This document shows positions 1-64,000 of a DNA stretch of 64,000 nt, piece by piece. The notes below the pieces were generated by a model, which was given only the letters and a program-made list of their open reading frames with translations, had not been told where the DNA came from and searched no databases. Position 1 is the stretch's first letter; the number at the start of each line of letters is the position of its first letter. The position numbers were made by a program, and so were the translations under genes. The DNA comes from Dyadobacter sp. Leaf189 (GTDB lineage: Bacteria > Bacteroidota > Bacteroidia > Cytophagales > Spirosomataceae): positions 989,999-1,053,998 of the forward strand of contig NZ_LMPS01000001.1 of the NCBI RefSeq assembly GCF_001424405.1. Direction: 5' to 3'.

Positions 1-948
1 CTGGCTTCTTCCGTTAACCTCAAATTTGACGCTGTCAATTCCAATACATTTCAGGATCAGAAAAACCAGGAGCTTTCCTATAAGTTCGGTTCGCTCTCGC
101 ATGTAGACCCGAAAGTGCGGAAACAAGCTGTTGAACACAACATTGAAGTAATTAGGTATGGCAAAGAATTAGGTTCAAAAGCGCTGTCGATCTGGCTTTC
201 TGACGGGTCTACCTTTCCTGGACAATCCAACTTTGTGCAATCTTTCCAGAATACACTTGAATCTTTGCAGGAAATATACACTGCATTGCCCGACGACTGG
301 AAGGTATATGTGGAATACAAAGCTTACGAGCCTAATTTTTATTCAACCGTAATCCAGGACTGGGGCAGCTCGCTTCTTTTCTGCCAGAAACTGGGCCCAA
401 AAGCCGATGTACTGGTCGATCTGGGGCACCATCTGCCGAATGCAAATATCGAACAGATCGTTGCTACGCTGATGATGGAGGGTCGCCTGGCAGGTTTCCA
501 TTTCAACGATTCCAAGTACGGCGATGACGATCTGACTGTGGGCAGCATTCGCCCATATCAATTGTTCCTGATTTTCGTAGAACTCGTGGCAGGAATGCAG
601 CGCGCTAACCGTGCTGCGGATACGTATGCCTGGATGATCGACGCGAGCCACAATGTGAAAGATCCACTTGAAGACCTGCTGCAATCGGTAGAAGCGATCC
701 TGATCGCGCAAGCACAGGCGTTGCTGGTTGACCGCAGCAAGCTGGAACAGGCAAGAATGGAAAACGACGTTGTACTCGCCCAGCAGATCCTGCAAAACGC
801 ATTCAGAACGGACGTAAGGCCACTGGTCCGCGAATCAATGCGTCAGAACGGCGGCGCCCTCGATCCGATCGGTTTGTTCAGGAATTTGAATGTAAGAAAT
901 GAATTAATGAACGAAAGAGGTAAACTGACCGTAGCGACGGGGTTGTAA
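1..948 (+). CDS. L-rhamnose isomerase-type sugar isomerase (5' truncated by window edge)
   Basis: Reading frame 1 is open from the first base to the TAA at 946-948, giving 315 C-terminal residues. The sequence matches the Pseudomonas stutzeri-type rhamnose isomerase family (TIM barrel, two metal ions; aldose-ketose isomerisation of L-rhamnose and other sugars). Expected metal ligands are visible: E105, D140, H143, H167, D175, D177 and D214 of the fragment. With an offset of about 114 residues these match the ligands I remember for the P. stutzeri enzyme, and 315 + 114 fits the usual length of about 430. The first in-frame alternative start (GTG at 115) would remove nothing essential, but the open frame upstream shows that the true start lies outside the window. 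A convergent GntR regulator lies downstream. Family is sure; exact sugar specificity is inferred. Confidence 0.9.
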   Translation: MASSVNLKFDAVNSNTFQDQKNQELSYKFGSLSHVDPKVRKQAVEHNIEVIRYGKELGSKALSIWLSDGSTFPGQSNFVQSFQNTLESLQEIYTALPDDWKVYVEYKAYEPNFYSTVIQDWGSSLLFCQKLGPKADVLVDLGHHLPNANIEQIVATLMMEGRLAGFHFNDSKYGDDDLTVGSIRPYQLFLIFVELVAGMQRANRAADTYAWMIDASHNVKDPLEDLLQSVEAILIAQAQALLVDRSKLEQARMENDVVLAQQILQNAFRTDVRPLVRESMRQNGGALDPIGLFRNLNVRNELMNERGKLTVATGL

Positions 949-963
949 GTTTTCAGCTGAGTT

Positions 964-1096
964 TTTTGTCACCCTGAGCGGACCGGGCCGCCGGGCGGTC
1001 GAAGTGCATGCCCTTCGAATAGCTTTTGTGCCTGCCCTTCGACTGCGCTCAGGGTGACAAGTCTTCTGCTTTGTCACCCTGAGCGCAGTCGAAGGG
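964..1096. repeat. REP-like intergenic inverted repeats
   Basis: Between two convergent genes lie three copies of a repeat with core CACCCTGAGCGCAGTCGAAG. Copies at 1035-1060 and 1071-1096 are a perfect 26-bp inverted pair with a 10-nt loop. A third copy (966 to about 1007) is in the same sense as the last one and is interrupted by a GC-rich insert of about 15 bp (983-997). The pair can form a long hairpin and may end transcription from both sides. I remember this core as an abundant intergenic repeat in many unrelated bacteria; copy number in this genome cannot be seen from here. Confidence 0.85.
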
Positions 1097-1099
1097 ACC

Positions 1100-2119
1100 T
1101 CAAAGCGACTTTCTCTTAATCAACGTAAACGGATTTTTAATCACCGCTCTTTTATTCTCATTAATCAGCTCGGCGGCAGTTCTTCCCATTTGCTCATGAT
1201 CAGTTGAAATGGTGGTGATACCGTCCAGGAGAATTTCTTTCAATGGGGTTTCATTGTAAGAGATGATCCCGATGTCTTTTCCGACTGTCAACTGCTGCTC
1301 GCGCGATTTCTTGATCAGGTTAACCAGGTCATTTTCTTCTATTACCACATACGCAGTATCTTTCACAGCCTTGTTATCCTCATGAAAATCGTACATGATC
1401 TCATGCTGGAATTCATGCTGGATACAAAAAATCCGGAATCCTTTGATGATTTCTTTCGGATAGCGGATCAGGGTTGGGAAGATCAGTACCAGCTTTTTAT
1501 AGACTTTGAGCAAGTCTACCGCTTCATTCAGCGCCAGTACAATATCTTTCTCAAAGTTCTGGTATACAGACGAATGCTTTTTGCTGTTTAGTTCCAAATC
1601 CCTGTCAAGTAATATCAGCTTCTCCGGCGGGATCATTTTAAGTGTTTCAATGGCATCTTCTGCTTTTTCGTAGAAATGCGGCATGATCACGTAATAGTCG
1701 TACTCTCCCAAGCTGTTCTTGATCAGGTTCCGGAAAATGTTTGCATTGGAATGGTGGATATGCAGATCCACATTTACGTTCTTTCCCAGATTTTCAACAA
1801 ATGCATTATAGACCTGCTTTTTGTAGTTGCTAATCTTGTTGAATACCAGTAAAATCCGGACTGATGTTTCAATGTCAACGCGATTGATGAAATATCCTTT
1901 TCCGCGAACCGAGATCAGTACCCCGTCTTTGATCAGGTGTTTGTAAGCTTTTTCAACAGTATCCCGCGAGAGCAGGTATTCCTCGCTGAGCTGGTTAATG
2001 GAAGGGATTTTGTCGCCTCTTTTCAGCTTTCCTTTGCTGATTGCCTGCAAGAGCGACTTGATGATCTGGATGTACTTGGGGGCACTTTCTTTGAATTCAA
2101 TGTCAAATTGTATTTCCAT
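1100..2119 (-). CDS. GntR-family transcriptional regulator with sugar-binding-like C-terminal domain
   Basis: 339 residues. The N-terminal part (about 10-75) is a GntR winged helix-turn-helix, with the typical PSINQLSEEY and SRDTVEKAYKHL segments and a GKGYFI wing. The rest resembles the periplasmic-binding-protein/LacI-type effector domain found in a Bacteroidota subgroup of GntR regulators. It converges on the rhamnose-isomerase-like gene, so control of a rhamnose or related sugar operon is a reasonable inference, not shown. The ATG start at 2117-2119 is the only good choice. A near-palindrome sits about 12 bp upstream (2131-2146). Confidence 0.85.
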   Translation of the reverse strand: MEIQFDIEFKESAPKYIQIIKSLLQAISKGKLKRGDKIPSINQLSEEYLLSRDTVEKAYKHLIKDGVLISVRGKGYFINRVDIETSVRILLVFNKISNYKKQVYNAFVENLGKNVNVDLHIHHSNANIFRNLIKNSLGEYDYYVIMPHFYEKAEDAIETLKMIPPEKLILLDRDLELNSKKHSSVYQNFEKDIVLALNEAVDLLKVYKKLVLIFPTLIRYPKEIIKGFRIFCIQHEFQHEIMYDFHEDNKAVKDTAYVVIEENDLVNLIKKSREQQLTVGKDIGIISYNETPLKEILLDGITTISTDHEQMGRTAAELINENKRAVIKNPFTLIKRKSL

Positions 2120-2130
2120 TAAAAAGTGGG

Positions 2131-2146
2131 TTTAGAATAGGCTAAA
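2131..2146. promoter_or_regulatory. candidate operator upstream of the GntR gene
   Basis: TTTAGAATAGGCTAAA is a TTTAG-N6-CTAAA inverted repeat 12 bp before the GntR start. It agrees at 14 of 16 positions with the element between the Nramp and DtxR-family genes at 60777-60792. This could be a binding site of that metal regulator, an autoregulatory site, or chance in AT-rich sequence. Confidence 0.35.
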
Positions 2147-2174
2147 AGTAACGATTTTATCCTGCATCCAATAG

Positions 2175-2210
2175 AAAAAACCCGCCAAAATCTATGATTC
2201 TGACGGGTTT
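2175..2210 (-). terminator. rho-independent terminator after the DUF6600 gene
   Basis: On the minus strand AAACCCGTCA (2210-2201) pairs with the complement at 2187-2178; one pair is G-U only in the minus-strand RNA. A run of T follows (complement of 2175-2180). It lies about 20 bp after the stop of the DUF6600 gene. Confidence 0.8.
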
Positions 2211-2229
2211 TCAAATACACTAACACCAC

Positions 2230-3570
2230 TTATCTTGGCCCTCTTCCGCTTCTTTCAGAGGCACCCCGCGGTGCACTTTCCTGGGAAGAACGACCATTAT
2301 TTCTGGGCTCGGGAGCACTTCTTTCCTGGCGGCTCGAACGCTGCGGCGCTTCATAAGATCCGCGGCCCGGATTGACCGGCGCATCATTTGAGCGGCTTGG
2401 TCTGGCACTTCTTTCAGAACCGAATCCTGGATTAACCTCCCTGCTGCTGCGATCAGGCTGACGGGGCGCTTCGTACCGGTTATTGCTGCGGTTGTCAGAA
2501 GGAAATGACGGCTCAGCTTCCCTGGTCCGGCCTCTTCTCATATTATCAGGAGCTTCCACCGGATTACGCGGCGCATTGTTGATACGGTCGCCGGGACTAC
2601 GATCAACAGGGCTACGGTCACCGCGATCCGAATTGTCGCTGATCCTTGCATTATTAATGCGTTCATCACGACGATCAGCATTTTCGTTGACCCGACCGCT
2701 GCTGATGCGGTCATTTCTGTCAAAATCGTTATTCCCACGATCCCTGCTGCTGTTATCATTATCGCCCCTTCCATTGCGGTTGGCATCAATGACAGATCCG
2801 CGGCGGTTCGGTTCGTATCTTGCACCCCGGTCGTCACCACGTGAATCGTACCGGTTATCACCTCTGCTGTTCCCGGCTACAATCACCCTGCCGCGGCCAC
2901 TCGGTGTTGCATCAATTGTACGCACAGGTACGCTTCTTCGCGTCACACGCTCAATCTCATCCCGGCGCGGCCCATACACATAAGTGCGGTTGTTGCTGCG
3001 ATAATAATTGTTGATAATCACAGTTTGATTGTAAACGTTTGTGACTCTCCGGCGCGGCGGGCAGTAGTTGTACCAGTTGCGGTAAGTGACATAACGTTGT
3101 GGTACAAACACCCACCAGAAGGAAGGAATGTTTACCGACACATTGATATTCACCCCGGGACCCAGCGGCGCCCAACCATAATAGCCTCCACCCGAACGCC
3201 AGTTTACCCAGGCAGGCCCCCATTCGTAATCAGGTACCCAAAACCAGCCCACGTAATCGTCGAAAGACCACCGGCCATAGTGGAACGGTGCCCAGCCCCA
3301 GTCGTAGTCGGACACCCATGTGTTACCATATTCGGTAACTTCCCAATATCCGTTGGTGGAGTAGGGTTGAAAACCTCTTGGTACGTCAGGCACCCAAATG
3401 GAGCCGAACTGCGGATTGCGCACCCACCTTCCGTAGGGTGACAATTCTTCGTAAAATGTTTGAAAAGAAATGCTTACCCCGGGTTGAGCCTGGGTTTTAT
3501 TGGACACCGTAACACCGCCTAACATGAAAATGCACAGGCCGAGAATCCGAAGTATGCGCGTGGTGCTCAT
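2230..3570 (-). CDS. secreted DUF6600-type protein with low-complexity tail
   Basis: 446 residues with a signal peptide ending near TQA-QP (about residue 29). Residues 30-190 form a Trp/Tyr/Gly-rich domain with repeated units of the type YGRW(V/S) and W(V/S)(P/S)D that matches the DUF6600 family known in Bacteroidota and Proteobacteria; no biochemical role is established. From about residue 200 to the end the chain is dominated by Arg, Asn, Asp, Ser and Pro and is almost surely disordered. The high purine content of this tail produces long spurious antisense reading frames. It stands alone, with its own terminator downstream. Likely periplasmic or surface exposed. Confidence 0.75.
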   Translation of the reverse strand: MSTTRILRILGLCIFMLGGVTVSNKTQAQPGVSISFQTFYEELSPYGRWVRNPQFGSIWVPDVPRGFQPYSTNGYWEVTEYGNTWVSDYDWGWAPFHYGRWSFDDYVGWFWVPDYEWGPAWVNWRSGGGYYGWAPLGPGVNINVSVNIPSFWWVFVPQRYVTYRNWYNYCPPRRRVTNVYNQTVIINNYYRSNNRTYVYGPRRDEIERVTRRSVPVRTIDATPSGRGRVIVAGNSRGDNRYDSRGDDRGARYEPNRRGSVIDANRNGRGDNDNSSRDRGNNDFDRNDRISSGRVNENADRRDERINNARISDNSDRGDRSPVDRSPGDRINNAPRNPVEAPDNMRRGRTREAEPSFPSDNRSNNRYEAPRQPDRSSREVNPGFGSERSARPSRSNDAPVNPGRGSYEAPQRSSRQERSAPEPRNNGRSSQESAPRGASERSGRGPR

Positions 3571-3874
3571 GGCTGTATGTTTAAATTGTTTTCTGTTTTT
3601 AAAAATCGTTTCTTGGACATCAATTTTTGCTGCCGGTTTAATGCTATTTGACAGACTACCGAACAGGCTTCAAGGTTGCTTTCAGCATTTTAATGTCAAT
3701 TTTTGCAACCCTAGGGAAGGTACTTAATGTAAATTCTTCTTCCACAGCTTATTAGTAGCATTTTTAATGAAATGAATCTGTTAGCCAGACAGGTAATCTG
3801 ACAATTGAACAAGCAGATAGCCCTATTTAGCCAAAAAACATTAACAAGCGTTAACAATATTTCTCCTCCTGATA
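3571..3874. other. intergenic region between divergent DUF6600 and arfB genes
   Basis: About 300 bp without a convincing gene. An inverted repeat TTAAC-aagc-GTTAA lies at 3841-3854, about 20 bp before the arfB start. No exact TAnnTTTG promoter box was found in either direction, and no RNA gene was recognised. Confidence 0.4.
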
Positions 3875-4282
3875 ATGATAAATCCGGACACACTTCACAA
3901 TGAATTGACCTTCCAGACAGCCCGCAGCGGTGGCGCCGGAGGACAAAATGTTAATAAAGTAGAAACAAAGGTGGAACTGAGATTTGATATCCTGCATTCG
4001 ACGGTACTTACTGACGAACAGAAGCAAATGCTCATCGAAAAACTTGCCTCCAAGTTAACGAATGACAAAGTCCTGGTATTATACCACCAGACCGAGCGCT
4101 CGCAGCTGGCCAACAAGGACAAAGTAATCGCCAAGTTTGATCAGCTGATCAAACAGGCATTTACAGTTAAAAAAAGCCGGAAACCTACCCGGCCCACCAA
4201 CGCTTCCAGGCTGGAAAGGTTGAAAGACAAGCAGCGCAATGCGATCGTAAAATCGCTGCGGAAGAAAACTTTTGAAGATTAA
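3875..4282 (+). CDS. arfB: alternative ribosome-rescue factor ArfB (YaeJ), peptidyl-tRNA hydrolase
   Basis: 135 residues, the normal ArfB length. The catalytic GGQ motif is at 22-24 inside the family signature SGGAGGQNVNKVET. The C-terminal tail (about 105-135) is rich in Lys and Arg, as expected for the helix that enters the empty mRNA channel of stalled 70S ribosomes. The enzyme hydrolyses peptidyl-tRNA on non-stop complexes. The downstream MFS gene starts 22 bp after the stop, so the two may be cotranscribed, although no functional link is known. Confidence 0.93.
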   Translation: MINPDTLHNELTFQTARSGGAGGQNVNKVETKVELRFDILHSTVLTDEQKQMLIEKLASKLTNDKVLVLYHQTERSQLANKDKVIAKFDQLIKQAFTVKKSRKPTRPTNASRLERLKDKQRNAIVKSLRKKTFED

Positions 4283-4304
4283 GACTGCTCAACACATACC
4301 GATA

Positions 4305-5546
4305 ATGCACTCCGTTACAACTGTTCAGCCCAAAATAAGCGCTGTTCTTACATTGCCCGTGATTGTAGCCTCACTCGGCTATTTCGTGGATGTTTACGAC
4401 CTGCTGCTGTTCAATATCGTGCGTGTTCCAAGTCTCAAAGATTTGGGCCTGAGCGAAGAAGAAATCTCCCGGATCGGTGCCAATATTTATAACTGGCAGC
4501 AGGCGGGATTGCTGATCGGTGGCTTCATGTGGGGAGTTCTGGGCGATAAGCTGGGGCGGCGATCAGTGCTGTTTGGCTCAATACTGACCTACTCGCTCGC
4601 AAACATTGCCTGCGGTTTTACCAGTAACGTAGAGATTTACTCCTTGTTACGTTTCATCGCAGGACTTGGCCTGGCTGGTGAGCTGGGTGCGGGTATCACA
4701 TTGATAGCCGAAATCCTGCCGCGGGAGCTCAGGGGATACGGAGCCTCGGTGGTAGCGAGCGTCGGACTTGCCGGAGCAATTGCGGCTTTCTTTGCCGTTA
4801 AGCTTACGGACTGGCGCACGGCGTACTTTATAGGTGGCGGAATGGGGTTGATCCTGTTGGTTATGCGTTTCAATGTGCTTGAATCCTCGGTTTTTAGTAA
4901 AAGTCTGGAAAAGCGGGGAGCCAGGCGGGTACCCTGGTGGACGTTGTTCATAAGCTGGTCGCGGCTGATAAGGTACCTTCGCTGCATGGGGATCGGGCTG
5001 CCAACGTACATGGTAATCGGTATTTACTCCACCTTTGGTAACGAATTCGCTAAGGCACTTGGAATACCAGGTGAAGTGCAGGCGGGGACCTGCGTGCTGT
5101 ATACTTACATTGGTGTAGTCACCGGCGACTTTTTCAGCGGTATTCTGAGTCAGTGGTTGAAATCACGGCGCACAGCTATTCTGGTTATGATCACAATGAC
5201 TTTGGCCGGGGTAGGGTGGCTGCTTTACGGGGGTATCAGGTCGGCAGAAGTATTGTATATCTGCTACGTCTGGCTTGGATTTTCAATCGGGTACATTGCG
5301 ATGTTCCTGACCACGACTGCGGAGCAATTTGGCACCAATCTCCGGGCTACTGCCACTACCTCGGTAGCGAACAATGTGCGCGCTACGGTACTGATTACAT
5401 TGCCCCTGTTCCAATTGCTGAAGCCTTCCTCCGGTGTATTGCATTCCGGAGCGATTGTAGGCGGCATTTGTTTTACCCTGGCTTTATTGTCGCTTTGGAA
5501 AATGGAGGAAACCTACGGCAAAGAGCTTGACTATGAGGAGCTGTAA
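4305..5546 (+). CDS. MFS transporter, sugar/metabolite porter-like
   Basis: 413 residues from ATG 4305. A longer frame from TTG 4272 would overlap arfB and add a polar stretch, so 4305 is preferred. About twelve hydrophobic segments are visible. The MFS loop 2-3 motif appears as GVLGDKLGRRSVLFG near residue 85, and the sugar-porter-like RFIAGLGLAGELGAG segment follows. Substrate cannot be named; the fold is that of major facilitators that move sugars, organic acids or aromatic acids with protons. The stop is only three bases from the stop of the convergent downstream gene. Confidence 0.85.
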   Translation: MHSVTTVQPKISAVLTLPVIVASLGYFVDVYDLLLFNIVRVPSLKDLGLSEEEISRIGANIYNWQQAGLLIGGFMWGVLGDKLGRRSVLFGSILTYSLANIACGFTSNVEIYSLLRFIAGLGLAGELGAGITLIAEILPRELRGYGASVVASVGLAGAIAAFFAVKLTDWRTAYFIGGGMGLILLVMRFNVLESSVFSKSLEKRGARRVPWWTLFISWSRLIRYLRCMGIGLPTYMVIGIYSTFGNEFAKALGIPGEVQAGTCVLYTYIGVVTGDFFSGILSQWLKSRRTAILVMITMTLAGVGWLLYGGIRSAEVLYICYVWLGFSIGYIAMFLTTTAEQFGTNLRATATTSVANNVRATVLITLPLFQLLKPSSGVLHSGAIVGGICFTLALLSLWKMEETYGKELDYEEL

Positions 5547-5549
5547 CCC

Positions 5550-5885
5550 TTACTTCACTGCCGGAGTGCCGAAAATCAGCTTGTCCGGGGTGGGATATAC
5601 AAGCAGTTTTGTAAAATCAGTTTTCCAGAAATCCAGGTCGAGTAACCTGTTGTTCTCATCTTTTGTGAGCGTAATTACAACCGGAGTTCCATCCTGGTCC
5701 ACGTATTCGACCTGTATCAGATCTCCGGCATATGCATCCACATTGCCGCCCAGACTGATACTTCCCATTACGCCGCCTTCGTATTCATCTACATTTTCAT
5801 CGACCGGAAAATCGTCAGGGTTGAGGTTGATGTGTGTAAGCAAAAATGTAATAAGGTCTTTTTCGTTTTGACGGATCTGTCTCAT
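5550..5885 (-). CDS. small conserved protein, DUF6984-like
   Basis: 111 residues, acidic, no signal peptide or membrane segment. The beginning MRQIRQNEKDLI and the VEYVDQDGTPVVITL strand segment resemble the DUF6984 family (small proteins of unknown role). Its start overlaps the stop of the upstream membrane-protein gene by four bases (ATGA at 5885-5882), which indicates translational coupling. I cannot assign a function. Confidence 0.65.
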   Translation of the reverse strand: MRQIRQNEKDLITFLLTHINLNPDDFPVDENVDEYEGGVMGSISLGGNVDAYAGDLIQVEYVDQDGTPVVITLTKDENNRLLDLDFWKTDFTKLLVYPTPDKLIFGTPAVK

Positions 5886-6925
5886 TTAGTGGGGGTAGAA
5901 ATGGTTTTATTGCGCCACTGTTCAGCCTTTCTTCCTACAAACCAGAATGAAAGTGCAAGTATTGCAAAGAAAATGCCTTTGTTGGTACGGTCCCAGAAGT
6001 ACTCAAAATACCGGGTGTAAATGTTTAGCAGAAAGAAGATCAGGCACAAGTCGCGGAGGACATACAAACCTTTTTGAAATGCATAATAGAGCATTCCGGC
6101 GAGCATCAATGTAAATGCAGCTGCCCAATACCAGAAATGGCCTTGTTTCAGCAATTTCCAACCCTCCCAATCGTCATAGTTCCCGAATATAGAAAGTGTC
6201 CAGGCCGCGAGTAGGAAGAGAAAAAGGCCGATGCTATAAGTGACTTCCTGTAAAAACTTCATTGAGCCGGAGCGCTTCAAAAGGAAGGAAGAACCCCAGA
6301 CAGCCAGTCCGAAAACTGTCATCCGCAGCGGATAATTCATTCCCAAAAACCGGAAACTGCCCTTTGACCAGTAATGGGTTTGCGCGCCCCACCAGCCGGC
6401 AAGTGAAATAATCATCACCGTCCAGAGCAGGGTTGAGCGTAATAGAACAGCTATGCCGCCATAAACAACCGCCGCAATCAGCAATGGCAGTGCGTAGTTG
6501 CTTTGCGCATCGGCGAAACTGCGCGTCCAGTAGGTGACAGCAATGGCGACTGTGAGGATGATCGTAATATTGTAGGCTTCGTTGCTTGCGCGTGCCTGTG
6601 GAAAGCGGATTTGTCTTCTTTTGGCAAGAAAAACAAACAATGCAGTCAGGAGAGAAAAGCCTATCCCGAAAATATTCTCGGAAATACCCCATTTCTGTCG
6701 CAGCATTTCCAGCCACTTTTCATCGATAACCAATGCGCCGAAAGCCAGCAGGCCACACGAAATGGCTGAGATCAATGCGTAAATGGCGATTGCATCCACA
6801 TTCGAATTGCGCAGCTGGTAACTTCCCCGCAGCTGTTCTGCCTGTTCCCTGGATATCTGGTTACTTTCCTCCCAGAAAAGAATGGCTTTGTTAACAGTTT
6901 CGGCTTCTTTTTTATCTAATTCCAT
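5882..6925 (-). CDS. multi-pass membrane protein, DUF2157-like
   Basis: 347 residues. The N-terminal 40 residues form a soluble helical segment (EESNQISREQAEQL) like the start of DUF2157 proteins. After it come about nine or ten hydrophobic segments separated by short loops, for example at 45-70, 85-105, 125-145 and 150-200. It is the first gene of a two-gene operon with the small DUF6984-like gene, overlapping it by 4 bp. Role unknown. Confidence 0.7.
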   Translation of the reverse strand: MELDKKEAETVNKAILFWEESNQISREQAEQLRGSYQLRNSNVDAIAIYALISAISCGLLAFGALVIDEKWLEMLRQKWGISENIFGIGFSLLTALFVFLAKRRQIRFPQARASNEAYNITIILTVAIAVTYWTRSFADAQSNYALPLLIAAVVYGGIAVLLRSTLLWTVMIISLAGWWGAQTHYWSKGSFRFLGMNYPLRMTVFGLAVWGSSFLLKRSGSMKFLQEVTYSIGLFLFLLAAWTLSIFGNYDDWEGWKLLKQGHFWYWAAAFTLMLAGMLYYAFQKGLYVLRDLCLIFFLLNIYTRYFEYFWDRTNKGIFFAILALSFWFVGRKAEQWRNKTISTPTK

Positions 6926-7150
6926 TCCGGTTTTTAGTGCATCATTTTACAAAGTCTGTGCCGATGAACTGTCAGAAGCATCACTATTGTAATACCTATT
7001 TAGCAAAAATGATAAATTTCTGCCAAGCCGCACTTGCAATCAATAGCACAATTGGTTGAAATCCACTGAATTCGTCGAAGTTTTGATCAAACCCGTCGAA
7101 AGTTCAGCCCCATTGGACGAATGTTTTTCAAGCACTCATAAGTAAAAAGC

Positions 7151-7182
7151 AAAAAAGGCTGCCAAGGATAACCTGACAGCCT
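7151..7182 (-). terminator. rho-independent terminator after the cytochrome/HEAT lipoprotein gene
   Basis: Minus strand: AGGCTGTCAGG (7182-7172) pairs with CCTTGGCAGCCT (7167-7156) around a 4-nt loop and is followed by a T run (complement of 7151-7156). It is about 20 bp after the stop at 7205. Confidence 0.85.
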
Positions 7183-7204
7183 CTTTTGCTTTTTTCAATC
7201 TCTT

Positions 7205-10200
7205 TTATCTCTTCAATCCCGACAAAAATTCAACTACATCTCGGATTTCCCTTTTTGACATAATTGTTCCCATTGGCGGCATGCTTGAAGGTACATTCTC
7301 CCTTTTTGCGATACGCGCCGTGGCAATTTTGAGCGGCTCGGCTTCGGAAGTTTTTAGTACCAGTTCATGCTCATTTTCCTGCGCCAGTACGCCTGCAGCT
7401 GTTGTGCCGTCCTTCAAAGTCAGGATTACCATTCCGTAACCTGGTGATAAACGCGCGCTCGGCTCGATCAACGCCTGCAATATCTGCTCGCGTGAAAGTA
7501 CGTTTCCGATGTTCGAAAGAGATGGCCCAACTTCGCCACCTTGTCCGCCTATCGAGTGACAGCGCACGCATTCTGCGGCTGAGCTTGTCAGGAAGTACCG
7601 ACGGCCCAGCTGCGCATTTCCGCCAAATAGTGCATCCTGGTAATCGGCAACGGTAGCACCTTTGGAACGCATTGGAGCCAGTTTCGAAATCAATGCGGTC
7701 GATTTTGTTGAGTCAATGGCCTCTCCAAGATCAAGCGCGAGACTTGGCGGAAGTTTCTTGGCTTCCATTCTGCCGATCAGATCATTCAGGATTGTTTCGG
7801 TTTTAGCGACTGGCAGGCTGCCCAGTACTTTCAGCATCTGCTGTTGCTCTCTCAAGCTGCCTTTTTCAAAGATCTGGTTTGAAATGTCAGTCAATGTTTC
7901 CTTTGACATATTCACACTTCCTACCATTCCCAATGCAGCAGTACGAACATCGGCGTCAGCATCTGACATTCCTTTTTTCATTACCGCGTCCATTCCTGTA
8001 TAATTCAGCTTATTCAATGCAACCAGCATTGCCGCGCGCACCTTTGAATCCTTATTCTCATTCAGGATTTTTACCAAACTTTCATTGCTGTCAGAAATGT
8101 TCAGGTTTGTCAGGATCTGCGAAGTAGCAATTAATATAGTCGGGTCGCTTTCCTCCAAAAGGTCAGCAATGATCGGCTGTACTTTGGCTTTAATAGCAGC
8201 TGGATCTCGGGTGATAACGCCCCGGTAACGTCCATCCACACGGTCCATTACTGACGGACTTGCCCAGCTACCCAATGTTGCCAGCGCTTCTGCCCTTATT
8301 TCCTTGTCAACATCTTTTCTTTTCGTAAATGCGATCAGATCGTTCAGTTGAGCCTCTCCGCCCACTCTTAACGCCGCATTGATTGCGCGGCGAAGTAGCG
8401 GCTCAGACTTAAATCTTTTCTCGTTTAAAGTACCTGCAAGCGCCTGCAATGCACCCGGGATAGAAAGATCATCATTGATCGCACGCGCTGCCTCTGCTAC
8501 GATGTACTCATCCTTATCCTGCAGGAAAATACTGATACCATCATTTTTCATCCTGCGAAGTACCAGTACCGCAGCAGTACGCACCGATTTTTCAGGATTG
8601 TTGGCCAATGCAAGGATCGGCTGGGCTTCTCCAATGCGCGATAATGCAAGCACAGCAGCGTGGCGCAGGTACACATCTTCATCATTGTTAGCCTTGATCA
8701 TGCTGATCAGCGGCGCAACTCCGTCTTTGTACTTGATCCTTCCGATCGCCTGCGCAGCATAAAACTGTACACGCGGGTTTTTACTCGACAGCATTGGTAC
8801 CAGCATCGGGCCGGCTTCCGCAATGCGTGCATCGCCCAGTACTTTGGCTGCCTGTACGGTAACCTCTTCGTCAGAATCTTTCAGTAATGTCATCAATACA
8901 TTGGCGTAAGATATATCCTCTCTTGCCAATTGCCCCATTCCCCAAATCCCGTGAATGCGACCGAACTGATTTTCTTTTTGTGCAATTGCTTTGTTCAAAA
9001 CCGCCGCGCCTTTCGCGCCGCGTGAAGCCAGCTCGAACTGCGACTTCTGCCTGATCCGCATATCCTGATTTGATAACAGCTTCAATAACATATCGTCATT
9101 TTGCTGTGCATAATCAAGCTGCATGAATTTCTTGGTCTCTGCGCGAAGTGCTTTCAGGTCGTTCTTTTCTTCTGTTACATCCAGTTTCCAAACGCGCCCG
9201 TAGTTTTTGGTATCCCATCCATTGATCCAGTCGGCTACGTACAAGGCGCCATCAGGACCGAAACGGATGCCGGTTGGAAGAATACCCGACAAAATATTTT
9301 TCTCTCCATTCAGCACGAAAGATGCGCCTTTTGGTTTGAGCCCGAAAGCCCAGATCGGCGAGCGGGCCGGGTTACCTACGAATTCTACAAGGAAAAACTT
9401 GTTCTTCCATTCAGAGCCGAGCGCAGTTCCCGGGTTGTATTGCATTCCTGTTGGTCCATTGTGGAAATTCTGGATAGGAGGGATAATGTAAGCCGCCTGA
9501 CCTTCCCAGCGTGGTTTGAAGAGTTGTTCGTCCATCCACACTTTATAGCTGTTGTTTTTCGGATCGGTATACTTTCCGTACTGCCAGTTGGAGCGCCAAC
9601 CTGCATCAGATCCTTCCACTACGTGCACCAAACGCTCGCTTTCGCCCGGGTGGTCACCGTCGTTGTCCGAGCTGATCAGGTTACCATATTCGTCGAATAC
9701 GAATTCATGCGTATTTCTCAAACCGTGTGCAAAAACTTCAAAGTCACTTCCATCCGGATTGGAACGTGCAATGATACCCGAGTTCGGATGCTCGTGTTTT
9801 ACACCTTCTTTGGTCGTAATGTTGGCACCAATATCACCAATGTTCCAGTAGATTTTTCCGTCTGGCCCCTCAATCGGGTTGGACATACCGTGACCACCGA
9901 AACCGATATGTACCCCGTATCCGTGACTGATTGAAGTCTTTTCATCGAGGACACCGTCGCCGTTTGTATCCCTTAATCTCCAAAGATCAGGCGCGATGGC
10001 AACGAATGCATCTTTGGCGCGGATCAGCACACCGCCTGCAACGTCTGACACTTCTTCAAAAAAGTCGTCAAGAATGCGCGTCGATTTGTCGGCAATACCA
10101 TCATTGTCGGTATCCTGAATTTTCCAGACCTCGTCTTTTTCAACTGCAAGATCTTTCCAGTCGTGAGATCCGTCGCCATTCAAATCTTTCAGCCAGCTAT

Positions 10201-10639
10201 TTTCCTTGCTTTTTTCGGGTGCAAAAGTACTGCGTAAAAACGCGCGGCGCTCTTCTACAGTTTGCAACCCAATGGAAGCGGTCATCCAGTTCTGGTGACC
10301 GCGGATATCGAATTCTGAGTTCTTCTGGCGGTTGGTACGGTTGAGGTATACTGCACCCCAATCGTCAACTGCAATCGCAACCGGGTCGGGAGCGAGGGAA
10401 TCGGAAGCCCAGAGATCCAGTTTGAGTCCGTCTGCGAGCTTAACCGAGGTTTTTTCACGAATTTCTTTGGCCCTAGCCTTTCCTGTGGCCGCATCTTCTT
10501 TCACAATCACTGCCGTGCTGTTGGTCTTGGTAGTTTTACCGAAAGATCCGGAAGGCGACATTTTCATACACGAAACCACCACAACAGTAGTCCCGGCCAG
10601 GAGTAGTAAAGGTTTTTTTAGTTTGATTTTAGAGATCAT
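7205..10639 (-). CDS. PVC-type dehydrogenase-like lipoprotein: beta-propeller, HEAT repeats, cytochrome c
   Basis: 1144 residues. A lipobox VVSC puts the lipidated cysteine at residue 24, so the protein is anchored in an envelope membrane. Residues about 50-480 resemble the sorbosone-dehydrogenase-like beta-propeller of the membrane-bound dehydrogenase family abundant in Planctomycetes, Verrucomicrobia and Bacteroidota. Residues about 500-980 hold a series of HEAT/PBS-lyase-type helical repeats (for example DEEVTVQAAKVLGDAR). The C-terminal domain has a class I haem c site C1024-V-R-C-H1028 followed by GEVGPSLSNIG and a late Met (PPMGTIMS) as probable axial ligand. An electron-transferring oxidation of a sugar or similar compound is the usual guess; the substrate is unknown. 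Single gene with its own terminator. Confidence 0.85.
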   Translation of the reverse strand: MISKIKLKKPLLLLAGTTVVVVSCMKMSPSGSFGKTTKTNSTAVIVKEDAATGKARAKEIREKTSVKLADGLKLDLWASDSLAPDPVAIAVDDWGAVYLNRTNRQKNSEFDIRGHQNWMTASIGLQTVEERRAFLRSTFAPEKSKENSWLKDLNGDGSHDWKDLAVEKDEVWKIQDTDNDGIADKSTRILDDFFEEVSDVAGGVLIRAKDAFVAIAPDLWRLRDTNGDGVLDEKTSISHGYGVHIGFGGHGMSNPIEGPDGKIYWNIGDIGANITTKEGVKHEHPNSGIIARSNPDGSDFEVFAHGLRNTHEFVFDEYGNLISSDNDGDHPGESERLVHVVEGSDAGWRSNWQYGKYTDPKNNSYKVWMDEQLFKPRWEGQAAYIIPPIQNFHNGPTGMQYNPGTALGSEWKNKFFLVEFVGNPARSPIWAFGLKPKGASFVLNGEKNILSGILPTGIRFGPDGALYVADWINGWDTKNYGRVWKLDVTEEKNDLKALRAETKKFMQLDYAQQNDDMLLKLLSNQDMRIRQKSQFELASRGAKGAAVLNKAIAQKENQFGRIHGIWGMGQLAREDISYANVLMTLLKDSDEEVTVQAAKVLGDARIAEAGPMLVPMLSSKNPRVQFYAAQAIGRIKYKDGVAPLISMIKANNDEDVYLRHAAVLALSRIGEAQPILALANNPEKSVRTAAVLVLRRMKNDGISIFLQDKDEYIVAEAARAINDDLSIPGALQALAGTLNEKRFKSEPLLRRAINAALRVGGEAQLNDLIAFTKRKDVDKEIRAEALATLGSWASPSVMDRVDGRYRGVITRDPAAIKAKVQPIIADLLEESDPTILIATSQILTNLNISDSNESLVKILNENKDSKVRAAMLVALNKLNYTGMDAVMKKGMSDADADVRTAALGMVGSVNMSKETLTDISNQIFEKGSLREQQQMLKVLGSLPVAKTETILNDLIGRMEAKKLPPSLALDLGEAIDSTKSTALISKLAPMRSKGATVADYQDALFGGNAQLGRRYFLTSSAAECVRCHSIGGQGGEVGPSLSNIGNVLSREQILQALIEPSARLSPGYGMVILTLKDGTTAAGVLAQENEHELVLKTSEAEPLKIATARIAKRENVPSSMPPMGTIMSKREIRDVVEFLSGLKR

Positions 10640-10675
10640 TGAGCTGGTTCATTAACTATTATTCTTGATTTTCTT

Positions 10676-11014
10676 TTATGATGCAGATCTAAACTGCTCT
10701 CTGCCGCCAGGTAGAAAGTGTTTTATATCTGCTCGATTTATTTTCTTTTCTGCATGCCAAAGTTCGTAATCTCTTTGGAGCTTCAACCAGAATTCAGGAG
10801 TAGAGCCAAATGCTTCCGATAAGCGTACTGCCATCTCGGAACTAACTCCCTGATGCTCATTTAAGATATTTGAGAGTGTTTTTGCCGTTATACCAAGCCC
10901 TTCGGCAATCTGACGAATCGTGAGATCGTGTCCAGTCTCTTGCTTAATTCCTTCGATTACATCCCTTATCATTGAGCCTGGATGTGGAGGCATCATACCG
11001 CGTTTCATCATCAT
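10676..11014 (-). CDS. higA: HigA-family antitoxin and autorepressor
   Basis: 112 residues. An XRE-type helix-turn-helix spans about residues 30-70 (LTIRQIAEGLGITAKTLSNILN), preceded by the HigA-typical PPHPGSMIRDVI segment and followed by EMAVRLSEAFGSTPEFWLKLQ, the hallmark of the VapI/HigA group. It neutralises the HigB toxin encoded just upstream (6-bp gap) and with it binds the operator at 11313-11336. The toxin-first order is typical of higBA. Several start codons are possible in the first seven residues; the longest is given. Confidence 0.93.
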   Translation of the reverse strand: MMMKRGMMPPHPGSMIRDVIEGIKQETGHDLTIRQIAEGLGITAKTLSNILNEHQGVSSEMAVRLSEAFGSTPEFWLKLQRDYELWHAEKKINRADIKHFLPGGREQFRSAS

Positions 11015-11020
11015 TTTAAC

Positions 11021-11299
11021 TTAGTGGTAATCGAGATAATCTACTTCAGAGGCATTCCCATCTTCAAACCGAAAGATAATCCTCCAATTACCGTCGACTC
11101 TAACAGACCAGAAATCTCGTAAAGAGCCCTTTAACGGGTGCAATGCCCAGCCAACAACGTCCATGTCTTCGATCGAGCCGGCTTCATCTAATCGGTACAA
11201 AATTCTTCTTATCCGTTCAATGTGGTGTGCTTGCAACTTGGCTGGATTATCGTTTTCAAAGAATAATCTCAAACCTTTATGCCTGAAATGAATGATCAT
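11021..11299 (-). CDS. higB: HigB-family toxin (RelE-like mRNA interferase)
   Basis: 92 residues, usual length for HigB. The family pattern HFRHKGLRLFFE at the start, the middle LHPLKGSLRDFWSVRV and the final WRIIFRFEDGNASEVDYLDYH strand are clear. Toxins of this fold cleave mRNA on the ribosome. It is the first gene of the pair and starts about nine bases after a perfect -7 box, so the transcript should be nearly leaderless. No frameshift or loss is seen, so the pair appears intact. Confidence 0.93.
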   Translation of the reverse strand: MIIHFRHKGLRLFFENDNPAKLQAHHIERIRRILYRLDEAGSIEDMDVVGWALHPLKGSLRDFWSVRVDGNWRIIFRFEDGNASEVDYLDYH

Positions 11300-11307
11300 G
11301 CTATGTT

Positions 11308-11338
11308 CAAAAGTAACACATAAGGTTATGTGTTACAA
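11308..11338 (-). promoter_or_regulatory. higBA promoter with embedded palindromic operator
   Basis: On the minus strand TTG (11338-11336) is separated by 20 bp from TACTTTTG (11315-11308), matching the Bacteroidota vegetative promoter. A palindrome with 11-bp perfect arms (GTAACACATAA and its complement, 2-bp centre) fills 11313-11336, that is, the whole spacer and the first bases of both boxes. HigA binding here would exclude polymerase. The start codon at 11299 lies about where transcription should begin. Confidence 0.85.
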
Positions 11339-11462
11339 TCAAAAGAAAAAGTTAGAAAAGGATTCTGCTCAGTTTGCATGCGGGCGTCTTCAATTTCTCA
11401 ATGGAACAATTTTTTGTTAACATGCAGGATAAACGAACATAAAAACGTCTACTTCCAAGTTA

Positions 11463-12767
11463 ATGGCTATACAGGTTTTAATTACGTTGGTGCTTGTGCT
11501 CCTCAATGGTTTTTTTGTTGCAGCTGAGTTTGCAATCGTCAAGATCCGGGCTTCCCAGTTAGAGCAAAAGGCGCAGGAGGGGAATAAAATGGCGATTTTG
11601 TCTAAACAAATCGTAGCCAACCTAGACGGATACCTGGCCGCTACCCAGTTCGGGATCACACTGGCAAGCCTTGGATTGGGCTGGATAGGAGAGCCTGTTG
11701 TTTCCAAAATCCTGATCGGCGCAATGGAGCTAGTCGGTATCTCACTGGATCCTGTGCTCGCACATCAGATCGCATTGCCAACCGCATTTGCTATTATCAC
11801 CGTACTCCATATTGTTTTCGGCGAGCTTGCGCCTAAGTCCATCGCCATTCAGCGGCCGGAGGCAACTACATTGGTTTTGTCGTATCCATTGCACATCTTC
11901 TTTTTGATTTTCAGGCCAATCGTCTGGATGCTTAACGGCATTGCCAACTTTATCCTGAAAACAATCGGTATCACACCATCCCACGGAAGCGACGTGCATA
12001 GCAGCGACGAGCTCCGGTATCTGGTCCAGCAGCAAAAGGAAAGCGGAATGATCGAAGCTGCCGATTACGACCTGATCAAGAATGCATTCGATTTTTCAGA
12101 GCGGCTGGCGCGGCAGGTTATGATTCCGCGTCCGCAGATCGTAGGCGTTGATATCAACGATTTTGATGAAGAAAAGCTGGAAAAGATCATTGAAGAAGGC
12201 TACTCAAGAATTCCGGTTTATGAAGATACCCTCGATCAGATCGTGGGCGTGCTGCATTTAAAAGATCTGCTGTTGAAAATGCGGCAGGGAAAAGATATCG
12301 TACTCCAGGAGCTGGTAAGACCGATTTCCACCGTACATGGTTCAAAACCGATTGGTGCATTACTTCGGGATTTTCAGGTTAACCGTCAGCAAATGGCCGC
12401 TATTGTCAATGAATATGGCGGGATCGACGGGATTATCACAATGGAAGATATACTGGAAGAACTGGTCGGCGAAATCCAGGATGAATACGATAATGAAACA
12501 CCGATCATCAAAAATGAGGGTGATAAGAGCTTCATTGTACTCGGTTCCATTTCCATTGAAGACCTGAACGAACGTTTGCCGCACGATTTGTCAAAAGGAA
12601 GTGAATACGAGACTTTGGCAGGTTATCTGATCTGGAAATTTGGCAGGATACCTTCTGTCGGCGAGAAATTCAAGACCCGCAATTATGAATTTACTGTCTT
12701 AAAAAAACAGCGGAGTACGATTACGCAGGTGAAAATTGCATTGCTGGATAATCAAAGTGTCATTTGA
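11463..12767 (+). CDS. hemolysin/CorC-family membrane protein (DUF21-CBS-CorC_HlyC)
   Basis: 434 residues. Three or four transmembrane segments of a DUF21 (CNNM-type) domain fill residues 1-190, two CBS domains lie at about 205-330 (for example PRPQIVGVD and GGIDGIITMEDILEELVGEIQDE), and a CorC_HlyC domain closes the chain at about 345-430. Relatives include CorC, YtfL and PaeA, linked to Mg2+, cation or polyamine export; the name hemolysin is historical. A small secreted-protein gene follows after 17 bp and may be cotranscribed. Confidence 0.9.
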   Translation: MAIQVLITLVLVLLNGFFVAAEFAIVKIRASQLEQKAQEGNKMAILSKQIVANLDGYLAATQFGITLASLGLGWIGEPVVSKILIGAMELVGISLDPVLAHQIALPTAFAIITVLHIVFGELAPKSIAIQRPEATTLVLSYPLHIFFLIFRPIVWMLNGIANFILKTIGITPSHGSDVHSSDELRYLVQQQKESGMIEAADYDLIKNAFDFSERLARQVMIPRPQIVGVDINDFDEEKLEKIIEEGYSRIPVYEDTLDQIVGVLHLKDLLLKMRQGKDIVLQELVRPISTVHGSKPIGALLRDFQVNRQQMAAIVNEYGGIDGIITMEDILEELVGEIQDEYDNETPIIKNEGDKSFIVLGSISIEDLNERLPHDLSKGSEYETLAGYLIWKFGRIPSVGEKFKTRNYEFTVLKKQRSTITQVKIALLDNQSVI

Positions 12768-12784
12768 TATACTAACCTGAAACT

Positions 12785-13195
12785 ATGAAAAGCTACGTAC
12801 TTATTGTTTGTGTCCTGCTTGCGGCAATATTGTATGTCCCGAAAGCGAATGCGCAGAAGTCGAAGAAGGGGGATAGTTTCCCAACATACGAGCAAATCCG
12901 GGGAGACCGGCGCGAGATATTTGACCACGTTGCTCCCGTGCAGGTGGTCGACCAGAATGTTGCCGGGGAAACAGGAAAGCTGCACGTTCCGGTTACATTG
13001 CGGCGCTTTGATGCATTTGGATACCCGCCTGACAGCACGATCTATTACTTAAACGGGAGAAAGATCAAAAGCCAGAAAGCGGCAGAGGCGGAGCTCAGGG
13101 AAAAAGCCGGGAATGTGGAGCGGGTCTCGATCGGTGAAGTTGACAAAAAAGGAATGCGTGTGATCGAGATTGATTACGAGCTTAAAAAACAGTAA
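12785..13195 (+). CDS. small secreted protein of unknown function
   Basis: 136 residues with a signal peptide (cleavage near ANA-QK, residue 23). The mature part is charged, with a segment STIYYLNGRKIKSQKAAEAEL resembling the STN/TonB-C-like small domains of Bacteroidota periplasmic proteins (guess only). Its stop TAA is directly followed by the stop of the convergent SDR gene, with no base between. Confidence 0.6.
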   Translation: MKSYVLIVCVLLAAILYVPKANAQKSKKGDSFPTYEQIRGDRREIFDHVAPVQVVDQNVAGETGKLHVPVTLRRFDAFGYPPDSTIYYLNGRKIKSQKAAEAELREKAGNVERVSIGEVDKKGMRVIEIDYELKKQ

Positions 13196-13891
13196 TCAAG
13201 CCTGATGGTATAGTTTCAACACCGTTTCTTTCATTTTACTTCCGGTTTCGCTCAGGATAAACGCGATACTTTCGGCCATATCTTTCGGAGAGATCCACTT
13301 CGTAAAATCAGAACCAGGCATTGCTTCCCGGTTATCGGGCGTGTCAATGATACTTGGAACAACGACCGAAGCGGAGATATTGCTTTTCTTGCTTTCTGCA
13401 TTGATCACATCCGCCGTTTGAAAAAGCAACGATTTTGATAAAGCATAAGCAAAACTGCCCGCGCCCTGATCAGGTACAAGCGCCGGCCGGGCACCGACCA
13501 GAATGAACTGTCCTCCACCATTTTCCTCAAAATGCGCTTTAAGAGGTTTAATCAGGTTGAATGCGGTCAGAAAATTCATGCTGATCATCTTCTCAATATC
13601 CTGCAATGTGGTCGCTTCCAGCTTTCCGGGAGCAAATCCGCCGGCCAGTAAAACGGCTGCATCGATCCTGCCAGCTTTCGCTACTGCATTTGCAGCAAAC
13701 GCTTCTGCCTGTTCAGGCTTAGTGAGATCAGCTTCGTAAGTTGAAACAAAAGCCGGATCAAAGTCGCCGGCTTTTGTTGTGTTTCTCAAATTGATATGCA
13801 AACCATAACCCAGACTGATCAGTTTCCCGGCAACTACTTTGCCCAGGTTGCCCGTTGCTCCGCTTACAATGATGTGTTTTCCCATGATCAA
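13196..13891 (-). CDS. short-chain dehydrogenase/reductase (SDR)
   Basis: 231 residues. The Rossmann start IIVSGATGNLGKVVAGKL has the TGxxxGx(V) nucleotide motif, NAxLLAGG is seen as AAVLLAGGF near residue 82, and the active-site Tyr-Lys pair lies in FAYALSKS near residue 150. Substrate unknown. It lies 16 bp after galU on the same strand, so the two may share a transcript; whether it acts on a nucleotide sugar is not known. Confidence 0.82.
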   Translation of the reverse strand: MIMGKHIIVSGATGNLGKVVAGKLISLGYGLHINLRNTTKAGDFDPAFVSTYEADLTKPEQAEAFAANAVAKAGRIDAAVLLAGGFAPGKLEATTLQDIEKMISMNFLTAFNLIKPLKAHFEENGGGQFILVGARPALVPDQGAGSFAYALSKSLLFQTADVINAESKKSNISASVVVPSIIDTPDNREAMPGSDFTKWISPKDMAESIAFILSETGSKMKETVLKLYHQA

Positions 13892-13907
13892 TCAGAATAG
13901 TTCTGGT

Positions 13908-14771
13908 TTATTTTTCAAGAATGCGGATCAGGAATTCGCGGAAAGGCTCTGCAAACTCTTTTCTTTTTAATGCAAATTCAACGGTTGTTTTGAGATAATC
14001 CAGCTTGTCACCGATATCGTGACGCTTACCTTCAATGTGGTGCGCATAAATATTTTCACGCTTCAAAAGTAGCAGCAGTGAGTCTGTTAGCTGAATTTCG
14101 TTGTTCTTCCCTTTGGGAGTTTGCTCAATGGTATTAAAAATCTCAGGAGTCAGAATGTAGCGGCCTGCAATCGCCAGGTTCGAAGGAGCAGATTCGATCG
14201 CGGGTTTCTCAACCAGCGTAGAAAGCTCCATGATGGAGTCGCTTAACGTTTTTCCGCCTACAATTCCGTACCGGTTAACCTTATTGGCCGGTACCTGTTC
14301 CACTGCGATTACCGAACCTCCGTATTGCTCGTAAGTGTCCATCAGCTGCTGCGTGACAGGAATAACCGAATCCATGATCGTATCCCCAAGCAAAACCGCA
14401 AACGGTTCATTGCCCACGTGGTGACGTGCATAATAAATTGCATCGCCCAAGCCATTTGCTTCCTTTTGGCGGACAAAATGCACATTTGCCATATCTGCCA
14501 ATCGGCGCATTTCATTAAACCAAAGCAGGTCTTCTTTTTCTTCCAGCCTCGTTTCCAGCTCTACGTTCCGGTCAAAATGGTCTTCGATGGCCCGCTTACC
14601 CTTTCCCGAAATGATCAGAATATCTTCTATACCGGAATCAACAGCCTCTTGAACTACATATTGGATGGTCGGGATGTCGATAATGGGAAGCATTTCCTTC
14701 GGCATCGATTTGGTAGCTGGTAAAAACCGGGTTCCAAGTCCGGCAGCAGGTATTACGGCTTTGCGAATCAT
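13908..14771 (-). CDS. galU: UTP-glucose-1-phosphate uridylyltransferase (GalU family)
   Basis: 287 residues, normal for GalU. The nucleotide-binding signature AAGLGTRFLPATKSMPKEMLPI begins at residue 9, and the middle segment GDTIMDSVIPV and the final DIGDKLDYLKTTVEFAL are typical. It makes UDP-glucose (possibly other UDP-sugars) from UTP and sugar-1-phosphate in the cytoplasm. Upstream on the same strand is a glucuronokinase-like gene; together they could make UDP-glucuronate from free glucuronate. Its mRNA leader carries an array of 7-mers that ends five bases from the start codon. Confidence 0.9.
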   Translation of the reverse strand: MIRKAVIPAAGLGTRFLPATKSMPKEMLPIIDIPTIQYVVQEAVDSGIEDILIISGKGKRAIEDHFDRNVELETRLEEKEDLLWFNEMRRLADMANVHFVRQKEANGLGDAIYYARHHVGNEPFAVLLGDTIMDSVIPVTQQLMDTYEQYGGSVIAVEQVPANKVNRYGIVGGKTLSDSIMELSTLVEKPAIESAPSNLAIAGRYILTPEIFNTIEQTPKGKNNEIQLTDSLLLLLKRENIYAHHIEGKRHDIGDKLDYLKTTVEFALKRKEFAEPFREFLIRILEK

Positions 14772-14776
14772 ATGTT

Positions 14777-14811
14777 GGCTTTCGGCCGTCGGCTTTCGGC
14801 TTCCGGCTTTT
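14777..14811. repeat. heptanucleotide tandem array (GGCTTTC type) in the galU leader
   Basis: Five 7-mers in a row: GGCTTTC, GGCCGTC, GGCTTTC, GGCTTCC, GGCTTTT. The array ends five bases before the galU start codon (minus strand). Unit length seven and consensus match three other arrays in the window. Confidence 0.8.
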
Positions 14812-14886
14812 TTAAGTGATAAATTTCTGCCTATGCAGGCGTATTCTCTATGAAATTATAAGTAAAAGCTTCGAGCCAGATATTCT

Positions 14887-14914
14887 TAGCTGATAGCTGA
14901 TAGCTGATAGCTGA
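14887..14914. repeat. heptanucleotide tandem array (AGCTATC type) after the glucuronokinase stop
   Basis: Four perfect copies of TAGCTGA on the plus strand, which is AGCTATC in the sense of the upstream gene's mRNA. The array begins one base after that gene's TAA stop (14916-14918). Confidence 0.85.
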
Positions 14915-14915
14915 T

Positions 14916-15932
14916 TTAAACTACGAACGGCTTTATGACACGTGCGTTATGCTTTTTTAATTGTACAAAAAGCTGGTTGAGCATATCGTCGTCGCGGTAA
15001 ATGCCAATGATTGTGCCTCCGGATCCGGCAAATTTAGCTGACGCGCCACAAGCTCTGGCCGCATTGATCAGCCTTTTATTTGAGTCGGGTACATTGTAAA
15101 TCTGACAGCGAAGATCAAAGTTTTCATTCATCAACTGGTGCAGGTCATCGGCCCTGCCTTCCAGCAAAGCTTGTCGTCCCTGTTCAGCTTTTCCGGCAAT
15201 CTGCCCCAGGATATCGATAACGTGCGCTTCTCCGCGGTCGAATCTTGTGCGGACATCGCTGTGTACCTTGCCCGAAACCTTGCTGAGATTGGTGTTATAG
15301 GCGACGTAAAGTTTGGGCAGGAGTTCCGGATTAATGCGTTCATAAAGTCCGTGGCCTTTTTGTTCGATCATTGTTTTGTCGAAATCCATATACACACAAC
15401 CTTCGTAACATTGGATAACACGATCCTGCAACCCTGCGGTAATGCCCAGTTCTTCGGTTTCGGTGACCATAACAAGCTGCGGCAGGATTTCCAGTGGGAT
15501 TTCAACCTTATAGAACTGCATCAAAGCGCGGAAAAGCGCAACGACAATCGCGCTGGAACCCGACATCCCCACTTGTCTCGGAATGGATGAGCGGTAGCGC
15601 ACTGTGAAGTTCCTGTTCGGCAGCCTGATTCCCTGCTCTTCGCAGTAATCGCCAAACTTCTTGATGCCTGCTTTGATTAATGGAATACCGCCATTATAAC
15701 CCAGCATGCTTACTGTGTCACGCAGGTGGAAAATGCTACGGAATGTGCTCAGATCCTGCGGCTGGGCTTCTATATGTAGTTCCGGAGATTCGTAGAGCGA
15801 AATGGAGGCACCGAAGTTCCTGACCGAAATGGAAATTGTTTTTCCGAAAAAACCGTCAGATGGATTGCCCAGTAGCCCTGCCCGGGCGTAAGCGCGTGTC
15901 TCAATGATCAAGGTGAAGTCTTTTTTTGCCAA
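14916..15932 (-). CDS. GHMP kinase, probable glucuronokinase
   Basis: 338 residues. The GHMP phosphate-binding loop is RQVGMSGSSAIVVAL (about residues 117-131). The first motif YARAGLLGNPSDGFFGKTIS, then the YNGGIPLI, NFTVRYRSSIPRQVGMSGSSAI and EELGITAGLQDRVIQ segments, resembles plant glucuronokinase (as I remember the Arabidopsis family) more than galacto-, mevalonate or heptose kinases. The reaction would be glucuronate + ATP to glucuronate-1-phosphate. GalU, a possible partner pyrophosphorylase, is the next gene downstream. The start is TTG (15930-15932), with no ATG before residue 75; a TAnnTTTG-like TACTTTTG overlaps it, so the true start may be slightly further inside. Confidence 0.75.
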   Translation of the reverse strand: MAKKDFTLIIETRAYARAGLLGNPSDGFFGKTISISVRNFGASISLYESPELHIEAQPQDLSTFRSIFHLRDTVSMLGYNGGIPLIKAGIKKFGDYCEEQGIRLPNRNFTVRYRSSIPRQVGMSGSSAIVVALFRALMQFYKVEIPLEILPQLVMVTETEELGITAGLQDRVIQCYEGCVYMDFDKTMIEQKGHGLYERINPELLPKLYVAYNTNLSKVSGKVHSDVRTRFDRGEAHVIDILGQIAGKAEQGRQALLEGRADDLHQLMNENFDLRCQIYNVPDSNKRLINAARACGASAKFAGSGGTIIGIYRDDDMLNQLFVQLKKHNARVIKPFVV

Positions 15933-16025
15933 AAGTAATAACTTATTGACGATACAAAGACGTTTTACCCCTATACGAAATTTGCAATACGGTAAAATCC
16001 GTGTTTGGCTATCTCAACAGGCTGA

Positions 16026-16060
16026 AAATAAAAAAAGCGGGACAAATAAATGTCCACGCT
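16026..16060 (-). terminator. terminator after the cytoplasmic YceI gene
   Basis: Minus strand: AGCGTGGACA (16060-16051) pairs with TGTCCCGCT (16044-16036) and is followed by seven or more T. It is about 30 bp past the stop at 16090. Confidence 0.85.
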
Positions 16061-16089
16061 TGTTGAAGAGACTGGTTTACTGATATATC

Positions 16090-16617
16090 TTATTGCTTAA
16101 CTACTTGGATGTTAGCGATCAATTTAACTTCATCACCAACAACCACGCCGCCAGCTTCTGTGACTGCACTCCATTCCAGGCCAAATTCCTTACGGTTGAT
16201 TTTGCCTGTTACTTCAAAACCGGATTTATTATTTCCGTAAAAGTCTGTCATGTTACCACCGTACTCTACCGCAAATTCAAAAGGCTTGGTAATCCCTTTT
16301 ACAGACAGATCTCCTTTAAGTGTGTAGCTCTCAGATCCTGTTTTGGCAAGTTTGCCGGTAAAGGAAAGTTTAGGGTGTTTTTCCGATTCGAAAAAATCAC
16401 CTGACTTCAAGTGCTCGTCGCGTTGCGCCTGGTTGGTGTCAACGCTCGCAGTATCTGCTGAAAAGTTAACAGTCGCTCCGTCAAAGTCCTCGGTCTCAGT
16501 TTCAACTGATCCTTCAAAGGTTCTGAAATAACCTGTAACTGTTGAAATTACAAGGTGTTTTACCTTAAACTGAATTTCTGAATGTGTTGGGTCAATCACC
16601 CATTTTGTGGTAGCCAT
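16090..16617 (-). CDS. YceI-family lipocalin-like protein without signal peptide
   Basis: 175 residues. The YceI beta-barrel pattern is clear: WVIDPTHSEIQFKVKHL at the start, AQRDEHLKSGDFFESEKHPKLSF in the middle, and GLEWSAVTEAGGVVVGDEV near the end. These barrels bind long isoprenoid or fatty chains such as polyprenyl quinones. Unlike the second YceI gene in this window (30442), it has no signal peptide and starts MATTKW, so it should be cytoplasmic. Terminators bound it on both sides. Confidence 0.92.
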   Translation of the reverse strand: MATTKWVIDPTHSEIQFKVKHLVISTVTGYFRTFEGSVETETEDFDGATVNFSADTASVDTNQAQRDEHLKSGDFFESEKHPKLSFTGKLAKTGSESYTLKGDLSVKGITKPFEFAVEYGGNMTDFYGNNKSGFEVTGKINRKEFGLEWSAVTEAGGVVVGDEVKLIANIQVVKQ

Positions 16618-16691
16618 AACGGTAGTGTTTTTGATGTATGTAATAACATTTAATGTATATACATGTAAATACGAATAATAGTTTCAAACAC

Positions 16692-16728
16692 ACAAAAAAA
16701 TCCCGAACAATGTCCGGGATTTTTTTGT
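16692..16728. terminator. bidirectional terminator
   Basis: ACAAAAAAATCCCG at 16692-16705 is complementary to CGGGATTTTTTTGT at 16715-16728, with a loop of about nine bases. A-run and T-run on both sides allow function in either direction; the minus-strand use follows the LolA-like gene at 16743. Confidence 0.85.
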
Positions 16729-16742
16729 GATGTCTTACCAGG

Positions 16743-17474
16743 TCACTTCGGCATTTCGAAAATCGCGGGGTCAATTTTTGGGTTCACTTCGAGCGTCTTG
16801 ATGTGCAATGCCATCTTAGTGCCAGGCATTGCGGATGTTGAAACCTCCGAAGTAAAGGGGTAGTATATTCCATCCACCTGCCGGAAGTCAGACTGCATGT
16901 TTTCAGATTCAATATCCTGGCCGTTAATATTCGTCTTCGCCACAATTTTCAGGATGTAAAATGTGTCTTTGGAGATATAGTTAACCCTTTTTACACCATT
17001 TTTCAAGGTCATCGTCACCTTGTATACCTTCGCACCAGCTAAATCTTCCTCTCCATCCAATGTCAGCTGGTAGCCTTTCTGTTTGTAGTTATATAAACCT
17101 GTAATGTCAGTTTCCGACGCCATTGACTTCACCGCTTCTTCGGGCAATGCAGTTGGTTTTGTCTCGCCTGTCATCGGGTTAATCGTCCAGCCGGTATTTC
17201 CATTGATAGCCTGCACAATAGTAGAACCTTGTACCACAGTCTCGCTTCTGAAAGCCTGGTTCTGAACGATAGTGGTATTGATAGGTACTTTCATGTTCAT
17301 CACATCCATTTCGGCCGTGATTTTCATGCTTTGCAATTTGGACAGCTTATCCTCACCACCCATTGCATTAATATGTTTCGAAACAATCTCATCCACGCTC
17401 TGCGCCTGAACACTCGTAAAAATGCCAGAGAGAATCAGGAGCAGGAATATGGTTTTAACTAGTCTGTTCGTCAT
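16743..17474 (-). CDS. secreted LolA-like outer-membrane lipoprotein-sorting-type protein
   Basis: 243 residues with a signal peptide cleaved near VQA-QS (residue 25). The mature start VDEIVSKHINAMGGEDKLSKLQSMKI is typical of a large Bacteroidota family annotated as outer membrane lipoprotein-sorting proteins, with the LolA/LppX half-barrel fold. A periplasmic lipid or lipoprotein carrier is the usual proposal, unproven for this group. It stands alone between two terminators. Confidence 0.75.
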   Translation of the reverse strand: MTNRLVKTIFLLLILSGIFTSVQAQSVDEIVSKHINAMGGEDKLSKLQSMKITAEMDVMNMKVPINTTIVQNQAFRSETVVQGSTIVQAINGNTGWTINPMTGETKPTALPEEAVKSMASETDITGLYNYKQKGYQLTLDGEEDLAGAKVYKVTMTLKNGVKRVNYISKDTFYILKIVAKTNINGQDIESENMQSDFRQVDGIYYPFTSEVSTSAMPGTKMALHIKTLEVNPKIDPAIFEMPK

Positions 17475-17513
17475 GATTTACATGGTTGTTGTTGTTAGTG
17501 GTTAAATATAGCA

Positions 17514-17549
17514 ACAAAAAAACGAGCGAACAGTGCTTGTTCGCTCGTT
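17514..17549 (-). terminator. terminator after atpG
   Basis: AACGAGCGAAC (17521-17531) and GTTCGCTCGTT (17539-17549) form an 11-bp stem with a 7-nt loop; on the minus strand it is followed by a T run (complement of 17514-17520). Ends the atpA-atpG unit. Confidence 0.9.
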
Positions 17550-17573
17550 TGAATTAGTGCAGTTTACTGCTAT

Positions 17574-18458
17574 TTAGTTCTTCAATGCTTCGGCACCACC
17601 TACGATTTCAAGGATTTCCTTGGTAATCGCCGCCTGGCGGGTACGGTTGTAAACCAGTCTGAGATCTTTAAGAAGTTCCTGCGCATTTTCAGTTGCTTTG
17701 TCCATTGCCGTCATCCGCGCGCCCTGTTCAGAAGCGTTGGATTCCAAAACAGCACGGTACAGCTGGATTTTCAATGACTTTGGAATAAGCTCGGTTAAAA
17801 TCTCTTCCTCAGTAGGTTCGAAGATATAGTTAACCTCAGCTTTTGTCGTTTTAGCGCTTTTATCTTCATTTGGGATCGGCAGGTACCGGTCTGCGTGAAT
17901 GATCTGCGTAGCTACGTTTTTAAATTCATTGTATACAAGGTCCACTGCATCAAAGCGTCCATCGGTGAATGCTTTCATGATCTCTTCGGCTGCCAGTTTT
18001 ACATTTGTAAAGCTTAGTCTTCCAAAAAGGTCTGTGTAACCAATATTAACAAGAAGTCCGCGACGGCTCAGCGACTCAGCGCCTTTCTTGCCAATTGCGA
18101 AAATCTCAACATTTCCTTTGCGTGCCTGCTCAGCATACCTCTGCTCGATCAGCGCAAGTGTTGCTTTAATGATGTTGGTGTTGAATGCACCGCACAGTCC
18201 GCGATCGGAGGTGATCACTACGATCAAAACCTTCTCCACCGGACGTACTGTTTTCAATGGGCTATCCCCGGAACTTTCGGCTCCGGCAGAAACAGTTGCG
18301 AGCATTTCACTCAGTTTCTGGGCATAAGGGCGCATTTGTAAGATACCATCCTGAGCCCTGCGCAGTTTTGCCGCAGCAACCATCTTCATTGCTTTGGTGA
18401 TCTGCTGCGTAGAGTTAACCGACACAATGCGGCTACGTACTTCTTTTAAGCTTGCCAT
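17574..18458 (-). CDS. atpG: ATP synthase F1 subunit gamma
   Basis: 294 residues, normal length. The N-terminal helix MASLKEVRSRIVSVNSTQQITKAMKMVAAAKL and the C-terminal helix NAQELLKDLRLVYNRTRQAAITKEILEIVGGAEAL are the two coiled-coil strands of the rotor shaft; the central SDRGLCGAFNTNI segment is the standard signature. It rotates within the alpha3beta3 head at the cytoplasmic face of the membrane. It follows atpA on the same strand with a hairpin in the 85-bp gap. Confidence 0.97.
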   Translation of the reverse strand: MASLKEVRSRIVSVNSTQQITKAMKMVAAAKLRRAQDGILQMRPYAQKLSEMLATVSAGAESSGDSPLKTVRPVEKVLIVVITSDRGLCGAFNTNIIKATLALIEQRYAEQARKGNVEIFAIGKKGAESLSRRGLLVNIGYTDLFGRLSFTNVKLAAEEIMKAFTDGRFDAVDLVYNEFKNVATQIIHADRYLPIPNEDKSAKTTKAEVNYIFEPTEEEILTELIPKSLKIQLYRAVLESNASEQGARMTAMDKATENAQELLKDLRLVYNRTRQAAITKEILEIVGGAEALKN

Positions 18459-18509
18459 TATTTGGAAGTTTAAAACATATCCGGTCGATGCCGGGGGTTG
18501 ATATTTGGA

Positions 18510-18536
18510 AAAGGGAGCAGAGATCCTGCTCCCTTT
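18510..18536 (-). terminator. hairpin between atpA and atpG, possible attenuator
   Basis: AAAGGGAGCAG (18510-18520) pairs with CTGCTCCCTTT (18526-18536), 5-nt loop, followed on the minus strand by only four T. It may lower atpG transcription relative to atpA (3:1 subunit ratio) or protect the atpA 3' end; inferred. Confidence 0.7.
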
Positions 18537-18543
18537 TTAAGAC

Positions 18544-20121
18544 TTAGTGATATTTAACAGCAACTTCTCTGGCTACTTTTTCGATCACGTCAGTAACGCT
18601 GTTGTCCAGCTTACCTGCACGCAATGCAGCAAGTGCCTCTTTGTGCTGGCCGCTAAGAACGGTGAGGAAGTCTGTCTCAAACTCTTTCACTTTGTTCACG
18701 TCCACTGAATCCAGCAATCCTTTTGTAGAAGCATATACGGTAGCAACCTGCATTTCAACAGGAACTGGTGCATACTGAGGCTGTTTCAAAACTTCCTGGT
18801 TACGACGACCACGGTCGATCGCAAGCTTGGTAGCAGCATCAAGGTCAGATCCGAATTTCGCAAAAGCTTCAAGCTCGCGGAACTGCGCCTGGTCCAGTTT
18901 AAGGGTACCAGATACTTTCTTCATTGATTTGATCTGAGCATTACCACCCACACGTGATACCGAGATACCTACGTTGATCGCAGGACGGATACCAGAGTTG
19001 AACAGGTTGGATTCAAGGAAGATCTGCCCGTCAGTAATCGAAATTACGTTGGTAGGAATGTAAGCAGAAACGTCACCAGCCTGTGTTTCGATAATTGGAA
19101 GAGCTGTGAGTGAACCACCACCTTTTACCACATTTTTCAATGAAGGAGGAAGGTCGTTCATGTTTCTTGCGATGCTGTCATCAGCGATCACTTTTGCAGC
19201 ACGTTCCAAAAGGCGGCTATGGAGATAGAATACGTCTCCTGGATAAGCTTCACGGCCCGGAGGGCGACGAAGCAGCAGGGAAACTTCGCGGTAAGCTACC
19301 GCTTGTTTTGAAAGGTCATCGTAAATAACCAAAGCAGGACGACCTGTATCACGGAAATATTCACCGATCGCAGCACCTGTAAATGGCGCATAAAATTGCA
19401 TTGGCGAAGGATCAGAAGCACCAGCTGCAACGATTACGGTGTAATCCATTGCACCATACTTGCGAAGTGTAGCTTCGATTCCTTTGATAGTGGAAGCTTT
19501 CTGACCGCAGGCTACGTAAATACAGTAAACCGGCTCGCCTTTGTCGAAGTATTCTTTTTGATTGATAATCGTATCGATTGCCACAGCTGTTTTACCAGTC
19601 TGACGGTCACCGATAATCAGCTCGCGCTGACCGCGGCCGATGGGGATCATCGCGTCGATCGCTTTGATACCTGTCTGCAGAGGCTCAGTTACCGGCTGAC
19701 GGTAAATAACACCAGGCGCTTTACGCTCGATAGGCATTTCGTAAACTTCCCCCAGAATAGGGCCGTTTCCGTCAATAGGTTCAGCGAGGGTATTTACAAC
19801 ACGGCCTATGATTCCGTCACCCACTTTTACAGAGGCGATTTCTTTCGTACGCTTTACTGTTGCACCTTCCTTAATGTCGCTGAAATCTCCAAGCAATACG
19901 GCGCCGACATTATCTTCTTCCAGGTTAAGAGCCAAGGCTTTCAGCCCTGTTTCGAACACAAGCAGCTCACCTGCCTGTACCTGAGAGAGACCATAAATAC
20001 GGGCAACACCGTCACCAACCTGAAGAACTGTCCCTACTTCTTCGAGCTCTGCTTCTGATCTGGCGCCTGCGAGTTGTTCGCGCAGGATAGCCGAAACTTC
20101 ATCCGGTCTAACAGATACCAT
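18544..20121 (-). CDS. atpA: ATP synthase F1 subunit alpha
   Basis: 525 residues. The Walker A motif [15 protein letters not shown] lies at about 170-184, with the [34 protein letters not shown] region typical of F1-alpha and the arginine finger region ([18 protein letters not shown]) near 375. Start [16 protein letters not shown]: the window gives ATG at 20119-20121. Unusually, no atpH, atpF or atpE lies upstream; the neighbour is a divergent FKBP gene 300 bp away. Confidence 0.97.
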
Positions 20122-20171
20122 AGTATAATTGACTTATTTAGAGTATAGTAGTAAGTTTTTGAAAACTGCCG

Positions 20172-20179
20172 CAAAGGTA
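20172..20179 (-). promoter_or_regulatory. probable -7 box of the atpA-atpG promoter
   Basis: The minus strand reads TACCTTTG, an exact TAnnTTTG, 51 bp before the atpA start. The -33 region (around 20195-20203) is only T-rich. The rest of the 300-bp gap up to the FKBP gene (20180-20423) shows no gene that I can support. Confidence 0.5.
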
Positions 20180-20423
20180 GTGTTTAATTTTGGTAAAAAC
20201 AGTATGTTCTGAATAGTATAATTAAGGAGAAAGTACGGTCCCGTAAAATTAGATTATTCCAAGTATCAAGCCTGAATGCCCTTTTAGACACGATTTACCG
20301 TTTGTAAGCTATAAGGAACATTTTTAAAACTTTTTTAGGTACTAATTGTGTTTTTGTTGTAATTGAATTCGTTAATACCACTTACATCTGAAAAGTTTAT
20401 TTTATCGTCCATCAATCAGTATA

Positions 20424-21182
20424 ATGTACAAATTAGAAAAAACCATTTTGGCAGCGTTGTTATTAGGCGCATTTGTAACAACGGAAGGCAACACACAGAC
20501 TATCAAGAAAACGACCAAACCAGCTGCGGCTGTAAAGAAGGCGCCGGCAGCACCAGCAAAAGCAGCAACAACGCCTTTAGTACTCAAAACTCAGATGGAT
20601 TCTTTGTCAGCGGCAATTGGAGTAAGCTTTGCCAATTCGCTATCCTCACAGGGAGTGTCAGGCATCAATACCGAGGTACTTACGAGAACAATCAATGCAG
20701 CGCTCAAAGGTAGCAAAACTACGTTCTCACCTGAGGATGCCAATGCATTTATAGGAAGCTATTTTCAAAAAATGATGGAAGAAAAAGGAGCAGTTGTTCG
20801 GATTGAGGGAGAAAAATTCCTGGCAGAAAACAAGAAAAGAACAGGTGTGACAACCACTGAAAGCGGATTGCAATATGAAGTGATCAAAACCGGCGACGGT
20901 CCGAAACCTGCTGCAACTGATAAAGTAAAAACGCATTACCACGGAACTCTGACCAATGGAACGGTTTTTGACAGTTCGGTCGACAGGGGGGAACCCGTTG
21001 AGTTTCCGGTAAATGGCGTGATAAAAGGTTGGACGGAAGCACTTCAATTAATGCCGGTCGGATCAAAATGGAAGCTATACATTCCTTATCAGCTTGCGTA
21101 CGGAGAGCGGGCCGCGGGACCTCAGATACCAGCTTATTCAGCATTGGTTTTCGAGGTCGAATTACTAGAAATAATTAAATAG
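20424..21182 (+). CDS. FKBP-type peptidyl-prolyl isomerase, exported
   Basis: 252 residues. A signal peptide ends near residue 24 (TEGNTQ), then an Ala/Lys/Pro-rich linker (25-55). Residues 60-125 match the FkpA/Mip-type N-terminal dimerisation domain, and residues 140-252 form the FKBP domain (VKTHYHGTLTNGTVFDSS, GWTEALQLMPVGSKWKLYIP, PAYSALVFEVELLEI). It catalyses proline isomerisation and acts as a chaperone in the periplasm. The Prc protease gene follows after 14 bp, a sensible quality-control pair. Confidence 0.92.
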   Translation: MYKLEKTILAALLLGAFVTTEGNTQTIKKTTKPAAAVKKAPAAPAKAATTPLVLKTQMDSLSAAIGVSFANSLSSQGVSGINTEVLTRTINAALKGSKTTFSPEDANAFIGSYFQKMMEEKGAVVRIEGEKFLAENKKRTGVTTTESGLQYEVIKTGDGPKPAATDKVKTHYHGTLTNGTVFDSSVDRGEPVEFPVNGVIKGWTEALQLMPVGSKWKLYIPYQLAYGERAAGPQIPAYSALVFEVELLEIIK

Positions 21183-21196
21183 GAAAACGTGCGATA

Positions 21197-23320
21197 ATGA
21201 GAAAGTACTTAATCACTCTTATACCGGTTGTGTTGCTCGGATGGCAGCGGGGCCCTGTTCAGGATCATACGGCAACAGTACCTGCTGTTGGAACGTCATC
21301 AATGGAAGATGACATCAAGCCAATCCCTGCTCAATACAAGGCGGAGGAGTTGACTACACGTATTTTGTCAAGTTATCATTATAGAAAAACCAAGCTGAAC
21401 GATTCGTTATCCGAGGCGATTTTCGACAAGTATATCGACGGAATCGACCATGGTAAGCTGTATTACCTGGCCGAGGATATGAAGCAATTCGAGCAGTATA
21501 AAGATCAGTTTGATGATTATCTGCAGAAGAGAGAGCTGGATGTCCCCTTCCAGATCTATAACGTTTTCAGAAAGCGCTACAAGGAAAGAAGCGAGTATAT
21601 CCAGAATTTGCTAGGTCAGGCGAAACCTTTTGATTTTACAACAGACGAATCAATGGACACTGACCGTGAAAAAGCAACTTGGGCAAAAAGTACTGACGAG
21701 CTGAATGACACTTGGAGAAAATACCTGAAAAGCGAGGCACTTGACCTTAAACTCTCCGGAAAAGCGGATACTGCAGTAATTACCACCCTGCGTGATCGGT
21801 ACAAAAACCGCGACCGCGCATTGGGCCGTATCCGTACCGAGCAGGTTTTTCAGATGTATATGAATGCGTATGCAGAGTCAATGGATCCGCATACCAGCTA
21901 TATGGCGCCTACCTCTGCGGATCGTTTCAAGCAGGAAATGAGCCAGTCACTTGAAGGTATCGGTGCACTGCTTGGAGAAGAAGATAATTACATCAAGATC
22001 AAAGATGTAATTCCTGGCGGACCAGCATTCAAAGGAAAGCAGCTTAAGAAAGAGGATAAGATTGTGGCGGTAGCGCAGGGTGACGAGGGTAAAATGGTGG
22101 ATATCATCGGCTGGTTCGTTGACGACGCTGTGAAGCTGATCAAAGGGCCAAAATCTACCGTGGTTCGTCTGCAGGTAATCTCCGCCGACGCATTGCCAGG
22201 AACTCCTCCTAAAGAATACCGTCTTGTTCGTGAGAAAATTAAACTGGAAGAGCAACGCGCCAAGAGCGAAATCGTTTCGATCAACAACGCGAACAAAACT
22301 TTCAAAATCGGTGTGATCGACATTCCATTGTTCTATCGCGATTTTGAAGGAGCTCAACACAGAGAAAAGGAATTTTCAAGTACTACGCGTGACGTACAAA
22401 AGCTGATTACCGAGTTGCAGGCTTCTAATGTAGATGGTATCGTGATCGACTTGCGTAATAATGGTGGTGGCTCGTTGACAGAGGCTGTTTCTCTTACTGG
22501 CTTGTTTATTAACAGAGGTCCTGTTGTTCAGGTGAAAGAAGGTCAGGGCGAGATTGAGGTTCAGTCAGACAATGATCCTGCTATTGCTTACGATGGACCA
22601 ATGGCGGTAATGGTAAACCGGTTTAGTGCTTCTGCTTCCGAAATCTTTGCCGCAGCTATTCAGGATTACAAACGCGGAATTATTGTTGGTGAGCAGACTT
22701 ACGGTAAAGGAACGGTTCAAACTTTGATCGATCTTAACCAATGGGTACCAAAAGAAACTGACCAGCTTGGTCAGGTGAAATTGACGGTTGCTAAGTTTTA
22801 CCGAATCAATGGAAGCAGCACGCAGCTAAAAGGCGTTATGCCAGATCTGGAATTACCAACCGCATTTAAAGAAAATGAATACGGTGAAGGTTCTCAGCCA
22901 AGTGCATTGCCATGGGATCAGATTCCATCATCGAAATACGAGGTTACCAATAGCGTTAATCCAAAGATGATCGAGCAGCTGCGCGATAAGTACAAGCATC
23001 GGTTGAAAACGGATGATGAATTGAAAACACTTGCAAAAACGTTGCAGGAGTTCAAGGAAGCCCGCGAAAACAAGGTGGTATCACTGCAGGAATCGAAACG
23101 TAAAATCGAAAGAGACGAAGCCGAGAAAAAAAGAGCGGCAATGAAACAGCTGGGAGAAGATGCAACTGACGGAGACGAAGATGAAGACTCGAAAGCGGTA
23201 GAAGCTCCAAAAGAGGCGAAAAAGAAAAAAGACATATATCTGACCGAAACCGGTCGCATGCTGGCTGATCTGATCGTGATATCAAAAGAGCCAAGCCTTG
23301 CAGGCGCTAAAAAGAAGTAA
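21197..23320 (+). CDS. prc: carboxy-terminal (tail-specific) processing protease, S41 family
   Basis: 707 residues, the long Prc/Tsp form. After an N-terminal signal region come the TSP N-terminal helical domain (about 40-240), a PDZ domain (about 245-340, GIGALLGEEDNYIKIKDVIPGGPAFKGK) and the S41 domain. The catalytic serine lies in the SASASE segment 477-482, with the partner lysine in YGKGTV (about 504). The C-terminal tail (610-680) is a charged coiled coil. Prc trims or degrades periplasmic proteins from their C termini. It shares an operon with the FKBP gene and ends at a strong terminator. Confidence 0.93.
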   Translation: MRKYLITLIPVVLLGWQRGPVQDHTATVPAVGTSSMEDDIKPIPAQYKAEELTTRILSSYHYRKTKLNDSLSEAIFDKYIDGIDHGKLYYLAEDMKQFEQYKDQFDDYLQKRELDVPFQIYNVFRKRYKERSEYIQNLLGQAKPFDFTTDESMDTDREKATWAKSTDELNDTWRKYLKSEALDLKLSGKADTAVITTLRDRYKNRDRALGRIRTEQVFQMYMNAYAESMDPHTSYMAPTSADRFKQEMSQSLEGIGALLGEEDNYIKIKDVIPGGPAFKGKQLKKEDKIVAVAQGDEGKMVDIIGWFVDDAVKLIKGPKSTVVRLQVISADALPGTPPKEYRLVREKIKLEEQRAKSEIVSINNANKTFKIGVIDIPLFYRDFEGAQHREKEFSSTTRDVQKLITELQASNVDGIVIDLRNNGGGSLTEAVSLTGLFINRGPVVQVKEGQGEIEVQSDNDPAIAYDGPMAVMVNRFSASASEIFAAAIQDYKRGIIVGEQTYGKGTVQTLIDLNQWVPKETDQLGQVKLTVAKFYRINGSSTQLKGVMPDLELPTAFKENEYGEGSQPSALPWDQIPSSKYEVTNSVNPKMIEQLRDKYKHRLKTDDELKTLAKTLQEFKEARENKVVSLQESKRKIERDEAEKKRAAMKQLGEDATDGDEDEDSKAVEAPKEAKKKKDIYLTETGRMLADLIVISKEPSLAGAKKK

Positions 23321-23342
23321 AAAGTACCATTCCATGAACTGA

Positions 23343-23382
23343 GAAGAGGGCGATTCCATACGGAGTTGCCCTCTTCGTTTTT
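23343..23382 (+). terminator. rho-independent terminator after prc
   Basis: GAAGAGGGC (23343-23351) pairs with GCCCTCTTC (23368-23376), followed by GTTTTT. Confidence 0.88.
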
Positions 23383-23474
23383 AAGGTATAATGAGAAAAA
23401 TTCTTAGATTCGTACTTCTCACAAGCATGTGATAGAAGCAGTTAATGCGCTTGGCAAGACTAAATGGAATAAGC

Positions 23475-24254
23475 ATGCAGCTCAAAGACACAACAGCATT
23501 GGTTACCGGCGGCGCCTCCGGACTAGGAGAAGCGACAGTACGCTTATTCGTACAGGCAGGTGCTAATGTGGTGATCCTGGATCTCAATGAAGCGGCCGGA
23601 CAAAGCCTCGAAGCGGCATTCGCCGGTCAGGTTGTGTTTGTAAAAACGGACGTTTCCAGTGAAAGCGAAGTGCAGAATGCGTTGGACTTAGCGCTGGGAA
23701 GATTTGGTAACATTCACATAGTTGTCAATTGTGCGGGTGTTGCTCCCGCCCGAAAGATCGTCGGCAAAAATGACGGTGTTTACGGACCGCATTCCCTGGA
23801 AATTTTTGAAAAAACAATTCGCACCAACCTCATTGGTACCTTCAATGTGATGCGCCTGGCTGCATTTGTTATGGAGAAAAATGAGCCGAATGAAGAAGGC
23901 GAACGCGGCGTTATTATCAATACAGCGTCTGTTGCGGCTTATGATGGACAAATGGGGCAGGTAGCTTATGCGGCAAGTAAAGGCGGCATTGTCAGTATGA
24001 CATTGCCGGTAGCACGTGATCTTGCCAGGTCGGGGATTCGCGTCATGGCGATTGCTCCGGGCCTTTTTGAAACGCCTCTGATGCTCGGATTACCGGAGGA
24101 AGCCAGGCTTTCGCTTGGACAGCAGATTCCATTTCCATCCCGTCTCGGAAGGCCATCGGAATATGCGTTGCTAGCTAAATCAATCGTTGAGAATCCAATG
24201 CTCAATGGAGAAGTAATCCGCCTCGACGGGGCGATCAGAATGGCGGCCAAATAA
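23475..24254 (+). CDS. SDR, 3-hydroxyacyl-CoA dehydrogenase type 2-like
   Basis: 259 residues from ATG 23475; a longer frame from 23445 adds ten residues not expected in the family. The nucleotide motif [13 protein letters not shown] lies at 11-23, [46 protein letters not shown] matches the HSD17B10/type II hydroxyacyl-CoA dehydrogenase pattern, and the active-site Tyr-Lys lies in VAYAASKGG. It probably oxidises a branched or short 3-hydroxyacyl-CoA with NAD+. The stop overlaps the ATG of the next small gene by one base. Confidence 0.88.
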
Positions 24255-24643
24255 TGCAGGCACTTTTCAACATATTAACTACGCGGCCAACACTTTTAAA
24301 GTGGCTCTTTCTGGTGGTTTTATCTACCGGGAGCTCCCTCTTTCGGGATGCAGCATACAGCGGTGCTTTCCGCACAGAGCAGGTATATACAGCGGAAGCG
24401 CGGCAAACTGCTGGTATAACCATCAGCCTTTTCCGCTCAGCTACTTCTGTTAGAGCTTCCGTAAAAGCAGGAATAAACAGGTTTAGCTTAGCTTTCTTAT
24501 TTCAATTTGCAAGAGCAACAAACACGCGGTACAAGCTGCTTGCTGTTATCTTTTTGTCCATTCTCTACAAACTCCGGCAGATCAACTCGCAGCTATACTG
24601 CCGAATTCTCCACCTGCCGGTTCCGGTTTTTTCCAGATCCTGA
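24254..24643 (+). CDS. hypothetical small protein, translationally coupled to the SDR gene
   Basis: 129 residues; not recognised. The ATG shares its A with the stop of the SDR gene (TAATG). An N-terminal hydrophobic segment (about 14-28) may be a signal or anchor, and a second one is at about 106-118. The composition is basic and Ser/Leu-rich. It could be a real coupled gene or a fortuitous frame; the one-base overlap is the main support. Confidence 0.4.
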   Translation: MQALFNILTTRPTLLKWLFLVVLSTGSSLFRDAAYSGAFRTEQVYTAEARQTAGITISLFRSATSVRASVKAGINRFSLAFLFQFARATNTRYKLLAVIFLSILYKLRQINSQLYCRILHLPVPVFSRS

Positions 24644-24751
24644 ACAATCTGTATTGTTCTGTTGCTACGCCTGGCATTCTCGCCAGCGCGTACACATTTA
24701 TGCCGTTTTCAGTTTTGGAAACGGTAAGTATCCATTTATAAAATCTGGGGA

Positions 24752-24910
24752 ATGAATGCGGGAAAATATTTTAGCAGCGCAAGAAAATGGTTGCGCCGAC
24801 TGGCTATGGCCTATATGCTTGGTTTTGCGAATGCAATCAATCAGGAGACAAAAATGATGGACGATCCATTCTTTAAAACAGAGCAGGTATTACCGGATGA
24901 CAAAGATTAG
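24752..24910 (+). CDS. 52-residue small protein, unrecognised
   Basis: ATG at 24752, TAG at 24908-24910. The protein starts with a basic amphipathic stretch (KYFSSARKWLRRLAMAYMLGFANAI, residues 5-29) and ends acidic (DDPFFKTEQVLPDDKD). A terminator follows after 15 bp, which supports a real transcript end here. A hairpin lies before it (CCGTTT at 24694 against AAACGG ending at 24722). Function unknown; the amphipathic part may bind membranes. Confidence 0.55.
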   Translation: MNAGKYFSSARKWLRRLAMAYMLGFANAINQETKMMDDPFFKTEQVLPDDKD

Positions 24911-24925
24911 CCGGATGTAAATCGC

Positions 24926-24968
24926 AGCGCCCGGATCAGAATGGTAGCAAGTTCGGGCGCTCAATTTT
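24926..24968 (+). terminator. terminator after the 52-residue gene
   Basis: AGCGCCCGGA (24926-24935) pairs with TTCGGGCGCT (24952-24961) with one G-U, then CAATTTTA. Confidence 0.75.
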
Positions 24969-24986
24969 ATCACCTGAGTTGCAGAA

Positions 24987-25020
24987 TTGTTTAATAGTAC
25001 CTGCACCTTATGTACTTTTG
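24987..25020 (+). promoter_or_regulatory. promoter of the deoxyribonucleotidase gene
   Basis: TTG (24987-24989), 23 bp, TACTTTTG (25013-25020), an exact TAnnTTTG. It lies 21 bp before the start codon. Confidence 0.6.
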
Positions 25021-25041
25021 GACAAGAAACATAGCTTATAA

Positions 25042-25581
25042 ATGAACAGGAAATCGATTGCAGTAGATATGGACAATGTCCTCGTTGACATTGAAATTAA
25101 TTGGATTAACGCTTACGAGAAGGCTTTTGGAGTAAGAGTAAGCCGGGAAGCAATGCTCGGTATCCCCGAAGATCAGGCATTTCCCGATCCGGTAGCTGCC
25201 TGGGGTTTGCTGTACCAACCTGGATTTTTCCGTAACGCTCCGGTGATCGCGGGCGCTCAGGAGGCTATCCTGAAATTGCAGGAAAACTATGAGATTTACA
25301 TCGTATCTGCCGCGATGGAGTTCCCGAATTCACTTCTTGAAAAACACGATTGGCTGGGTGAACATTTTCCGTCCATTCATTGGAGAAACATTGTTTTTTG
25401 CGGTGATAAAAGCGTGATCAACACTGATTACCTGATCGACGATCATTTGAAAAACCTAGACTTCTGCAAGGGAACGCCGATCCTTTTCTCGGCATCACAT
25501 AATGCGGGTATCGATAAACATCGCCGGGTAAACAGCTGGGCGGAAGTATTGGAGTTGTTTGAAGAGGAGAATGCTAAATAG
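25042..25581 (+). CDS. 5'(3')-deoxyribonucleotidase-like HAD phosphatase
   Basis: 179 residues. HAD motif 1 is D9-M-D11-N-V-L-V-D; motif 2 lies in YEIYIVSAAME and the final aspartates in YLIDDHLKNL. The short form without large cap matches the NT5C family, which removes phosphate from dNMPs (and dUMP/dTMP) in the cytoplasm. It is followed by the convergent uvrB gene after 12 bp; GAGAATGCT and AGCATTCTC around the stop (25567-25595) may form a weak shared hairpin. Confidence 0.85.
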   Translation: MNRKSIAVDMDNVLVDIEINWINAYEKAFGVRVSREAMLGIPEDQAFPDPVAAWGLLYQPGFFRNAPVIAGAQEAILKLQENYEIYIVSAAMEFPNSLLEKHDWLGEHFPSIHWRNIVFCGDKSVINTDYLIDDHLKNLDFCKGTPILFSASHNAGIDKHRRVNSWAEVLELFEEENAK

Positions 25582-25593
25582 AATCTAGCATTC

Positions 25594-27612
25594 TCATTGT
25601 TCTTCTTTTACCTTTTCTTTGAGCTGTAACAACTCGTCGCGCAGCCTGGCAGCTTCCAGGAAGTCCATGTCTTTGGCTGCAGCTTCCATTTTTCGCTGGG
25701 TTTCTGCGATGAGTTTTTGCAGATCGTTTTTACCCATATACTGTACCACCGGATCAGCTGCGATCCTAATTTCCTGCGGTTCTACGTACACTTTCCGCAC
25801 TTTGGAATCAGCCACCGAGGTTTGCTCCATAATCGCTTCTTTCGATTTTAGGATCGTTTTTGGTACAATGCCATTCTCAAAGTTGTACTCCATCTGAATG
25901 GCGCGGCGACGGTTTGTCTCATCGATCGCAAGCTGCATCGACCCGGTCATTACATCAGCATACATAATTACCTTCCCGCGGTCATTACGCGCCGCGCGGC
26001 CGATCGTCTGGATCATAGAGCGCGTATCACGCAGGAATCCTTCCTTATCCGCGTCCATAATGGCTACGAGTGATACTTCCGGTAAATCCAGACCTTCGCG
26101 CAAGAGGTTTACGCCCACAAGTACATCAAATATACCCAGCCGAAGCTCCCTCAAAATCTCAACCCGGTCCAGCGCTTTTACCTCCGAGTGGATGTACCGG
26201 CATTTGATACCAACGCGGTCCAGGTATTTGCTTAACTCCTCGGCCATTCTTTTCGTTAGCGTGGTTACCAGAACGCGATCGCCCATTTTGATCCGCTCAG
26301 TGATTTCTTCGAGCAGATTATCGATCTGGTTCAGACTTGGTCTGACCTCGATTTCCGGATCCAGTAGTCCGGTAGGGCGGATAATCTGTTCTACCACTAC
26401 ACCTTCCGATTTCCTGAGCTCATAATCCGCCGGCGTGGCACTTACGAAAATCGTCTGCGGTGTCATATCTTCAAACTCCTGGAATGTAAGCGGCCGGTTG
26501 TCCAGTGCAGAAGGAAGCCTGAAACCGTATTCTACCAAAGCCTCTTTCCTGGACCGGTCGCCGCCCCACATCGCGCGGATCTGCGGCATAGTCACGTGGC
26601 TTTCGTCCACTACCATTAAAAAATCGTCAGGGAAATAGTCTAGCAGGCAGAATGGCCGCTGGCCTGGCAGTCGCCTGTCGAAATAGCGCGAGTAATTCTC
26701 GATACCCGAGCAGTAACCCAGCTCGCGCATCATTTCCATATCAAATTCAGTACGTTCCTTCACGCGCTCCGCTTCTGCCAGTCTGCCTTCTTTGGTGAAG
26801 AACTGAATTTGCTGCACAAGATCATTCTGTATTTCTGAAATCGACTGCGTAAGTACATCGCGGCCCGTTACAAACAGGTTGGCAGGAAATATGGCCACTG
26901 CTTTTTCTGACGAGATCTTTTTTCCTGTTTCCGGCTCAATGCGCTGGATCTCCTCAATTTCATCTCCAAAAAAGATAAAGCGATAAGCAAAATCAGCATA
27001 CCCCGGATAAACGTCAACAGTATCGCCTTTGACGCGGAAATTACCCCGGTTGAATTCCAGTTCGGTCCTGCTGTAAAGGATTTCCACCAGTCTGAACAAA
27101 AACTGGTTCCTGCTAAAAATATCGCCCAGCTTTGCACTTACAATGCTCTTCTTGTATTCGTGCGGGTTACCGGCACCATAAATGCACGAAACCGACGCCA
27201 CGACAATAACATCGCGTCGACCGCTCATCAATGAAGAAACCGTATGCAGCCGCAGCTTTTCGATTTCCTGATTGATCATCAGGTCTTTTTCTATATACGT
27301 GTTGGTAGTGGATATAAAAGCTTCCGGCTGGTAGTAGTCATAATAACTGATAAAGTACTCGACTGCATTATTGGGGAAAAACTGCTTGAATTCGCCGTAA
27401 AGCTGTGCTGCCAGGGTTTTATTGTGGCTGAGCACCAGGGTAGGTTTGTTGACGCGGGCTACTACATTGGCGACCGTAAATGTCTTGCCCGATCCGGTTA
27501 CCCCTAGTAACGTTTGTGCTGGTTCGCCAGCTTGTAATCCTTGAACAAGTTGTTCGATTGCGTCGGGCTGATCACCCGTAGGTTGGTATTGGGAAGTGAG
27601 TTCGAAGTTCAT
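25594..27612 (-). CDS. uvrB: excinuclease ABC subunit B
   Basis: 672 residues from the ATG at 27612 (MNFELTSQYQPTGDQPDAI, the normal UvrB start); a longer frame begins 33 bp upstream. Walker A GVTGSGKT is at 37-44, the DNA-strand-separating beta-hairpin has YYDYYQPEAFI, the DEAD-box-like helicase motifs follow (DESHVT, QTIGRAARN), and the C-terminal UVR motif that binds UvrC is at about 630-665. It verifies damage and loads UvrC in nucleotide excision repair. Single gene. Confidence 0.97.
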   Translation of the reverse strand: MNFELTSQYQPTGDQPDAIEQLVQGLQAGEPAQTLLGVTGSGKTFTVANVVARVNKPTLVLSHNKTLAAQLYGEFKQFFPNNAVEYFISYYDYYQPEAFISTTNTYIEKDLMINQEIEKLRLHTVSSLMSGRRDVIVVASVSCIYGAGNPHEYKKSIVSAKLGDIFSRNQFLFRLVEILYSRTELEFNRGNFRVKGDTVDVYPGYADFAYRFIFFGDEIEEIQRIEPETGKKISSEKAVAIFPANLFVTGRDVLTQSISEIQNDLVQQIQFFTKEGRLAEAERVKERTEFDMEMMRELGYCSGIENYSRYFDRRLPGQRPFCLLDYFPDDFLMVVDESHVTMPQIRAMWGGDRSRKEALVEYGFRLPSALDNRPLTFQEFEDMTPQTIFVSATPADYELRKSEGVVVEQIIRPTGLLDPEIEVRPSLNQIDNLLEEITERIKMGDRVLVTTLTKRMAEELSKYLDRVGIKCRYIHSEVKALDRVEILRELRLGIFDVLVGVNLLREGLDLPEVSLVAIMDADKEGFLRDTRSMIQTIGRAARNDRGKVIMYADVMTGSMQLAIDETNRRRAIQMEYNFENGIVPKTILKSKEAIMEQTSVADSKVRKVYVEPQEIRIAADPVVQYMGKNDLQKLIAETQRKMEAAAKDMDFLEAARLRDELLQLKEKVKEEQ

Positions 27613-27688
27613 AACGCATATTAGGCCGTACCGGAAATAACGCATTTCAAAGATAGATTAGTTTCTTTGAAATGCGTCCGGAACTGCC

Positions 27689-28540
27689 TTATGCTTGTCT
27701 TAGAACACTTTCAGCGTTTTCAACAGCCTTTTTCTCTTTCCAGTGCTGCCATTCAAGGCCCAGCAGCTTGGTCATACTTTTATCCACAAACGTGTGACGA
27801 ACCAGGTTCATGCCGCCTTTCACAGCCGTGAAAATGGAGTTGTTGGCTCTTAATGCAAGACTGAAACCACCATCGACATAACGGATATAATGCCACCACA
27901 ATGAAGGAATAAAGATCGTTTCGCCGTGGTACAATGTAGTTTCATGGCCCACTGCGCCTTTCAATGCAGGAAAACGCTCGTAGTCCGGATTAAGCGGATC
28001 TACTTTGCTCATTACCGTAAAAGGGTGGTGGTATAACCTGCGGCTTTCTTCCGGAGAAAACAGGATGATCTGCTTGCGTGTTTGGAACTGCGTCAGGAAT
28101 ACATTGGAGCAGTCCATATCGTAGTGCAGACTGGTAATGGATCCCTCACCTCCGAAGAATACAAACTTGTAAGATTTTAAGAATCCATCCATGATCGTCG
28201 GAAAACGGATATCGTTTGCCAGCTCAGGGATTTTTTTGAAAATATCAAAAAGGAAAATACGAAGGTCGGTTGGTCCCTTCTCGATCAACGAGAGATACTC
28301 ACCAAACTTCATTGTTTTCGCAATCTGGAAATATTTATCTGCATCGTGAAGATGGTTGTCAACCAGGGGAACATCCAGATTACCGTGATTCTCTCTCAAC
28401 CACTCAAATGTCCATTTCTGAACTGCCGGCCAATCTTTTGCCAAATCCGTAAAAACCACCGGCTTGCTTGGTTTCAGGTAATTTTCGATAAATTCCTCGC
28501 GTGTTAACCCACTACGCTTTTCTATTGGCACTAATTTCAT
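27689..28540 (-). CDS. cupin-like (JmjC-type) dioxygenase family protein
   Basis: 283 residues from ATG 28540 (MKLVPIEKRSGLTREEF); nine more residues are open upstream. The cupin_8/JmjC pattern is present: an HYDMD segment supplies the first His and Asp iron ligands (near residue 134), and the third His lies in FIPSLWWHYI near 218. The segment KPVVFTDLAKDWPAVQKWTFEWL at the start is typical of FIH/tRNA-hydroxylase-like cupins. A 2-oxoglutarate and Fe(II)-dependent hydroxylase is likely; the substrate is unknown. Confidence 0.85.
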   Translation of the reverse strand: MKLVPIEKRSGLTREEFIENYLKPSKPVVFTDLAKDWPAVQKWTFEWLRENHGNLDVPLVDNHLHDADKYFQIAKTMKFGEYLSLIEKGPTDLRIFLFDIFKKIPELANDIRFPTIMDGFLKSYKFVFFGGEGSITSLHYDMDCSNVFLTQFQTRKQIILFSPEESRRLYHHPFTVMSKVDPLNPDYERFPALKGAVGHETTLYHGETIFIPSLWWHYIRYVDGGFSLALRANNSIFTAVKGGMNLVRHTFVDKSMTKLLGLEWQHWKEKKAVENAESVLRQA

Positions 28541-28748
28541 ACAGAAACTGAGTAAATAGGTAATCAATTAGACTATAATACTGTAAACTCAACGTTTTCA
28601 GCGGCCTTGCCGATACATTTTACCTTATCTTACGCCTGGTCAAATGTATTAAAGAGAATTCAAAAATATAAATTTCAATTCATTTAATAATCATATTCTT
28701 TATTCTATATAGAATTTATAGACTAATAAGATCAAAGGCCCGGCTTCC

Positions 28749-29558
28749 ATGCATTACTACACCATTTTACCCCCTCCCGACCTTGCCGCCTATATCAGGT
28801 GTTTCTGGGTATTGGAACATGAAGTGAGTGCCTGCAAGCCCTATTTCCATAAAACAATGGCCGATGGTTGCGCCGAGCTGATCTTCCATTACCAGGGCAG
28901 ATTTGACGAAATAGCACAATCCGGCAAGACAGCGCTTTCCTTCACATCCGGGTTAAGCGGACCTTCCTCACAGTTCCGCAGGTTTTGTATAGGCGAAAGT
29001 TTCGGGATATTCGGCGTGTACCTGTTTCCTTTTGCATTGCCGGGTTTATTCAAAATCCCTGCCTGCGAGCTGGTCAATGAAATGCCTGACCTGCAAACAC
29101 TGCTTGGTAAAAAAGGGGAGGAGCTGGAAGAACAGATGATGCTCGCGGAAAACAACGAGGTGAGGGTTGCGATCATGTGCCGCTTCCTGCGGAGGTGTTT
29201 GCTTAAAAGCGCACAACCGGAACCTGCTGCTTTCGCGATGATCAACCAGGTAATTCAAAATAACGGACTTACCAGCGTGGCCGGGCTTGCGGCGCAGAAC
29301 AATTTATCGATCCGGCAGCTTGAACGTAAGTTCAAAACATTTTCAGGTTTCAGCCCGAAGCTTTTTTCGCGCATTGTACGCTTTCATACCGCAATGAATG
29401 CATATGGAGACAGAAACAAATCGCTGACCGAAATCGCTTACGAAGCTGGCTATTATGATCAATCGCATTTCATCCACGAGTTCAAGGCATTTTCGGGAGA
29501 GCATCCGGGCAGCTATTTTTCAGGAAATTCAGAAGCGACAGAGTACCGCGACGTTTAA
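28749..29558 (+). CDS. AraC-family transcriptional regulator
   Basis: 269 residues. Residues 1-140 match the DUF6597 N-terminal domain (IRCFWVLEHE, FHKTMADGCAELIFHYQG), and two helix-turn-helix motifs lie at about 170-262 (VAGLAAQNNLSIRQLERKFKTFSGFSPK and SLTEIAYEAGYYDQSHFIHEFKAFSGEHP). It may regulate the VOC gene 67 bp downstream; no effector can be named. The 208-bp divergent gap before it is AT-rich without further genes. Confidence 0.9.
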   Translation: MHYYTILPPPDLAAYIRCFWVLEHEVSACKPYFHKTMADGCAELIFHYQGRFDEIAQSGKTALSFTSGLSGPSSQFRRFCIGESFGIFGVYLFPFALPGLFKIPACELVNEMPDLQTLLGKKGEELEEQMMLAENNEVRVAIMCRFLRRCLLKSAQPEPAAFAMINQVIQNNGLTSVAGLAAQNNLSIRQLERKFKTFSGFSPKLFSRIVRFHTAMNAYGDRNKSLTEIAYEAGYYDQSHFIHEFKAFSGEHPGSYFSGNSEATEYRDV

Positions 29559-29595
29559 TGTCGTGTTTTTCCAATTTCCTGTTTTAACACTGACC

Positions 29596-29603
29596 TAGTT
29601 TTG
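29596..29603 (+). promoter_or_regulatory. probable -7 box of the VOC gene
   Basis: TAGTTTTG fits TAnnTTTG 22 bp before the start codon; the -33 region is only T-rich. Confidence 0.4.
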
Positions 29604-29625
29604 TCCCAAACATAAACCAATAATC

Positions 29626-30012
29626 ATGAGCACTGTAAAAATTCCAAATGGCCACCAGGCGGTGATGCCTTATTTAATGCTGGACAAAGCCGTTCGTTTT
29701 CAGGATTTTGTCACCCAGGTTTTGGACGGCGAAGTTGTGTCAACCCATTTTCAGGAAGACGAGCCAACGCTGATCAAGCATGCAGAGGTGCGGATAGGAG
29801 AGAGTACCATTATGTTTTGCGACAGTCGCGGCGAGTGGCCTGCCCAGCCTGCTAACCTGTTTGTGTACGTTGAAAATGCAGATGAAACCTATGCGAAAGC
29901 GCTTGAATCGGGTGCCACGAGCATGATGGAACCAGCAGATCAGGATTATGGAAGAAGCTGCGGCGTAACAGATCCCTGCGGAAATGTGTGGTGGATTACT
30001 TCTGTGATCTGA
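29626..30012 (+). CDS. VOC-family (PhnB/glyoxalase-like) protein
   Basis: 128 residues. The start AVMPYLMLDKAVRFQDFVTQVLDGEVV and the end DPAD-like DQDYGRSCGVTDPCGNVWWITS match PhnB-type vicinal-oxygen-chelate proteins. The fold serves glyoxalases, dioxygenases and bleomycin-binding proteins; no reaction can be assigned. A strong hairpin follows the stop. Confidence 0.85.
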   Translation: MSTVKIPNGHQAVMPYLMLDKAVRFQDFVTQVLDGEVVSTHFQEDEPTLIKHAEVRIGESTIMFCDSRGEWPAQPANLFVYVENADETYAKALESGATSMMEPADQDYGRSCGVTDPCGNVWWITSVI

Positions 30013-30031
30013 GCGCGCATCTTTTGCCTTA

Positions 30032-30081
30032 AAGCTGTCTTTATCGCTATATTGAGCCGCGGTAAGACAGCTTCCTTTTTT
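30032..30081 (+). terminator. terminator abutting the next start codon
   Basis: AAGCTGTCTTA (30032-30042) and TAAGACAGCTT (30063-30073) form an 11-bp stem with a 20-nt loop, followed by TCCTTTTTT. The following ATG (30082) begins at the end of the T run, so read-through or a transcript start inside the hairpin is needed for the next gene. Confidence 0.75.
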
Positions 30082-30420
30082 ATGATCAACTACGATAACA
30101 AAGTTTTTATACCACTTTCAAACACTGAAAACGGCGAGGTGGATTTGAGTATGCAGTTTGTTTACAAGCAAGCCGGCAACATCGTTACTTCCACGTACTC
30201 AGGCGGCAGAATAATCAGCGGGCACCTGATCGCATTGGTGGACGAAGCCGGTCACCTGGATATGCGCTACCACCAGGTGAATGACAAAGGCGAGATTACA
30301 ACGGGCATCTGCAAATCAACTCCCGAGCAACTGCCGAACGGAAAATTGCGTATGCATGAAAAATGGCAGTGGACTTCCGGTGACCTCTCTTTCGGGGAAT
30401 CGCTTCTGGAAGAATTATAA
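30082..30420 (+). CDS. conserved hypothetical protein (often mislabelled N-acetylglutamate synthase)
   Basis: 112 residues from ATG 30082; a TTG at 30052 would start inside the terminator loop. The pattern NYDNKVFIPLSNTENGEVD, FVYKQAGNIVTSTYSGG and HLDMRYHQVNDKGEITTGICKS belongs to a small beta-rich family that databases sometimes call N-acetylglutamate synthase without experimental basis. Function unknown. Confidence 0.75.
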   Translation: MINYDNKVFIPLSNTENGEVDLSMQFVYKQAGNIVTSTYSGGRIISGHLIALVDEAGHLDMRYHQVNDKGEITTGICKSTPEQLPNGKLRMHEKWQWTSGDLSFGESLLEEL

Positions 30421-30441
30421 TGCCTTAGACTTGCTTGTATC

Positions 30442-30978
30442 ATGCGCGCTTTGAAGATCTGGTTACTTGTTTTGTTACTTACTGCATTGTTCACCAATCT
30501 GCATGCGCAGGCTTCCAGAATAGTATCCGGAAGCACAAAATTCAGTGTCAAATATATTCTCGGTACCTGCAACGGGACTTTTGCTGCTCCGACAGGAACA
30601 GCAGTTTTCAATGAAAAAAGCCCGGAGAATGCCGCATTTGACATTAAGATTGCGGCCAACACCTTTGATACAAAGAATAATTCCCGCGACAAGGATATGA
30701 AAAGCGAGAAGTATTTTCACGTTGAAAAGTATCCGGATATCCATTTCAAATCGTCCCGCGTCGGGAAAAAGGAGGGTGGCTATCTGGCTACCGGTACGCT
30801 TACAATCCGCGACGTTTCCAAAACAGTTACCCTGCCTTTTGAAGCAAAAAAGAATGCTGACGGCAGCTACAATCTTACCAGCACATTCGAGGTCAACCGG
30901 CTCGACTACAGACTCGGTGAAAAGGACTGGAAACTAAAAGATATTGTAACAGTCACATTACAGGCAGTCGCCAAATAA
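30442..30978 (+). CDS. secreted YceI-family protein
   Basis: 178 residues with a signal peptide (cleavage near LHA-QA, about residue 22). The YceI pattern is present but diverged: SGSTKFSVKYILGTCNGTF, NSRDKDMKSEKYFHVEKYPDIHFKSS and TSTFEVNRLDYRLGEKDW. It should sit in the periplasm and bind a lipidic ligand. It precedes the TonB receptor operon by 130 bp, separated by the probable metal-regulated promoter. Confidence 0.88.
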   Translation: MRALKIWLLVLLLTALFTNLHAQASRIVSGSTKFSVKYILGTCNGTFAAPTGTAVFNEKSPENAAFDIKIAANTFDTKNNSRDKDMKSEKYFHVEKYPDIHFKSSRVGKKEGGYLATGTLTIRDVSKTVTLPFEAKKNADGSYNLTSTFEVNRLDYRLGEKDWKLKDIVTVTLQAVAK

Positions 30979-31052
30979 AGTAACTTCTTTAAAATGGCAG
31001 CTTCGTTCAGGAGCTGTAAATGCACCAGCTTAAATATTTTTCTCATTAATTG

Positions 31053-31099
31053 TATTTAGTCTAAATAATACATTTTATTTGTATTCATAATTAGTCTAA
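31053..31099 (+). promoter_or_regulatory. paired TTAGnCTAA operators before the TonB receptor gene
   Basis: Site 1 TATTTAGTCTAAATA (31053-31067) is a perfect 7-1-7 palindrome; site 2 TTAGTCTAA is at 31091-31099, ten bases before the ATG. A weak promoter TTG (31050-31052) / TACATTTT (31069-31076) would place site 1 in the spacer. The core matches the element beside the DtxR-family gene at 60777-60792. A repressor site is inferred. Confidence 0.65.
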
Positions 31100-31109
31100 A
31101 CAAGCTCCG

Positions 31110-33377
31110 ATGAGATCAATCTTTACTGTCTTGTGCTTGCTGGTCAGCATCGCCAATACCTATGCGCAGGTGGGAAATGGCGTGATCGAGGGCAAACTGA
31201 TCTTAAAAGACGGACTTCCGGCTTCATCTGTAAGCCTGTTTCTCAAAGGGACCAGCTACGGTACCCAGTCTGACAGTGCAGGTTTTTTCAGTTTGAAGGC
31301 ACCGGCAGGCAGCTACCAGCTTGTGGTAAAAAGCATTGGGAAAGCGGAAAGAATGATCAAAGTGCAGATTGAAGCGGGGAAGACCATTCAGCTCTCTGAC
31401 ATACAATTAGCAGAAACTCCGCTTGCATTGATGGAAATGGTTGTGACAGGCCAGTCTGAACCTCAATCACTTAGGAATTCGGTTTACCAGGTTCGTACCA
31501 TTGACAGCGAGCGGATCAGAATGCGCGGGGCTACCACTTTGCAGGCTGTTCTGAATACGGAGCTGGGAATCCGGTTTTCAAATGACCTTACCCTCGGTAC
31601 CAGCGACATTCAGTTAATGGGCATGTCCGGACAAAATGTGAAGGTCCTGCTCGACGGGATTCCGATGGTGGACCGGGGCAGCACGCGTGAGAGTTTAGGC
31701 CAGATCGATATCAACAGCATCGAACGTATAGAGATCGTCGAAGGACCGATGTCGGTGATGTACGGGACCGACGCGCTGGCCGGGGTTATTAATCTTATTA
31801 CCAAAAAGAACCACTCCGGTTCCAATATGATCGTAAGTGCGCGTTTGCAGGAAGAAACAGCCGGCAAAGAATACGATCCGCTTACGGAGAGGGGTGCTCA
31901 CAATCAAAGTCTTGGACTGACCTGGCAGAGCCAGAACCTGCAATTTTCAGGCAATGTGACACGGAACAATTTTGGCGGCTGGCAGGGGAATGCGGTCGGG
32001 CGGGAAAAAGAATGGCTGCCTAAGGAGCAGATGCTTTATACGGCAGGAGCCAGGTATCAGGGCAGCAAATGGAATGTTTGGTACCGGTTCAATGGGGCTG
32101 ATGAAACAATCCGGTATTTCGGAAGACGAAATGTTGAATTAACGGCTGTTGATAAAGATTATATCAGCAAACGCTGGTTTCATCAGGTACAATCTGAATA
32201 TAAGGTAAGTGAAAAGCTCAACCTCAATGCGGTGATGTCTTACACCGATTATTCACGCAGGACACTCACTACCAACGTCGATGCAAATGACCGGCGCACT
32301 CTGTCGCTTGACGCAGGCGCTCAGGATAAGTCTGTATTCACGACCACATTCTTCCGGGGAACTGCTTTTTACAAGGTATCCCACGGATTTTCGGTGCTGG
32401 CCGGGGTTGATTTCTCAAACAATGCAAGTTCCGGGGCGAGAATTTCAGGTTCGCCGACTATCGGAGAATATGCTTTGTTTATAGCGCCGGAAGTGAAAAT
32501 AGGAGAGGTACTCCGGCTTACTCCCGGATTGCGCTTTCTTCAAAATTCTGTCTACGACGCGCCGCCGGTTATTCCTTCGCTGAATGGAAAGCTGACGATT
32601 TCAAAAAACCTTGATTACCGTTTCGGTTACGCCCGCGGCTTCCGTTCTCCTGCACTCCGCGAGCTGTATTTTGATTTTGTAGATGCATCCCATCAAATCT
32701 TTGGAAATACAAACCTCAAAGCCGAATACTCCGACAGCTTTAATTCATTCCTGGTCTGGCAGGCTGCCAGCAAAGCGCATCTCCGCGTAACGTCAACAAT
32801 AGGCGGTTTTTACAACATTTTTCACGACCAGATTGGCTTTGCCACTGACCCGAAGGATGCCAGCAAGACCACTTATCTCAACATCCATCTGTTTAAAACC
32901 ACCGGCTTTACGATTGACAATAAACTATTTACCAAACACATTCAGGCAAGTATCGGAGCGAGTTATGTGGGAAGATACAACCAGTTTTCTGCCGATCCGG
33001 AGCTTTACGGTGAACTGCCGCAGTTTGAATGGTCGCCTGAAATCAATGCGAACCTGCTGTACACTTTTACCAAAATCCGTGCGGGGATCAACCTTTTTTA
33101 CAAGTACACCGGCAAGCTCCCCAACTACGAGTCAGCTGATTTGATCAGCGTCAACCTGGCTGAAACGGCAGGCTATCACATGGCGGACATTACTATCAAC
33201 AAAGCTTTCGGCAAATACGTGAACCTGCTCGGAGGCGTGAAAAACCTGCTCGGGGTAACCACACTCAACAATACCTCAACAGATACGGGCAACGCGCATA
33301 GCACCGGCGGGGCAGTGCCTATGTCTTATGGACGCTCGTGGTTTCTCGGATTGAATTTTCAGTGGTCAAAAAATTAA
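31110..33377 (+). CDS. TonB-dependent outer-membrane receptor (haem/iron type)
   Basis: 755 residues. A signal peptide ends at TYA-QV (residue 20). Residues 25-105 are a carboxypeptidase-regulatory-like beta-sandwich, followed by the plug (about 115-230, GATTLQAVLNTELGIRF and RIEIVEGPMSVMYGTDALAGVINLITKK) and a 22-strand-type barrel that ends in an aromatic residue region (SWFLGLNFQWSKN). Two HmuY-type genes follow on the same strand, which points to haem uptake, although other iron chelates are possible. TonB-driven transport across the outer membrane. Probably repressed at the TTAGnCTAA sites upstream. Confidence 0.92.
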   Translation: MRSIFTVLCLLVSIANTYAQVGNGVIEGKLILKDGLPASSVSLFLKGTSYGTQSDSAGFFSLKAPAGSYQLVVKSIGKAERMIKVQIEAGKTIQLSDIQLAETPLALMEMVVTGQSEPQSLRNSVYQVRTIDSERIRMRGATTLQAVLNTELGIRFSNDLTLGTSDIQLMGMSGQNVKVLLDGIPMVDRGSTRESLGQIDINSIERIEIVEGPMSVMYGTDALAGVINLITKKNHSGSNMIVSARLQEETAGKEYDPLTERGAHNQSLGLTWQSQNLQFSGNVTRNNFGGWQGNAVGREKEWLPKEQMLYTAGARYQGSKWNVWYRFNGADETIRYFGRRNVELTAVDKDYISKRWFHQVQSEYKVSEKLNLNAVMSYTDYSRRTLTTNVDANDRRTLSLDAGAQDKSVFTTTFFRGTAFYKVSHGFSVLAGVDFSNNASSGARISGSPTIGEYALFIAPEVKIGEVLRLTPGLRFLQNSVYDAPPVIPSLNGKLTISKNLDYRFGYARGFRSPALRELYFDFVDASHQIFGNTNLKAEYSDSFNSFLVWQAASKAHLRVTSTIGGFYNIFHDQIGFATDPKDASKTTYLNIHLFKTTGFTIDNKLFTKHIQASIGASYVGRYNQFSADPELYGELPQFEWSPEINANLLYTFTKIRAGINLFYKYTGKLPNYESADLISVNLAETAGYHMADITINKAFGKYVNLLGGVKNLLGVTTLNNTSTDTGNAHSTGGAVPMSYGRSWFLGLNFQWSKN

Positions 33378-33407
33378 CATATACCCTTTTACATAACTCC
33401 AACCAAA

Positions 33408-34802
33408 ATGAAGAAAATAGTTAAGTCCCTGTTGCTGATCGCCTTTCTGGGAAGCTTTAATGCATGTAATGATGACGAGCCGCCACTTCCTGATAATGTA
33501 GCCGGTTTTGAAAGTGCTGAAAAAGGGTTTGAAGGAGAGGAGACCGAGATCAGGATCACGCTTTCGCGTGCCGTGGACGTAGTTACGCCGGTCACAGTTT
33601 CAGTTACGCCCACACAGCTTACGTATGGTAATGAATTTACGACCACTCCGGCCGAAGTCAACAATGCAATTTCCCTGTCGGTACCTGCCGGGCAGTCTGC
33701 GGTATCTTTTAAAGTGACCAAAAAAGCGGGCATTCTGCTGGACGGTGATGAGCATATTGCATTCAGGATCACCTCAGTAGGAGCACCTGCATTGGCAGGC
33801 ACTGCTACCGATCTCAAACTTAGCTTCAAGGCAATTGTTTCCGAAGGTACCAGTATTCAGCTCAACGGGATTGCCGACGATGAACCGGGAAGCAGCGCGG
33901 CTAATGCTGTATTCCTCGATCTGAGCAGCAATACCCAAACCGCGGTGCTGCGCGACAGCTGGGATCTTGGTTTTTACAGCGGCACTGATTTCCGCGTGAT
34001 CATCAATGGAACAAATGGCGCTTCTGCATTAATGGTTAACAAATCGGATATCAATGCAGTTACAGCCGGTGATTTTGTTGCGGATTCGCTGGCAGTTGGT
34101 CAGGGAAAGGGCAAGCTAACGCTGGTTGACGATGCCAAAGGCGATTTGACCAAAACTGTAATCAAAGAAATTTCAGCTACTGATGCGGACAATAAAGTGT
34201 ACATCCTCAACCGAAAAGGCGGTACTGCGAACGTACTTCCCGCTGACCAACTCTACAAAATCCGCATTGTACGAAAAGGAACGGGCTATTCTGTCCAATA
34301 TGCCAAATTGAATGAGACCACATTTAAAACGATTGATGTAAACAAGGACGCGACTTCCAACTTCGAATATGTATCTCTTGGAAAAGGCGCTGCGGTCGAA
34401 GTCGAGCCCGCGAAAGATAAATGGGATTTACGATGGGGATATAGCATGTACTATACCAACTTCGGCACCGGCCTGATTCCCTATGGATTTTCAGACCTGG
34501 TTTTCACAAACAAACATGCGAACGTAGAAGCTGCCGAGGTACTCACTGCCACTGCGACCTACGATGCATTTGCCGAAAGTAACCTCGCGGGAATTACCTT
34601 TTCCAAAGATGCTGACGCGATCGGTTCCAAATGGCGGGTAACTTCCGGCGGGCCTGAGGGCGTGAAAACAGATCGTTTTTACCTGATCAAAGACCCGGCA
34701 GGAAATATCTACAAACTCCGGTTTGTGAACTTCCATCCAAACGATGGCGGTGTGCGCGGAAAGCCGAAGCTGGAATACAAGCTGGTTAAAAAGGGAGCTT
34801 AA
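33408..34802 (+). CDS. HmuY-family haem-binding-type lipoprotein
   Basis: 464 residues. Lipoprotein signal with C20 (FNAC), so surface or envelope anchored. Residues 30-145 form a Calx-beta-like sandwich (GFEGEETEIRITLSRAVDVVTPVTVSV). Residues 160-464 match the HmuY fold (SNTQTAVLRDSWDLGFYSGTDFRVIINGTNGASALMVNKSDI, WDLRWGYSMYYTNFG and KLRFVNFHPNDGGVRGKPKLEYKLV). HmuY of Porphyromonas takes haem from host proteins and passes it to the receptor HmuR. Haem-ligand residues cannot be assigned by eye. Confidence 0.85.
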   Translation: MKKIVKSLLLIAFLGSFNACNDDEPPLPDNVAGFESAEKGFEGEETEIRITLSRAVDVVTPVTVSVTPTQLTYGNEFTTTPAEVNNAISLSVPAGQSAVSFKVTKKAGILLDGDEHIAFRITSVGAPALAGTATDLKLSFKAIVSEGTSIQLNGIADDEPGSSAANAVFLDLSSNTQTAVLRDSWDLGFYSGTDFRVIINGTNGASALMVNKSDINAVTAGDFVADSLAVGQGKGKLTLVDDAKGDLTKTVIKEISATDADNKVYILNRKGGTANVLPADQLYKIRIVRKGTGYSVQYAKLNETTFKTIDVNKDATSNFEYVSLGKGAAVEVEPAKDKWDLRWGYSMYYTNFGTGLIPYGFSDLVFTNKHANVEAAEVLTATATYDAFAESNLAGITFSKDADAIGSKWRVTSGGPEGVKTDRFYLIKDPAGNIYKLRFVNFHPNDGGVRGKPKLEYKLVKKGA

Positions 34803-34821
34803 TCAATTCAAATCGTTAGCT

Positions 34822-35397
34822 ATGAAAATGCTTTTAATATCAATATCCATTCTTGTTTCTGTATTTCAAATGAAGGTAACAAAGCGGGCAGAGCCCATTG
34901 TTGCAGGTAATGCAGCAGCAATAGTGGTGGTCAAAGACCTTGACGCAAATGCTAAGCCTTACGTTTATTTCAGCTTTGCGAGCGGAAAAGATGTGCCCGC
35001 GAGCGAAGCCAAAACCAGGAACTGGGACATTGCTTTCAGTAAAACGACCATCGCTGTTAACGGAGGAACCAGCGGCCCGGGAGAAGGCGGCGCAATGGTG
35101 GTGGAAAAACCATTTACCTCATTGACCGAGGCTCCCAAAGAAGGTTACAAGTCCGACAGTGAGGCGGGATATGCAATACCCGGCGGCAGCGGTAATTCGT
35201 GGTACAAATACGATATGGGCGTGCACGCGATCCTGCCGATTGTCGGGAGGACGATCCTGCTGAAAACGGCTGAGGGTAAGTATGCCAAAATCGAGATTAT
35301 CAGCTACTATAAAGGGGCGCCGGAAGAAGTACCGACAGAAGAGTCCAGTTACTATACTTTCAGGTATGTACTGGCTGATGCTAATGGTAAGTTCTAG
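34822..35397 (+). CDS. second HmuY-family protein, without lipobox
   Basis: 191 residues from ATG 34822; the open frame extends upstream into the previous gene's end, but the hydrophobic MKMLLISISILVSVF start fits a signal peptide. There is no cysteine for lipidation, so it may be released or periplasmic, unlike its neighbour. The HmuY pattern appears in YFSFASGKDVPASEAKTRNWDIAFS and KIEIISYYKGAPEE. It is short, one domain only. The stop TAG is directly followed by the stop of the convergent YdeI-like gene. Confidence 0.8.
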   Translation: MKMLLISISILVSVFQMKVTKRAEPIVAGNAAAIVVVKDLDANAKPYVYFSFASGKDVPASEAKTRNWDIAFSKTTIAVNGGTSGPGEGGAMVVEKPFTSLTEAPKEGYKSDSEAGYAIPGGSGNSWYKYDMGVHAILPIVGRTILLKTAEGKYAKIEIISYYKGAPEEVPTEESSYYTFRYVLADANGKF

Positions 35398-36021
35398 CTA
35401 TTTGCGCTCGTATTTCCAATTTCTTGATTTACCTTCCCCTATCCACTCAATAGCAGTTTCGACGCGCTTCATGCGCGTCGTTTCTGTTTTTGCCTCTTCC
35501 AGCCACATCACATATTCCTTTTTGCCGGACTGGCTGAATGCATTGAAGTAAGTTTTTGCCTGGGGGTTTTCTTCCAAAGCTTCCAGCAGGTAGTCAGGTA
35601 TCACCAGCTCCTTTTTCTCTTTCACTACTCCGCCGGCATTTTTGATCTTGACACCTTTGTCAATCAGCTCCATTGCTTCTGTAACAAACCCGGTCAAATG
35701 CTCTTCCGCAGGCAAGCTTTCCAGGCTGGTAATGCGACCGAGATGTCCCATTGAAGTTTTTTCAGTATCAGAGGCAAGTAATCCGTTCGGATCGGACAGG
35801 CGGGTGGCGAGCCAGAAGCTGAATGCGCAATGCTGTTTAAAGGAAGCCATACTGCACAATATGCTCCCATTATATTCGAAATGGGGGAAGCTCCATTTCA
35901 TGGTTTCTTTTACATCCGGGCAAGCCGCGTGCACAATGCTGCGCAGGTATTCCAGTATCGGGATTGCAAAAGGCGCAGACTTGACGATGTAGGCGTCGAT
36001 GCGGGGATCTGTGTGGTTCAT
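35398..36021 (-). CDS. YdeI/OmpD-associated family protein (DUF1801-type N-terminus)
   Basis: 207 residues. The first 115 residues match DUF1801 (ILEYLRSIVHAACPDVKETMKWSFPHFEY), and the C-terminal part (about 140-200) matches the YdeI/OmpD-associated domain (PDYLLEALEENPQAKTYFNAFSQSGKKEYVMWLEEAKTETTRMKRVETAIEWI). No catalytic role is established. The stop abuts the HmuY gene stop with no spacer. Confidence 0.85.
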   Translation of the reverse strand: MNHTDPRIDAYIVKSAPFAIPILEYLRSIVHAACPDVKETMKWSFPHFEYNGSILCSMASFKQHCAFSFWLATRLSDPNGLLASDTEKTSMGHLGRITSLESLPAEEHLTGFVTEAMELIDKGVKIKNAGGVVKEKKELVIPDYLLEALEENPQAKTYFNAFSQSGKKEYVMWLEEAKTETTRMKRVETAIEWIGEGKSRNWKYERK

Positions 36022-36040
36022 TCTTTTTAATGCGTGTTAG

Positions 36041-36634
36041 TTAATCCACCCAGCCCACCGCGAAAGCGGCAATCAATGCGATCACGAGCAGCGCGAGCAG
36101 CAGATAAAGTACTCTTTTCAGTACATTATTTTTCCGGGGTATATAAATGAATTTGTATTTGACCTCGTCGATATCCTCTATGGTTTCCACGTTTTTCATT
36201 CCTGCTTTTTCCAGGACGCGAACAGAAGCCGCATTGTCTACATTTACGAATGCGATCACATTGGCTGCGTGGAGGTGGTTTTTTGCAAAATGGATCAGGC
36301 CAGAGGCAATTTCAGTCGCAATTCCTTTGCCCCAATGTTCAAATCGTATCCGGTAACCGATCTCAATATCAGGTCCGCTTTTGTCCAGCTTCGCTACTCC
36401 GATGAGCTCGGCCGACTCGGGTATTTCAATCAGGTACCTGCCCAGGTAGGTGTCGGGCCCGTATTCGCCGACAATCGTCCGGAGCATTTCATCCGACTGA
36501 ATGCGATTGAGCGCATAACCTGTCACAAACTTCATCACCGCGTCATTGTTGCTGAGCAGGTAGTACTTTTCACTATCCGCAGCAGTCAGTTTGGTAAGCA
36601 CAAAACGCCCGATCCTGATTGGCCTCACATCCAT
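36041..36634 (-). CDS. GNAT N-acetyltransferase with C-terminal membrane anchor
   Basis: 197 residues. Residues 1-165 are a RimJ/RimL-type GNAT domain (DIEIGYRIRFEHWGKGIATEIASGLIHFA contains the acetyl-CoA loop; NAASVRVLEKAGMKNVE follows). Residues 172-194 form one hydrophobic segment (VLYLLLALLVIALIAAFAVGW) preceded by basic residues, a tail anchor rarely seen in GNAT proteins. It would hold the catalytic domain on the cytoplasmic side. It is the downstream neighbour of nothing on its strand (19 bp before the YdeI-like start, so likely cotranscribed). Confidence 0.82.
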   Translation of the reverse strand: MDVRPIRIGRFVLTKLTAADSEKYYLLSNNDAVMKFVTGYALNRIQSDEMLRTIVGEYGPDTYLGRYLIEIPESAELIGVAKLDKSGPDIEIGYRIRFEHWGKGIATEIASGLIHFAKNHLHAANVIAFVNVDNAASVRVLEKAGMKNVETIEDIDEVKYKFIYIPRKNNVLKRVLYLLLALLVIALIAAFAVGWVD

Positions 36635-36814
36635 AAAACGGCATTATTTTCAACGTCCGGACACCATTGCACAGGCTTGTTCAGGCACTTTTGGAACTTG
36701 GATAAGAAATTTTGTGGAATCATGAAAAGTTGATGAAAATTTTGGAGAAAACCAGTTTTAACATACTTTTTATTCTAAAACAAATTTGTTAACACTCATT
36801 AACAAGGATGAAAA

Positions 36815-36845
36815 TTTGGTTTCTACATTTGAATTGTTACATTTG
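36815..36845 (+). promoter_or_regulatory. consensus Bacteroidota promoter in a 315-bp gap
   Basis: TTTG (36815-36818), 19 bp, TACATTTG (36838-36845) fits the vegetative consensus exactly. A second TACATTTG lies at 36824-36831. It would give the following gene a leader of about 100 nt. The rest of the gap (36635-36949) is AT-rich and shows no gene. Confidence 0.65.
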
Positions 36846-36949
36846 ACCTATTACGTACTGATATTAACATTCCGTATTCATTGTTCCAATTAATCTTGAA
36901 TTCATTATAAAAGTATGAATTTTTTAATGTACTGATTACAATCAGCATC

Positions 36950-37372
36950 ATGATAAAAAGAGCTTTTGTATTGTTTTTCTGCCTTGCGCACTTCCTTGTT
37001 TCTCCTGTACTGGCGGAACAATCGGGCTCGGTGTGCAAACTGGAACTTGGTACCAGCAACTTCTCCATTCATATTGGTTTATCGGCCGAAGAAGACGATA
37101 ACTTCGTCATTGAGGACGATACTTTGCCCAAAAATCAGGCAATTGTCAGGGCTGATGAGTTTGAATGGAAAGAGAGTTTAGCGGACCTGTTACGCCACCG
37201 GCATTCTACTTACAGGTTCATTACGATTGTTGCCCAGCAGGCTACCCTCGAATATCACATTACCCAGATCTCCAAGGTTGTCCGGGAGTCTGTTACATTG
37301 CCTTCCATTGCCAAAGGTACCCTTGTGCTACCTGGCTACTACGGTTTTCTTCACCGTCTCTGCCCGTTCTGA
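36950..37372 (+). CDS. hypothetical secreted protein preceding the RND operon
   Basis: 140 residues with a signal peptide (cleavage near VLA-EQ, residue 23). The mature part has an acidic region (SAEEDDNFVIEDDTLPK) and a C-terminal hydrophobic, Tyr-rich end (LPGYYGFLHRLCPF). Not recognised. The perfect promoter upstream and the 160-bp distance to the RND adaptor gene suggest that it could be the first gene of the efflux transcript. Confidence 0.55.
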   Translation: MIKRAFVLFFCLAHFLVSPVLAEQSGSVCKLELGTSNFSIHIGLSAEEDDNFVIEDDTLPKNQAIVRADEFEWKESLADLLRHRHSTYRFITIVAQQATLEYHITQISKVVRESVTLPSIAKGTLVLPGYYGFLHRLCPF

Positions 37373-37534
37373 CGTCTCTTTTCAGCTCCCTATAATTTCC
37401 GTTTGATACACAACGGACAGGATCACCGCGTGGCTTCCGGCCGCCTGGTCCTGTGATCATTTACTATGTGCCCTGCCGGGCGCCTGGCTATTTCTATTCA
37501 CCCCAACCACATTACCACCATTTCAACTACTCTC

Positions 37535-38683
37535 ATGAAAAATTTAAAATGGCCGCTTTTCCTGTTTATCAGCGCATTTGCATTTGGCTGTGCATCGAAA
37601 AGTGAAACCACTTCGGGAATGAGCGACAGCGTTCGGACCATTCCGGTAACCGAACTGAAACCACAGAAAACAGACCTGCACCGCGAATACGTCGGTGATA
37701 TACACGCAGTCAGAAACGTTGAGATATATGCCCGCGTGAAGGGATACCTGGAAGAAGTATATGTTGACGAAGGCAAGGAAGTGAGAAAAGGACAGATACT
37801 TTTCCGGATTAACAATGAAGAATATGAAGCCCAGCTTGCCAAGGCAAAAGCGAATCTGCAGAGCGCCATCGCAGAAGCAAAAGGAGCTGAGCTGGAAATG
37901 AAGCGGGTTAAGGTATTGGTGGATAAAAACGTAGTCGCTAAATCTGAAATGGAAGTGGCAGAAGCCAAGCTGGCTGCTGCACATGCCCGGATTGAAGAGG
38001 CGCGTTCCGAAAAATCCAATGCATCAATCCAGCTGGCCAGGACCGAGATTAAAGCGCCTTTCGACGGGATTATTGACAGGATACCGCATAAAATGGGCAG
38101 CCTGATCGACGAAGGGACACTTTTGACCACGTTATCGGACACAAAGGCTGTTTTCGCCTATTTCAATGTATCTGAAAACGAATACCTCGAATATGTGCGT
38201 GCAAGAGGCGCTACCAACAAAGGCGCGATCGTTGAGCTCGAACTTGCCGACGGATCTTTCTTCAAACACAAAGGGACTATTGAAACAATGGAAGGTGCCT
38301 TTGATGAAGGTACAGGCTCCATTGCGTTCCGCGCGCGTTTTTCAAACCCCGACAAGCTTTTGAAGCACGGTTCGACAGGTACCATCAGGCTCACTAACAC
38401 GGTTGAGAATGCAATCCTGATCCCTCAGAAAGCGGCATTTGAAATTCAGGATAAGAACTTTGTCTATGTTCTGGGGAAAGACAATAAAATCAAGACGCGA
38501 AGCTTCGTGCCGAAATCAAGGCTCGCAGGCTATTATGTTGTAAAGTCAGGACTGGAATCAGGTGAAACGATTGTGTGCGAAGGACTTCAGGGATTGAAGG
38601 ACGGAGCGACGATCAATCCGAAAACCATTACAATGGACAGCCTCAAAACAGGGGCAAGCAAGATCGAGCTTACAGCCCGGTAG
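37535..38683 (+). CDS. RND efflux periplasmic adaptor (MFP) lipoprotein
   Basis: 382 residues from ATG 37535; the frame is open 69 bp further up, but the lipoprotein signal with C19 (FAFGC) fixes this start. Standard adaptor order: lipoyl halves (EVYVDEGKEVRKGQILFRIN and ARTEIKAPFDGIIDRI), an alpha-hairpin of about 75 residues between them (95-170), a beta-barrel (AYFNVSENEYLEYV) and a membrane-proximal domain (ILIPQKAAFEIQDKNFVYVL). It bridges the inner-membrane pump and the outer-membrane channel encoded next. Confidence 0.93.
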   Translation: MKNLKWPLFLFISAFAFGCASKSETTSGMSDSVRTIPVTELKPQKTDLHREYVGDIHAVRNVEIYARVKGYLEEVYVDEGKEVRKGQILFRINNEEYEAQLAKAKANLQSAIAEAKGAELEMKRVKVLVDKNVVAKSEMEVAEAKLAAAHARIEEARSEKSNASIQLARTEIKAPFDGIIDRIPHKMGSLIDEGTLLTTLSDTKAVFAYFNVSENEYLEYVRARGATNKGAIVELELADGSFFKHKGTIETMEGAFDEGTGSIAFRARFSNPDKLLKHGSTGTIRLTNTVENAILIPQKAAFEIQDKNFVYVLGKDNKIKTRSFVPKSRLAGYYVVKSGLESGETIVCEGLQGLKDGATINPKTITMDSLKTGASKIELTAR

Positions 38684-38713
38684 GATCTATTTGTTTCACC
38701 TGAATTAACAATC

Positions 38714-41700
38714 ATGTTTCAAAAATTCATAGAGAGACCAGTGCTGTCACTGGTTATCTCCATTTTTATAACCCTCCTCGGGCTTTTAGCATTTACAAGC
38801 CTCCCCGTTTCGCAGTTTCCGGATATTGTGCCGCCTTCGGTGGTGGTAACTGCGACTTATACCGGTGCCAACTCCGAGGTTTGCGTGGATGCAGTAGCAG
38901 TACCGCTCGAAAAAGCGATCAACGGTGTGCCGGGCATGACTTACATGACCAGTGTATCCGGTAACGATGGTGTTACCACCATTACCATTTCATTTAATGT
39001 GGGAGTAGATCCCGACCTCGCTGCTGTAAACGTTCAGAATCGGGTACAAACTGTTATTGACGAGCTTCCCGAAGAAGTAATCAAGGCTGGTGTGACTACG
39101 GAGAAAGAGGTGAACAGTATGCTGATGTACCTGGACATTATGAGTTCAGATACATCCATTGCCGAGGATTTCGTGTACAACTTCGCCGATATCAACATTC
39201 TTAAAGAGCTGAAAAGGATTGACGGTGTGGGCCGTGCTCAGATTATGGGCAGCAAGGATTATTCGATGCGCGTTTGGCTCAAACCCGACCGGATGAACAG
39301 CTACAATGTGTCTGCTGATGAAGTCGTACAGGCGATCCGCGACCAGAACGTGGTTGCAGCTCCCGGGAAAACAGGTGTGGCGTCGGGTCGTGAGCAGCAG
39401 GTTTTACAGTATGTTTTAAAATATACCGGAAAGCTTTTCGAACCTGAGCAGTACGATAATATTGTACTGAGGTCAAATCCGGACGGTTCGATGCTGAAAT
39501 TGAAGGATGTCGCCGACATTGAATTTGGTACGCTGGAATATGATATGGCCTCCAAATCCAATGGAAAACCGTCTGCTTCGATTATGATCAAGCAGCGGCC
39601 CGGCTCCAATGCGCAGGAGGTAATCCAGAACATTAAAGACAAGGTTGCCGAGCTGAAAACGACCACTTTCCCGCCGGGAATGGACTACTTTGTTTCGTAC
39701 GACGTTTCGCGGTTCCTCGACGCTTCTATCCACGAGGTTGTACGCACACTGATCGAGGCATTTATCCTCGTAATCATCATCGTATACCTGTTTTTACAGG
39801 ATTTCAGATCGACTATCATTCCTGCATTGGCAGTGCCTGTTGCACTGGTAGGTACCTTCGCTTTCATGCAGCTGTTCGGGTTTTCGATCAATTTGCTGAC
39901 GCTGTTTGCATTGGTACTGGCAATCGGTATTGTGGTAGATAATGCCATTGTCGTCGTCGAGGCAGTGCATGCAAAAATGGCTGAAAAGCATCTGGATGCA
40001 CGCGAGGCGACCATTGAATCCATGAAAGAAATGAGCGGCGCTATCATCGCGATTACACTGGTAATGTCTGCGGTGTTTGTCCCTGTTGCATTTATGTCAG
40101 GTCCTGTCGGCATATTTTACCGGCAGTTCTCCATTACGCTGGCTATTTCCATTGTTATATCGGGTATTAATGCGTTGACGCTTACTCCGGCACTTTGTGC
40201 ATTGATGCTGAAAAACACGCACGGTCAGCCTTCGAAGAACACGCTTCTTGACCGCTTCTTCCGTGGTTTCAACAACGGTTATAATGGCATTTCAAACAAG
40301 TACCGTAACCTGCTTTCGGTAATTGTAGGCAGAAGAATGATCACGATCGGACTGCTGCTTGCATTTTGCATCGGTACCTACGGAATCAATACAATACTGC
40401 CGACCGGCTTTATCCCGACAGAAGATCAGGGTGTGATTAACGTGAATGTAACCACACCGGTGGCGGCTACTGTGGAGCGTACCGAGGCTGTTTTGGATGA
40501 AATTCAAAAAGTAGCACAGTCGCTTGAACCAGTAGAATCTGTGTCTTCACTTTCGGGATACAGTCTGATCACGGAATCAGCAGGTTCGTCTTACGGAATG
40601 GCAATGATCAACCTGAAACCCTGGGACCAGCGTACAGCTTCCGTTCAGGAGGTTATTGCGCAAATGGAGCAGAAAACGAAGCATATCACGGATGCAGACA
40701 TTCAGTTTTTCCCGCCGCCGACCGTTCCTGGTTTTGGTAACTCAAGCGGATTTGAGTTGCGGGTCCAGGATCGTACGGGAAGCGACGACCTTCAAAAAAC
40801 AGCTGAGATAACCAACCAGTTTGTGAAGGATTTGATGGCCGCGCCCGAGATCGCCAGTGCATTCAGCAGCTTTGATGCAAGCTTTCCTCAATATATGATC
40901 CACGTGGATGCGGACATTGCCTCTAAAAAGGGAGTGTCTGTGGATAAGGCGATGAGCACACTGCAGACGCTGATAGGAAGCCTTTATGCCTCCAACTTCA
41001 TTCGTTTTGGTCAAATGTACAAGGTGATGGTGCAAGCCGATCCTAGTTTCCGTCGCAGTCCGGAAGATATCCTGAAACTATACGTCAAGAACAACCGGGG
41101 AGAAATGGTACCGTTCTCGACATTCATCCGCCTGGAAAGAGTTTACGGACCTGAGCTCCTGACGCGCTACAATATGTACACTTCGGCGATGATCAATGGA
41201 GACGCAGCGCCGGGATACAGTAGCGGCGATGCGATCAAAGCCGTGGAAAGAGTAGCAGCAACCAGCCTGCCGAAAGGATTTACATACGATTGGTCGGGTA
41301 TGACGCGTGAAGAAATCCTTTCCGGGAATCAGGCGATTTACATTTTCGGTATCTGTCTGATCTTCGTTTACCTGCTGCTGGCTGCCCAGTACGAAAGCTT
41401 CCTGCTTCCATTGCCTGTAATACTTTCATTGCCTACGGGCGTTTTCGGTGCATTCCTGGCTTTGAAGTTGATGGGATTGGAAAACAACATTTACGCGCAG
41501 GTTTCGCTCGTCATGCTGATCGGTCTCCTAGGTAAAAACGCGATTCTGATCGTTGAGTACGCGATTATCAGGCAAAAAGAAGGGCGCTCCGTGATCGACG
41601 CAGTACTCGAAGGCGCCACCGAAAGGCTTCGTCCCATCCTGATGACCTCATTTGCATTTGTAGCCGGTTTGATCCCGCTCGTGGTAGCATCAGGTGCAGG

Positions 41701-41869
41701 GGCCATCGGTAACCGTTCCATTGGTACTGCCGCAGCAGGTGGTATGCTCATCGGTACGGTGTTCGGGGTCATTATTATCCCCGGATTGTACGTGCTCTTT
41801 GCAAGCATGGTCAAGCCCAAAAAGACTAAAAAGGTAAGTTCAGACCACGAGGAGCCGGTTCTTGGCTAA
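38714..41869 (+). CDS. RND multidrug efflux permease, HAE1 (AcrB) family
   Basis: 1051 residues, the AcrB length. The start MFQKFIERPVLSLVISIFITLLGLLA and two repeats of six transmembrane segments with large periplasmic domains are clear. In TM4 the proton-relay pair reads VDNAIVVVEAV, so the AcrB Asp407 is kept while Asp408 is Asn; the TM10 lysine is kept (GLLGKNAILIVEYA). The Asn form is common in Bacteroidota pumps as far as I recall. Substrates (drugs, detergents, bile-like compounds) are inferred from family. Middle gene of a three-gene operon. Confidence 0.94.
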   Translation: MFQKFIERPVLSLVISIFITLLGLLAFTSLPVSQFPDIVPPSVVVTATYTGANSEVCVDAVAVPLEKAINGVPGMTYMTSVSGNDGVTTITISFNVGVDPDLAAVNVQNRVQTVIDELPEEVIKAGVTTEKEVNSMLMYLDIMSSDTSIAEDFVYNFADINILKELKRIDGVGRAQIMGSKDYSMRVWLKPDRMNSYNVSADEVVQAIRDQNVVAAPGKTGVASGREQQVLQYVLKYTGKLFEPEQYDNIVLRSNPDGSMLKLKDVADIEFGTLEYDMASKSNGKPSASIMIKQRPGSNAQEVIQNIKDKVAELKTTTFPPGMDYFVSYDVSRFLDASIHEVVRTLIEAFILVIIIVYLFLQDFRSTIIPALAVPVALVGTFAFMQLFGFSINLLTLFALVLAIGIVVDNAIVVVEAVHAKMAEKHLDAREATIESMKEMSGAIIAITLVMSAVFVPVAFMSGPVGIFYRQFSITLAISIVISGINALTLTPALCALMLKNTHGQPSKNTLLDRFFRGFNNGYNGISNKYRNLLSVIVGRRMITIGLLLAFCIGTYGINTILPTGFIPTEDQGVINVNVTTPVAATVERTEAVLDEIQKVAQSLEPVESVSSLSGYSLITESAGSSYGMAMINLKPWDQRTASVQEVIAQMEQKTKHITDADIQFFPPPTVPGFGNSSGFELRVQDRTGSDDLQKTAEITNQFVKDLMAAPEIASAFSSFDASFPQYMIHVDADIASKKGVSVDKAMSTLQTLIGSLYASNFIRFGQMYKVMVQADPSFRRSPEDILKLYVKNNRGEMVPFSTFIRLERVYGPELLTRYNMYTSAMINGDAAPGYSSGDAIKAVERVAATSLPKGFTYDWSGMTREEILSGNQAIYIFGICLIFVYLLLAAQYESFLLPLPVILSLPTGVFGAFLALKLMGLENNIYAQVSLVMLIGLLGKNAILIVEYAIIRQKEGRSVIDAVLEGATERLRPILMTSFAFVAGLIPLVVASGAGAIGNRSIGTAAAGGMLIGTVFGVIIIPGLYVLFASMVKPKKTKKVSSDHEEPVLG

Positions 41870-41934
41870 CGAAAAACAGACGTCGGCAGCCGGCATTACG
41901 CTGGCTGCCTTTTCATACATTTTACAAAATATTA

Positions 41935-43380
41935 ATGAAAACCTCCCATAGGCTACATTCCGTGTTGCTGATAGTCAGCACACTATTGATATTATCAGGA
42001 TGCAAGCTCACCAAACCCGTAGAGCAGGCAGCCAAAATCGGCACGCCGCAGCACTTTGCCGACCAAACGGATTCTACTGGCATTGCGGCTATTCAATGGA
42101 AATCCTTTTTCAAAGACCAGCATCTGATCGCATTGATCGATACTGCATTGCAGGGCAACCTGGATCTGCAGATGGCATCTCAGCGCATTGAAATGGTGCG
42201 TACCAATATCCTGATCGCCCAGGGTGCGCTACTCCCTTCCGTTTCGGCAGAAGTGACGGGCGGCGGGCGGAAGTTCGGTGATTATACGATGGACGGAGTC
42301 GGTAACTATGATACCAATTTCTCGGGGAACATCGATGCAGACCGAAAAATCCCATTGCCTTTCCTGCCTGACTACTTTGTGGGACTGCGCAGTTCCTGGG
42401 AAATTGATATCTGGGGAAAATTACGTGCTCAGAAAAAGGCTGCCTATCACAGGCTGCTTTCCACAGAAAAGGCGCGCCACGCTATTGTTACAGGCTTAAT
42501 AGCCCAAATCGCGAACTCCTACTATGAGCTTGTTGCACTCGATACCGAGCTGGATATTATCCGTAAGAACATCAACCTGCAACAAACTGCGGTGGAAACG
42601 GTGAAGATCCAGAAAGAAGCCGGCCGGGCCAATGAGCTGGGGGTACGTCAGCTTACGGCACAGCTTCTGAATACACAAAGTCTTGAATTTGAAGTGCAGC
42701 AAAAGATCATACAGGAAGAAAACAATCTGAACCTGCTGCTCGGCCGCTTTCCACAACCGATTGTGCGTGGCAATGCGCTGGATCAGGCTTTTCCTGCAAC
42801 GATCAGCGCGGGTATCCCTGCTACAATGCTGAGAAGAAGGCCGGATATCCAGCAGGCACAACTCGACCTGCTCGCCAACTATTCAGAGCAGCAAGCCGCC
42901 CAGCTGGCTTTCTTACCCTCACTGAATATTACCGCATTCCTTGGTTTCAGTTCATTCAAGAGCAATTTGCTGTTCTCCCCGGGTTCGCTGGCTTACAGCG
43001 CATTGGGCGGACTGGCTGCGCCACTGGTTAACAGAAAGGCATTGAAAGCCGGACAAAGAAGGGCAGAAGCTGCGAGCAGGGAAGCCTTGCTGGCTTATAA
43101 CAAGTCGGTGTTAACGGGCTTTCAGGAAGTAAGTACCAGCTTGAAAAAGATAGAGAATACGAGAAAAATCAGTGATTTGAAGCGACAGGAGGTAGAGGTG
43201 CTGCAACAATCCATTGTCACTTCAAAAGATCTTTTCCAAACCGGATATGCATCTTACCTGGAAGTGATCACAGCGCAAAGAAGTGCGCTGGAAGCCGAAT
43301 TGAACCTTACCAATGTTCAAAAAGAGCAATTTCTTGCATTGATTGAGCTGTACCGCTCGCTAGGCGGGGGTTGGGAATAG
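41935..43380 (+). CDS. RND outer-membrane channel (TolC/OprM/NodT type) lipoprotein
   Basis: 481 residues. Lipobox LSGC puts the lipid on C23. Two TolC repeats are visible, with the family markers DLQMASQRIEMVRTNILIAQGALLPSVSAEVTGG, SSWEIDIWGKLRAQKKAA (residue 155 area), MLRRRPDIQQAQLDLLANYSEQQAAQLAFLPSLNITAF and LFQTGYASYLEVITAQRSALEAELNL. The trimer forms the exit duct. A perfect hairpin terminator closes the operon. Confidence 0.93.
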   Translation: MKTSHRLHSVLLIVSTLLILSGCKLTKPVEQAAKIGTPQHFADQTDSTGIAAIQWKSFFKDQHLIALIDTALQGNLDLQMASQRIEMVRTNILIAQGALLPSVSAEVTGGGRKFGDYTMDGVGNYDTNFSGNIDADRKIPLPFLPDYFVGLRSSWEIDIWGKLRAQKKAAYHRLLSTEKARHAIVTGLIAQIANSYYELVALDTELDIIRKNINLQQTAVETVKIQKEAGRANELGVRQLTAQLLNTQSLEFEVQQKIIQEENNLNLLLGRFPQPIVRGNALDQAFPATISAGIPATMLRRRPDIQQAQLDLLANYSEQQAAQLAFLPSLNITAFLGFSSFKSNLLFSPGSLAYSALGGLAAPLVNRKALKAGQRRAEAASREALLAYNKSVLTGFQEVSTSLKKIENTRKISDLKRQEVEVLQQSIVTSKDLFQTGYASYLEVITAQRSALEAELNLTNVQKEQFLALIELYRSLGGGWE

Positions 43381-43386
43381 TTGGTT

Positions 43387-43430
43387 AAAAAGTAAGGCTA
43401 TCGATGCTGCCATCGATAGCCTTACTTTTT
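43387..43430. terminator. strong bidirectional terminator, RND operon / ileS
   Basis: A 20-bp perfect stem (43387-43406 with 43411-43430) and a 4-nt loop, flanked by A5 and T5, serves both convergent transcripts. Confidence 0.95.
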
Positions 43431-43456
43431 GTATTAAACTGATCTTATTACTACAT

Positions 43457-46400
43457 TCACGAAGCAACTTCAATCTTGACCTTCAGCAGGAATTCATCCA
43501 TTTCAATCTCGCTGGCTTCTCCGTTCAGGTCTCCAACCAAATTCAGGTCGAGTGCCTGTACTTCCTGGCAAATGTATTCCTTATTAGCAGTTACCGCGCT
43601 TGCCAGCAATGCATCGTTGTTTTGCAATGTAATGCGGATCTTGTCAGTGACTTCAAAACCGCTGTCTTTGCGCAGGTTTTGAACACGGTTTACGAAATCC
43701 CGCGCGATACCTTCCAAACGAAGTTCATCGGTTACGGTAATATCCAGTGCAACCGTGAGGCCGCCTTCGCTCGCTACCAGCCAGCCCGGCACATCTTCTG
43801 CTATAATTTCCACATCGGTCAATGCAATGTCGAGCGGGCCGCTTGCGCCTTGTAGCGTAATGCCGGAGTTGCTCTCGATCGTCTTGATCTCTGTCTCGTT
43901 CATCGCCGAAATCGCCGCAGCTACTTCCTTCATTTTTGGTCCGAATTTGGGACCAAGTGTTTTGAAGTTTGGCTTGATCTTCTTTTTCAGGATACCGCTG
44001 TCATCGTGCACAAACTCGATGGTTTTTACATTCACTTCCGTGAGGATAATGCCCGATACCTGCTCAATCTGGCTCTTTGTCTTTTCACTCAAAACAGGAA
44101 TCAGTATTTTCGAAAGCGGCTGACGAACTTTCAGCTTATGTCCTTTCCGGATGGAATGCACCAGTGAGCTGATCCGCTGCGCAAGCTCCATTGATTCTTC
44201 CAGGTCGGCATCCACATATTCCGTCTCGATCTTGGGCCAGTAAGTCAGGTGAACTGAATCATACTTGTAAGCAGAATCGTGCTGCACTGCAAGTTCGCGG
44301 TCTCCGTCCGTCAGGCTTTTGTACAACCATTCTCCAAAGAATGGGGCAATTGGTGACATTAACTGCGAAACAGTGACCAAACAATGCTGCAAAGTCTCGT
44401 AAGCAGCCAGCTTGTCGTCGGTAAGGCCCGTACCTTGTTCCTGCGATGGATTCCAGAAGCGGCGACGGTTTAGACGGATATACCAGTTGGACAGCTGATC
44501 TGTTACAAAATCCTGCACCAGACGCCCCGCTTTTGTCGGGTTATAATCATCAAACTGCGCGCCTACTTCTTTGATCAGCGTATTCAGTTTGGATAAAATC
44601 CAGCGGTCTAGCTCCGTTCTTTTCTCAATCGGAACAGAATTAGCCTCATGGAACTCATATCCGTCCAGGTTGGCATACAATGCAAAGAAGTTGTAGGTAT
44701 TGACCAGCGTTCCGAAGAATTTCCGCTGTACCTCGCCAATTCCATCGATATTGAATTTCAGGTTATCCCAGGGCTCTGCATTGGTAATCATGTACCAGCG
44801 CGTCGCGTCAGGACCATATTGAGCCAGCGTCGAGAATGGATCAACTGCATTTCCGAGGCGCTTGGACATTTTATTTCCATTTTTGTCCAAAACCAAACCT
44901 GTCGAAACCACATTCTTGAATGCAACAGAATCGAAGAGCATTACAGCAATCGCGTGCAGGGTAAAGAACCAGCCGCGTGTCTGGTCCACACCTTCTGAGA
45001 TAAAGTCGGCAGGATAGCTCTTGTCGAATATCTCCTGATTGTCAAAGGGATAATGCCACTGCGCATAAGGCATCGCACCTGAATCAAACCAAACATCAAT
45101 CAGATCCGGCTCGCGGTGCATGACGTGGCCTTGCTTCGAAACCAGTACCACATTGTCCACATACGGTCTGTGCAAATCAGCCTCGCCGTTTTCCAGTTTC
45201 AGCAGGTATTCGGAGTTATGCCACGCTTGTTCTTTGGTCAAATGGCCTGAAATGGCTGCTTCTTCCAGCAGATCTTTCAACTCTGCTACTGATCCCACGC
45301 ACACTTCATCGCCGTAATCGTTCCGCCAGATCGGCAGGGGAGTACCCCAGTACCGGGAGCGCGACAGGTTCCAGTCAACCAGGTTTTCGAGCCAGTTACC
45401 AAAGCGGCCGGTACCGGTGCTTTCAGGTTTCCAGTTGATCGTTTTATTGAGTTCAACCAAACGGTCTTTCAATGCCGTTGTACGGATGAACCAGCTATCG
45501 AGCGGGTAGTAGAGCACGGGTTTGTCAGTCCGCCAGCAATGCGGATAAGGGTGCTCGTACTTCTCCACTTTGAATGCTTTTCCTTCTTCTTTGAGCCTGA
45601 TCGCGATCAACACGTCAGTAGCCCTGAACTCAGGATCATTCTGCTCTTCTTCGGAGTAATATTCAGGCTTGACAAAACGGCCAGCGTAATCTGTAATTTC
45701 TTTAACAAAACGGCCTGTACGATCTACAATAGGTACTTCCTTGCCATTTTCATCCTTTACCATGATCGCCGGAATTCCATTGGCCTGCGCCACCCGGAAG
45801 TCGTCAGCACCGAAAGTAGGTGAGGTATGTACTACACCAGTACCATCTTCGGTAGTCACAAAATCGCCCAGGATCACGCGGAATGCTGGTTTATCATTTG
45901 GGCCGACGGTTGGCTGGATGTACGGCATTAATTGTTCGTACTCAATGCCTTCGAGGTCTTTTCCTTTGAATTCTTTCAGGATAGTCCACGGAAGTTGCTT
46001 TTTGTCACTGGCTGCGTATCCTTCGAAATCACCGTTCTGACTTTTTTCGCTGAAATATTTTCCAATCAAATCCTTCGCAAGCACCACTGTCGCAGGCTCG
46101 TGGGTGTATGGATTGAAGGTTTTTACCAAAACATAGGTAATGTTACCGCCCACAGTCAATGCAGAGTTCGCTGGTAATGTCCAGGGTGTGGTGGTCCATG
46201 CGAGGATCCGGATATCCTGGTCAGCCGCGTCGGCGAATACCGGCCACTTACCGGCCTCTTTCACCTTGAACATCGCCACAATGGTGGTATCCTTTACATC
46301 CTTATAAGTACCCGGCATGTTCAGCTCATGCGAAGAAAGGCCTGTGCCAGCTGCGGGTGAATAAGGTTGAATGGTGTAACCTTTGTAAAGCAAGCCTTTG

Positions 46401-46903
46401 TCATACAGCTTTTTGAGCAAATTCCAGAGGCTCTCGATGTACTCGCTTTTATAGGTAATATAAGGATCGTCCAGATCCACCCAGTAGCCCATCTTTTCAG
46501 TCAGATCATTCCATTGATCTGTGAACTTCATGACCGTCTGGCGGCATCTTTCATTATATTCTTCAACAGAAATCGTTTTTCCGATATCTTCTTTGGTAAT
46601 CCCAAGCTCCTTTTCGACTTGTAATTCGACAGGCAAACCGTGAGTATCCCAGCCGCCTTTGCGTTTTACCTGAAATCCCTGCAATGTTTTGTACCGGCAA
46701 AAAATATCCTTGATCGCCCGCGCCATGACGTGGTGAATGCCCGGCGTTCCATTCGCGGAAGGCGGTCCTTCAAAAAAAGTAAAAGTAGGTGCGCCTTCGC
46801 GGGTGTTTACAGACGCTTCGAAGATCTCCCGGTCTTTCCAGAATTTCAGTACTTCGTCACCGATTTGCGGATAACTCAGATTTTTATATTCGTTGTATTT
46901 CAT
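43457..46903 (-). CDS. ileS: isoleucyl-tRNA synthetase, type 2, with GXHH signature
   Basis: 1148 residues from ATG 46903 (MKYNEYKNLSYPQIGDEVLKFW); 13 more codons are open upstream but are not expected. Length and sequence fit the long eukaryote-like IleRS2 clade. The class I signature normally written HXGH reads G55-I-H57-H58 (GTPGIHHVMARAIKD), with first and third residues exchanged; KMSKS is present as NKMSKRLG. The editing domain (CP1) is intact in appearance (TTPWTLPANSALTV, GTGVVHTSPTFGADD). It charges tRNA-Ile in the cytoplasm. I see no T-box or second copy in the window. Confidence 0.96.
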   Translation of the reverse strand: MKYNEYKNLSYPQIGDEVLKFWKDREIFEASVNTREGAPTFTFFEGPPSANGTPGIHHVMARAIKDIFCRYKTLQGFQVKRKGGWDTHGLPVELQVEKELGITKEDIGKTISVEEYNERCRQTVMKFTDQWNDLTEKMGYWVDLDDPYITYKSEYIESLWNLLKKLYDKGLLYKGYTIQPYSPAAGTGLSSHELNMPGTYKDVKDTTIVAMFKVKEAGKWPVFADAADQDIRILAWTTTPWTLPANSALTVGGNITYVLVKTFNPYTHEPATVVLAKDLIGKYFSEKSQNGDFEGYAASDKKQLPWTILKEFKGKDLEGIEYEQLMPYIQPTVGPNDKPAFRVILGDFVTTEDGTGVVHTSPTFGADDFRVAQANGIPAIMVKDENGKEVPIVDRTGRFVKEITDYAGRFVKPEYYSEEEQNDPEFRATDVLIAIRLKEEGKAFKVEKYEHPYPHCWRTDKPVLYYPLDSWFIRTTALKDRLVELNKTINWKPESTGTGRFGNWLENLVDWNLSRSRYWGTPLPIWRNDYGDEVCVGSVAELKDLLEEAAISGHLTKEQAWHNSEYLLKLENGEADLHRPYVDNVVLVSKQGHVMHREPDLIDVWFDSGAMPYAQWHYPFDNQEIFDKSYPADFISEGVDQTRGWFFTLHAIAVMLFDSVAFKNVVSTGLVLDKNGNKMSKRLGNAVDPFSTLAQYGPDATRWYMITNAEPWDNLKFNIDGIGEVQRKFFGTLVNTYNFFALYANLDGYEFHEANSVPIEKRTELDRWILSKLNTLIKEVGAQFDDYNPTKAGRLVQDFVTDQLSNWYIRLNRRRFWNPSQEQGTGLTDDKLAAYETLQHCLVTVSQLMSPIAPFFGEWLYKSLTDGDRELAVQHDSAYKYDSVHLTYWPKIETEYVDADLEESMELAQRISSLVHSIRKGHKLKVRQPLSKILIPVLSEKTKSQIEQVSGIILTEVNVKTIEFVHDDSGILKKKIKPNFKTLGPKFGPKMKEVAAAISAMNETEIKTIESNSGITLQGASGPLDIALTDVEIIAEDVPGWLVASEGGLTVALDITVTDELRLEGIARDFVNRVQNLRKDSGFEVTDKIRITLQNNDALLASAVTANKEYICQEVQALDLNLVGDLNGEASEIEMDEFLLKVKIEVAS

Positions 46904-47053
46904 ATAAGCTGTTAGCGTCCGGCCGCGGCCCTGGCTGTTCAAGTAAATGGCATTATAATAACCCTCTACGGATTTTAAGAGTGCAAAATTACTACTTTTT
47001 TTCTGCTAAAAGGATGCTGCATTTGGAATGAAACCTTACATTCGTATCTTGAT

Positions 47054-47062
47054 TCAGTCTAA
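47054..47062 (+). promoter_or_regulatory. TTAGnCTAA-like site before the PepSY gene
   Basis: TCAGTCTAA differs at one base from the core TTAGTCTAA found twice before the TonB receptor. It lies 18 bp before the ATG. Weak alone; supported by the shared iron-uptake theme. Confidence 0.4.
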
Positions 47063-47080
47063 TTAAGATCGCAGGCTTCC

Positions 47081-48247
47081 ATGAAAAAACTGTTAGGCAA
47101 ACTTCACCTTTACCTGGGCCTTGTTTCGGGGGCGCTTGTTTTTGTGATTTCGGTTACGGGATGCATTCTTGCATTTGAGCAGGAAATCAAGAGTTTTACC
47201 CAGCCTTACATGTTTATTGACTTGCCGAAGCAGGGCAAGCTGCTATCTCCTTCGGTGCTGGCGGCTGAGGCCGAAAAGTTTCTTCCCGGCAAGAAGGCAA
47301 ATGGCGTGCTTTATGATGTTCCTGGAAGAAATGCGCAGGTAGGCTTCTACAATCTGGATCCTGAATATTATTATGTCGTTTATCTCAACCCTTTTACCGG
47401 AAAAGTAGCGAAGGTTTGGAATGAAGACGGTGACTTTTTCCACTTTATACTTCACGGGCATTACTATTTGTGGCTGCCCGAAAAAATCGGCCAGCCTGTT
47501 GTGGCATCGGCTACTTTGGTCTTTTTCGTGATGATGATCACCGGACTGGTGCTTTGGTGGCCCAAAAACAAGGCGGCTTCAAAGCAACGGTTTTCTGTTA
47601 AATGGAATGCGGCCTGGCGCCGGAAAAACTACGATCTGCACAATGTGCTGGGTTTTTACATTATGTCAATCGGCGTGATCCTTTCATTGACCGGGCTGGT
47701 CTGGGGGTTCCAATGGTTTTCTCAGGCAGTTTACACCGCTACGGGTGGCGAAGGTTCTGATGTTTACTATAACCCTGCTTCCGATACACTTGCAGTTTCC
47801 AGGGTAGGCGCGCCAGTGCAGGCTGTGGACCATGCCTGGAACAGGCTGCGGGCACAATATCCCAAATACTCCAGCCTGAACATTTCGATTCCGCACCTGA
47901 GGTCGGAGTCCATTTTCTCTTATGTGAATTTCCGCGAGGGTACTTATTATAATGTGGATTACCATTATTTTGACCAGCATACCCTGAAAGAAATCAAAGC
48001 GACAGGGCCTTATTCAGGCAACTATAAAGATGCCAATTTCGGGGAAACACTGCGCCGGATGAACTACGATATCCACGTAGGCGCCATTTTGGGGCTGCCG
48101 GGCAAAATACTGGTGTTCTTCGCGAGCCTGATCTGTGCATCGCTGCCGGTCACCGGATTTCTGATCTGGTGGGGCAGAAGAAATAAGGCTCCGAAACCTG
48201 TGAAACGGAGCCTGAAAAGGATTAAGCCCGACCTGGTAAGCAGGTAA
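47081..48247 (+). CDS. PepSY-domain inner-membrane protein (iron-regulated type)
   Basis: 388 residues. Four transmembrane segments are visible (about 13-32, 143-165, 195-215 and 340-365), with PepSY-type periplasmic regions between. The markers LGLVSGALVFVISVTGCILAFEQEI, HGHYYLWLPEKIGQPVV, LRRMNYDIHVGAILGLPGKI and GFLIWWGRR are typical of the PepSY-associated TM family, whose members sit next to siderophore receptors and are thought to reduce or release iron in the periplasm. The stop abuts the stop of the convergent GH16 gene. Confidence 0.88.
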   Translation: MKKLLGKLHLYLGLVSGALVFVISVTGCILAFEQEIKSFTQPYMFIDLPKQGKLLSPSVLAAEAEKFLPGKKANGVLYDVPGRNAQVGFYNLDPEYYYVVYLNPFTGKVAKVWNEDGDFFHFILHGHYYLWLPEKIGQPVVASATLVFFVMMITGLVLWWPKNKAASKQRFSVKWNAAWRRKNYDLHNVLGFYIMSIGVILSLTGLVWGFQWFSQAVYTATGGEGSDVYYNPASDTLAVSRVGAPVQAVDHAWNRLRAQYPKYSSLNISIPHLRSESIFSYVNFREGTYYNVDYHYFDQHTLKEIKATGPYSGNYKDANFGETLRRMNYDIHVGAILGLPGKILVFFASLICASLPVTGFLIWWGRRNKAPKPVKRSLKRIKPDLVSR

Positions 48248-49063
48248 TTACTTCTGCTGATAAACCCGCACATAGTCAATCTCGTACCTGGCAGGGAACT
48301 CTGTGCCTGCGGGATCGCCTCCATTGTCACCTCCGATCGCCATTCCGACCAGAATATAATGCGGCTGATGAAAAGGTGAAACCTGCTTATTGGCGAGGTT
48401 CATTTTCGGGTCGGTATCCTGAGAAGCCAGCAATATGTCGTCAACATACAGCTTGATCGATTTTTCGTCCCAGTCCATTCGCCAGGTGTGGAATTTGTTT
48501 GACCAATCAGGATCATTGAATTCCTTCACAGGCTTCCTGACAGAGTTCCAAACGGGCTTGTACCTTTCTTTGGAGCCCCACGCAATGTTTGCCAGCAACA
48601 TACCGCGGTAATATTCCATGATATCGATCTCGCCATTGTCAGGCCACTCGCCAGTTGTTCCGAGTGTCCAGAAAGCGGGCCACAAACCGGCTCTGGTGTC
48701 TATTTTGGCACGCATTTCAAATCTCCCGTACTGAAAGCTTTGCTTGCCCCGGGTAATCAGACTGGCGGAGGTATATTCAGAAACTTCGCGGCTTTCGTTC
48801 CATTTCTTGCTTCCTGCCTTGTAAGCCGGATTTTTCACCTGTTCTTTTTTGGCCTCAATGATCAGGTAACCGCCTTTACAATAAGCATTCTGCGCCTGGT
48901 AGAATTGCAGCTCGTGGTTTCTCACAAACCCTTCTTCCGCTTTCCAGTTTTTGTCGTCTGGCGCGCCTTCACTGTCAAATTCATCGGCCCAGACCAGCTT
49001 CCATTGGGCAAAACAAGGAGCGGCTAACAAGAGGAAAATAGCGCTGAGAAGTATATTTTTCAT
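48248..49063 (-). CDS. glycoside hydrolase family 16 beta-glucanase
   Basis: 271 residues with a signal peptide ending at CFA-QW (residue 19-20). The catalytic motif is GE145-I-D147-I-M-E150-YYRG, nucleophile E145 and acid/base E150. Other family landmarks: LVWADEFDSEG, YGRFEMRAKIDTRAGLWPAFWTLG and FHTWRMDWDEKSIKLYVDD. Secreted endo-acting laminarinase or lichenase-type enzyme (beta-1,3 or mixed linkage). The chain has no added carbohydrate-binding or sorting domain. Standalone gene. Confidence 0.93.
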   Translation of the reverse strand: MKNILLSAIFLLLAAPCFAQWKLVWADEFDSEGAPDDKNWKAEEGFVRNHELQFYQAQNAYCKGGYLIIEAKKEQVKNPAYKAGSKKWNESREVSEYTSASLITRGKQSFQYGRFEMRAKIDTRAGLWPAFWTLGTTGEWPDNGEIDIMEYYRGMLLANIAWGSKERYKPVWNSVRKPVKEFNDPDWSNKFHTWRMDWDEKSIKLYVDDILLASQDTDPKMNLANKQVSPFHQPHYILVGMAIGGDNGGDPAGTEFPARYEIDYVRVYQQK

Positions 49064-49205
49064 ATTTGGATTGAGTTTGGAACCAGTATTGCTGGTTTGG
49101 GCGTAAATCTAATAAGCAGAAGCGGGATTTTGTTTAATCAACTTTTATCCTTCTTTTGCGGGCAGCGCAGGAAGTCCGGAGAAATCCGGAGATGAATAAC
49201 CAACT

Positions 49206-50219
49206 ATGAGTAAAATACTTTCAACAGCTAAAAAGGCGGGATTAGATGGTTTCATGCTCGCATTGCTCAGCATGATATTCCTTGCCTGGCTCTGGCCGGC
49301 GCCGGGGATGAAAGATAGTCCGGTACCACTTTCGGATATCTCCACGTATGCAGTCTCCATTATTTTCTTTTTTTACGGACTCAGGTTAAGTCCCGACAAG
49401 CTGAGGGAGGGGCTGACGAACTGGCGGCTGCATATCATGGTGCATTTATCCACTTTTGTCCTTTTTCCATTAGTTGCACTGGCGTGTCGCCCGTTGTTCG
49501 CAAGTGACGAAAGCCGCACGCTCTGGCTGGGTATCTTCTTTCTTACTTCCCTGCCTTCTACGGTTTCGTCTTCTGTGGTAATGGTTTCCATTGCAAGAGG
49601 AAATATTCCCGCGGCAATTTTCAATGCAAGTATTTCAAGTCTGATCGGTGTTTTTGTCACCCCGCTCTGGATGGGAATGGTAATGGATACCGGCCCTGGA
49701 CATTTTGATCTGTTTTCGGTAGTAGGAAAGCTCGCATTGCAAGTATTATTACCGGTATTCGCGGGTATCCTGCTTAACAAACGATGGGGACATTTTGCCG
49801 AAAAGAACAAAACATACATTCGTTATTTCGACCAGTCCTCTATTTTGCTAATCGTGTACACTTCATTTTGCGAATCTTTCGGGGAACACCTGTTTAGTTC
49901 GCTTGGATTGAAAGAAATCGTATTTTTAGGAATGGGAATGCTGGCGCTGTTCTTCGCGATCTATTTCCTGCTGACATTCATCAGTAGTCTGCTGAGGTTT
50001 AACCGGGAAGACAGGGTTACTGCTGTTTTTTGCGGGTCAAAAAAGTCGCTGGTACAAGGCGCGGTAATGTCCAAAGTGCTGTTTGCGGGTCCTCAGGCCG
50101 GTATTATGCTGCTCCCGATCATGATCTATCATGCATTGCAGCTGATCGCCGCCAGCATTATCGCTCAAAAAATGGCGAAAGAAGCTGAGGATCAGGACAG
50201 GTTAGAAGTTTCGAGATAA
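49206..50219 (+). CDS. bile acid:sodium symporter-family transporter (SLC10A7-like)
   Basis: 337 residues with about ten transmembrane segments. The segments GLRLSPDKLREGLTNWRLH, LPSTVSSSVVMVSIARGNIPAAIFNASISSLIGVFVTPLW and FCGSKKSLVQGAVMSKVLF are characteristic of the SBF-like group related to vertebrate SLC10A7 and fungal Rch1. The substrate is unknown; Na+-coupled transport is assumed. It may be cotranscribed with the DUF4230 gene 11 bp downstream. Confidence 0.88.
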   Translation: MSKILSTAKKAGLDGFMLALLSMIFLAWLWPAPGMKDSPVPLSDISTYAVSIIFFFYGLRLSPDKLREGLTNWRLHIMVHLSTFVLFPLVALACRPLFASDESRTLWLGIFFLTSLPSTVSSSVVMVSIARGNIPAAIFNASISSLIGVFVTPLWMGMVMDTGPGHFDLFSVVGKLALQVLLPVFAGILLNKRWGHFAEKNKTYIRYFDQSSILLIVYTSFCESFGEHLFSSLGLKEIVFLGMGMLALFFAIYFLLTFISSLLRFNREDRVTAVFCGSKKSLVQGAVMSKVLFAGPQAGIMLLPIMIYHALQLIAASIIAQKMAKEAEDQDRLEVSR

Positions 50220-50230
50220 AACAGAATTCA

Positions 50231-50860
50231 ATGCGATTGTTATCCTGGGTAGTGCGTTTGTTGGTTTTGGTCCTGCTGATAGCCGGAATTCAATCGTTGT
50301 GGTCCAATTTCCGCTCCGGTAACTGGGCACCTGACTGGTTTGGGTTTGGAATGGAAGATCAAACAGAGACTACGCACACGATTGTTTTGCAGGAGATCAG
50401 CGCAATGGGAAAGCTGGAACTGGTGAAGTATAACTTCAAAGATGTGGTCGAGCGGGAGGTAGTGAAAACCTGGCTTCCGAATGCAAAAGCAGTATTAATC
50501 GTGCAGGGGGAGGCAATTGGTTGCATAGACCTGACGCAGGTGGAGATCGCGGATATTTCTTCCGAAGACGAAACGCTGGTCGTCAATATGCCGGAACCTG
50601 AACTTTGTGTTTTCAAGATCGACCATAGCAAATCCAAAATCTACAATACCGAATTTGCATTCAGTGAAGAGGGGAAGCTGGTGGAAGAAGCATATAAGGA
50701 AGCCGAGAAACAGATCCTGAAATCGGCGCAGGATATGGGTATTTTGGAGCAAACCAAAGAAAATGCCCGCAAGATACTGACCCCGGTTCTTGAAAAGGCT
50801 TCTGGAAAAAAGGTAGTATTGAAATTTCCAATGAATGTCAAGATTGATAAATTACGCTAG
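50231..50860 (+). CDS. DUF4230 protein with N-terminal membrane anchor
   Basis: 209 residues. One transmembrane segment at about 5-22, then a DUF4230 domain: ISAMGKLELVKYNFKDVVEREV, a core with AVLIVQGEAIGCIDLTQVEI, and a C-terminal helix pair (EEAYKEAEKQILKSAQDMGILEQTKENARKILTPVLEKA). Widespread in Bacteroidota, function unknown. Confidence 0.87.
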   Translation: MRLLSWVVRLLVLVLLIAGIQSLWSNFRSGNWAPDWFGFGMEDQTETTHTIVLQEISAMGKLELVKYNFKDVVEREVVKTWLPNAKAVLIVQGEAIGCIDLTQVEIADISSEDETLVVNMPEPELCVFKIDHSKSKIYNTEFAFSEEGKLVEEAYKEAEKQILKSAQDMGILEQTKENARKILTPVLEKASGKKVVLKFPMNVKIDKLR

Positions 50861-50883
50861 CTGATTCCCTTAACCCCTTTTCA

Positions 50884-52260
50884 ATGGAAAAACGAGGATT
50901 TCTTACAATAGAAGAACTGAGGAAAAGAATTGGTGAGGGCTTGATAGAGACGGTTATAGTTGGTTTTACAGACCATTATGGGCGGTTAATGGGAAAGCGC
51001 GTCGACGCGGAGTATTTCCTGGACTCCATGCTGGAAGACGGTACCCACGCCTGCAATTACCTGCTTACCACAGACGTGGCCATGGAGCCGGTGCCGGGTT
51101 ATCAGTATGCCAATTGGGAGCTGGGTTATGGCGATTTTCACCTCGTACCCGATTTCAATACCCTGCGCATCGCCGACTGGCTGGAAAAAACTGCGCTGGT
51201 AATCTGTGACGTGTACAATGAAAAGTCCCACATTCCTGAATCAATAGCACCGAGATCCGTTCTCAAAAAACAGCTGGACCAGCTCGCAGGAGACGGAATG
51301 CAGTGTTTCGCGGCTTCCGAGCTCGAATATTATCTGTTGGAAAATACTTATAAACAAGCTTTTCAGCAGGGTTATCAGAACCTGTCGCCAGCGGGGTATT
51401 ACCTGGAAGACTATCATATTTTGCAGGGAACACGGAATGAAAAATTCACTTCAGTTGTAAGAAGGCACCTTAAAAATTCGGGCATTCCGGTGGAAACCTC
51501 CAAAGGAGAGTGGGGTCTCGGCCAGCACGAACTGAATGTGAAATATGCGGATGTACTTTCCATGGCCGACAACCACGTGGTATATAAGCAATGCATGAAG
51601 GAAGTCGCTGATGCAATGGGGCTTTCGGTAACGTTCATGGCCAAATTTGCAACAGACCAGGCCGGATCTAGCAGCCATATTCACATGAGTTTGTGGCAGG
51701 ATGGAGAGAATGCATTTGCAGGAGATCAGGAGTTTGGCCCGGTAAAAGGATCTGACTTGTTCCGCTGGTTTCTCGGCGGCTGGATAAAGCACGTACCGGA
51801 TGTGATGCCATTTTACGCACCAACAATCAATTCATATAAACGTTTTGTAGACGGATCCTGGGCGCCGACGCGCCTGGCTTGGAGCTATGATAACCGGACA
51901 GCCGGGTTCAGAGTGGTAGGGAGCGGGAAGAGTTTGCGTATCGAGTGCCGCATTCCGGGTGCCGATTGCAATCCTTATCTGGCATTCGCCGCCTCTCTGG
52001 CTTCGGGCTTGGCCGGGATCAAAAACAAGGTAGAGCCACCGGAGTGTTTTGTCGGCGATATTTATGCTGCTGCGCATTTACCGCGGGTACCCTATACTTT
52101 GGCAGAAGCAGTAAATATGTTCGAGCACAGCGAATTTGCCAAAAATGCTTTCGGACAAGAAGTAGTGGCACATTACACGCATTTCTTTCGCACGGAACAA
52201 AGAGCATACGATACTTCGGTCACAGACTGGGAACGAAAGCGCTACTTCGAGCAGATATAG
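50884..52260 (+). CDS. glutamine synthetase-family ligase (gamma-glutamyl-amine ligase-like)
   Basis: 458 residues. The GS fold is shown by the metal ligand segment ASELEYYLLE (near 140), ETSKGEWGLGQHELNVKY (about 200-217), the SSHIHMSLW metal histidine (about 262) and APTINSYKRFVDGSWAPTRLAWSYDNRTAGFRVVG (about 318-352). The chain lacks the Tyr-adenylylation C-terminal segment of GlnA and starts with ETVIVGFTDHYGRLMGKRV, as in PuuA/IpuC/FluG-type enzymes that join glutamate to amines. Together with the aldehyde dehydrogenase and amidotransferase downstream this suggests amine catabolism. A Y1 transposase gene begins 29 bp after its stop. Confidence 0.85.
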   Translation: MEKRGFLTIEELRKRIGEGLIETVIVGFTDHYGRLMGKRVDAEYFLDSMLEDGTHACNYLLTTDVAMEPVPGYQYANWELGYGDFHLVPDFNTLRIADWLEKTALVICDVYNEKSHIPESIAPRSVLKKQLDQLAGDGMQCFAASELEYYLLENTYKQAFQQGYQNLSPAGYYLEDYHILQGTRNEKFTSVVRRHLKNSGIPVETSKGEWGLGQHELNVKYADVLSMADNHVVYKQCMKEVADAMGLSVTFMAKFATDQAGSSSHIHMSLWQDGENAFAGDQEFGPVKGSDLFRWFLGGWIKHVPDVMPFYAPTINSYKRFVDGSWAPTRLAWSYDNRTAGFRVVGSGKSLRIECRIPGADCNPYLAFAASLASGLAGIKNKVEPPECFVGDIYAAAHLPRVPYTLAEAVNMFEHSEFAKNAFGQEVVAHYTHFFRTEQRAYDTSVTDWERKRYFEQI

Positions 52261-52289
52261 TTTTCGATATTTAACACACACTTCATTTA

Positions 52290-52751
52290 ATGGCAGATAC
52301 CTTTTCACAGATTTACCTGCATTTTGTTTTTAGCGTTAAAAACAGGCAGAGCTTAATACCCCAGGAACATAAGGAAGAGTTGCACAAATACCTGACGGGA
52401 CTGGTACAGAGTCGTAAGGCAAAAATGCTGGCTGTGCATTGTATGCCTGATCACGTGCATATTTTTGTAGGTTTCAAGCCAGTGATTTCCATCTCTGACT
52501 TTGTGAAAGAAATCAAGGTAGAGAGCAACGAGTTTATCAACGCGAAAGGCTGGTCAAAGTTTAAGTTTGCGTGGCAGGAAGGCTTTGGTGTTTTTTCGTA
52601 TTCCCATTCACATATAGATTCGGTAGTGAAGTATATTTTGAACCAGGAGGAACATCATCGTGAAAAGCCTTTCCAGGAGGAGTACAAGGCATTTTTAGAA
52701 AAGTTTCAGATCTCGTTTAAGAGCGAGTATTTGTTTGAATTTTTTGATTGA
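52290..52751 (+). CDS. Y1 (IS200/IS605-type) transposase, RAYT-like
   Basis: 153 residues. The HUH metal motif is H55-V-H57 in MPDHVHIFVG, and the catalytic tyrosine is most likely Y115 in SVVKYILNQEEHH. Such single-strand DNA transposases act at hairpins beside short guide sequences. The start lies only 29 bp after the glutamine-synthetase-like gene, so there is no room for an IS left end; instead an array of about 15 short hairpins begins 110 bp downstream. This fits a domesticated REP-associated tyrosine transposase rather than a mobile IS. No tnpB or accessory gene. Confidence 0.88.
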   Translation: MADTFSQIYLHFVFSVKNRQSLIPQEHKEELHKYLTGLVQSRKAKMLAVHCMPDHVHIFVGFKPVISISDFVKEIKVESNEFINAKGWSKFKFAWQEGFGVFSYSHSHIDSVVKYILNQEEHHREKPFQEEYKAFLEKFQISFKSEYLFEFFD

Positions 52752-52863
52752 ATACCAAGTTCAGTTTTCCGCATACATGCAAATCAATTGATCCGTAAAT
52801 TGAGTAAACGATGTTGCGTGGATAATGAAAAGGTGCAGAAGTGTTCTTTTATCAATAAACAAG

Positions 52864-53510
52864 ATGCTCCCCGGTGCATTCTCAGCCCCAGCGGGGCTTC
52901 CTGTTTATAGAAAACGGTAGTCCGGTTGATGTTTGGGCTCCCGCGGAGCCTCCTAACATATCGAATGCAAGATAGACAGGAGGCTCCGCAGGAGCCTAGG
53001 GCTTGATTGTCACGGGGGGCTTTTCTATAAACAGGGGGCTCCCTCTGGAGCCTCTTATGACTTGTAGCGGAACATTTTATAAACAGGGGCCTCCTCTGGA
53101 GTCTTATTCGACTTTTGGAGGAATGTTTCTGTAAGCCCGGTGCTCCACGAGCACTTGCAGCCCCAGCGGGGCTTCCTGTTTATAGAAGGCAGATTTGCCG
53201 TTGATGTTTTGGGCTCCGGCGGAGCCTCCTAACATGTCAATGCGGGATAGACAGGAGGCTCCGCAGGAGCCTAGGGCTTGATTGTCACGGGGGCTCTTCT
53301 ATAAACAGGGGGCTCCTCTGGAGCCTCTTAAGACTTGTAGCGGAATATTTTATATAAAGGGGGCTCCTCTGGAGCCTTATTCGACTTTTGGAGAAATGTT
53401 TCTGTAAACCCGGTGCTCCACGAGCACTTGCAGCCTCAGAGAGGCTTCCTGTTTATAGAAAACGAATTTGTCGTTGATGTTTTGGGCTCCGCAGGAGCCT
53501 CCTGACAACA
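52864..53510. repeat. tandem array of REP-like hairpins (about 275-bp unit, 2.3 copies)
   Basis: The gap 52752-53605 has no gene; 52864-53510 is a repeat array. Unit A spans 52883-53157, unit B 53158-53430, and a partial unit C 53431-53510. Each full unit carries six short palindromes with 6-7-bp arms and 3-4-nt loops, for example AGCCCC-AGC-GGGGCT (52884-52898), GGCTCC-CGC-GGAGCC (52936-52950), AGGCTCC-GCA-GGAGCCT (52981-52997), GGCTCC-CTCT-GGAGCC (53037-53052), GGCCTCC-TCT-GGAGTC (about 53088-53102) and GTGCTC-CAC-GAGCAC (53140-53154). Recurring flanks are CCTGTTTATAGAA and its inverse TTCTATAAACAGG. The upstream 52752-52863 is plain AT-rich sequence. Confidence 0.93.
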
Positions 53511-53605
53511 AACAATATGGAACATACCCAACTTCTACCGCGATCGATATAACATATTTTGCACTCAATTACTTAAAGATTATACATCCATAAATACACA
53601 AACCA

Positions 53606-54379
53606 ATGCGTTTAGAAGGTAAAATTGCCCTTATCACAGGCGGAAGCGGCGGAATTGGCCGTGAGACTGCCATTTTGTTTGCCAAAGAGGGTGCCCAGAT
53701 CGTGGTTACCGATGTAAATGACCAGGCCGGGCAGGAAACTGCCGATGCGATCGTAAGTGCAGGGGGAGAAGCCTTTTTCCTTCATTCCGATGTATCCAAA
53801 GCCGCAGACTGCGAGGCGGCAGTGGCTTTCGCAGAAGAGAAATTCGGTAAGCTGAACATTATCTTCAACAACGCGGGGATTATGCACAGTGATGACGACA
53901 ATGCGGTTACGACAGAGGAATCTGTGTGGGACTTAACGATGAACATCAATGCAAAAGGTGTATTTTTGGGTTGTAAATATGGAATTCCGGCTTTGCAACG
54001 CGCAGGCGGGGGATCAATTATTAACACTGCATCTTTTGTCGCCATTCTGGGCGCGGCTACTCCGCAGGTTGCTTACACGGCAAGTAAAGGCGCTGTGCTT
54101 GCATTGACCCGCGAGCTGGCGATTATTCACGCACGGGAAAATATCCGCGTGAATGCATTGTGTCCGGGACCGCTTCGTACAGAGCTTTTGATGAAATTTC
54201 TGAATACCGAAGAGAAGAAACAGCGCCGCCTCGTACATATCCCGATGGGAAGGTTTGGGGAAGCAAAAGAAATGGCCTACGCCGCATTGTTCCTGGCTTC
54301 CGACGAATCCTCATTTGTTACCGGTACTGACTTTCTGGTAGATGGTGGGATCACATCCGCTTACGTAACTCCTGTTTGA
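53606..54379 (+). CDS. SDR, glucose-1-dehydrogenase-like
   Basis: 257 residues. Nucleotide motif TGGSGGIGRETA (10-21), NNAGIMHSDDDN (about 90-101) and the active-site YTASKGAVLALT (Tyr about 156). The end SSFVTGTDFLVDGGITSAYV is typical for classical SDRs that form tetramers. Placed between the ligase and aldehyde dehydrogenase genes, it could oxidise an alcohol or amino-alcohol intermediate of the same pathway; inferred. The start is 95 bp after the hairpin array. Confidence 0.88.
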   Translation: MRLEGKIALITGGSGGIGRETAILFAKEGAQIVVTDVNDQAGQETADAIVSAGGEAFFLHSDVSKAADCEAAVAFAEEKFGKLNIIFNNAGIMHSDDDNAVTTEESVWDLTMNINAKGVFLGCKYGIPALQRAGGGSIINTASFVAILGAATPQVAYTASKGAVLALTRELAIIHARENIRVNALCPGPLRTELLMKFLNTEEKKQRRLVHIPMGRFGEAKEMAYAALFLASDESSFVTGTDFLVDGGITSAYVTPV

Positions 54380-54384
54380 AAAAA

Positions 54385-54487
54385 GGAGGAAAGGGAGGAT
54401 GGAGGAAGGGGAGGAAGTGAAAAGCTATATACCAGCTATTTTTTCAATTTCTTATCTTTCTTCCATTCTCCATCCTCCCTTTCCTCC
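54385..54487. repeat. polypurine/polypyrimidine inverted repeat
   Basis: A 20-bp G/A-rich stretch at 54385-54404 is exactly complementary to 54468-54487, with a 63-nt loop. The purine-rich strand continues to about 54416 and the pyrimidine-rich part to 54500, followed by nine A just before the next start codon. It may form a long hairpin or a triplex. Confidence 0.85.
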
Positions 54488-54508
54488 GTCCTCCCTTTCT
54501 AAAAAAAA

Positions 54509-55897
54509 ATGATTCAAAAAACGATAAGTCCGATTGATGGTTCTGTGTATGTGGAGCGTACATTGGCCGATGATGCTGCTGTTGAAAAGGCCCTGGAAAC
54601 CGCAGTGGTGGCGCAGAAGTCCTGGCGTAAAACTTCATTGGAACAACGTGCCGCGATTTGTTTGAAAGCGGTTGAATATTTCCTTGATAATGCCGACGAA
54701 ATTGGATTGGAACTCACCTGGCAAATGGGCCGGCCGATCAGGTACACAGCCAATGAGATCAGAAAAGGTTTTCAGGAACGTGCCAGGTACATGATTGCTG
54801 TTGCCGAAACTGCATTAGCTGACGTTGAGGTGGAGCAATTGCCCGGATTTAAAAGATTTATCCGTCGTGATCCGCTGGGTGTCGTGTTTGTGGTGGCGCC
54901 TTGGAACTATCCTTACCTCACTTCGGTCAACTCTGTCATTCCGGCAATTATGTCCGGGAATGCGGTGATCCTCAAACATGCGCAGCAAACGCCGCTTTGC
55001 GCTGAACGTTATGCAGCCGCATTCGAGTATGCAGGATTACCGGCAGGTGTTTTTCAATTTTTGCATTTAAGTCACACGCAGGTTGCGCAGGTGATTGGGG
55101 ATAGTCGCATTGACTACGTCGCATTTACCGGGTCGGTTGAAGGCGGACAAGCGGTACAACGCGCTATCAACGAAAGGTTTATCGTAGGCGGACTTGAACT
55201 AGGCGGGAAAGATCCTGCCTATGTACGCGCTGATGCAAATCTGGCCGATGCTGTTGAAAACCTGGTCGATGGTTCATTCTTTAACTCCGGCCAATCTTGT
55301 TGTGGCATTGAGCGCATTTATGTGCACCAGGATGTATATGATGAATTTGTGAGTGAATTTGTAAAACTGACAAAAACCTACACGCTGGGAAACCCTACTG
55401 AGCAGGAAACTACATTGGGGCCAATGGTGCGGACTGCAGCTGCGGACTATGCGCAAAAGCAGGTTGAAGACGCGATCGCGCAGGGAGCTACTCCGCTGAT
55501 TGATAATAGCTTGTTTTCCTCTCACCAAAAAGGAACACCTTACTTTGCGCCGCAGGTGCTGGTGAATGTGGATCATTCCATGGAGATCATGACAGAGGAA
55601 ACCTTCGCTCCCGTTGTCGGGATTATGCCGGTAAGTGGTGATGAAGAGGCGATCAGGTTGATGAATGACAGCCAGTACGGACTAACAGCATCTATCTGGA
55701 CAACCGATATGGATGCCGCGCTGGCGATAGGGGAGCAGGTAGAGACTGGTACCTGGTTTATGAACCGCTGCGACTACCTTGATCCTGCATTGGCGTGGAC
55801 CGGCGTGAAAAACTCTGGTCGCGGCTGTACATTATCTAAAATCGGCTACGAAGCTTTAACCCGGCCGAAATCATTTCATTTAAAGATCAACAGCTGA
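54509..55897 (+). CDS. NAD(P)-dependent aldehyde dehydrogenase
   Basis: 462 residues. General base E230 in GGLELGGKDPAYV, catalytic nucleophile C264 in FNSGQSCCGIERIYVH, and the VVAPWNYPYLTSVNSVIPAIMSGNAVILKHA cofactor segment (128-158). It resembles succinate-semialdehyde and gamma-glutamyl-aminobutyraldehyde-type dehydrogenases. In the same unit, 6 bp ahead of the amidotransferase, it could make the acid from a gamma-glutamylated aldehyde, as PuuC does. Substrate inferred from context only. Confidence 0.9.
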   Translation: MIQKTISPIDGSVYVERTLADDAAVEKALETAVVAQKSWRKTSLEQRAAICLKAVEYFLDNADEIGLELTWQMGRPIRYTANEIRKGFQERARYMIAVAETALADVEVEQLPGFKRFIRRDPLGVVFVVAPWNYPYLTSVNSVIPAIMSGNAVILKHAQQTPLCAERYAAAFEYAGLPAGVFQFLHLSHTQVAQVIGDSRIDYVAFTGSVEGGQAVQRAINERFIVGGLELGGKDPAYVRADANLADAVENLVDGSFFNSGQSCCGIERIYVHQDVYDEFVSEFVKLTKTYTLGNPTEQETTLGPMVRTAAADYAQKQVEDAIAQGATPLIDNSLFSSHQKGTPYFAPQVLVNVDHSMEIMTEETFAPVVGIMPVSGDEEAIRLMNDSQYGLTASIWTTDMDAALAIGEQVETGTWFMNRCDYLDPALAWTGVKNSGRGCTLSKIGYEALTRPKSFHLKINS

Positions 55898-55902
55898 GTA
55901 AA

Positions 55903-56604
55903 ATGAAAGTTGGCTTGCTGGAATGCGACCACGTCAGGGACGATCTGACGCACATTGCCGGCGACTACCGGCAAATGTTTCCTGCGTTGTTCTCGCAGGT
56001 TGCGCCGAATTGGGAGTTTGTTTTCTACGATGTTTGCAATGGAATTTTCCCTGCTTCGGTTCACGAATGCGATCTGTACATTTCCACGGGTTCCAAATCC
56101 TCCGTTTACGATCAGGAAGACTGGATATCTCTGTTGAAAGTCTTCATAAATGACCTTTATAGATCGGAGAAAAAGTATGTGGGGATATGCTTTGGACATC
56201 AGATGCTTGCGGAGGCACTGAGCGGGAAAGTAGTAAAAGGAAGTCCGGGCTGGTGCGTGGGGGTGCATTCATTTTCATTGATCCAAAATGAAGAATGGAT
56301 GAAGCCCGAAATGGAAGATTTTAATCTCCTGATGATGTGCCAGGATCAGGTGGTACAAATGCCGCCAAGCAGCACTTTGTTAGCCAAAACAGCCGATTGC
56401 CCGGTAGGTATGTTCCAGGTAGGTTCGCATATGCTGGGCATACAGGCACATCCCGAGTTTCCCGTACCTTACAACCGGGCATTGATGGAGCTGCGTGTGG
56501 AACGTATCGGGCAGGCGAAAGTGGATGCAGGTATTGCCAGCCTTGCATTACCTACGCATGAATTAACAATTGCAACGTGGATAAAGAATTTTGCGATGCT
56601 ATGA
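55903..56604 (+). CDS. class I glutamine amidotransferase-like hydrolase
   Basis: 233 residues. Triad: C96 in GICFGHQMLAEAL, H183 and E185 in QAHPEFPVPY. No synthetase domain is attached, as in GMP-synthase-like and gamma-glutamyl hydrolase-type proteins (compare PuuD, though that is a different subfamily). The start is 6 bp after the dehydrogenase stop, so they are surely cotranscribed. It may release glutamate from a gamma-glutamyl intermediate made by the ligase at 50884. Confidence 0.88.
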   Translation: MKVGLLECDHVRDDLTHIAGDYRQMFPALFSQVAPNWEFVFYDVCNGIFPASVHECDLYISTGSKSSVYDQEDWISLLKVFINDLYRSEKKYVGICFGHQMLAEALSGKVVKGSPGWCVGVHSFSLIQNEEWMKPEMEDFNLLMMCQDQVVQMPPSSTLLAKTADCPVGMFQVGSHMLGIQAHPEFPVPYNRALMELRVERIGQAKVDAGIASLALPTHELTIATWIKNFAML

Positions 56605-56661
56605 ACTAGCCTGCTCTATGCTTAATTTTACCTGACATTCCTGTTACGAATCCTATTTTCA

Positions 56662-57177
56662 ATGACAAACAGTACCAATAGTCCCCGCCAGATACTAAGC
56701 TCTCATCAGACAAATCAGAAAATCAGGAGAATTGCTTTTGAGATTTATGAACATAATTTTGAAGAACCCGGCGTGATCCTGGCGGGAATAGCAGGCGAAG
56801 GTTATGCATTTGCCAGTCGCCTCGCTGCTGAACTGTCTGCTATATCCCCATTAAAAATAGATCTGATCGAGCTGCGGTTTGATAAACACCTGCATCACCA
56901 AAGCCCCGTTCTTTTTGATAAAGATATTGACATTGAAAACCAGGTAATTATTCTGGTCGACGATGTATTGAATACCGGTCGCACGCTTGCATTTGCATTG
57001 GAGCCTTTCCTGAAAGTACCGATGAAAAAGGTTCAGGTAGCCGTGATCGTGGACCGCAGCCATCATTTATTTCCCGTACACGCCGATTACGTAGGTTACT
57101 CACTTAGTACCACATTAATGGAGCACGTGGAAGTTGTATTAAGTAAGGAAGGAGAAGAAGGGGTATTTTTGAAATAA
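56662..57177 (+). CDS. PyrR-like phosphoribosyltransferase
   Basis: 171 residues. PRPP motif VILVDDVLNTGRTLAFAL (about 95-112), and the C-terminal AVIVDRSHHLFPVHADYVGYSLSTT segment resembles PyrR and uracil phosphoribosyltransferase of that clade. It could make UMP from uracil or bind RNA; no pyr genes are nearby. Right after its stop begins a heptamer array. Confidence 0.82.
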   Translation: MTNSTNSPRQILSSHQTNQKIRRIAFEIYEHNFEEPGVILAGIAGEGYAFASRLAAELSAISPLKIDLIELRFDKHLHHQSPVLFDKDIDIENQVIILVDDVLNTGRTLAFALEPFLKVPMKKVQVAVIVDRSHHLFPVHADYVGYSLSTTLMEHVEVVLSKEGEEGVFLK

Positions 57178-57211
57178 GCTTTCGGCTGTCGGCAATCGGC
57201 TTTCGGCTTTA
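57178..57211. repeat. heptanucleotide tandem array after the PyrR-like stop
   Basis: AGCTTTC-like start then GGCTGTC, GGCAATC, GGCTTTC, GGCTTTA: five imperfect 7-mers beginning at the base after the TAA (57175-57177). Confidence 0.75.
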
Positions 57212-57281
57212 AAGTACTTCTAACTTTTGAGGAATTTTTATACTGCTCAGAGTAGATAAAGTGACTTTGCTTTTTCATACA

Positions 57282-57327
57282 AGCCGACAGCCGACAGCCG
57301 ACAGCCGACAGCCGACAGCCGACAGCT
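57282..57327. repeat. heptanucleotide tandem array after the kup stop
   Basis: Six perfect AGCCGAC units plus AGCT on the plus strand, which is GGCTGTC in the sense of kup mRNA. The array begins inside the kup TAG stop codon. It is inverted relative to the array at 57178, so the convergent gap can fold into a long hairpin. Confidence 0.9.
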
Positions 57328-59272
57328 AAGTATACACTCTCCTCAGCTTCACGTTCTCCACTGGTCTGATAATCAGTGGAACTTTCTCGATTTTTACCGA
57401 GCTGCTGTCCAGACCGAACCATTTGTCTTCGGGGGTAGTGAAATCTTTGACAAAGAAGTAGGTTTTCATAACCAGCTGCTCAAATAGCGGCAGGTCGTTT
57501 TCGAATGAGAGGAATCTCTCCAGTACAACAAAGCGGAAGTCGCCCGTAATATTCTGCTTACTTAGCGATTCGTAGCGGCTGGTAATGTCCACTTCCTTGT
57601 TCATTACCATATCTTCCACCACTTTCCGGAAAAACATGTTGATACGCTGATCAACCCGAAATCCCAGCCTGAAATTGATTTTGATTACATTGTCATTGTT
57701 GTCATCGTCGGACAACACCTTGTATTCCATTGTGTACGGATCATCGGTAATATCCACGTGGATAAACCAATATACATCGGCCCTTTTGGGTCTTTTCTGG
57801 AAAATGGAGTAGATAACTTTTGTTTCAATTTCCGTAGCACGGGATGCATTGGTCATAAAAACGAGGTGAGTAGTGTATTTAGGGATACTGATATCGCGGC
57901 TCAACTCATGCAATGCAGGCAGGTATTTTTCAAGCTTGGTGTATTCAGTAAGCCGGAGCTTAATGTAAAATGCCCTGAGCCAGACGGTCATCAAACCAGC
58001 CACTAACGTGCCTATCATAATTGTAAACCAGCCTCCATGCGTAAATTTCAGCAGGTTTGCGCCGAGGAACATTCCCTCAATGAAAAGATACAGCAGCATA
58101 AATACGATCACAATCCACATGTTTACTCTCTTGATGTAGAGGTAATAGGAGAAGAGGATCGTGGTCATGATCATGGTAAGCGTGATCGCCAGTCCGTACG
58201 CCGCTTCCATATTCGAAGACTGCCGGAAGTACAGCACTACTCCCGTGCAGCCCAGCCACAAAAGCCAGTTGATACTCGGCACGTAAAGCTGGCCTTTCTG
58301 GTCACTCGGATAGTTAAGTCTTACTTTTGGCCAAAAATTCAACCTGATCGCCTCGGATATCAATGTAAAGGAACCGGTTATAACGGCCTGGCTCGCGATA
58401 ATTGCAGCCAGTGTCGCAATTACAACTCCCGGCAACAGCCACCATTCGGGCATGATTTCGTAAAAGGGCTTCCGCGCATTCAGGAGGTTACCCATTTCGG
58501 TGATCAGCCAGGCACCCTGCCCAAAGTAGTTGAGCAGCAAGCATATTTTTACAAAAATCCAGCTTACCCGGATATTCTCCCTGCCGCAATGCCCAAGATC
58601 GGAATACAATGCTTCTGCACCGGTTGTACAAAGGAAAACGGCGCCGAGTATCCAAAAACCGCCGGGATGTTTGGTGATCAGATCGAAACCGTAAATGGGG
58701 TTTACGGCTTTCAGGATCTCGGGGTGTTCCATAATCTGGAATAATCCCAGCACGCCCAGCATAACAAACCAGGTGATCATCAGCGGCCCGAATGCACGGC
58801 CCACTACCTTTGTTCCAAAAGCCTGAATGATAAAAATCAGCGTGAGAATGCCGATTACAATGGGTATAGTCTGAATGTTGGGGTAAATCAGCTGCAAACC
58901 TTCTACGGCCGAGGATACCGAGATAGGCGGTGTGATAATACCGTCGGCCAGCAGCGTACTGCCCCCGATAATGGCCGGGACAGTGAGCCACTTGGCGTGT
59001 TTGCGCACAAGGGCGTACAATGCAAAAATCCCACCCTCGCCTCGGTTATCTGCGCGCAGTATCAGGATTACGTATTTAACGGTAGTTTGAAGTGTGAGCG
59101 TCCAGAAAATGCAGGATATTGCTCCGTAGATAATTTCTTCAGTTATCCTTTCATTCAGGATAATGGCCTGCATTACATAGAGCGGCGAGGTGCCGATATC
59201 TCCGTAAATAATACCAAATGCAACCAGCACACCAGCCGCTGTTACCTTATCAATTTTGTGCTTTGATTCCAT
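57326..59272 (-). CDS. kup: Kup-family K+ uptake transporter
   Basis: 648 residues. Twelve transmembrane segments fill 1-440 (GIIYGDIGTSPLYVMQAI, TTGAEALYSDLGHCGRENIRVSW, SQAVITGSFTLISEAIRLNFWPKV are family markers) and a cytoplasmic C-terminal domain ends the chain. It carries out H+-coupled K+ uptake across the inner membrane. Single gene; the start codon is 86 bp from the mntH stop. The stop overlaps a repeat array. Confidence 0.96.
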   Translation of the reverse strand: MESKHKIDKVTAAGVLVAFGIIYGDIGTSPLYVMQAIILNERITEEIIYGAISCIFWTLTLQTTVKYVILILRADNRGEGGIFALYALVRKHAKWLTVPAIIGGSTLLADGIITPPISVSSAVEGLQLIYPNIQTIPIVIGILTLIFIIQAFGTKVVGRAFGPLMITWFVMLGVLGLFQIMEHPEILKAVNPIYGFDLITKHPGGFWILGAVFLCTTGAEALYSDLGHCGRENIRVSWIFVKICLLLNYFGQGAWLITEMGNLLNARKPFYEIMPEWWLLPGVVIATLAAIIASQAVITGSFTLISEAIRLNFWPKVRLNYPSDQKGQLYVPSINWLLWLGCTGVVLYFRQSSNMEAAYGLAITLTMIMTTILFSYYLYIKRVNMWIVIVFMLLYLFIEGMFLGANLLKFTHGGWFTIMIGTLVAGLMTVWLRAFYIKLRLTEYTKLEKYLPALHELSRDISIPKYTTHLVFMTNASRATEIETKVIYSIFQKRPKRADVYWFIHVDITDDPYTMEYKVLSDDDNNDNVIKINFRLGFRVDQRINMFFRKVVEDMVMNKEVDITSRYESLSKQNITGDFRFVVLERFLSFENDLPLFEQLVMKTYFFVKDFTTPEDKWFGLDSSSVKIEKVPLIIRPVENVKLRRVYT

Positions 59273-59358
59273 TCATTTTGCTGAAAAAACAGCGAAAGTT
59301 AGGAAACGGCTTGCAAAGAAGATATTGTCAAAGTCAAATTTAATTTAGTTACAAAAAA

Positions 59359-60711
59359 TCAACCCAGAAATGTGTTGAAAAGCAGGTATCCATTTAGCAG
59401 GATGATGATCAAAGTAATCGCCCAGCTTATTACGGTGAGGATCTTCGAATTTGCAAATTTTCCCATAATGGACGATTTCGAAGTGAAGAAAACCAGTGGT
59501 ACCACGGCAAAGCTCAGTTGAAGCGAGAGGATTACCTGGCTGAACACGAGCAGTTCGGCGGTACCTCTTTCACCGTAAAGGGAGGATACGATCAGTGCGG
59601 GGATAATGGCAATTCCGCGGGTAATCAATCTTCTCAACCAGGGTTTCAGGCGAATGTTAAGAAACCCTTCCATTACAATTTGTCCTGCCAGCGTACCGGT
59701 AAGTGTGGAACTCTGCCCGGATGCAAGAAGCGCCAATGCGAAGAAGATACTTGCCAGGCTGACCCCTAAAACCGGGTCAAGCAAATGGTAGGCGTCGGTA
59801 ATATCAGCTATTTCAAAGTGTCCGTTGGCATGAAATGCAGTGGCCGCGAGGATCAGAATGGAGCCGTTGATGAAAAAAGCAAGACCCAGGGAAACCGTCG
59901 AGTCGATCGTAGCGAATTTGATAGCAGAACGTTTGCCGGCTTCGTCCCGCTTGAATGCGCGGGTTTGCACAATACTCGAATGCAGGTATAGGTTGTGCGG
60001 CATAACGGTTGCGCCCAAAATCCCGATTGCGATATAAAGCATTCCCGGGTTGGTAACAATCTCGGTTTTAGGGATCAATCCGCCCAGCATGCCCGCCACA
60101 GAAGGTTGTGAAACAAACATTTCATACATAAAGCTCAATAAAATAATCCCCATCAAGCCGGCGACAATGCTCTCTATAATTCGAAAACCCTTTTGTTGAA
60201 AATACAAAACAAGCAGTACATCCAGTGCAGTGAAGACCACGCCCACAGGCAGCGGCAGACCAAAAAGAAGGTTTAATGCAATGGCTGAGCCGATTACTTC
60301 TGCGAGGTCCGTAGCGGCAATGGCGACTTCAGATAATACCCACAGTACAAAGGAAACAGGGCGGGAGTAATAATCCCGGCAAGCCTGGGCAAGGTCCCGG
60401 CCCGCCGCAATTCCCAGTTTGAGCGATAAATGCTGTAACAGCATCGCAAAAAGGTTGGAGATCAGGATCACGGAAAGTAATGTATAGCCAAATCTCGAAC
60501 CGCCTTCAATGTCCGTCGCCCAGTTGCCCGGGTCGATATAGCCCACTGCCACCATCAGGCCGGGGCCGGTAAACGCCATCATTTTTTTCCAGAATCCAGC
60601 TCCTTCCGGAACTGCTATACTGGAATGTACCTCTGACAGTGATGCCAGCTGATTCTTATTATCAAGCGCCTCTTTGCGTAGAAATTCTTTCACTTTTAGA
60701 CCGTCCATCAT
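59359..60711 (-). CDS. mntH: Nramp-family divalent metal transporter (MntH type)
   Basis: 450 residues with eleven hydrophobic segments. The metal-binding DPGN motif is present as GYIDPGNWATDIEGGS (about 57-72) and the TM6 motif as VMPHNLYLHSSI (about 237-248). It imports Mn2+ or Fe2+ with protons. The divergent DtxR-family gene and the operator at 60777-60792 indicate metal-dependent repression. Confidence 0.95.
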   Translation of the reverse strand: MMDGLKVKEFLRKEALDNKNQLASLSEVHSSIAVPEGAGFWKKMMAFTGPGLMVAVGYIDPGNWATDIEGGSRFGYTLLSVILISNLFAMLLQHLSLKLGIAAGRDLAQACRDYYSRPVSFVLWVLSEVAIAATDLAEVIGSAIALNLLFGLPLPVGVVFTALDVLLVLYFQQKGFRIIESIVAGLMGIILLSFMYEMFVSQPSVAGMLGGLIPKTEIVTNPGMLYIAIGILGATVMPHNLYLHSSIVQTRAFKRDEAGKRSAIKFATIDSTVSLGLAFFINGSILILAATAFHANGHFEIADITDAYHLLDPVLGVSLASIFFALALLASGQSSTLTGTLAGQIVMEGFLNIRLKPWLRRLITRGIAIIPALIVSSLYGERGTAELLVFSQVILSLQLSFAVVPLVFFTSKSSIMGKFANSKILTVISWAITLIIILLNGYLLFNTFLG

Positions 60712-60749
60712 TTTAGCTGCAACCGAAACAGTAATGAATATTACGAAAT

Positions 60750-60826
60750 CAAATATAAGAAAAATCTCAAAAAAAATTTAGGCTAGGCTAAATTTTTTAT
60801 TTTCCGCTTTCCAAATCGTACTTTTG
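60750..60826. promoter_or_regulatory. divergent promoters and shared operator of mntH and the DtxR-family gene
   Basis: Minus-strand -7 box TATATTTG (60757-60750) serves mntH; plus-strand TACTTTTG (60819-60826) serves the regulator gene. Between them TTTAGGCTAGGCTAAA (60777-60792) is a near-perfect DtxR-type palindrome made of two overlapping TAGGCTA units; it would cover the -33 region of mntH and abut that of the regulator. Confidence 0.82.
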
Positions 60827-60862
60827 CTAATATTCGGATCATAAATCCCTGGTTTCCGCGCA

Positions 60863-61525
60863 ATGCAGAATTCGTTCACAGAAGAAAACTATTTAAAAAT
60901 CATACACGCGCTTTCCGGCAGGGACGGTGGCGAGGTAAGCACCAATGCGCTTGCCGAAAGCACCGCCACGCGCGCAGCTTCCGTGACAGATATGTTACGT
61001 AAACTGGCGGAAAAAGGATTAATCAATTATAAAAAATACCAGGGCGTAACACTCACGGAGCAAGGGGAGAAGGTAGCTATCAAAGTGATCCGCAAGCATA
61101 GGTTGTGGGAGGTGTTTCTGGTGGAAAAGCTGGGATTTGGCTGGGACGAAGTGCACGACATTGCCGAGGAGCTGGAACATATTCCATCTGAAATTCTGGT
61201 TGAAAAGCTGGACAATTTTCTGGGACATCCGCGCTTTGATCCTCACGGAGATCCGATACCCGACGCCAAAGGGAACTTAACTGAGCCTGATTACAAGGTG
61301 CTTACTGATGTTCATGTGGGAGAAAAGGTACGTATGATGGGTGTACTGGACCACGCGCCTTCGTTCCTGCAGCACCTGGACCGTTCGGGGATCAAGCTTG
61401 GATCTGTAATAGAGGTAAAAGAAATTAATGAGTACGACAAGTCTGCTTCTGTACAAATAGACGGCGGGCAATCGTTGTTTATCAGTCTCGAAGTATCAAA
61501 AAACCTATTGGTACAACGCCGATGA
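60863..61525 (+). CDS. DtxR/MntR-family metal-dependent regulator
   Basis: 220 residues. N-terminal winged helix (about 6-65), dimerisation and metal domain (VHDIAEELEHIPS, H98, E102, E105, H106), then an FeoA/SH3-like domain (about 150-220). By my alignment, the position of DtxR Cys102 is Glu, as in Mn-specific MntR, and the position of MntR Asp8/DtxR Met10 is Asn9 (TEENYLK), a form I recall as frequent in Bacteroidota. Mn preference fits the divergent Nramp gene. It likely represses mntH and its own gene and perhaps the TonB/HmuY operon. Confidence 0.92.
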   Translation: MQNSFTEENYLKIIHALSGRDGGEVSTNALAESTATRAASVTDMLRKLAEKGLINYKKYQGVTLTEQGEKVAIKVIRKHRLWEVFLVEKLGFGWDEVHDIAEELEHIPSEILVEKLDNFLGHPRFDPHGDPIPDAKGNLTEPDYKVLTDVHVGEKVRMMGVLDHAPSFLQHLDRSGIKLGSVIEVKEINEYDKSASVQIDGGQSLFISLEVSKNLLVQRR

Positions 61526-61538
61526 GACACTGCCAGCC

Positions 61539-62621
61539 ATGAGATTTAAAATTCTGGATCGTTACCTGATCAAAAACTTCCTGATCACCTACGTTTTCGT
61601 AGCGTTTGTCATCGTGCTTATTATCTGCATGATCGATTACACGGAGAAGGTCGACGATTTCCTGGAAAAAAAGGCCCCACTCAGGGAGATCCTGATCGAT
61701 TACTACCTCAACCTGATACCTTACTGGATCAATTACATCAGTCCGCTGATGGTATTTATAGCCACGGTATTCTTCACGTCGCGCATTGCAGCGCGGACTG
61801 AGATCATTGCTATTCTGAGCAGCGGGATCAGTTTCGGGAGAATGCTGCTGCCTTACATGGTGGGAGCGATGATCCTGGGAGTTGTTACCTTTTTACAGGT
61901 GGGCTGGATTTTGCCAAAAGCTAATAAAATCAGGAATAGCTTTGAGAAAACGTATGTAAAAGACCAGTTTTATTTCAGCGGGCACAATGTGCATATTACC
62001 ATTGCACCCGACGTGTATGCCTATCTTGAAAGCTACAATAACAGCAGCAAGACAGGCAATAAGTTCACAATGGAGACCATTAAGGGTAACCAGCTTGTCC
62101 AGAAGTTTTATGCCGATAAGATCGTGTGGCAGCCCAAAAAGGGTAAGTGGACAATGCAGAACTACCAGGTACGGACGCTGGACAGCCTGGGTGAAAAGCT
62201 GAGCCAGGGAATGGAGATAGACACGGCGATCAACCTGTCGCCCAAAGACTTTGAAAGCGATTATAACCTTTTTGAAACATTTACATTACCTGAGCTGAAT
62301 GCGCATATCGACTTGCTGAAAAGCCGGGGCTCGGACGGACTTGAAGTTTACCTGATCGAAAAATACATTCGTTTTACGCAGCCTTTCGCCATTCTGATCC
62401 TCACAGCGATCGGTGTTATTGTTTCGGCGCGGAAGAGCAGGCGAGGGGTTGGCTGGCAGATCGCGCTCGGCTTTATGCTTGCATTTATTTATATACTCTT
62501 CTTTCTTTTATCAAAAGGCGTGGCTGAGGCGGGTACCATTAATACGCTGTTCGCTGTTTGGCTGCCAAATATCGTTTTCTCGTGCATCGGAGTGATTTTA
62601 TATAAAACATTGCCGAGATAA
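61539..62621 (+). CDS. LptF/LptG-family permease
   Basis: 360 residues. Three transmembrane segments at the N-terminal side (about 15-38, 62-82 and 105-125), a periplasmic beta-jellyroll-like region (130-265) and three at the C-terminal end. The markers ILDRYLIKNFLITYVFVAFVIVLI and RGVGWQIALGFMLAFIYI are typical. It forms the inner-membrane part of the LPS export bridge with LptB; LptF and LptG cannot be told apart here. It starts 13 bp after the regulator. Confidence 0.92.
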   Translation: MRFKILDRYLIKNFLITYVFVAFVIVLIICMIDYTEKVDDFLEKKAPLREILIDYYLNLIPYWINYISPLMVFIATVFFTSRIAARTEIIAILSSGISFGRMLLPYMVGAMILGVVTFLQVGWILPKANKIRNSFEKTYVKDQFYFSGHNVHITIAPDVYAYLESYNNSSKTGNKFTMETIKGNQLVQKFYADKIVWQPKKGKWTMQNYQVRTLDSLGEKLSQGMEIDTAINLSPKDFESDYNLFETFTLPELNAHIDLLKSRGSDGLEVYLIEKYIRFTQPFAILILTAIGVIVSARKSRRGVGWQIALGFMLAFIYILFFLLSKGVAEAGTINTLFAVWLPNIVFSCIGVILYKTLPR

Positions 62622-62623
62622 GT

Positions 62624-63547
62624 ATGTTTACATCTGCCACGCTGCGCTCTTATTTGCACCTGCATTTCCTGGTACTAATCTGGGGATTTACCGCGATTGT
62701 AGGTCTGCTGGTCACTATTTCACCTATCGCACTCGTTTTTTACCGGACACTTTTCGCCTGTCTGGGGTTAGGGATTATCATTTTATTTAAACAAAAGCGC
62801 TTCCGGACAAATCCTGCAGACTTGCTGCGGATGTTTGGGGTAGGGTTTATTTTATCGGCACATTGGATGCTGTTTTTTGCTTCTGCCCGCGTTTCCACAG
62901 CTTCGGTATGTCTGGCCGGAATGGCTACGACCTCTTTGTGGACCAGCATCATAGAGCCTCTGGTGAACAAAAAAAGCATCCGGCCGCTGGAAGTAGGATT
63001 GGGGATTCTGGCTTTTGCGGGATTGTATGTGGTATTCCGGTTCGAGTTCGATCACGCGCTCGGGTTAATGCTTGCGCTGGCTTCTGCGCTTCTTGCTGCC
63101 ATGTTTACAGTGGCCAACAGCCGGCTGGTACAGCGCATTGATGCTTATGTGATTACTTTTTACGAGATGGCAGGTGCGACCTTCTTTTCATTGTTGTCGC
63201 TGTTTGTTGCAAAAACATTTCACTGGACCGGCGATGCGCCTTACCGACCTGAATCGGGTGACTGGATCTGGATTTTGTTCCTTGCCTGGATTTGCACAGT
63301 TTATGCAAGTACCATGGCCACACAGCTGATGAAGCAGTTTTCGGCTTACCTCATCAACCTGACTATCAACCTGGAACCGGTTTACGGAATTGCACTGGCG
63401 TTTCTGTTTTTTGGTGAAAAGGAAAGAATGACGACCGCATTTTACTGGGGTACCCTGCTGATTTTGCTGGCTGTATTGCTGTATCCGCTGCTCTCAGGAA
63501 GTGTTCTGGACAAAGGCAGCCGGAAGATAAGTGAGGTCAACAAATGA
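62624..63547 (+). CDS. EamA/DMT-family transporter
   Basis: 307 residues with ten transmembrane segments in two EamA repeats (start LHFLVLIWGFTAIVGLLVTISPIALVFYRTLFACLG; second half LEPVYGIALAFLFFGEKE). Exports or imports small metabolites; the substrate is unknown. The ATG is two bases after the LptF/G stop, so they are cotranscribed. Confidence 0.9.
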   Translation: MFTSATLRSYLHLHFLVLIWGFTAIVGLLVTISPIALVFYRTLFACLGLGIIILFKQKRFRTNPADLLRMFGVGFILSAHWMLFFASARVSTASVCLAGMATTSLWTSIIEPLVNKKSIRPLEVGLGILAFAGLYVVFRFEFDHALGLMLALASALLAAMFTVANSRLVQRIDAYVITFYEMAGATFFSLLSLFVAKTFHWTGDAPYRPESGDWIWILFLAWICTVYASTMATQLMKQFSAYLINLTINLEPVYGIALAFLFFGEKERMTTAFYWGTLLILLAVLLYPLLSGSVLDKGSRKISEVNK

Positions 63548-63632
63548 ATGATTATAAACGCCCCTGTCCGCGGGAAAGAAGCATATTAACTTATTACTGC
63601 TATTTTTGTCGATTCAATCCACACGGTAATAT

Positions 63633-64000
63633 ATGAATCCAGCACGACTACTTTTAGTAATACCATGTTACAATGAGGAAGCTATTCTGAATCTTACCTA
63701 CTCCAAACTGAACATTTATTACAATAGTATCAAGCAGCAGGGCCTTATTGCCGAAGACAGCCGGATCTGTTTTGTCAATGATGGCAGCCGCGACCGAACC
63801 TGGAAAATCATTGAAGAGCTCTGTCAGTCAGATCCCGATGTGATTGGTGTTGGATTATCAAGGAATTTCGGCCACCAGAGTGCTATAATGGCTGGCTTGG
63901 AGCAACATGTGGACCAATTTGATTGCTTTATCACCATCGACGCCGACTTGCAGGATGATATCAATGCGATTACCGGCATGATAGAAAGGCACCGCGAAGG
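63633..64000 (+). CDS. GT2 glycosyltransferase (dolichyl/undecaprenyl-phosphate sugar transferase-like), 3' truncated by window edge
   Basis: First 122 residues only. LLVIPCYNEEAILNLTYSKLN, FVNDGSRDRTWKIIEEL, GLSRNFGHQSAIMAGLE and TIDADLQDDINAI are the conserved features of the GtrB/ArnC/DPM1-like GT2 group, with the DxD-type D-A-D metal site. It would transfer a sugar from a nucleotide donor to a polyprenyl phosphate. Confidence 0.92.
   Translation, partial: MNPARLLLVIPCYNEEAILNLTYSKLNIYYNSIKQQGLIAEDSRICFVNDGSRDRTWKIIEELCQSDPDVIGVGLSRNFGHQSAIMAGLEQHVDQFDCFITIDADLQDDINAITGMIERHRE

Follow-up and report, generated by a model that had tools for sequence, protein, structure and literature searches.

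What is an intact gene for a single-strand transposase, followed by a dense array of small hairpins, doing between the two halves of an operon? The question is raised by a window of 64,000 nucleotides from Dyadobacter sp. Leaf189, which is the whole stretch of DNA analysed here. The original prediction described the locus as a Bacteroidota counterpart of the REP-associated tyrosine transposases (RAYTs), in which a superunit of six hairpins had been amplified and in which the array might also modulate transcription of the split operon. The features of the locus are listed in Table 1.

Table 1. Features of the transposase locus and of the surrounding operon (window positions).
Feature	Position	Strand	Remarks
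Glutamine-synthetase-like gene (gamma-glutamyl ligase type)	50884..52260	+	upstream operon half; Pfam Gln-synt_C
TnpA_Y1 subclass 1.2 ssDNA transposase, 153 aa	52290..52751	+	HUH H55/H57, Y115; WQ95-96; YILNQEEHH
REP-like hairpin array	52860..53509	.	2.3 units of 273-275 bp; 13 perfect and 2 imperfect hairpins
H1 unit	52884..52910	-	hairpin 52884-52898, tag CTATAAACA 52902-52910
H2 inverted hairpin pair	52936..52997	.	52936-52950 and 52981-52997, without exact CTA tag; pair recurs at 53212-53272, single copy at 53485-53499
H1 unit	53025..53052	+	tag CTATAAACA 53025-53033, hairpin 53037-53052
Degenerate H1 unit	53077..53103	+	tag TTATAAACA 53077-53085, imperfect hairpin
H1 unit	53159..53185	-	hairpin 53159-53173, tag 53177-53185
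H1 unit	53299..53325	+	tag 53299-53307, hairpin 53311-53325
H1 unit	53432..53458	-	hairpin 53432-53446, tag 53450-53458
ACTCAATTACT	53563..53573	+	right border of island; closely follows the upstream gene's stop in empty-site relatives
SDR dehydrogenase	53606..54379	+	downstream operon half
Aldehyde dehydrogenase	54509-55897		after SDR gene
Class-I glutamine amidotransferase	55903-56604		after aldehyde dehydrogenase gene

The transposase belongs to subclass 1.2

The open reading frame is intact and its product matches the Pfam family Y1_Tnp (PF01797, E=5.3e-26), with H55, H57 and Y115 invariant across 43 homologs, in line with the intact HUH/Tyr transposase of the prediction. The RAYT-like label held for the REP-transposase-like pairing of gene and palindromes, but not for the protein. 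The window protein scores 75 bits against the NCBIfam profile transpos_IS200 (cutoff 55) and 31 bits against REP_Tyr_transpos (cutoff 80). A Y---Q--HH signature is present in 174 of the 185 usable homologs, including the window protein, and the Y---NP signature of RAYTs in none of the 185. Further subclass 1.2 traits are the PDHVH motif (DH[IV]H), WQEG (the WQ motif), YILNQEEHH and a length of 153 aa, against about 148. Its AlphaFold model (pLDDT 93) is closest in fold to the TnpA proteins of IS608 and ISDra2, with TnpA_REP (4er8) ranking lower; by profile score and fold this is a Y1 gene of IS200 type, as found in the IS200/IS605 family. Sequence thus places the transposase among IS200-like TnpA proteins of subclass 1.2 and, because it carries Y---Q--HH, lacks Y---NP and falls below the REP_Tyr_transpos cutoff, outside the RAYTs in the strict sense, whatever its mode of action.

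Subclass 1.2 was defined by Quentin et al. (2018, PMC6006769) as a low-copy group with the Y---Q--HH signature and a median length of 148 aa, whose members come mainly from Cyanobacteria and Bacteroidetes, as a rule lack IS200 terminal structures and have no REPs. The automatic REP search in that study followed a GT[AG]G rule, to which the hairpins described below do not conform. Our search of the open-licence literature did not turn up any account of REPs in subclass 1.2; a 2025 REP survey (PMC12306157) gives palindrome counts for Bacteroidota without transposases.

The hairpin array in the window

The predicted 2.3 copies of units of 275 and 273 bp were recovered both by TRF (52883-53507, period 273, 89% matches) and from the spacing of direct repeats (275 and 273). 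The estimate of about 15 hairpins agrees with 13 perfect ones, with stems of at least 6 bp, and two imperfect ones near 52868 and 53088. The array is beyond chance, because its strand folds with z=-7.05 relative to dinucleotide shuffles (0 of 20 shuffles equal it) and it holds five hairpins with CTA at a fixed offset, against one in the remaining 62 kb of the window. The CTGTTTATA flank noted in the prediction is real and is part of a 9-nt tag, CTATAAACA, at constant distance from the loop. A search against Rfam returned only sub-threshold miRNA matches.

The six-hairpin superunit did not survive as a general block of amplification. We found no second copy of it in the genome, and it is therefore a local duplication. 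The basic unit is best read as one tagged hairpin at a pitch of about 50-55 nt; at some places elsewhere an H1-H2 pair is the repeating unit.

A tag at fixed distance from the loop

We scanned the flanks of 180 distinct homolog loci, testing the trinucleotide CTA at each offset from each hairpin. CTA begins exactly 18 nt 5' of the hairpin loop in 124 of these loci, any other offset being represented by 6-24 loci, and it occupies the fixed offset in 4 of 79 far control loci. The consensus from 129 loci, in which CTA itself was the selection criterion and the other positions were not selected on, reads TT(T/G)-CTAY-NAAYA-N4-stem-loop, with a stem of 5-7 bp and a loop of 3-5 nt. Neither GTAG nor GTGG, which mark the 5' foot of RAYT-associated palindromes, is found at that place; the consensus there is N4, and the conserved element is the tag CTAYNAAYA. 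Within 400 nt of the gene tagged hairpins reach 4.48/kb, whereas the remaining intergenic DNA of these 67 loci has 0.035/kb, an enrichment of about 130-fold, and the distance between neighbouring hairpins peaks at 50-59 nt.

The description of the gene as lacking IS ends has to be qualified: homologous genes mostly have inverted hairpins on both sides, and in the window species the hairpins lie downstream of the gene. Tags facing the gene outnumber those facing away by 72:16 upstream and 52:37 downstream of it in homolog loci. Stem sequences vary by lineage and the tag persists: GCTCC is found in Dyadobacter and Mucilaginibacter, CAAACCC in Bacteroidales, TTGCTCC in Algoriphagus and GTTGC on a complete plasmid of Bernardetia. 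This plasmid (NZ_CP147018), an independent complete sequence with the same anatomy beside tnpA, was one of only two relatives found in a plasmid search; the other, from Persicobacter, has hairpins without the tag. About one third of the loci lack the CTA tag, among them some deep clades (e.g. L252 and Persicobacter L312) that have other hairpins, and other transposase lineages are also adjoined by hairpins with different stems. Tag similarity tracks transposase identity even among pairs less than 50% identical (Mantel 0/300). Between distant pairs N4 did not vary in step with the transposase, which does not support N4 as a co-evolving guide. The recurrence of gene and tagged hairpins across Bacteroidota suggests that a group reported to be devoid of REPs sustains a miniature mobile repeat family of its own.

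Hairpins tagged with CTATAAACA or CTACAAACA also lie beside subclass 1.2 genes on MAG contigs (L088, L099, L102 and L132) assigned to Acidobacteriota, Poribacteria, Verrucomicrobiota and Ignavibacteria, through either horizontal transfer or binning error. Sequences in one genome (G061) that resembled multiple identical IS copies proved to be assembly variants of one locus. The three contigs concerned (C10, C25 and C26; L301-L303) differ in array length, reflecting strain variation or an assembly bubble, and hairpin repeats of this kind may confound short-read assembly.

States of the operon site

The gene and array truly split an operon, as had been proposed, because the glutamine-synthetase-like and SDR genes stand only 34-44 nt apart at the empty site of eleven relatives. 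Three further states of this gap were observed: hairpins only (G148, with a gap of 133 nt, G160, G211, G204 and G199), a decayed transposase without an array (G112), and an intact transposase, usually with hairpins (13 genomes). Thirteen of the 14 orthologs in the genus occupy the same operon position; the 14th (G202) is elsewhere and its operon site is empty. Array length varies between orthologs. The four states support the view that small hairpin units were inserted into, or excised from, an intergenic site, and they likewise support long-term residence of the gene at the gap. The site thus offers a natural allele series of empty, hairpin-only and transposase-bearing forms. In the window, the array may affect transcription between the operon halves.

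Other repeats occur in the neighbourhood. In G157 (L272) the same gap is occupied by tandem copies of a hairpin from an unrelated family (GCCCTGATGGGGC, flanked by a TTACCAGTG-like sequence), and it seems to be a place where more than one repeat family inserts. In the window, two 16-bp repeat pairs in inverted relation, GGAGGAAAGGGAGGAT and CTCCATCCTCCCTTTC, lie at 54385-54499, after the SDR gene and before that for the aldehyde dehydrogenase, and are possibly terminator-like. The 7-mer AGCCGAC is present in 6.4 perfect copies at 57282-57326, between phosphoribosyltransferase-like and KUP-type potassium transporter genes.

Dispersed families in the genome

Repeats were counted genome-wide by pattern searches with reversed-pattern controls. 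A search for the palindrome plus its flank, suggested with the original prediction, did find further copies elsewhere in the genome. There are three divergent Y1 genes and three dispersed hairpin families, one per gene (matches against controls: A, 32 vs 7; B, 10 vs 1; C, 11 vs 0). The palindromes flanking the window gene thus form a dispersed intergenic family specific to it, as is characteristic of RAYTs. Eight other clusters were examined, seven of which overlap no open reading frame of at least 90 aa, and several lie between convergent genes. The third and more distant Y1 gene (C1:414071-414475; L033/L270) has its own dispersed family, CCGTCGGCTgaAGCCGACGG, with 11 copies against 0 in the control; at this locus a small GCAGC hairpin sits between two large hairpins.

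The intergenic position of these clusters, often between convergent genes, and that of the array between two operon halves, would suit elements that terminate transcription or affect mRNA stability in the operon and nearby genes and that lie beside a transposase by chance. We regard this as very improbable: such elements would explain neither a tag at fixed offset nor the strong enrichment beside this gene family, most stems have no T run after them, the clusters hold many hairpins in both orientations, and relatives without hairpins at the same operon site show no apparent gene loss.

A conventional IS200/IS605-type insertion sequence ending in hairpins, from which the dispersed hairpins would derive as non-autonomous MITE/PATE-like elements with no domestication involved, is also a rather improbable reading of the locus. 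The protein is indeed nearer to the IS200 than to the RAYT profiles, its nearest solved folds are those of IS608 and ISDra2 TnpA, and the usual bracketing by inverted hairpins resembles IS ends. Against this, the hairpins are far more numerous than the genes, and the multiple near-identical gene-bearing copies typical of IS200/IS605 elements are missing: the Y1 paralogs within the genome are divergent, and all but one of the genus orthologs are fixed at a single site.

Repeat number follows the cognate transposase

We compared 48 congeneric genomes for the window-type transposase and repeat (A) and the second type (B), the two transposases being 44% identical. A-repeats have a median count of 88 in genomes with the A-transposase and 8.5 in those without (p=8e-6), and do not depend on the B-transposase (p=0.19); B-repeats number 24 with the B-transposase and 4 without (p=4e-5), and do not depend on the A-transposase (p=0.75), all four p-values treating species as independent. 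Each repeat type therefore follows only its own transposase, a double dissociation that has exceptions. The A association was moderately significant in phylogenetic contrasts (r=0.40, p=0.014), a correction that rests on a tree of one gene (SDR) from 30 genomes.

The condition set with the prediction for its refutation, arrays of this kind in relatives without such a gene, applies in part. Copies co-occur with this transposase across relatives, but five genomes without the A-transposase carry 40-89 A-repeats (G201 89, G148 66, G200 47, G160 46, G213 42). Similarly, G051 and G087 have 27 and 29 B-repeats without a B-transposase. Loss of the gene followed by slow decay of the repeats might explain these exceptions.

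Retention of repeats without the gene would also be expected if the hairpins were once substrates of this transposase lineage and are now inert, with arrays changing by slippage and recombination only. The 275-bp block is a simple tandem duplication for which no second copy was found in the genome, and arrays vary in length both from ortholog to ortholog and among the assembly variants of a single genome, as slippage predicts. We nevertheless judge inert hairpins to be unlikely, as most lineages retain an intact gene whose catalytic residues are invariant, and repeats are few where it is decayed or absent (8 in G112, 9 in G157 and 3 in G190, against 114/90, 32 and 124 in the sister species).

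Proposed mechanism and implications

Taken together, gene and array probably constitute a REPtron-like locus, in which the transposase belongs to a lineage (IS200-like TnpA subclass 1.2) distinct from the classical RAYTs, and the hairpins, marked by a new tag, are its substrates. In the mechanism that we propose, the transposase would persist as one gene copy, passed on for the most part at a constant location. The substrate would be the DNA sequence 5'-TT(T/G)CTAYNAAYA-N4-[5-7 bp stem]-3-5 nt loop, in which CTA starts 18 nt ahead of the loop. If the protein works like the enzymes of IS608 and TnpA_REP, it would bind this hairpin when it folds in single-stranded DNA of the lagging strand, and Tyr115 would cut near the tag; joining of the ends would then allow units of one or two hairpins to enter intergenic sites and to multiply at a pitch of about 50-55 nt. 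Amplification may also occur by slippage between the 50-nt repeats, and the 275-bp duplication could have arisen locally, either through such cutting and joining or because replication slipped from one repeat to another. Known Y1 enzymes bind hairpins that fold in ssDNA, and their cut sites are chosen through a tetranucleotide beside the stem (PMC8266576). By analogy, CTAY could be the cleavage site or adjoin one and N4 could be the guide, although the latter is only a guess because N4 failed to co-vary with the enzyme when distant pairs were compared.

We lean slightly towards a broader proposal, namely that subclass 1.2 is a separately domesticated REP-mobilising lineage across Bacteroidota (and some other phyla represented in MAGs), with its own tag class, CTAYNAAYA at -18, beside GTAG and CGTC, and a cleavage site within the tag. 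The published classification left the role of subclass 1.2 unknown, having found neither REPs nor IS ends; a DNA partner makes this role testable and suggests that single-strand transposases have given rise to REP-type miniature elements on at least two occasions. Annotators of Bacteroidota genomes also gain a name for common intergenic hairpin clusters.

Comparison with known systems

In the IS200/IS605 family (IS608, ISDra2), which provides the closest profile and folds, subterminal hairpins are bound as ssDNA, and the tetranucleotide between the 5' motif and the stem of our elements resembles the guide position. In contrast to this family, the window gene has no adjoining tnpB, is present as a single copy at a location fixed across species, and is accompanied by many gene-less hairpins and by arrays. 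The protein agrees with published subclass 1.2 (PMC6006769) in signature, length (153 aa; median 148), low copy number and distribution in Bacteroidetes. Whereas no REP was reported there, we find tagged hairpins beside 124 of 180 members, a sample in which cyanobacterial members are left out.

GTAG- and CGTC-tagged palindromes and TIRYT elements are families set by a short tag at one end, some of them tied to tyrosine transposases (Di Nocera et al. 2013, PMC3733652). The present repeats are likewise palindromic families defined by a short tag, but carry neither of these two, and their tag lies in the flank at constant distance from the loop. The REP/RAYT (TnpA_REP) systems of Proteobacteria, with their REPtrons, BIMEs and REPINs, similarly consist of an HUH/Y1 transposase flanked by short dispersed intergenic palindromes, often inverted or clustered, each transposase having its own family and the hairpins a conserved tag on their 5' side. 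They differ in the class of the enzyme (class 2, Y---NP, in RAYTs; class 1, Y---Q--HH, here) and in the tag, which is GTAG at the stem foot in REPs and CTAYNAAYA, with CTA 18 nt before the loop, in our elements. The stems are short and unbulged here, and copies number from tens to about 140 rather than the hundreds of REPs. The locus is thus best read as a RAYT/REP-like system whose transposase comes from a different lineage and whose tag is new.
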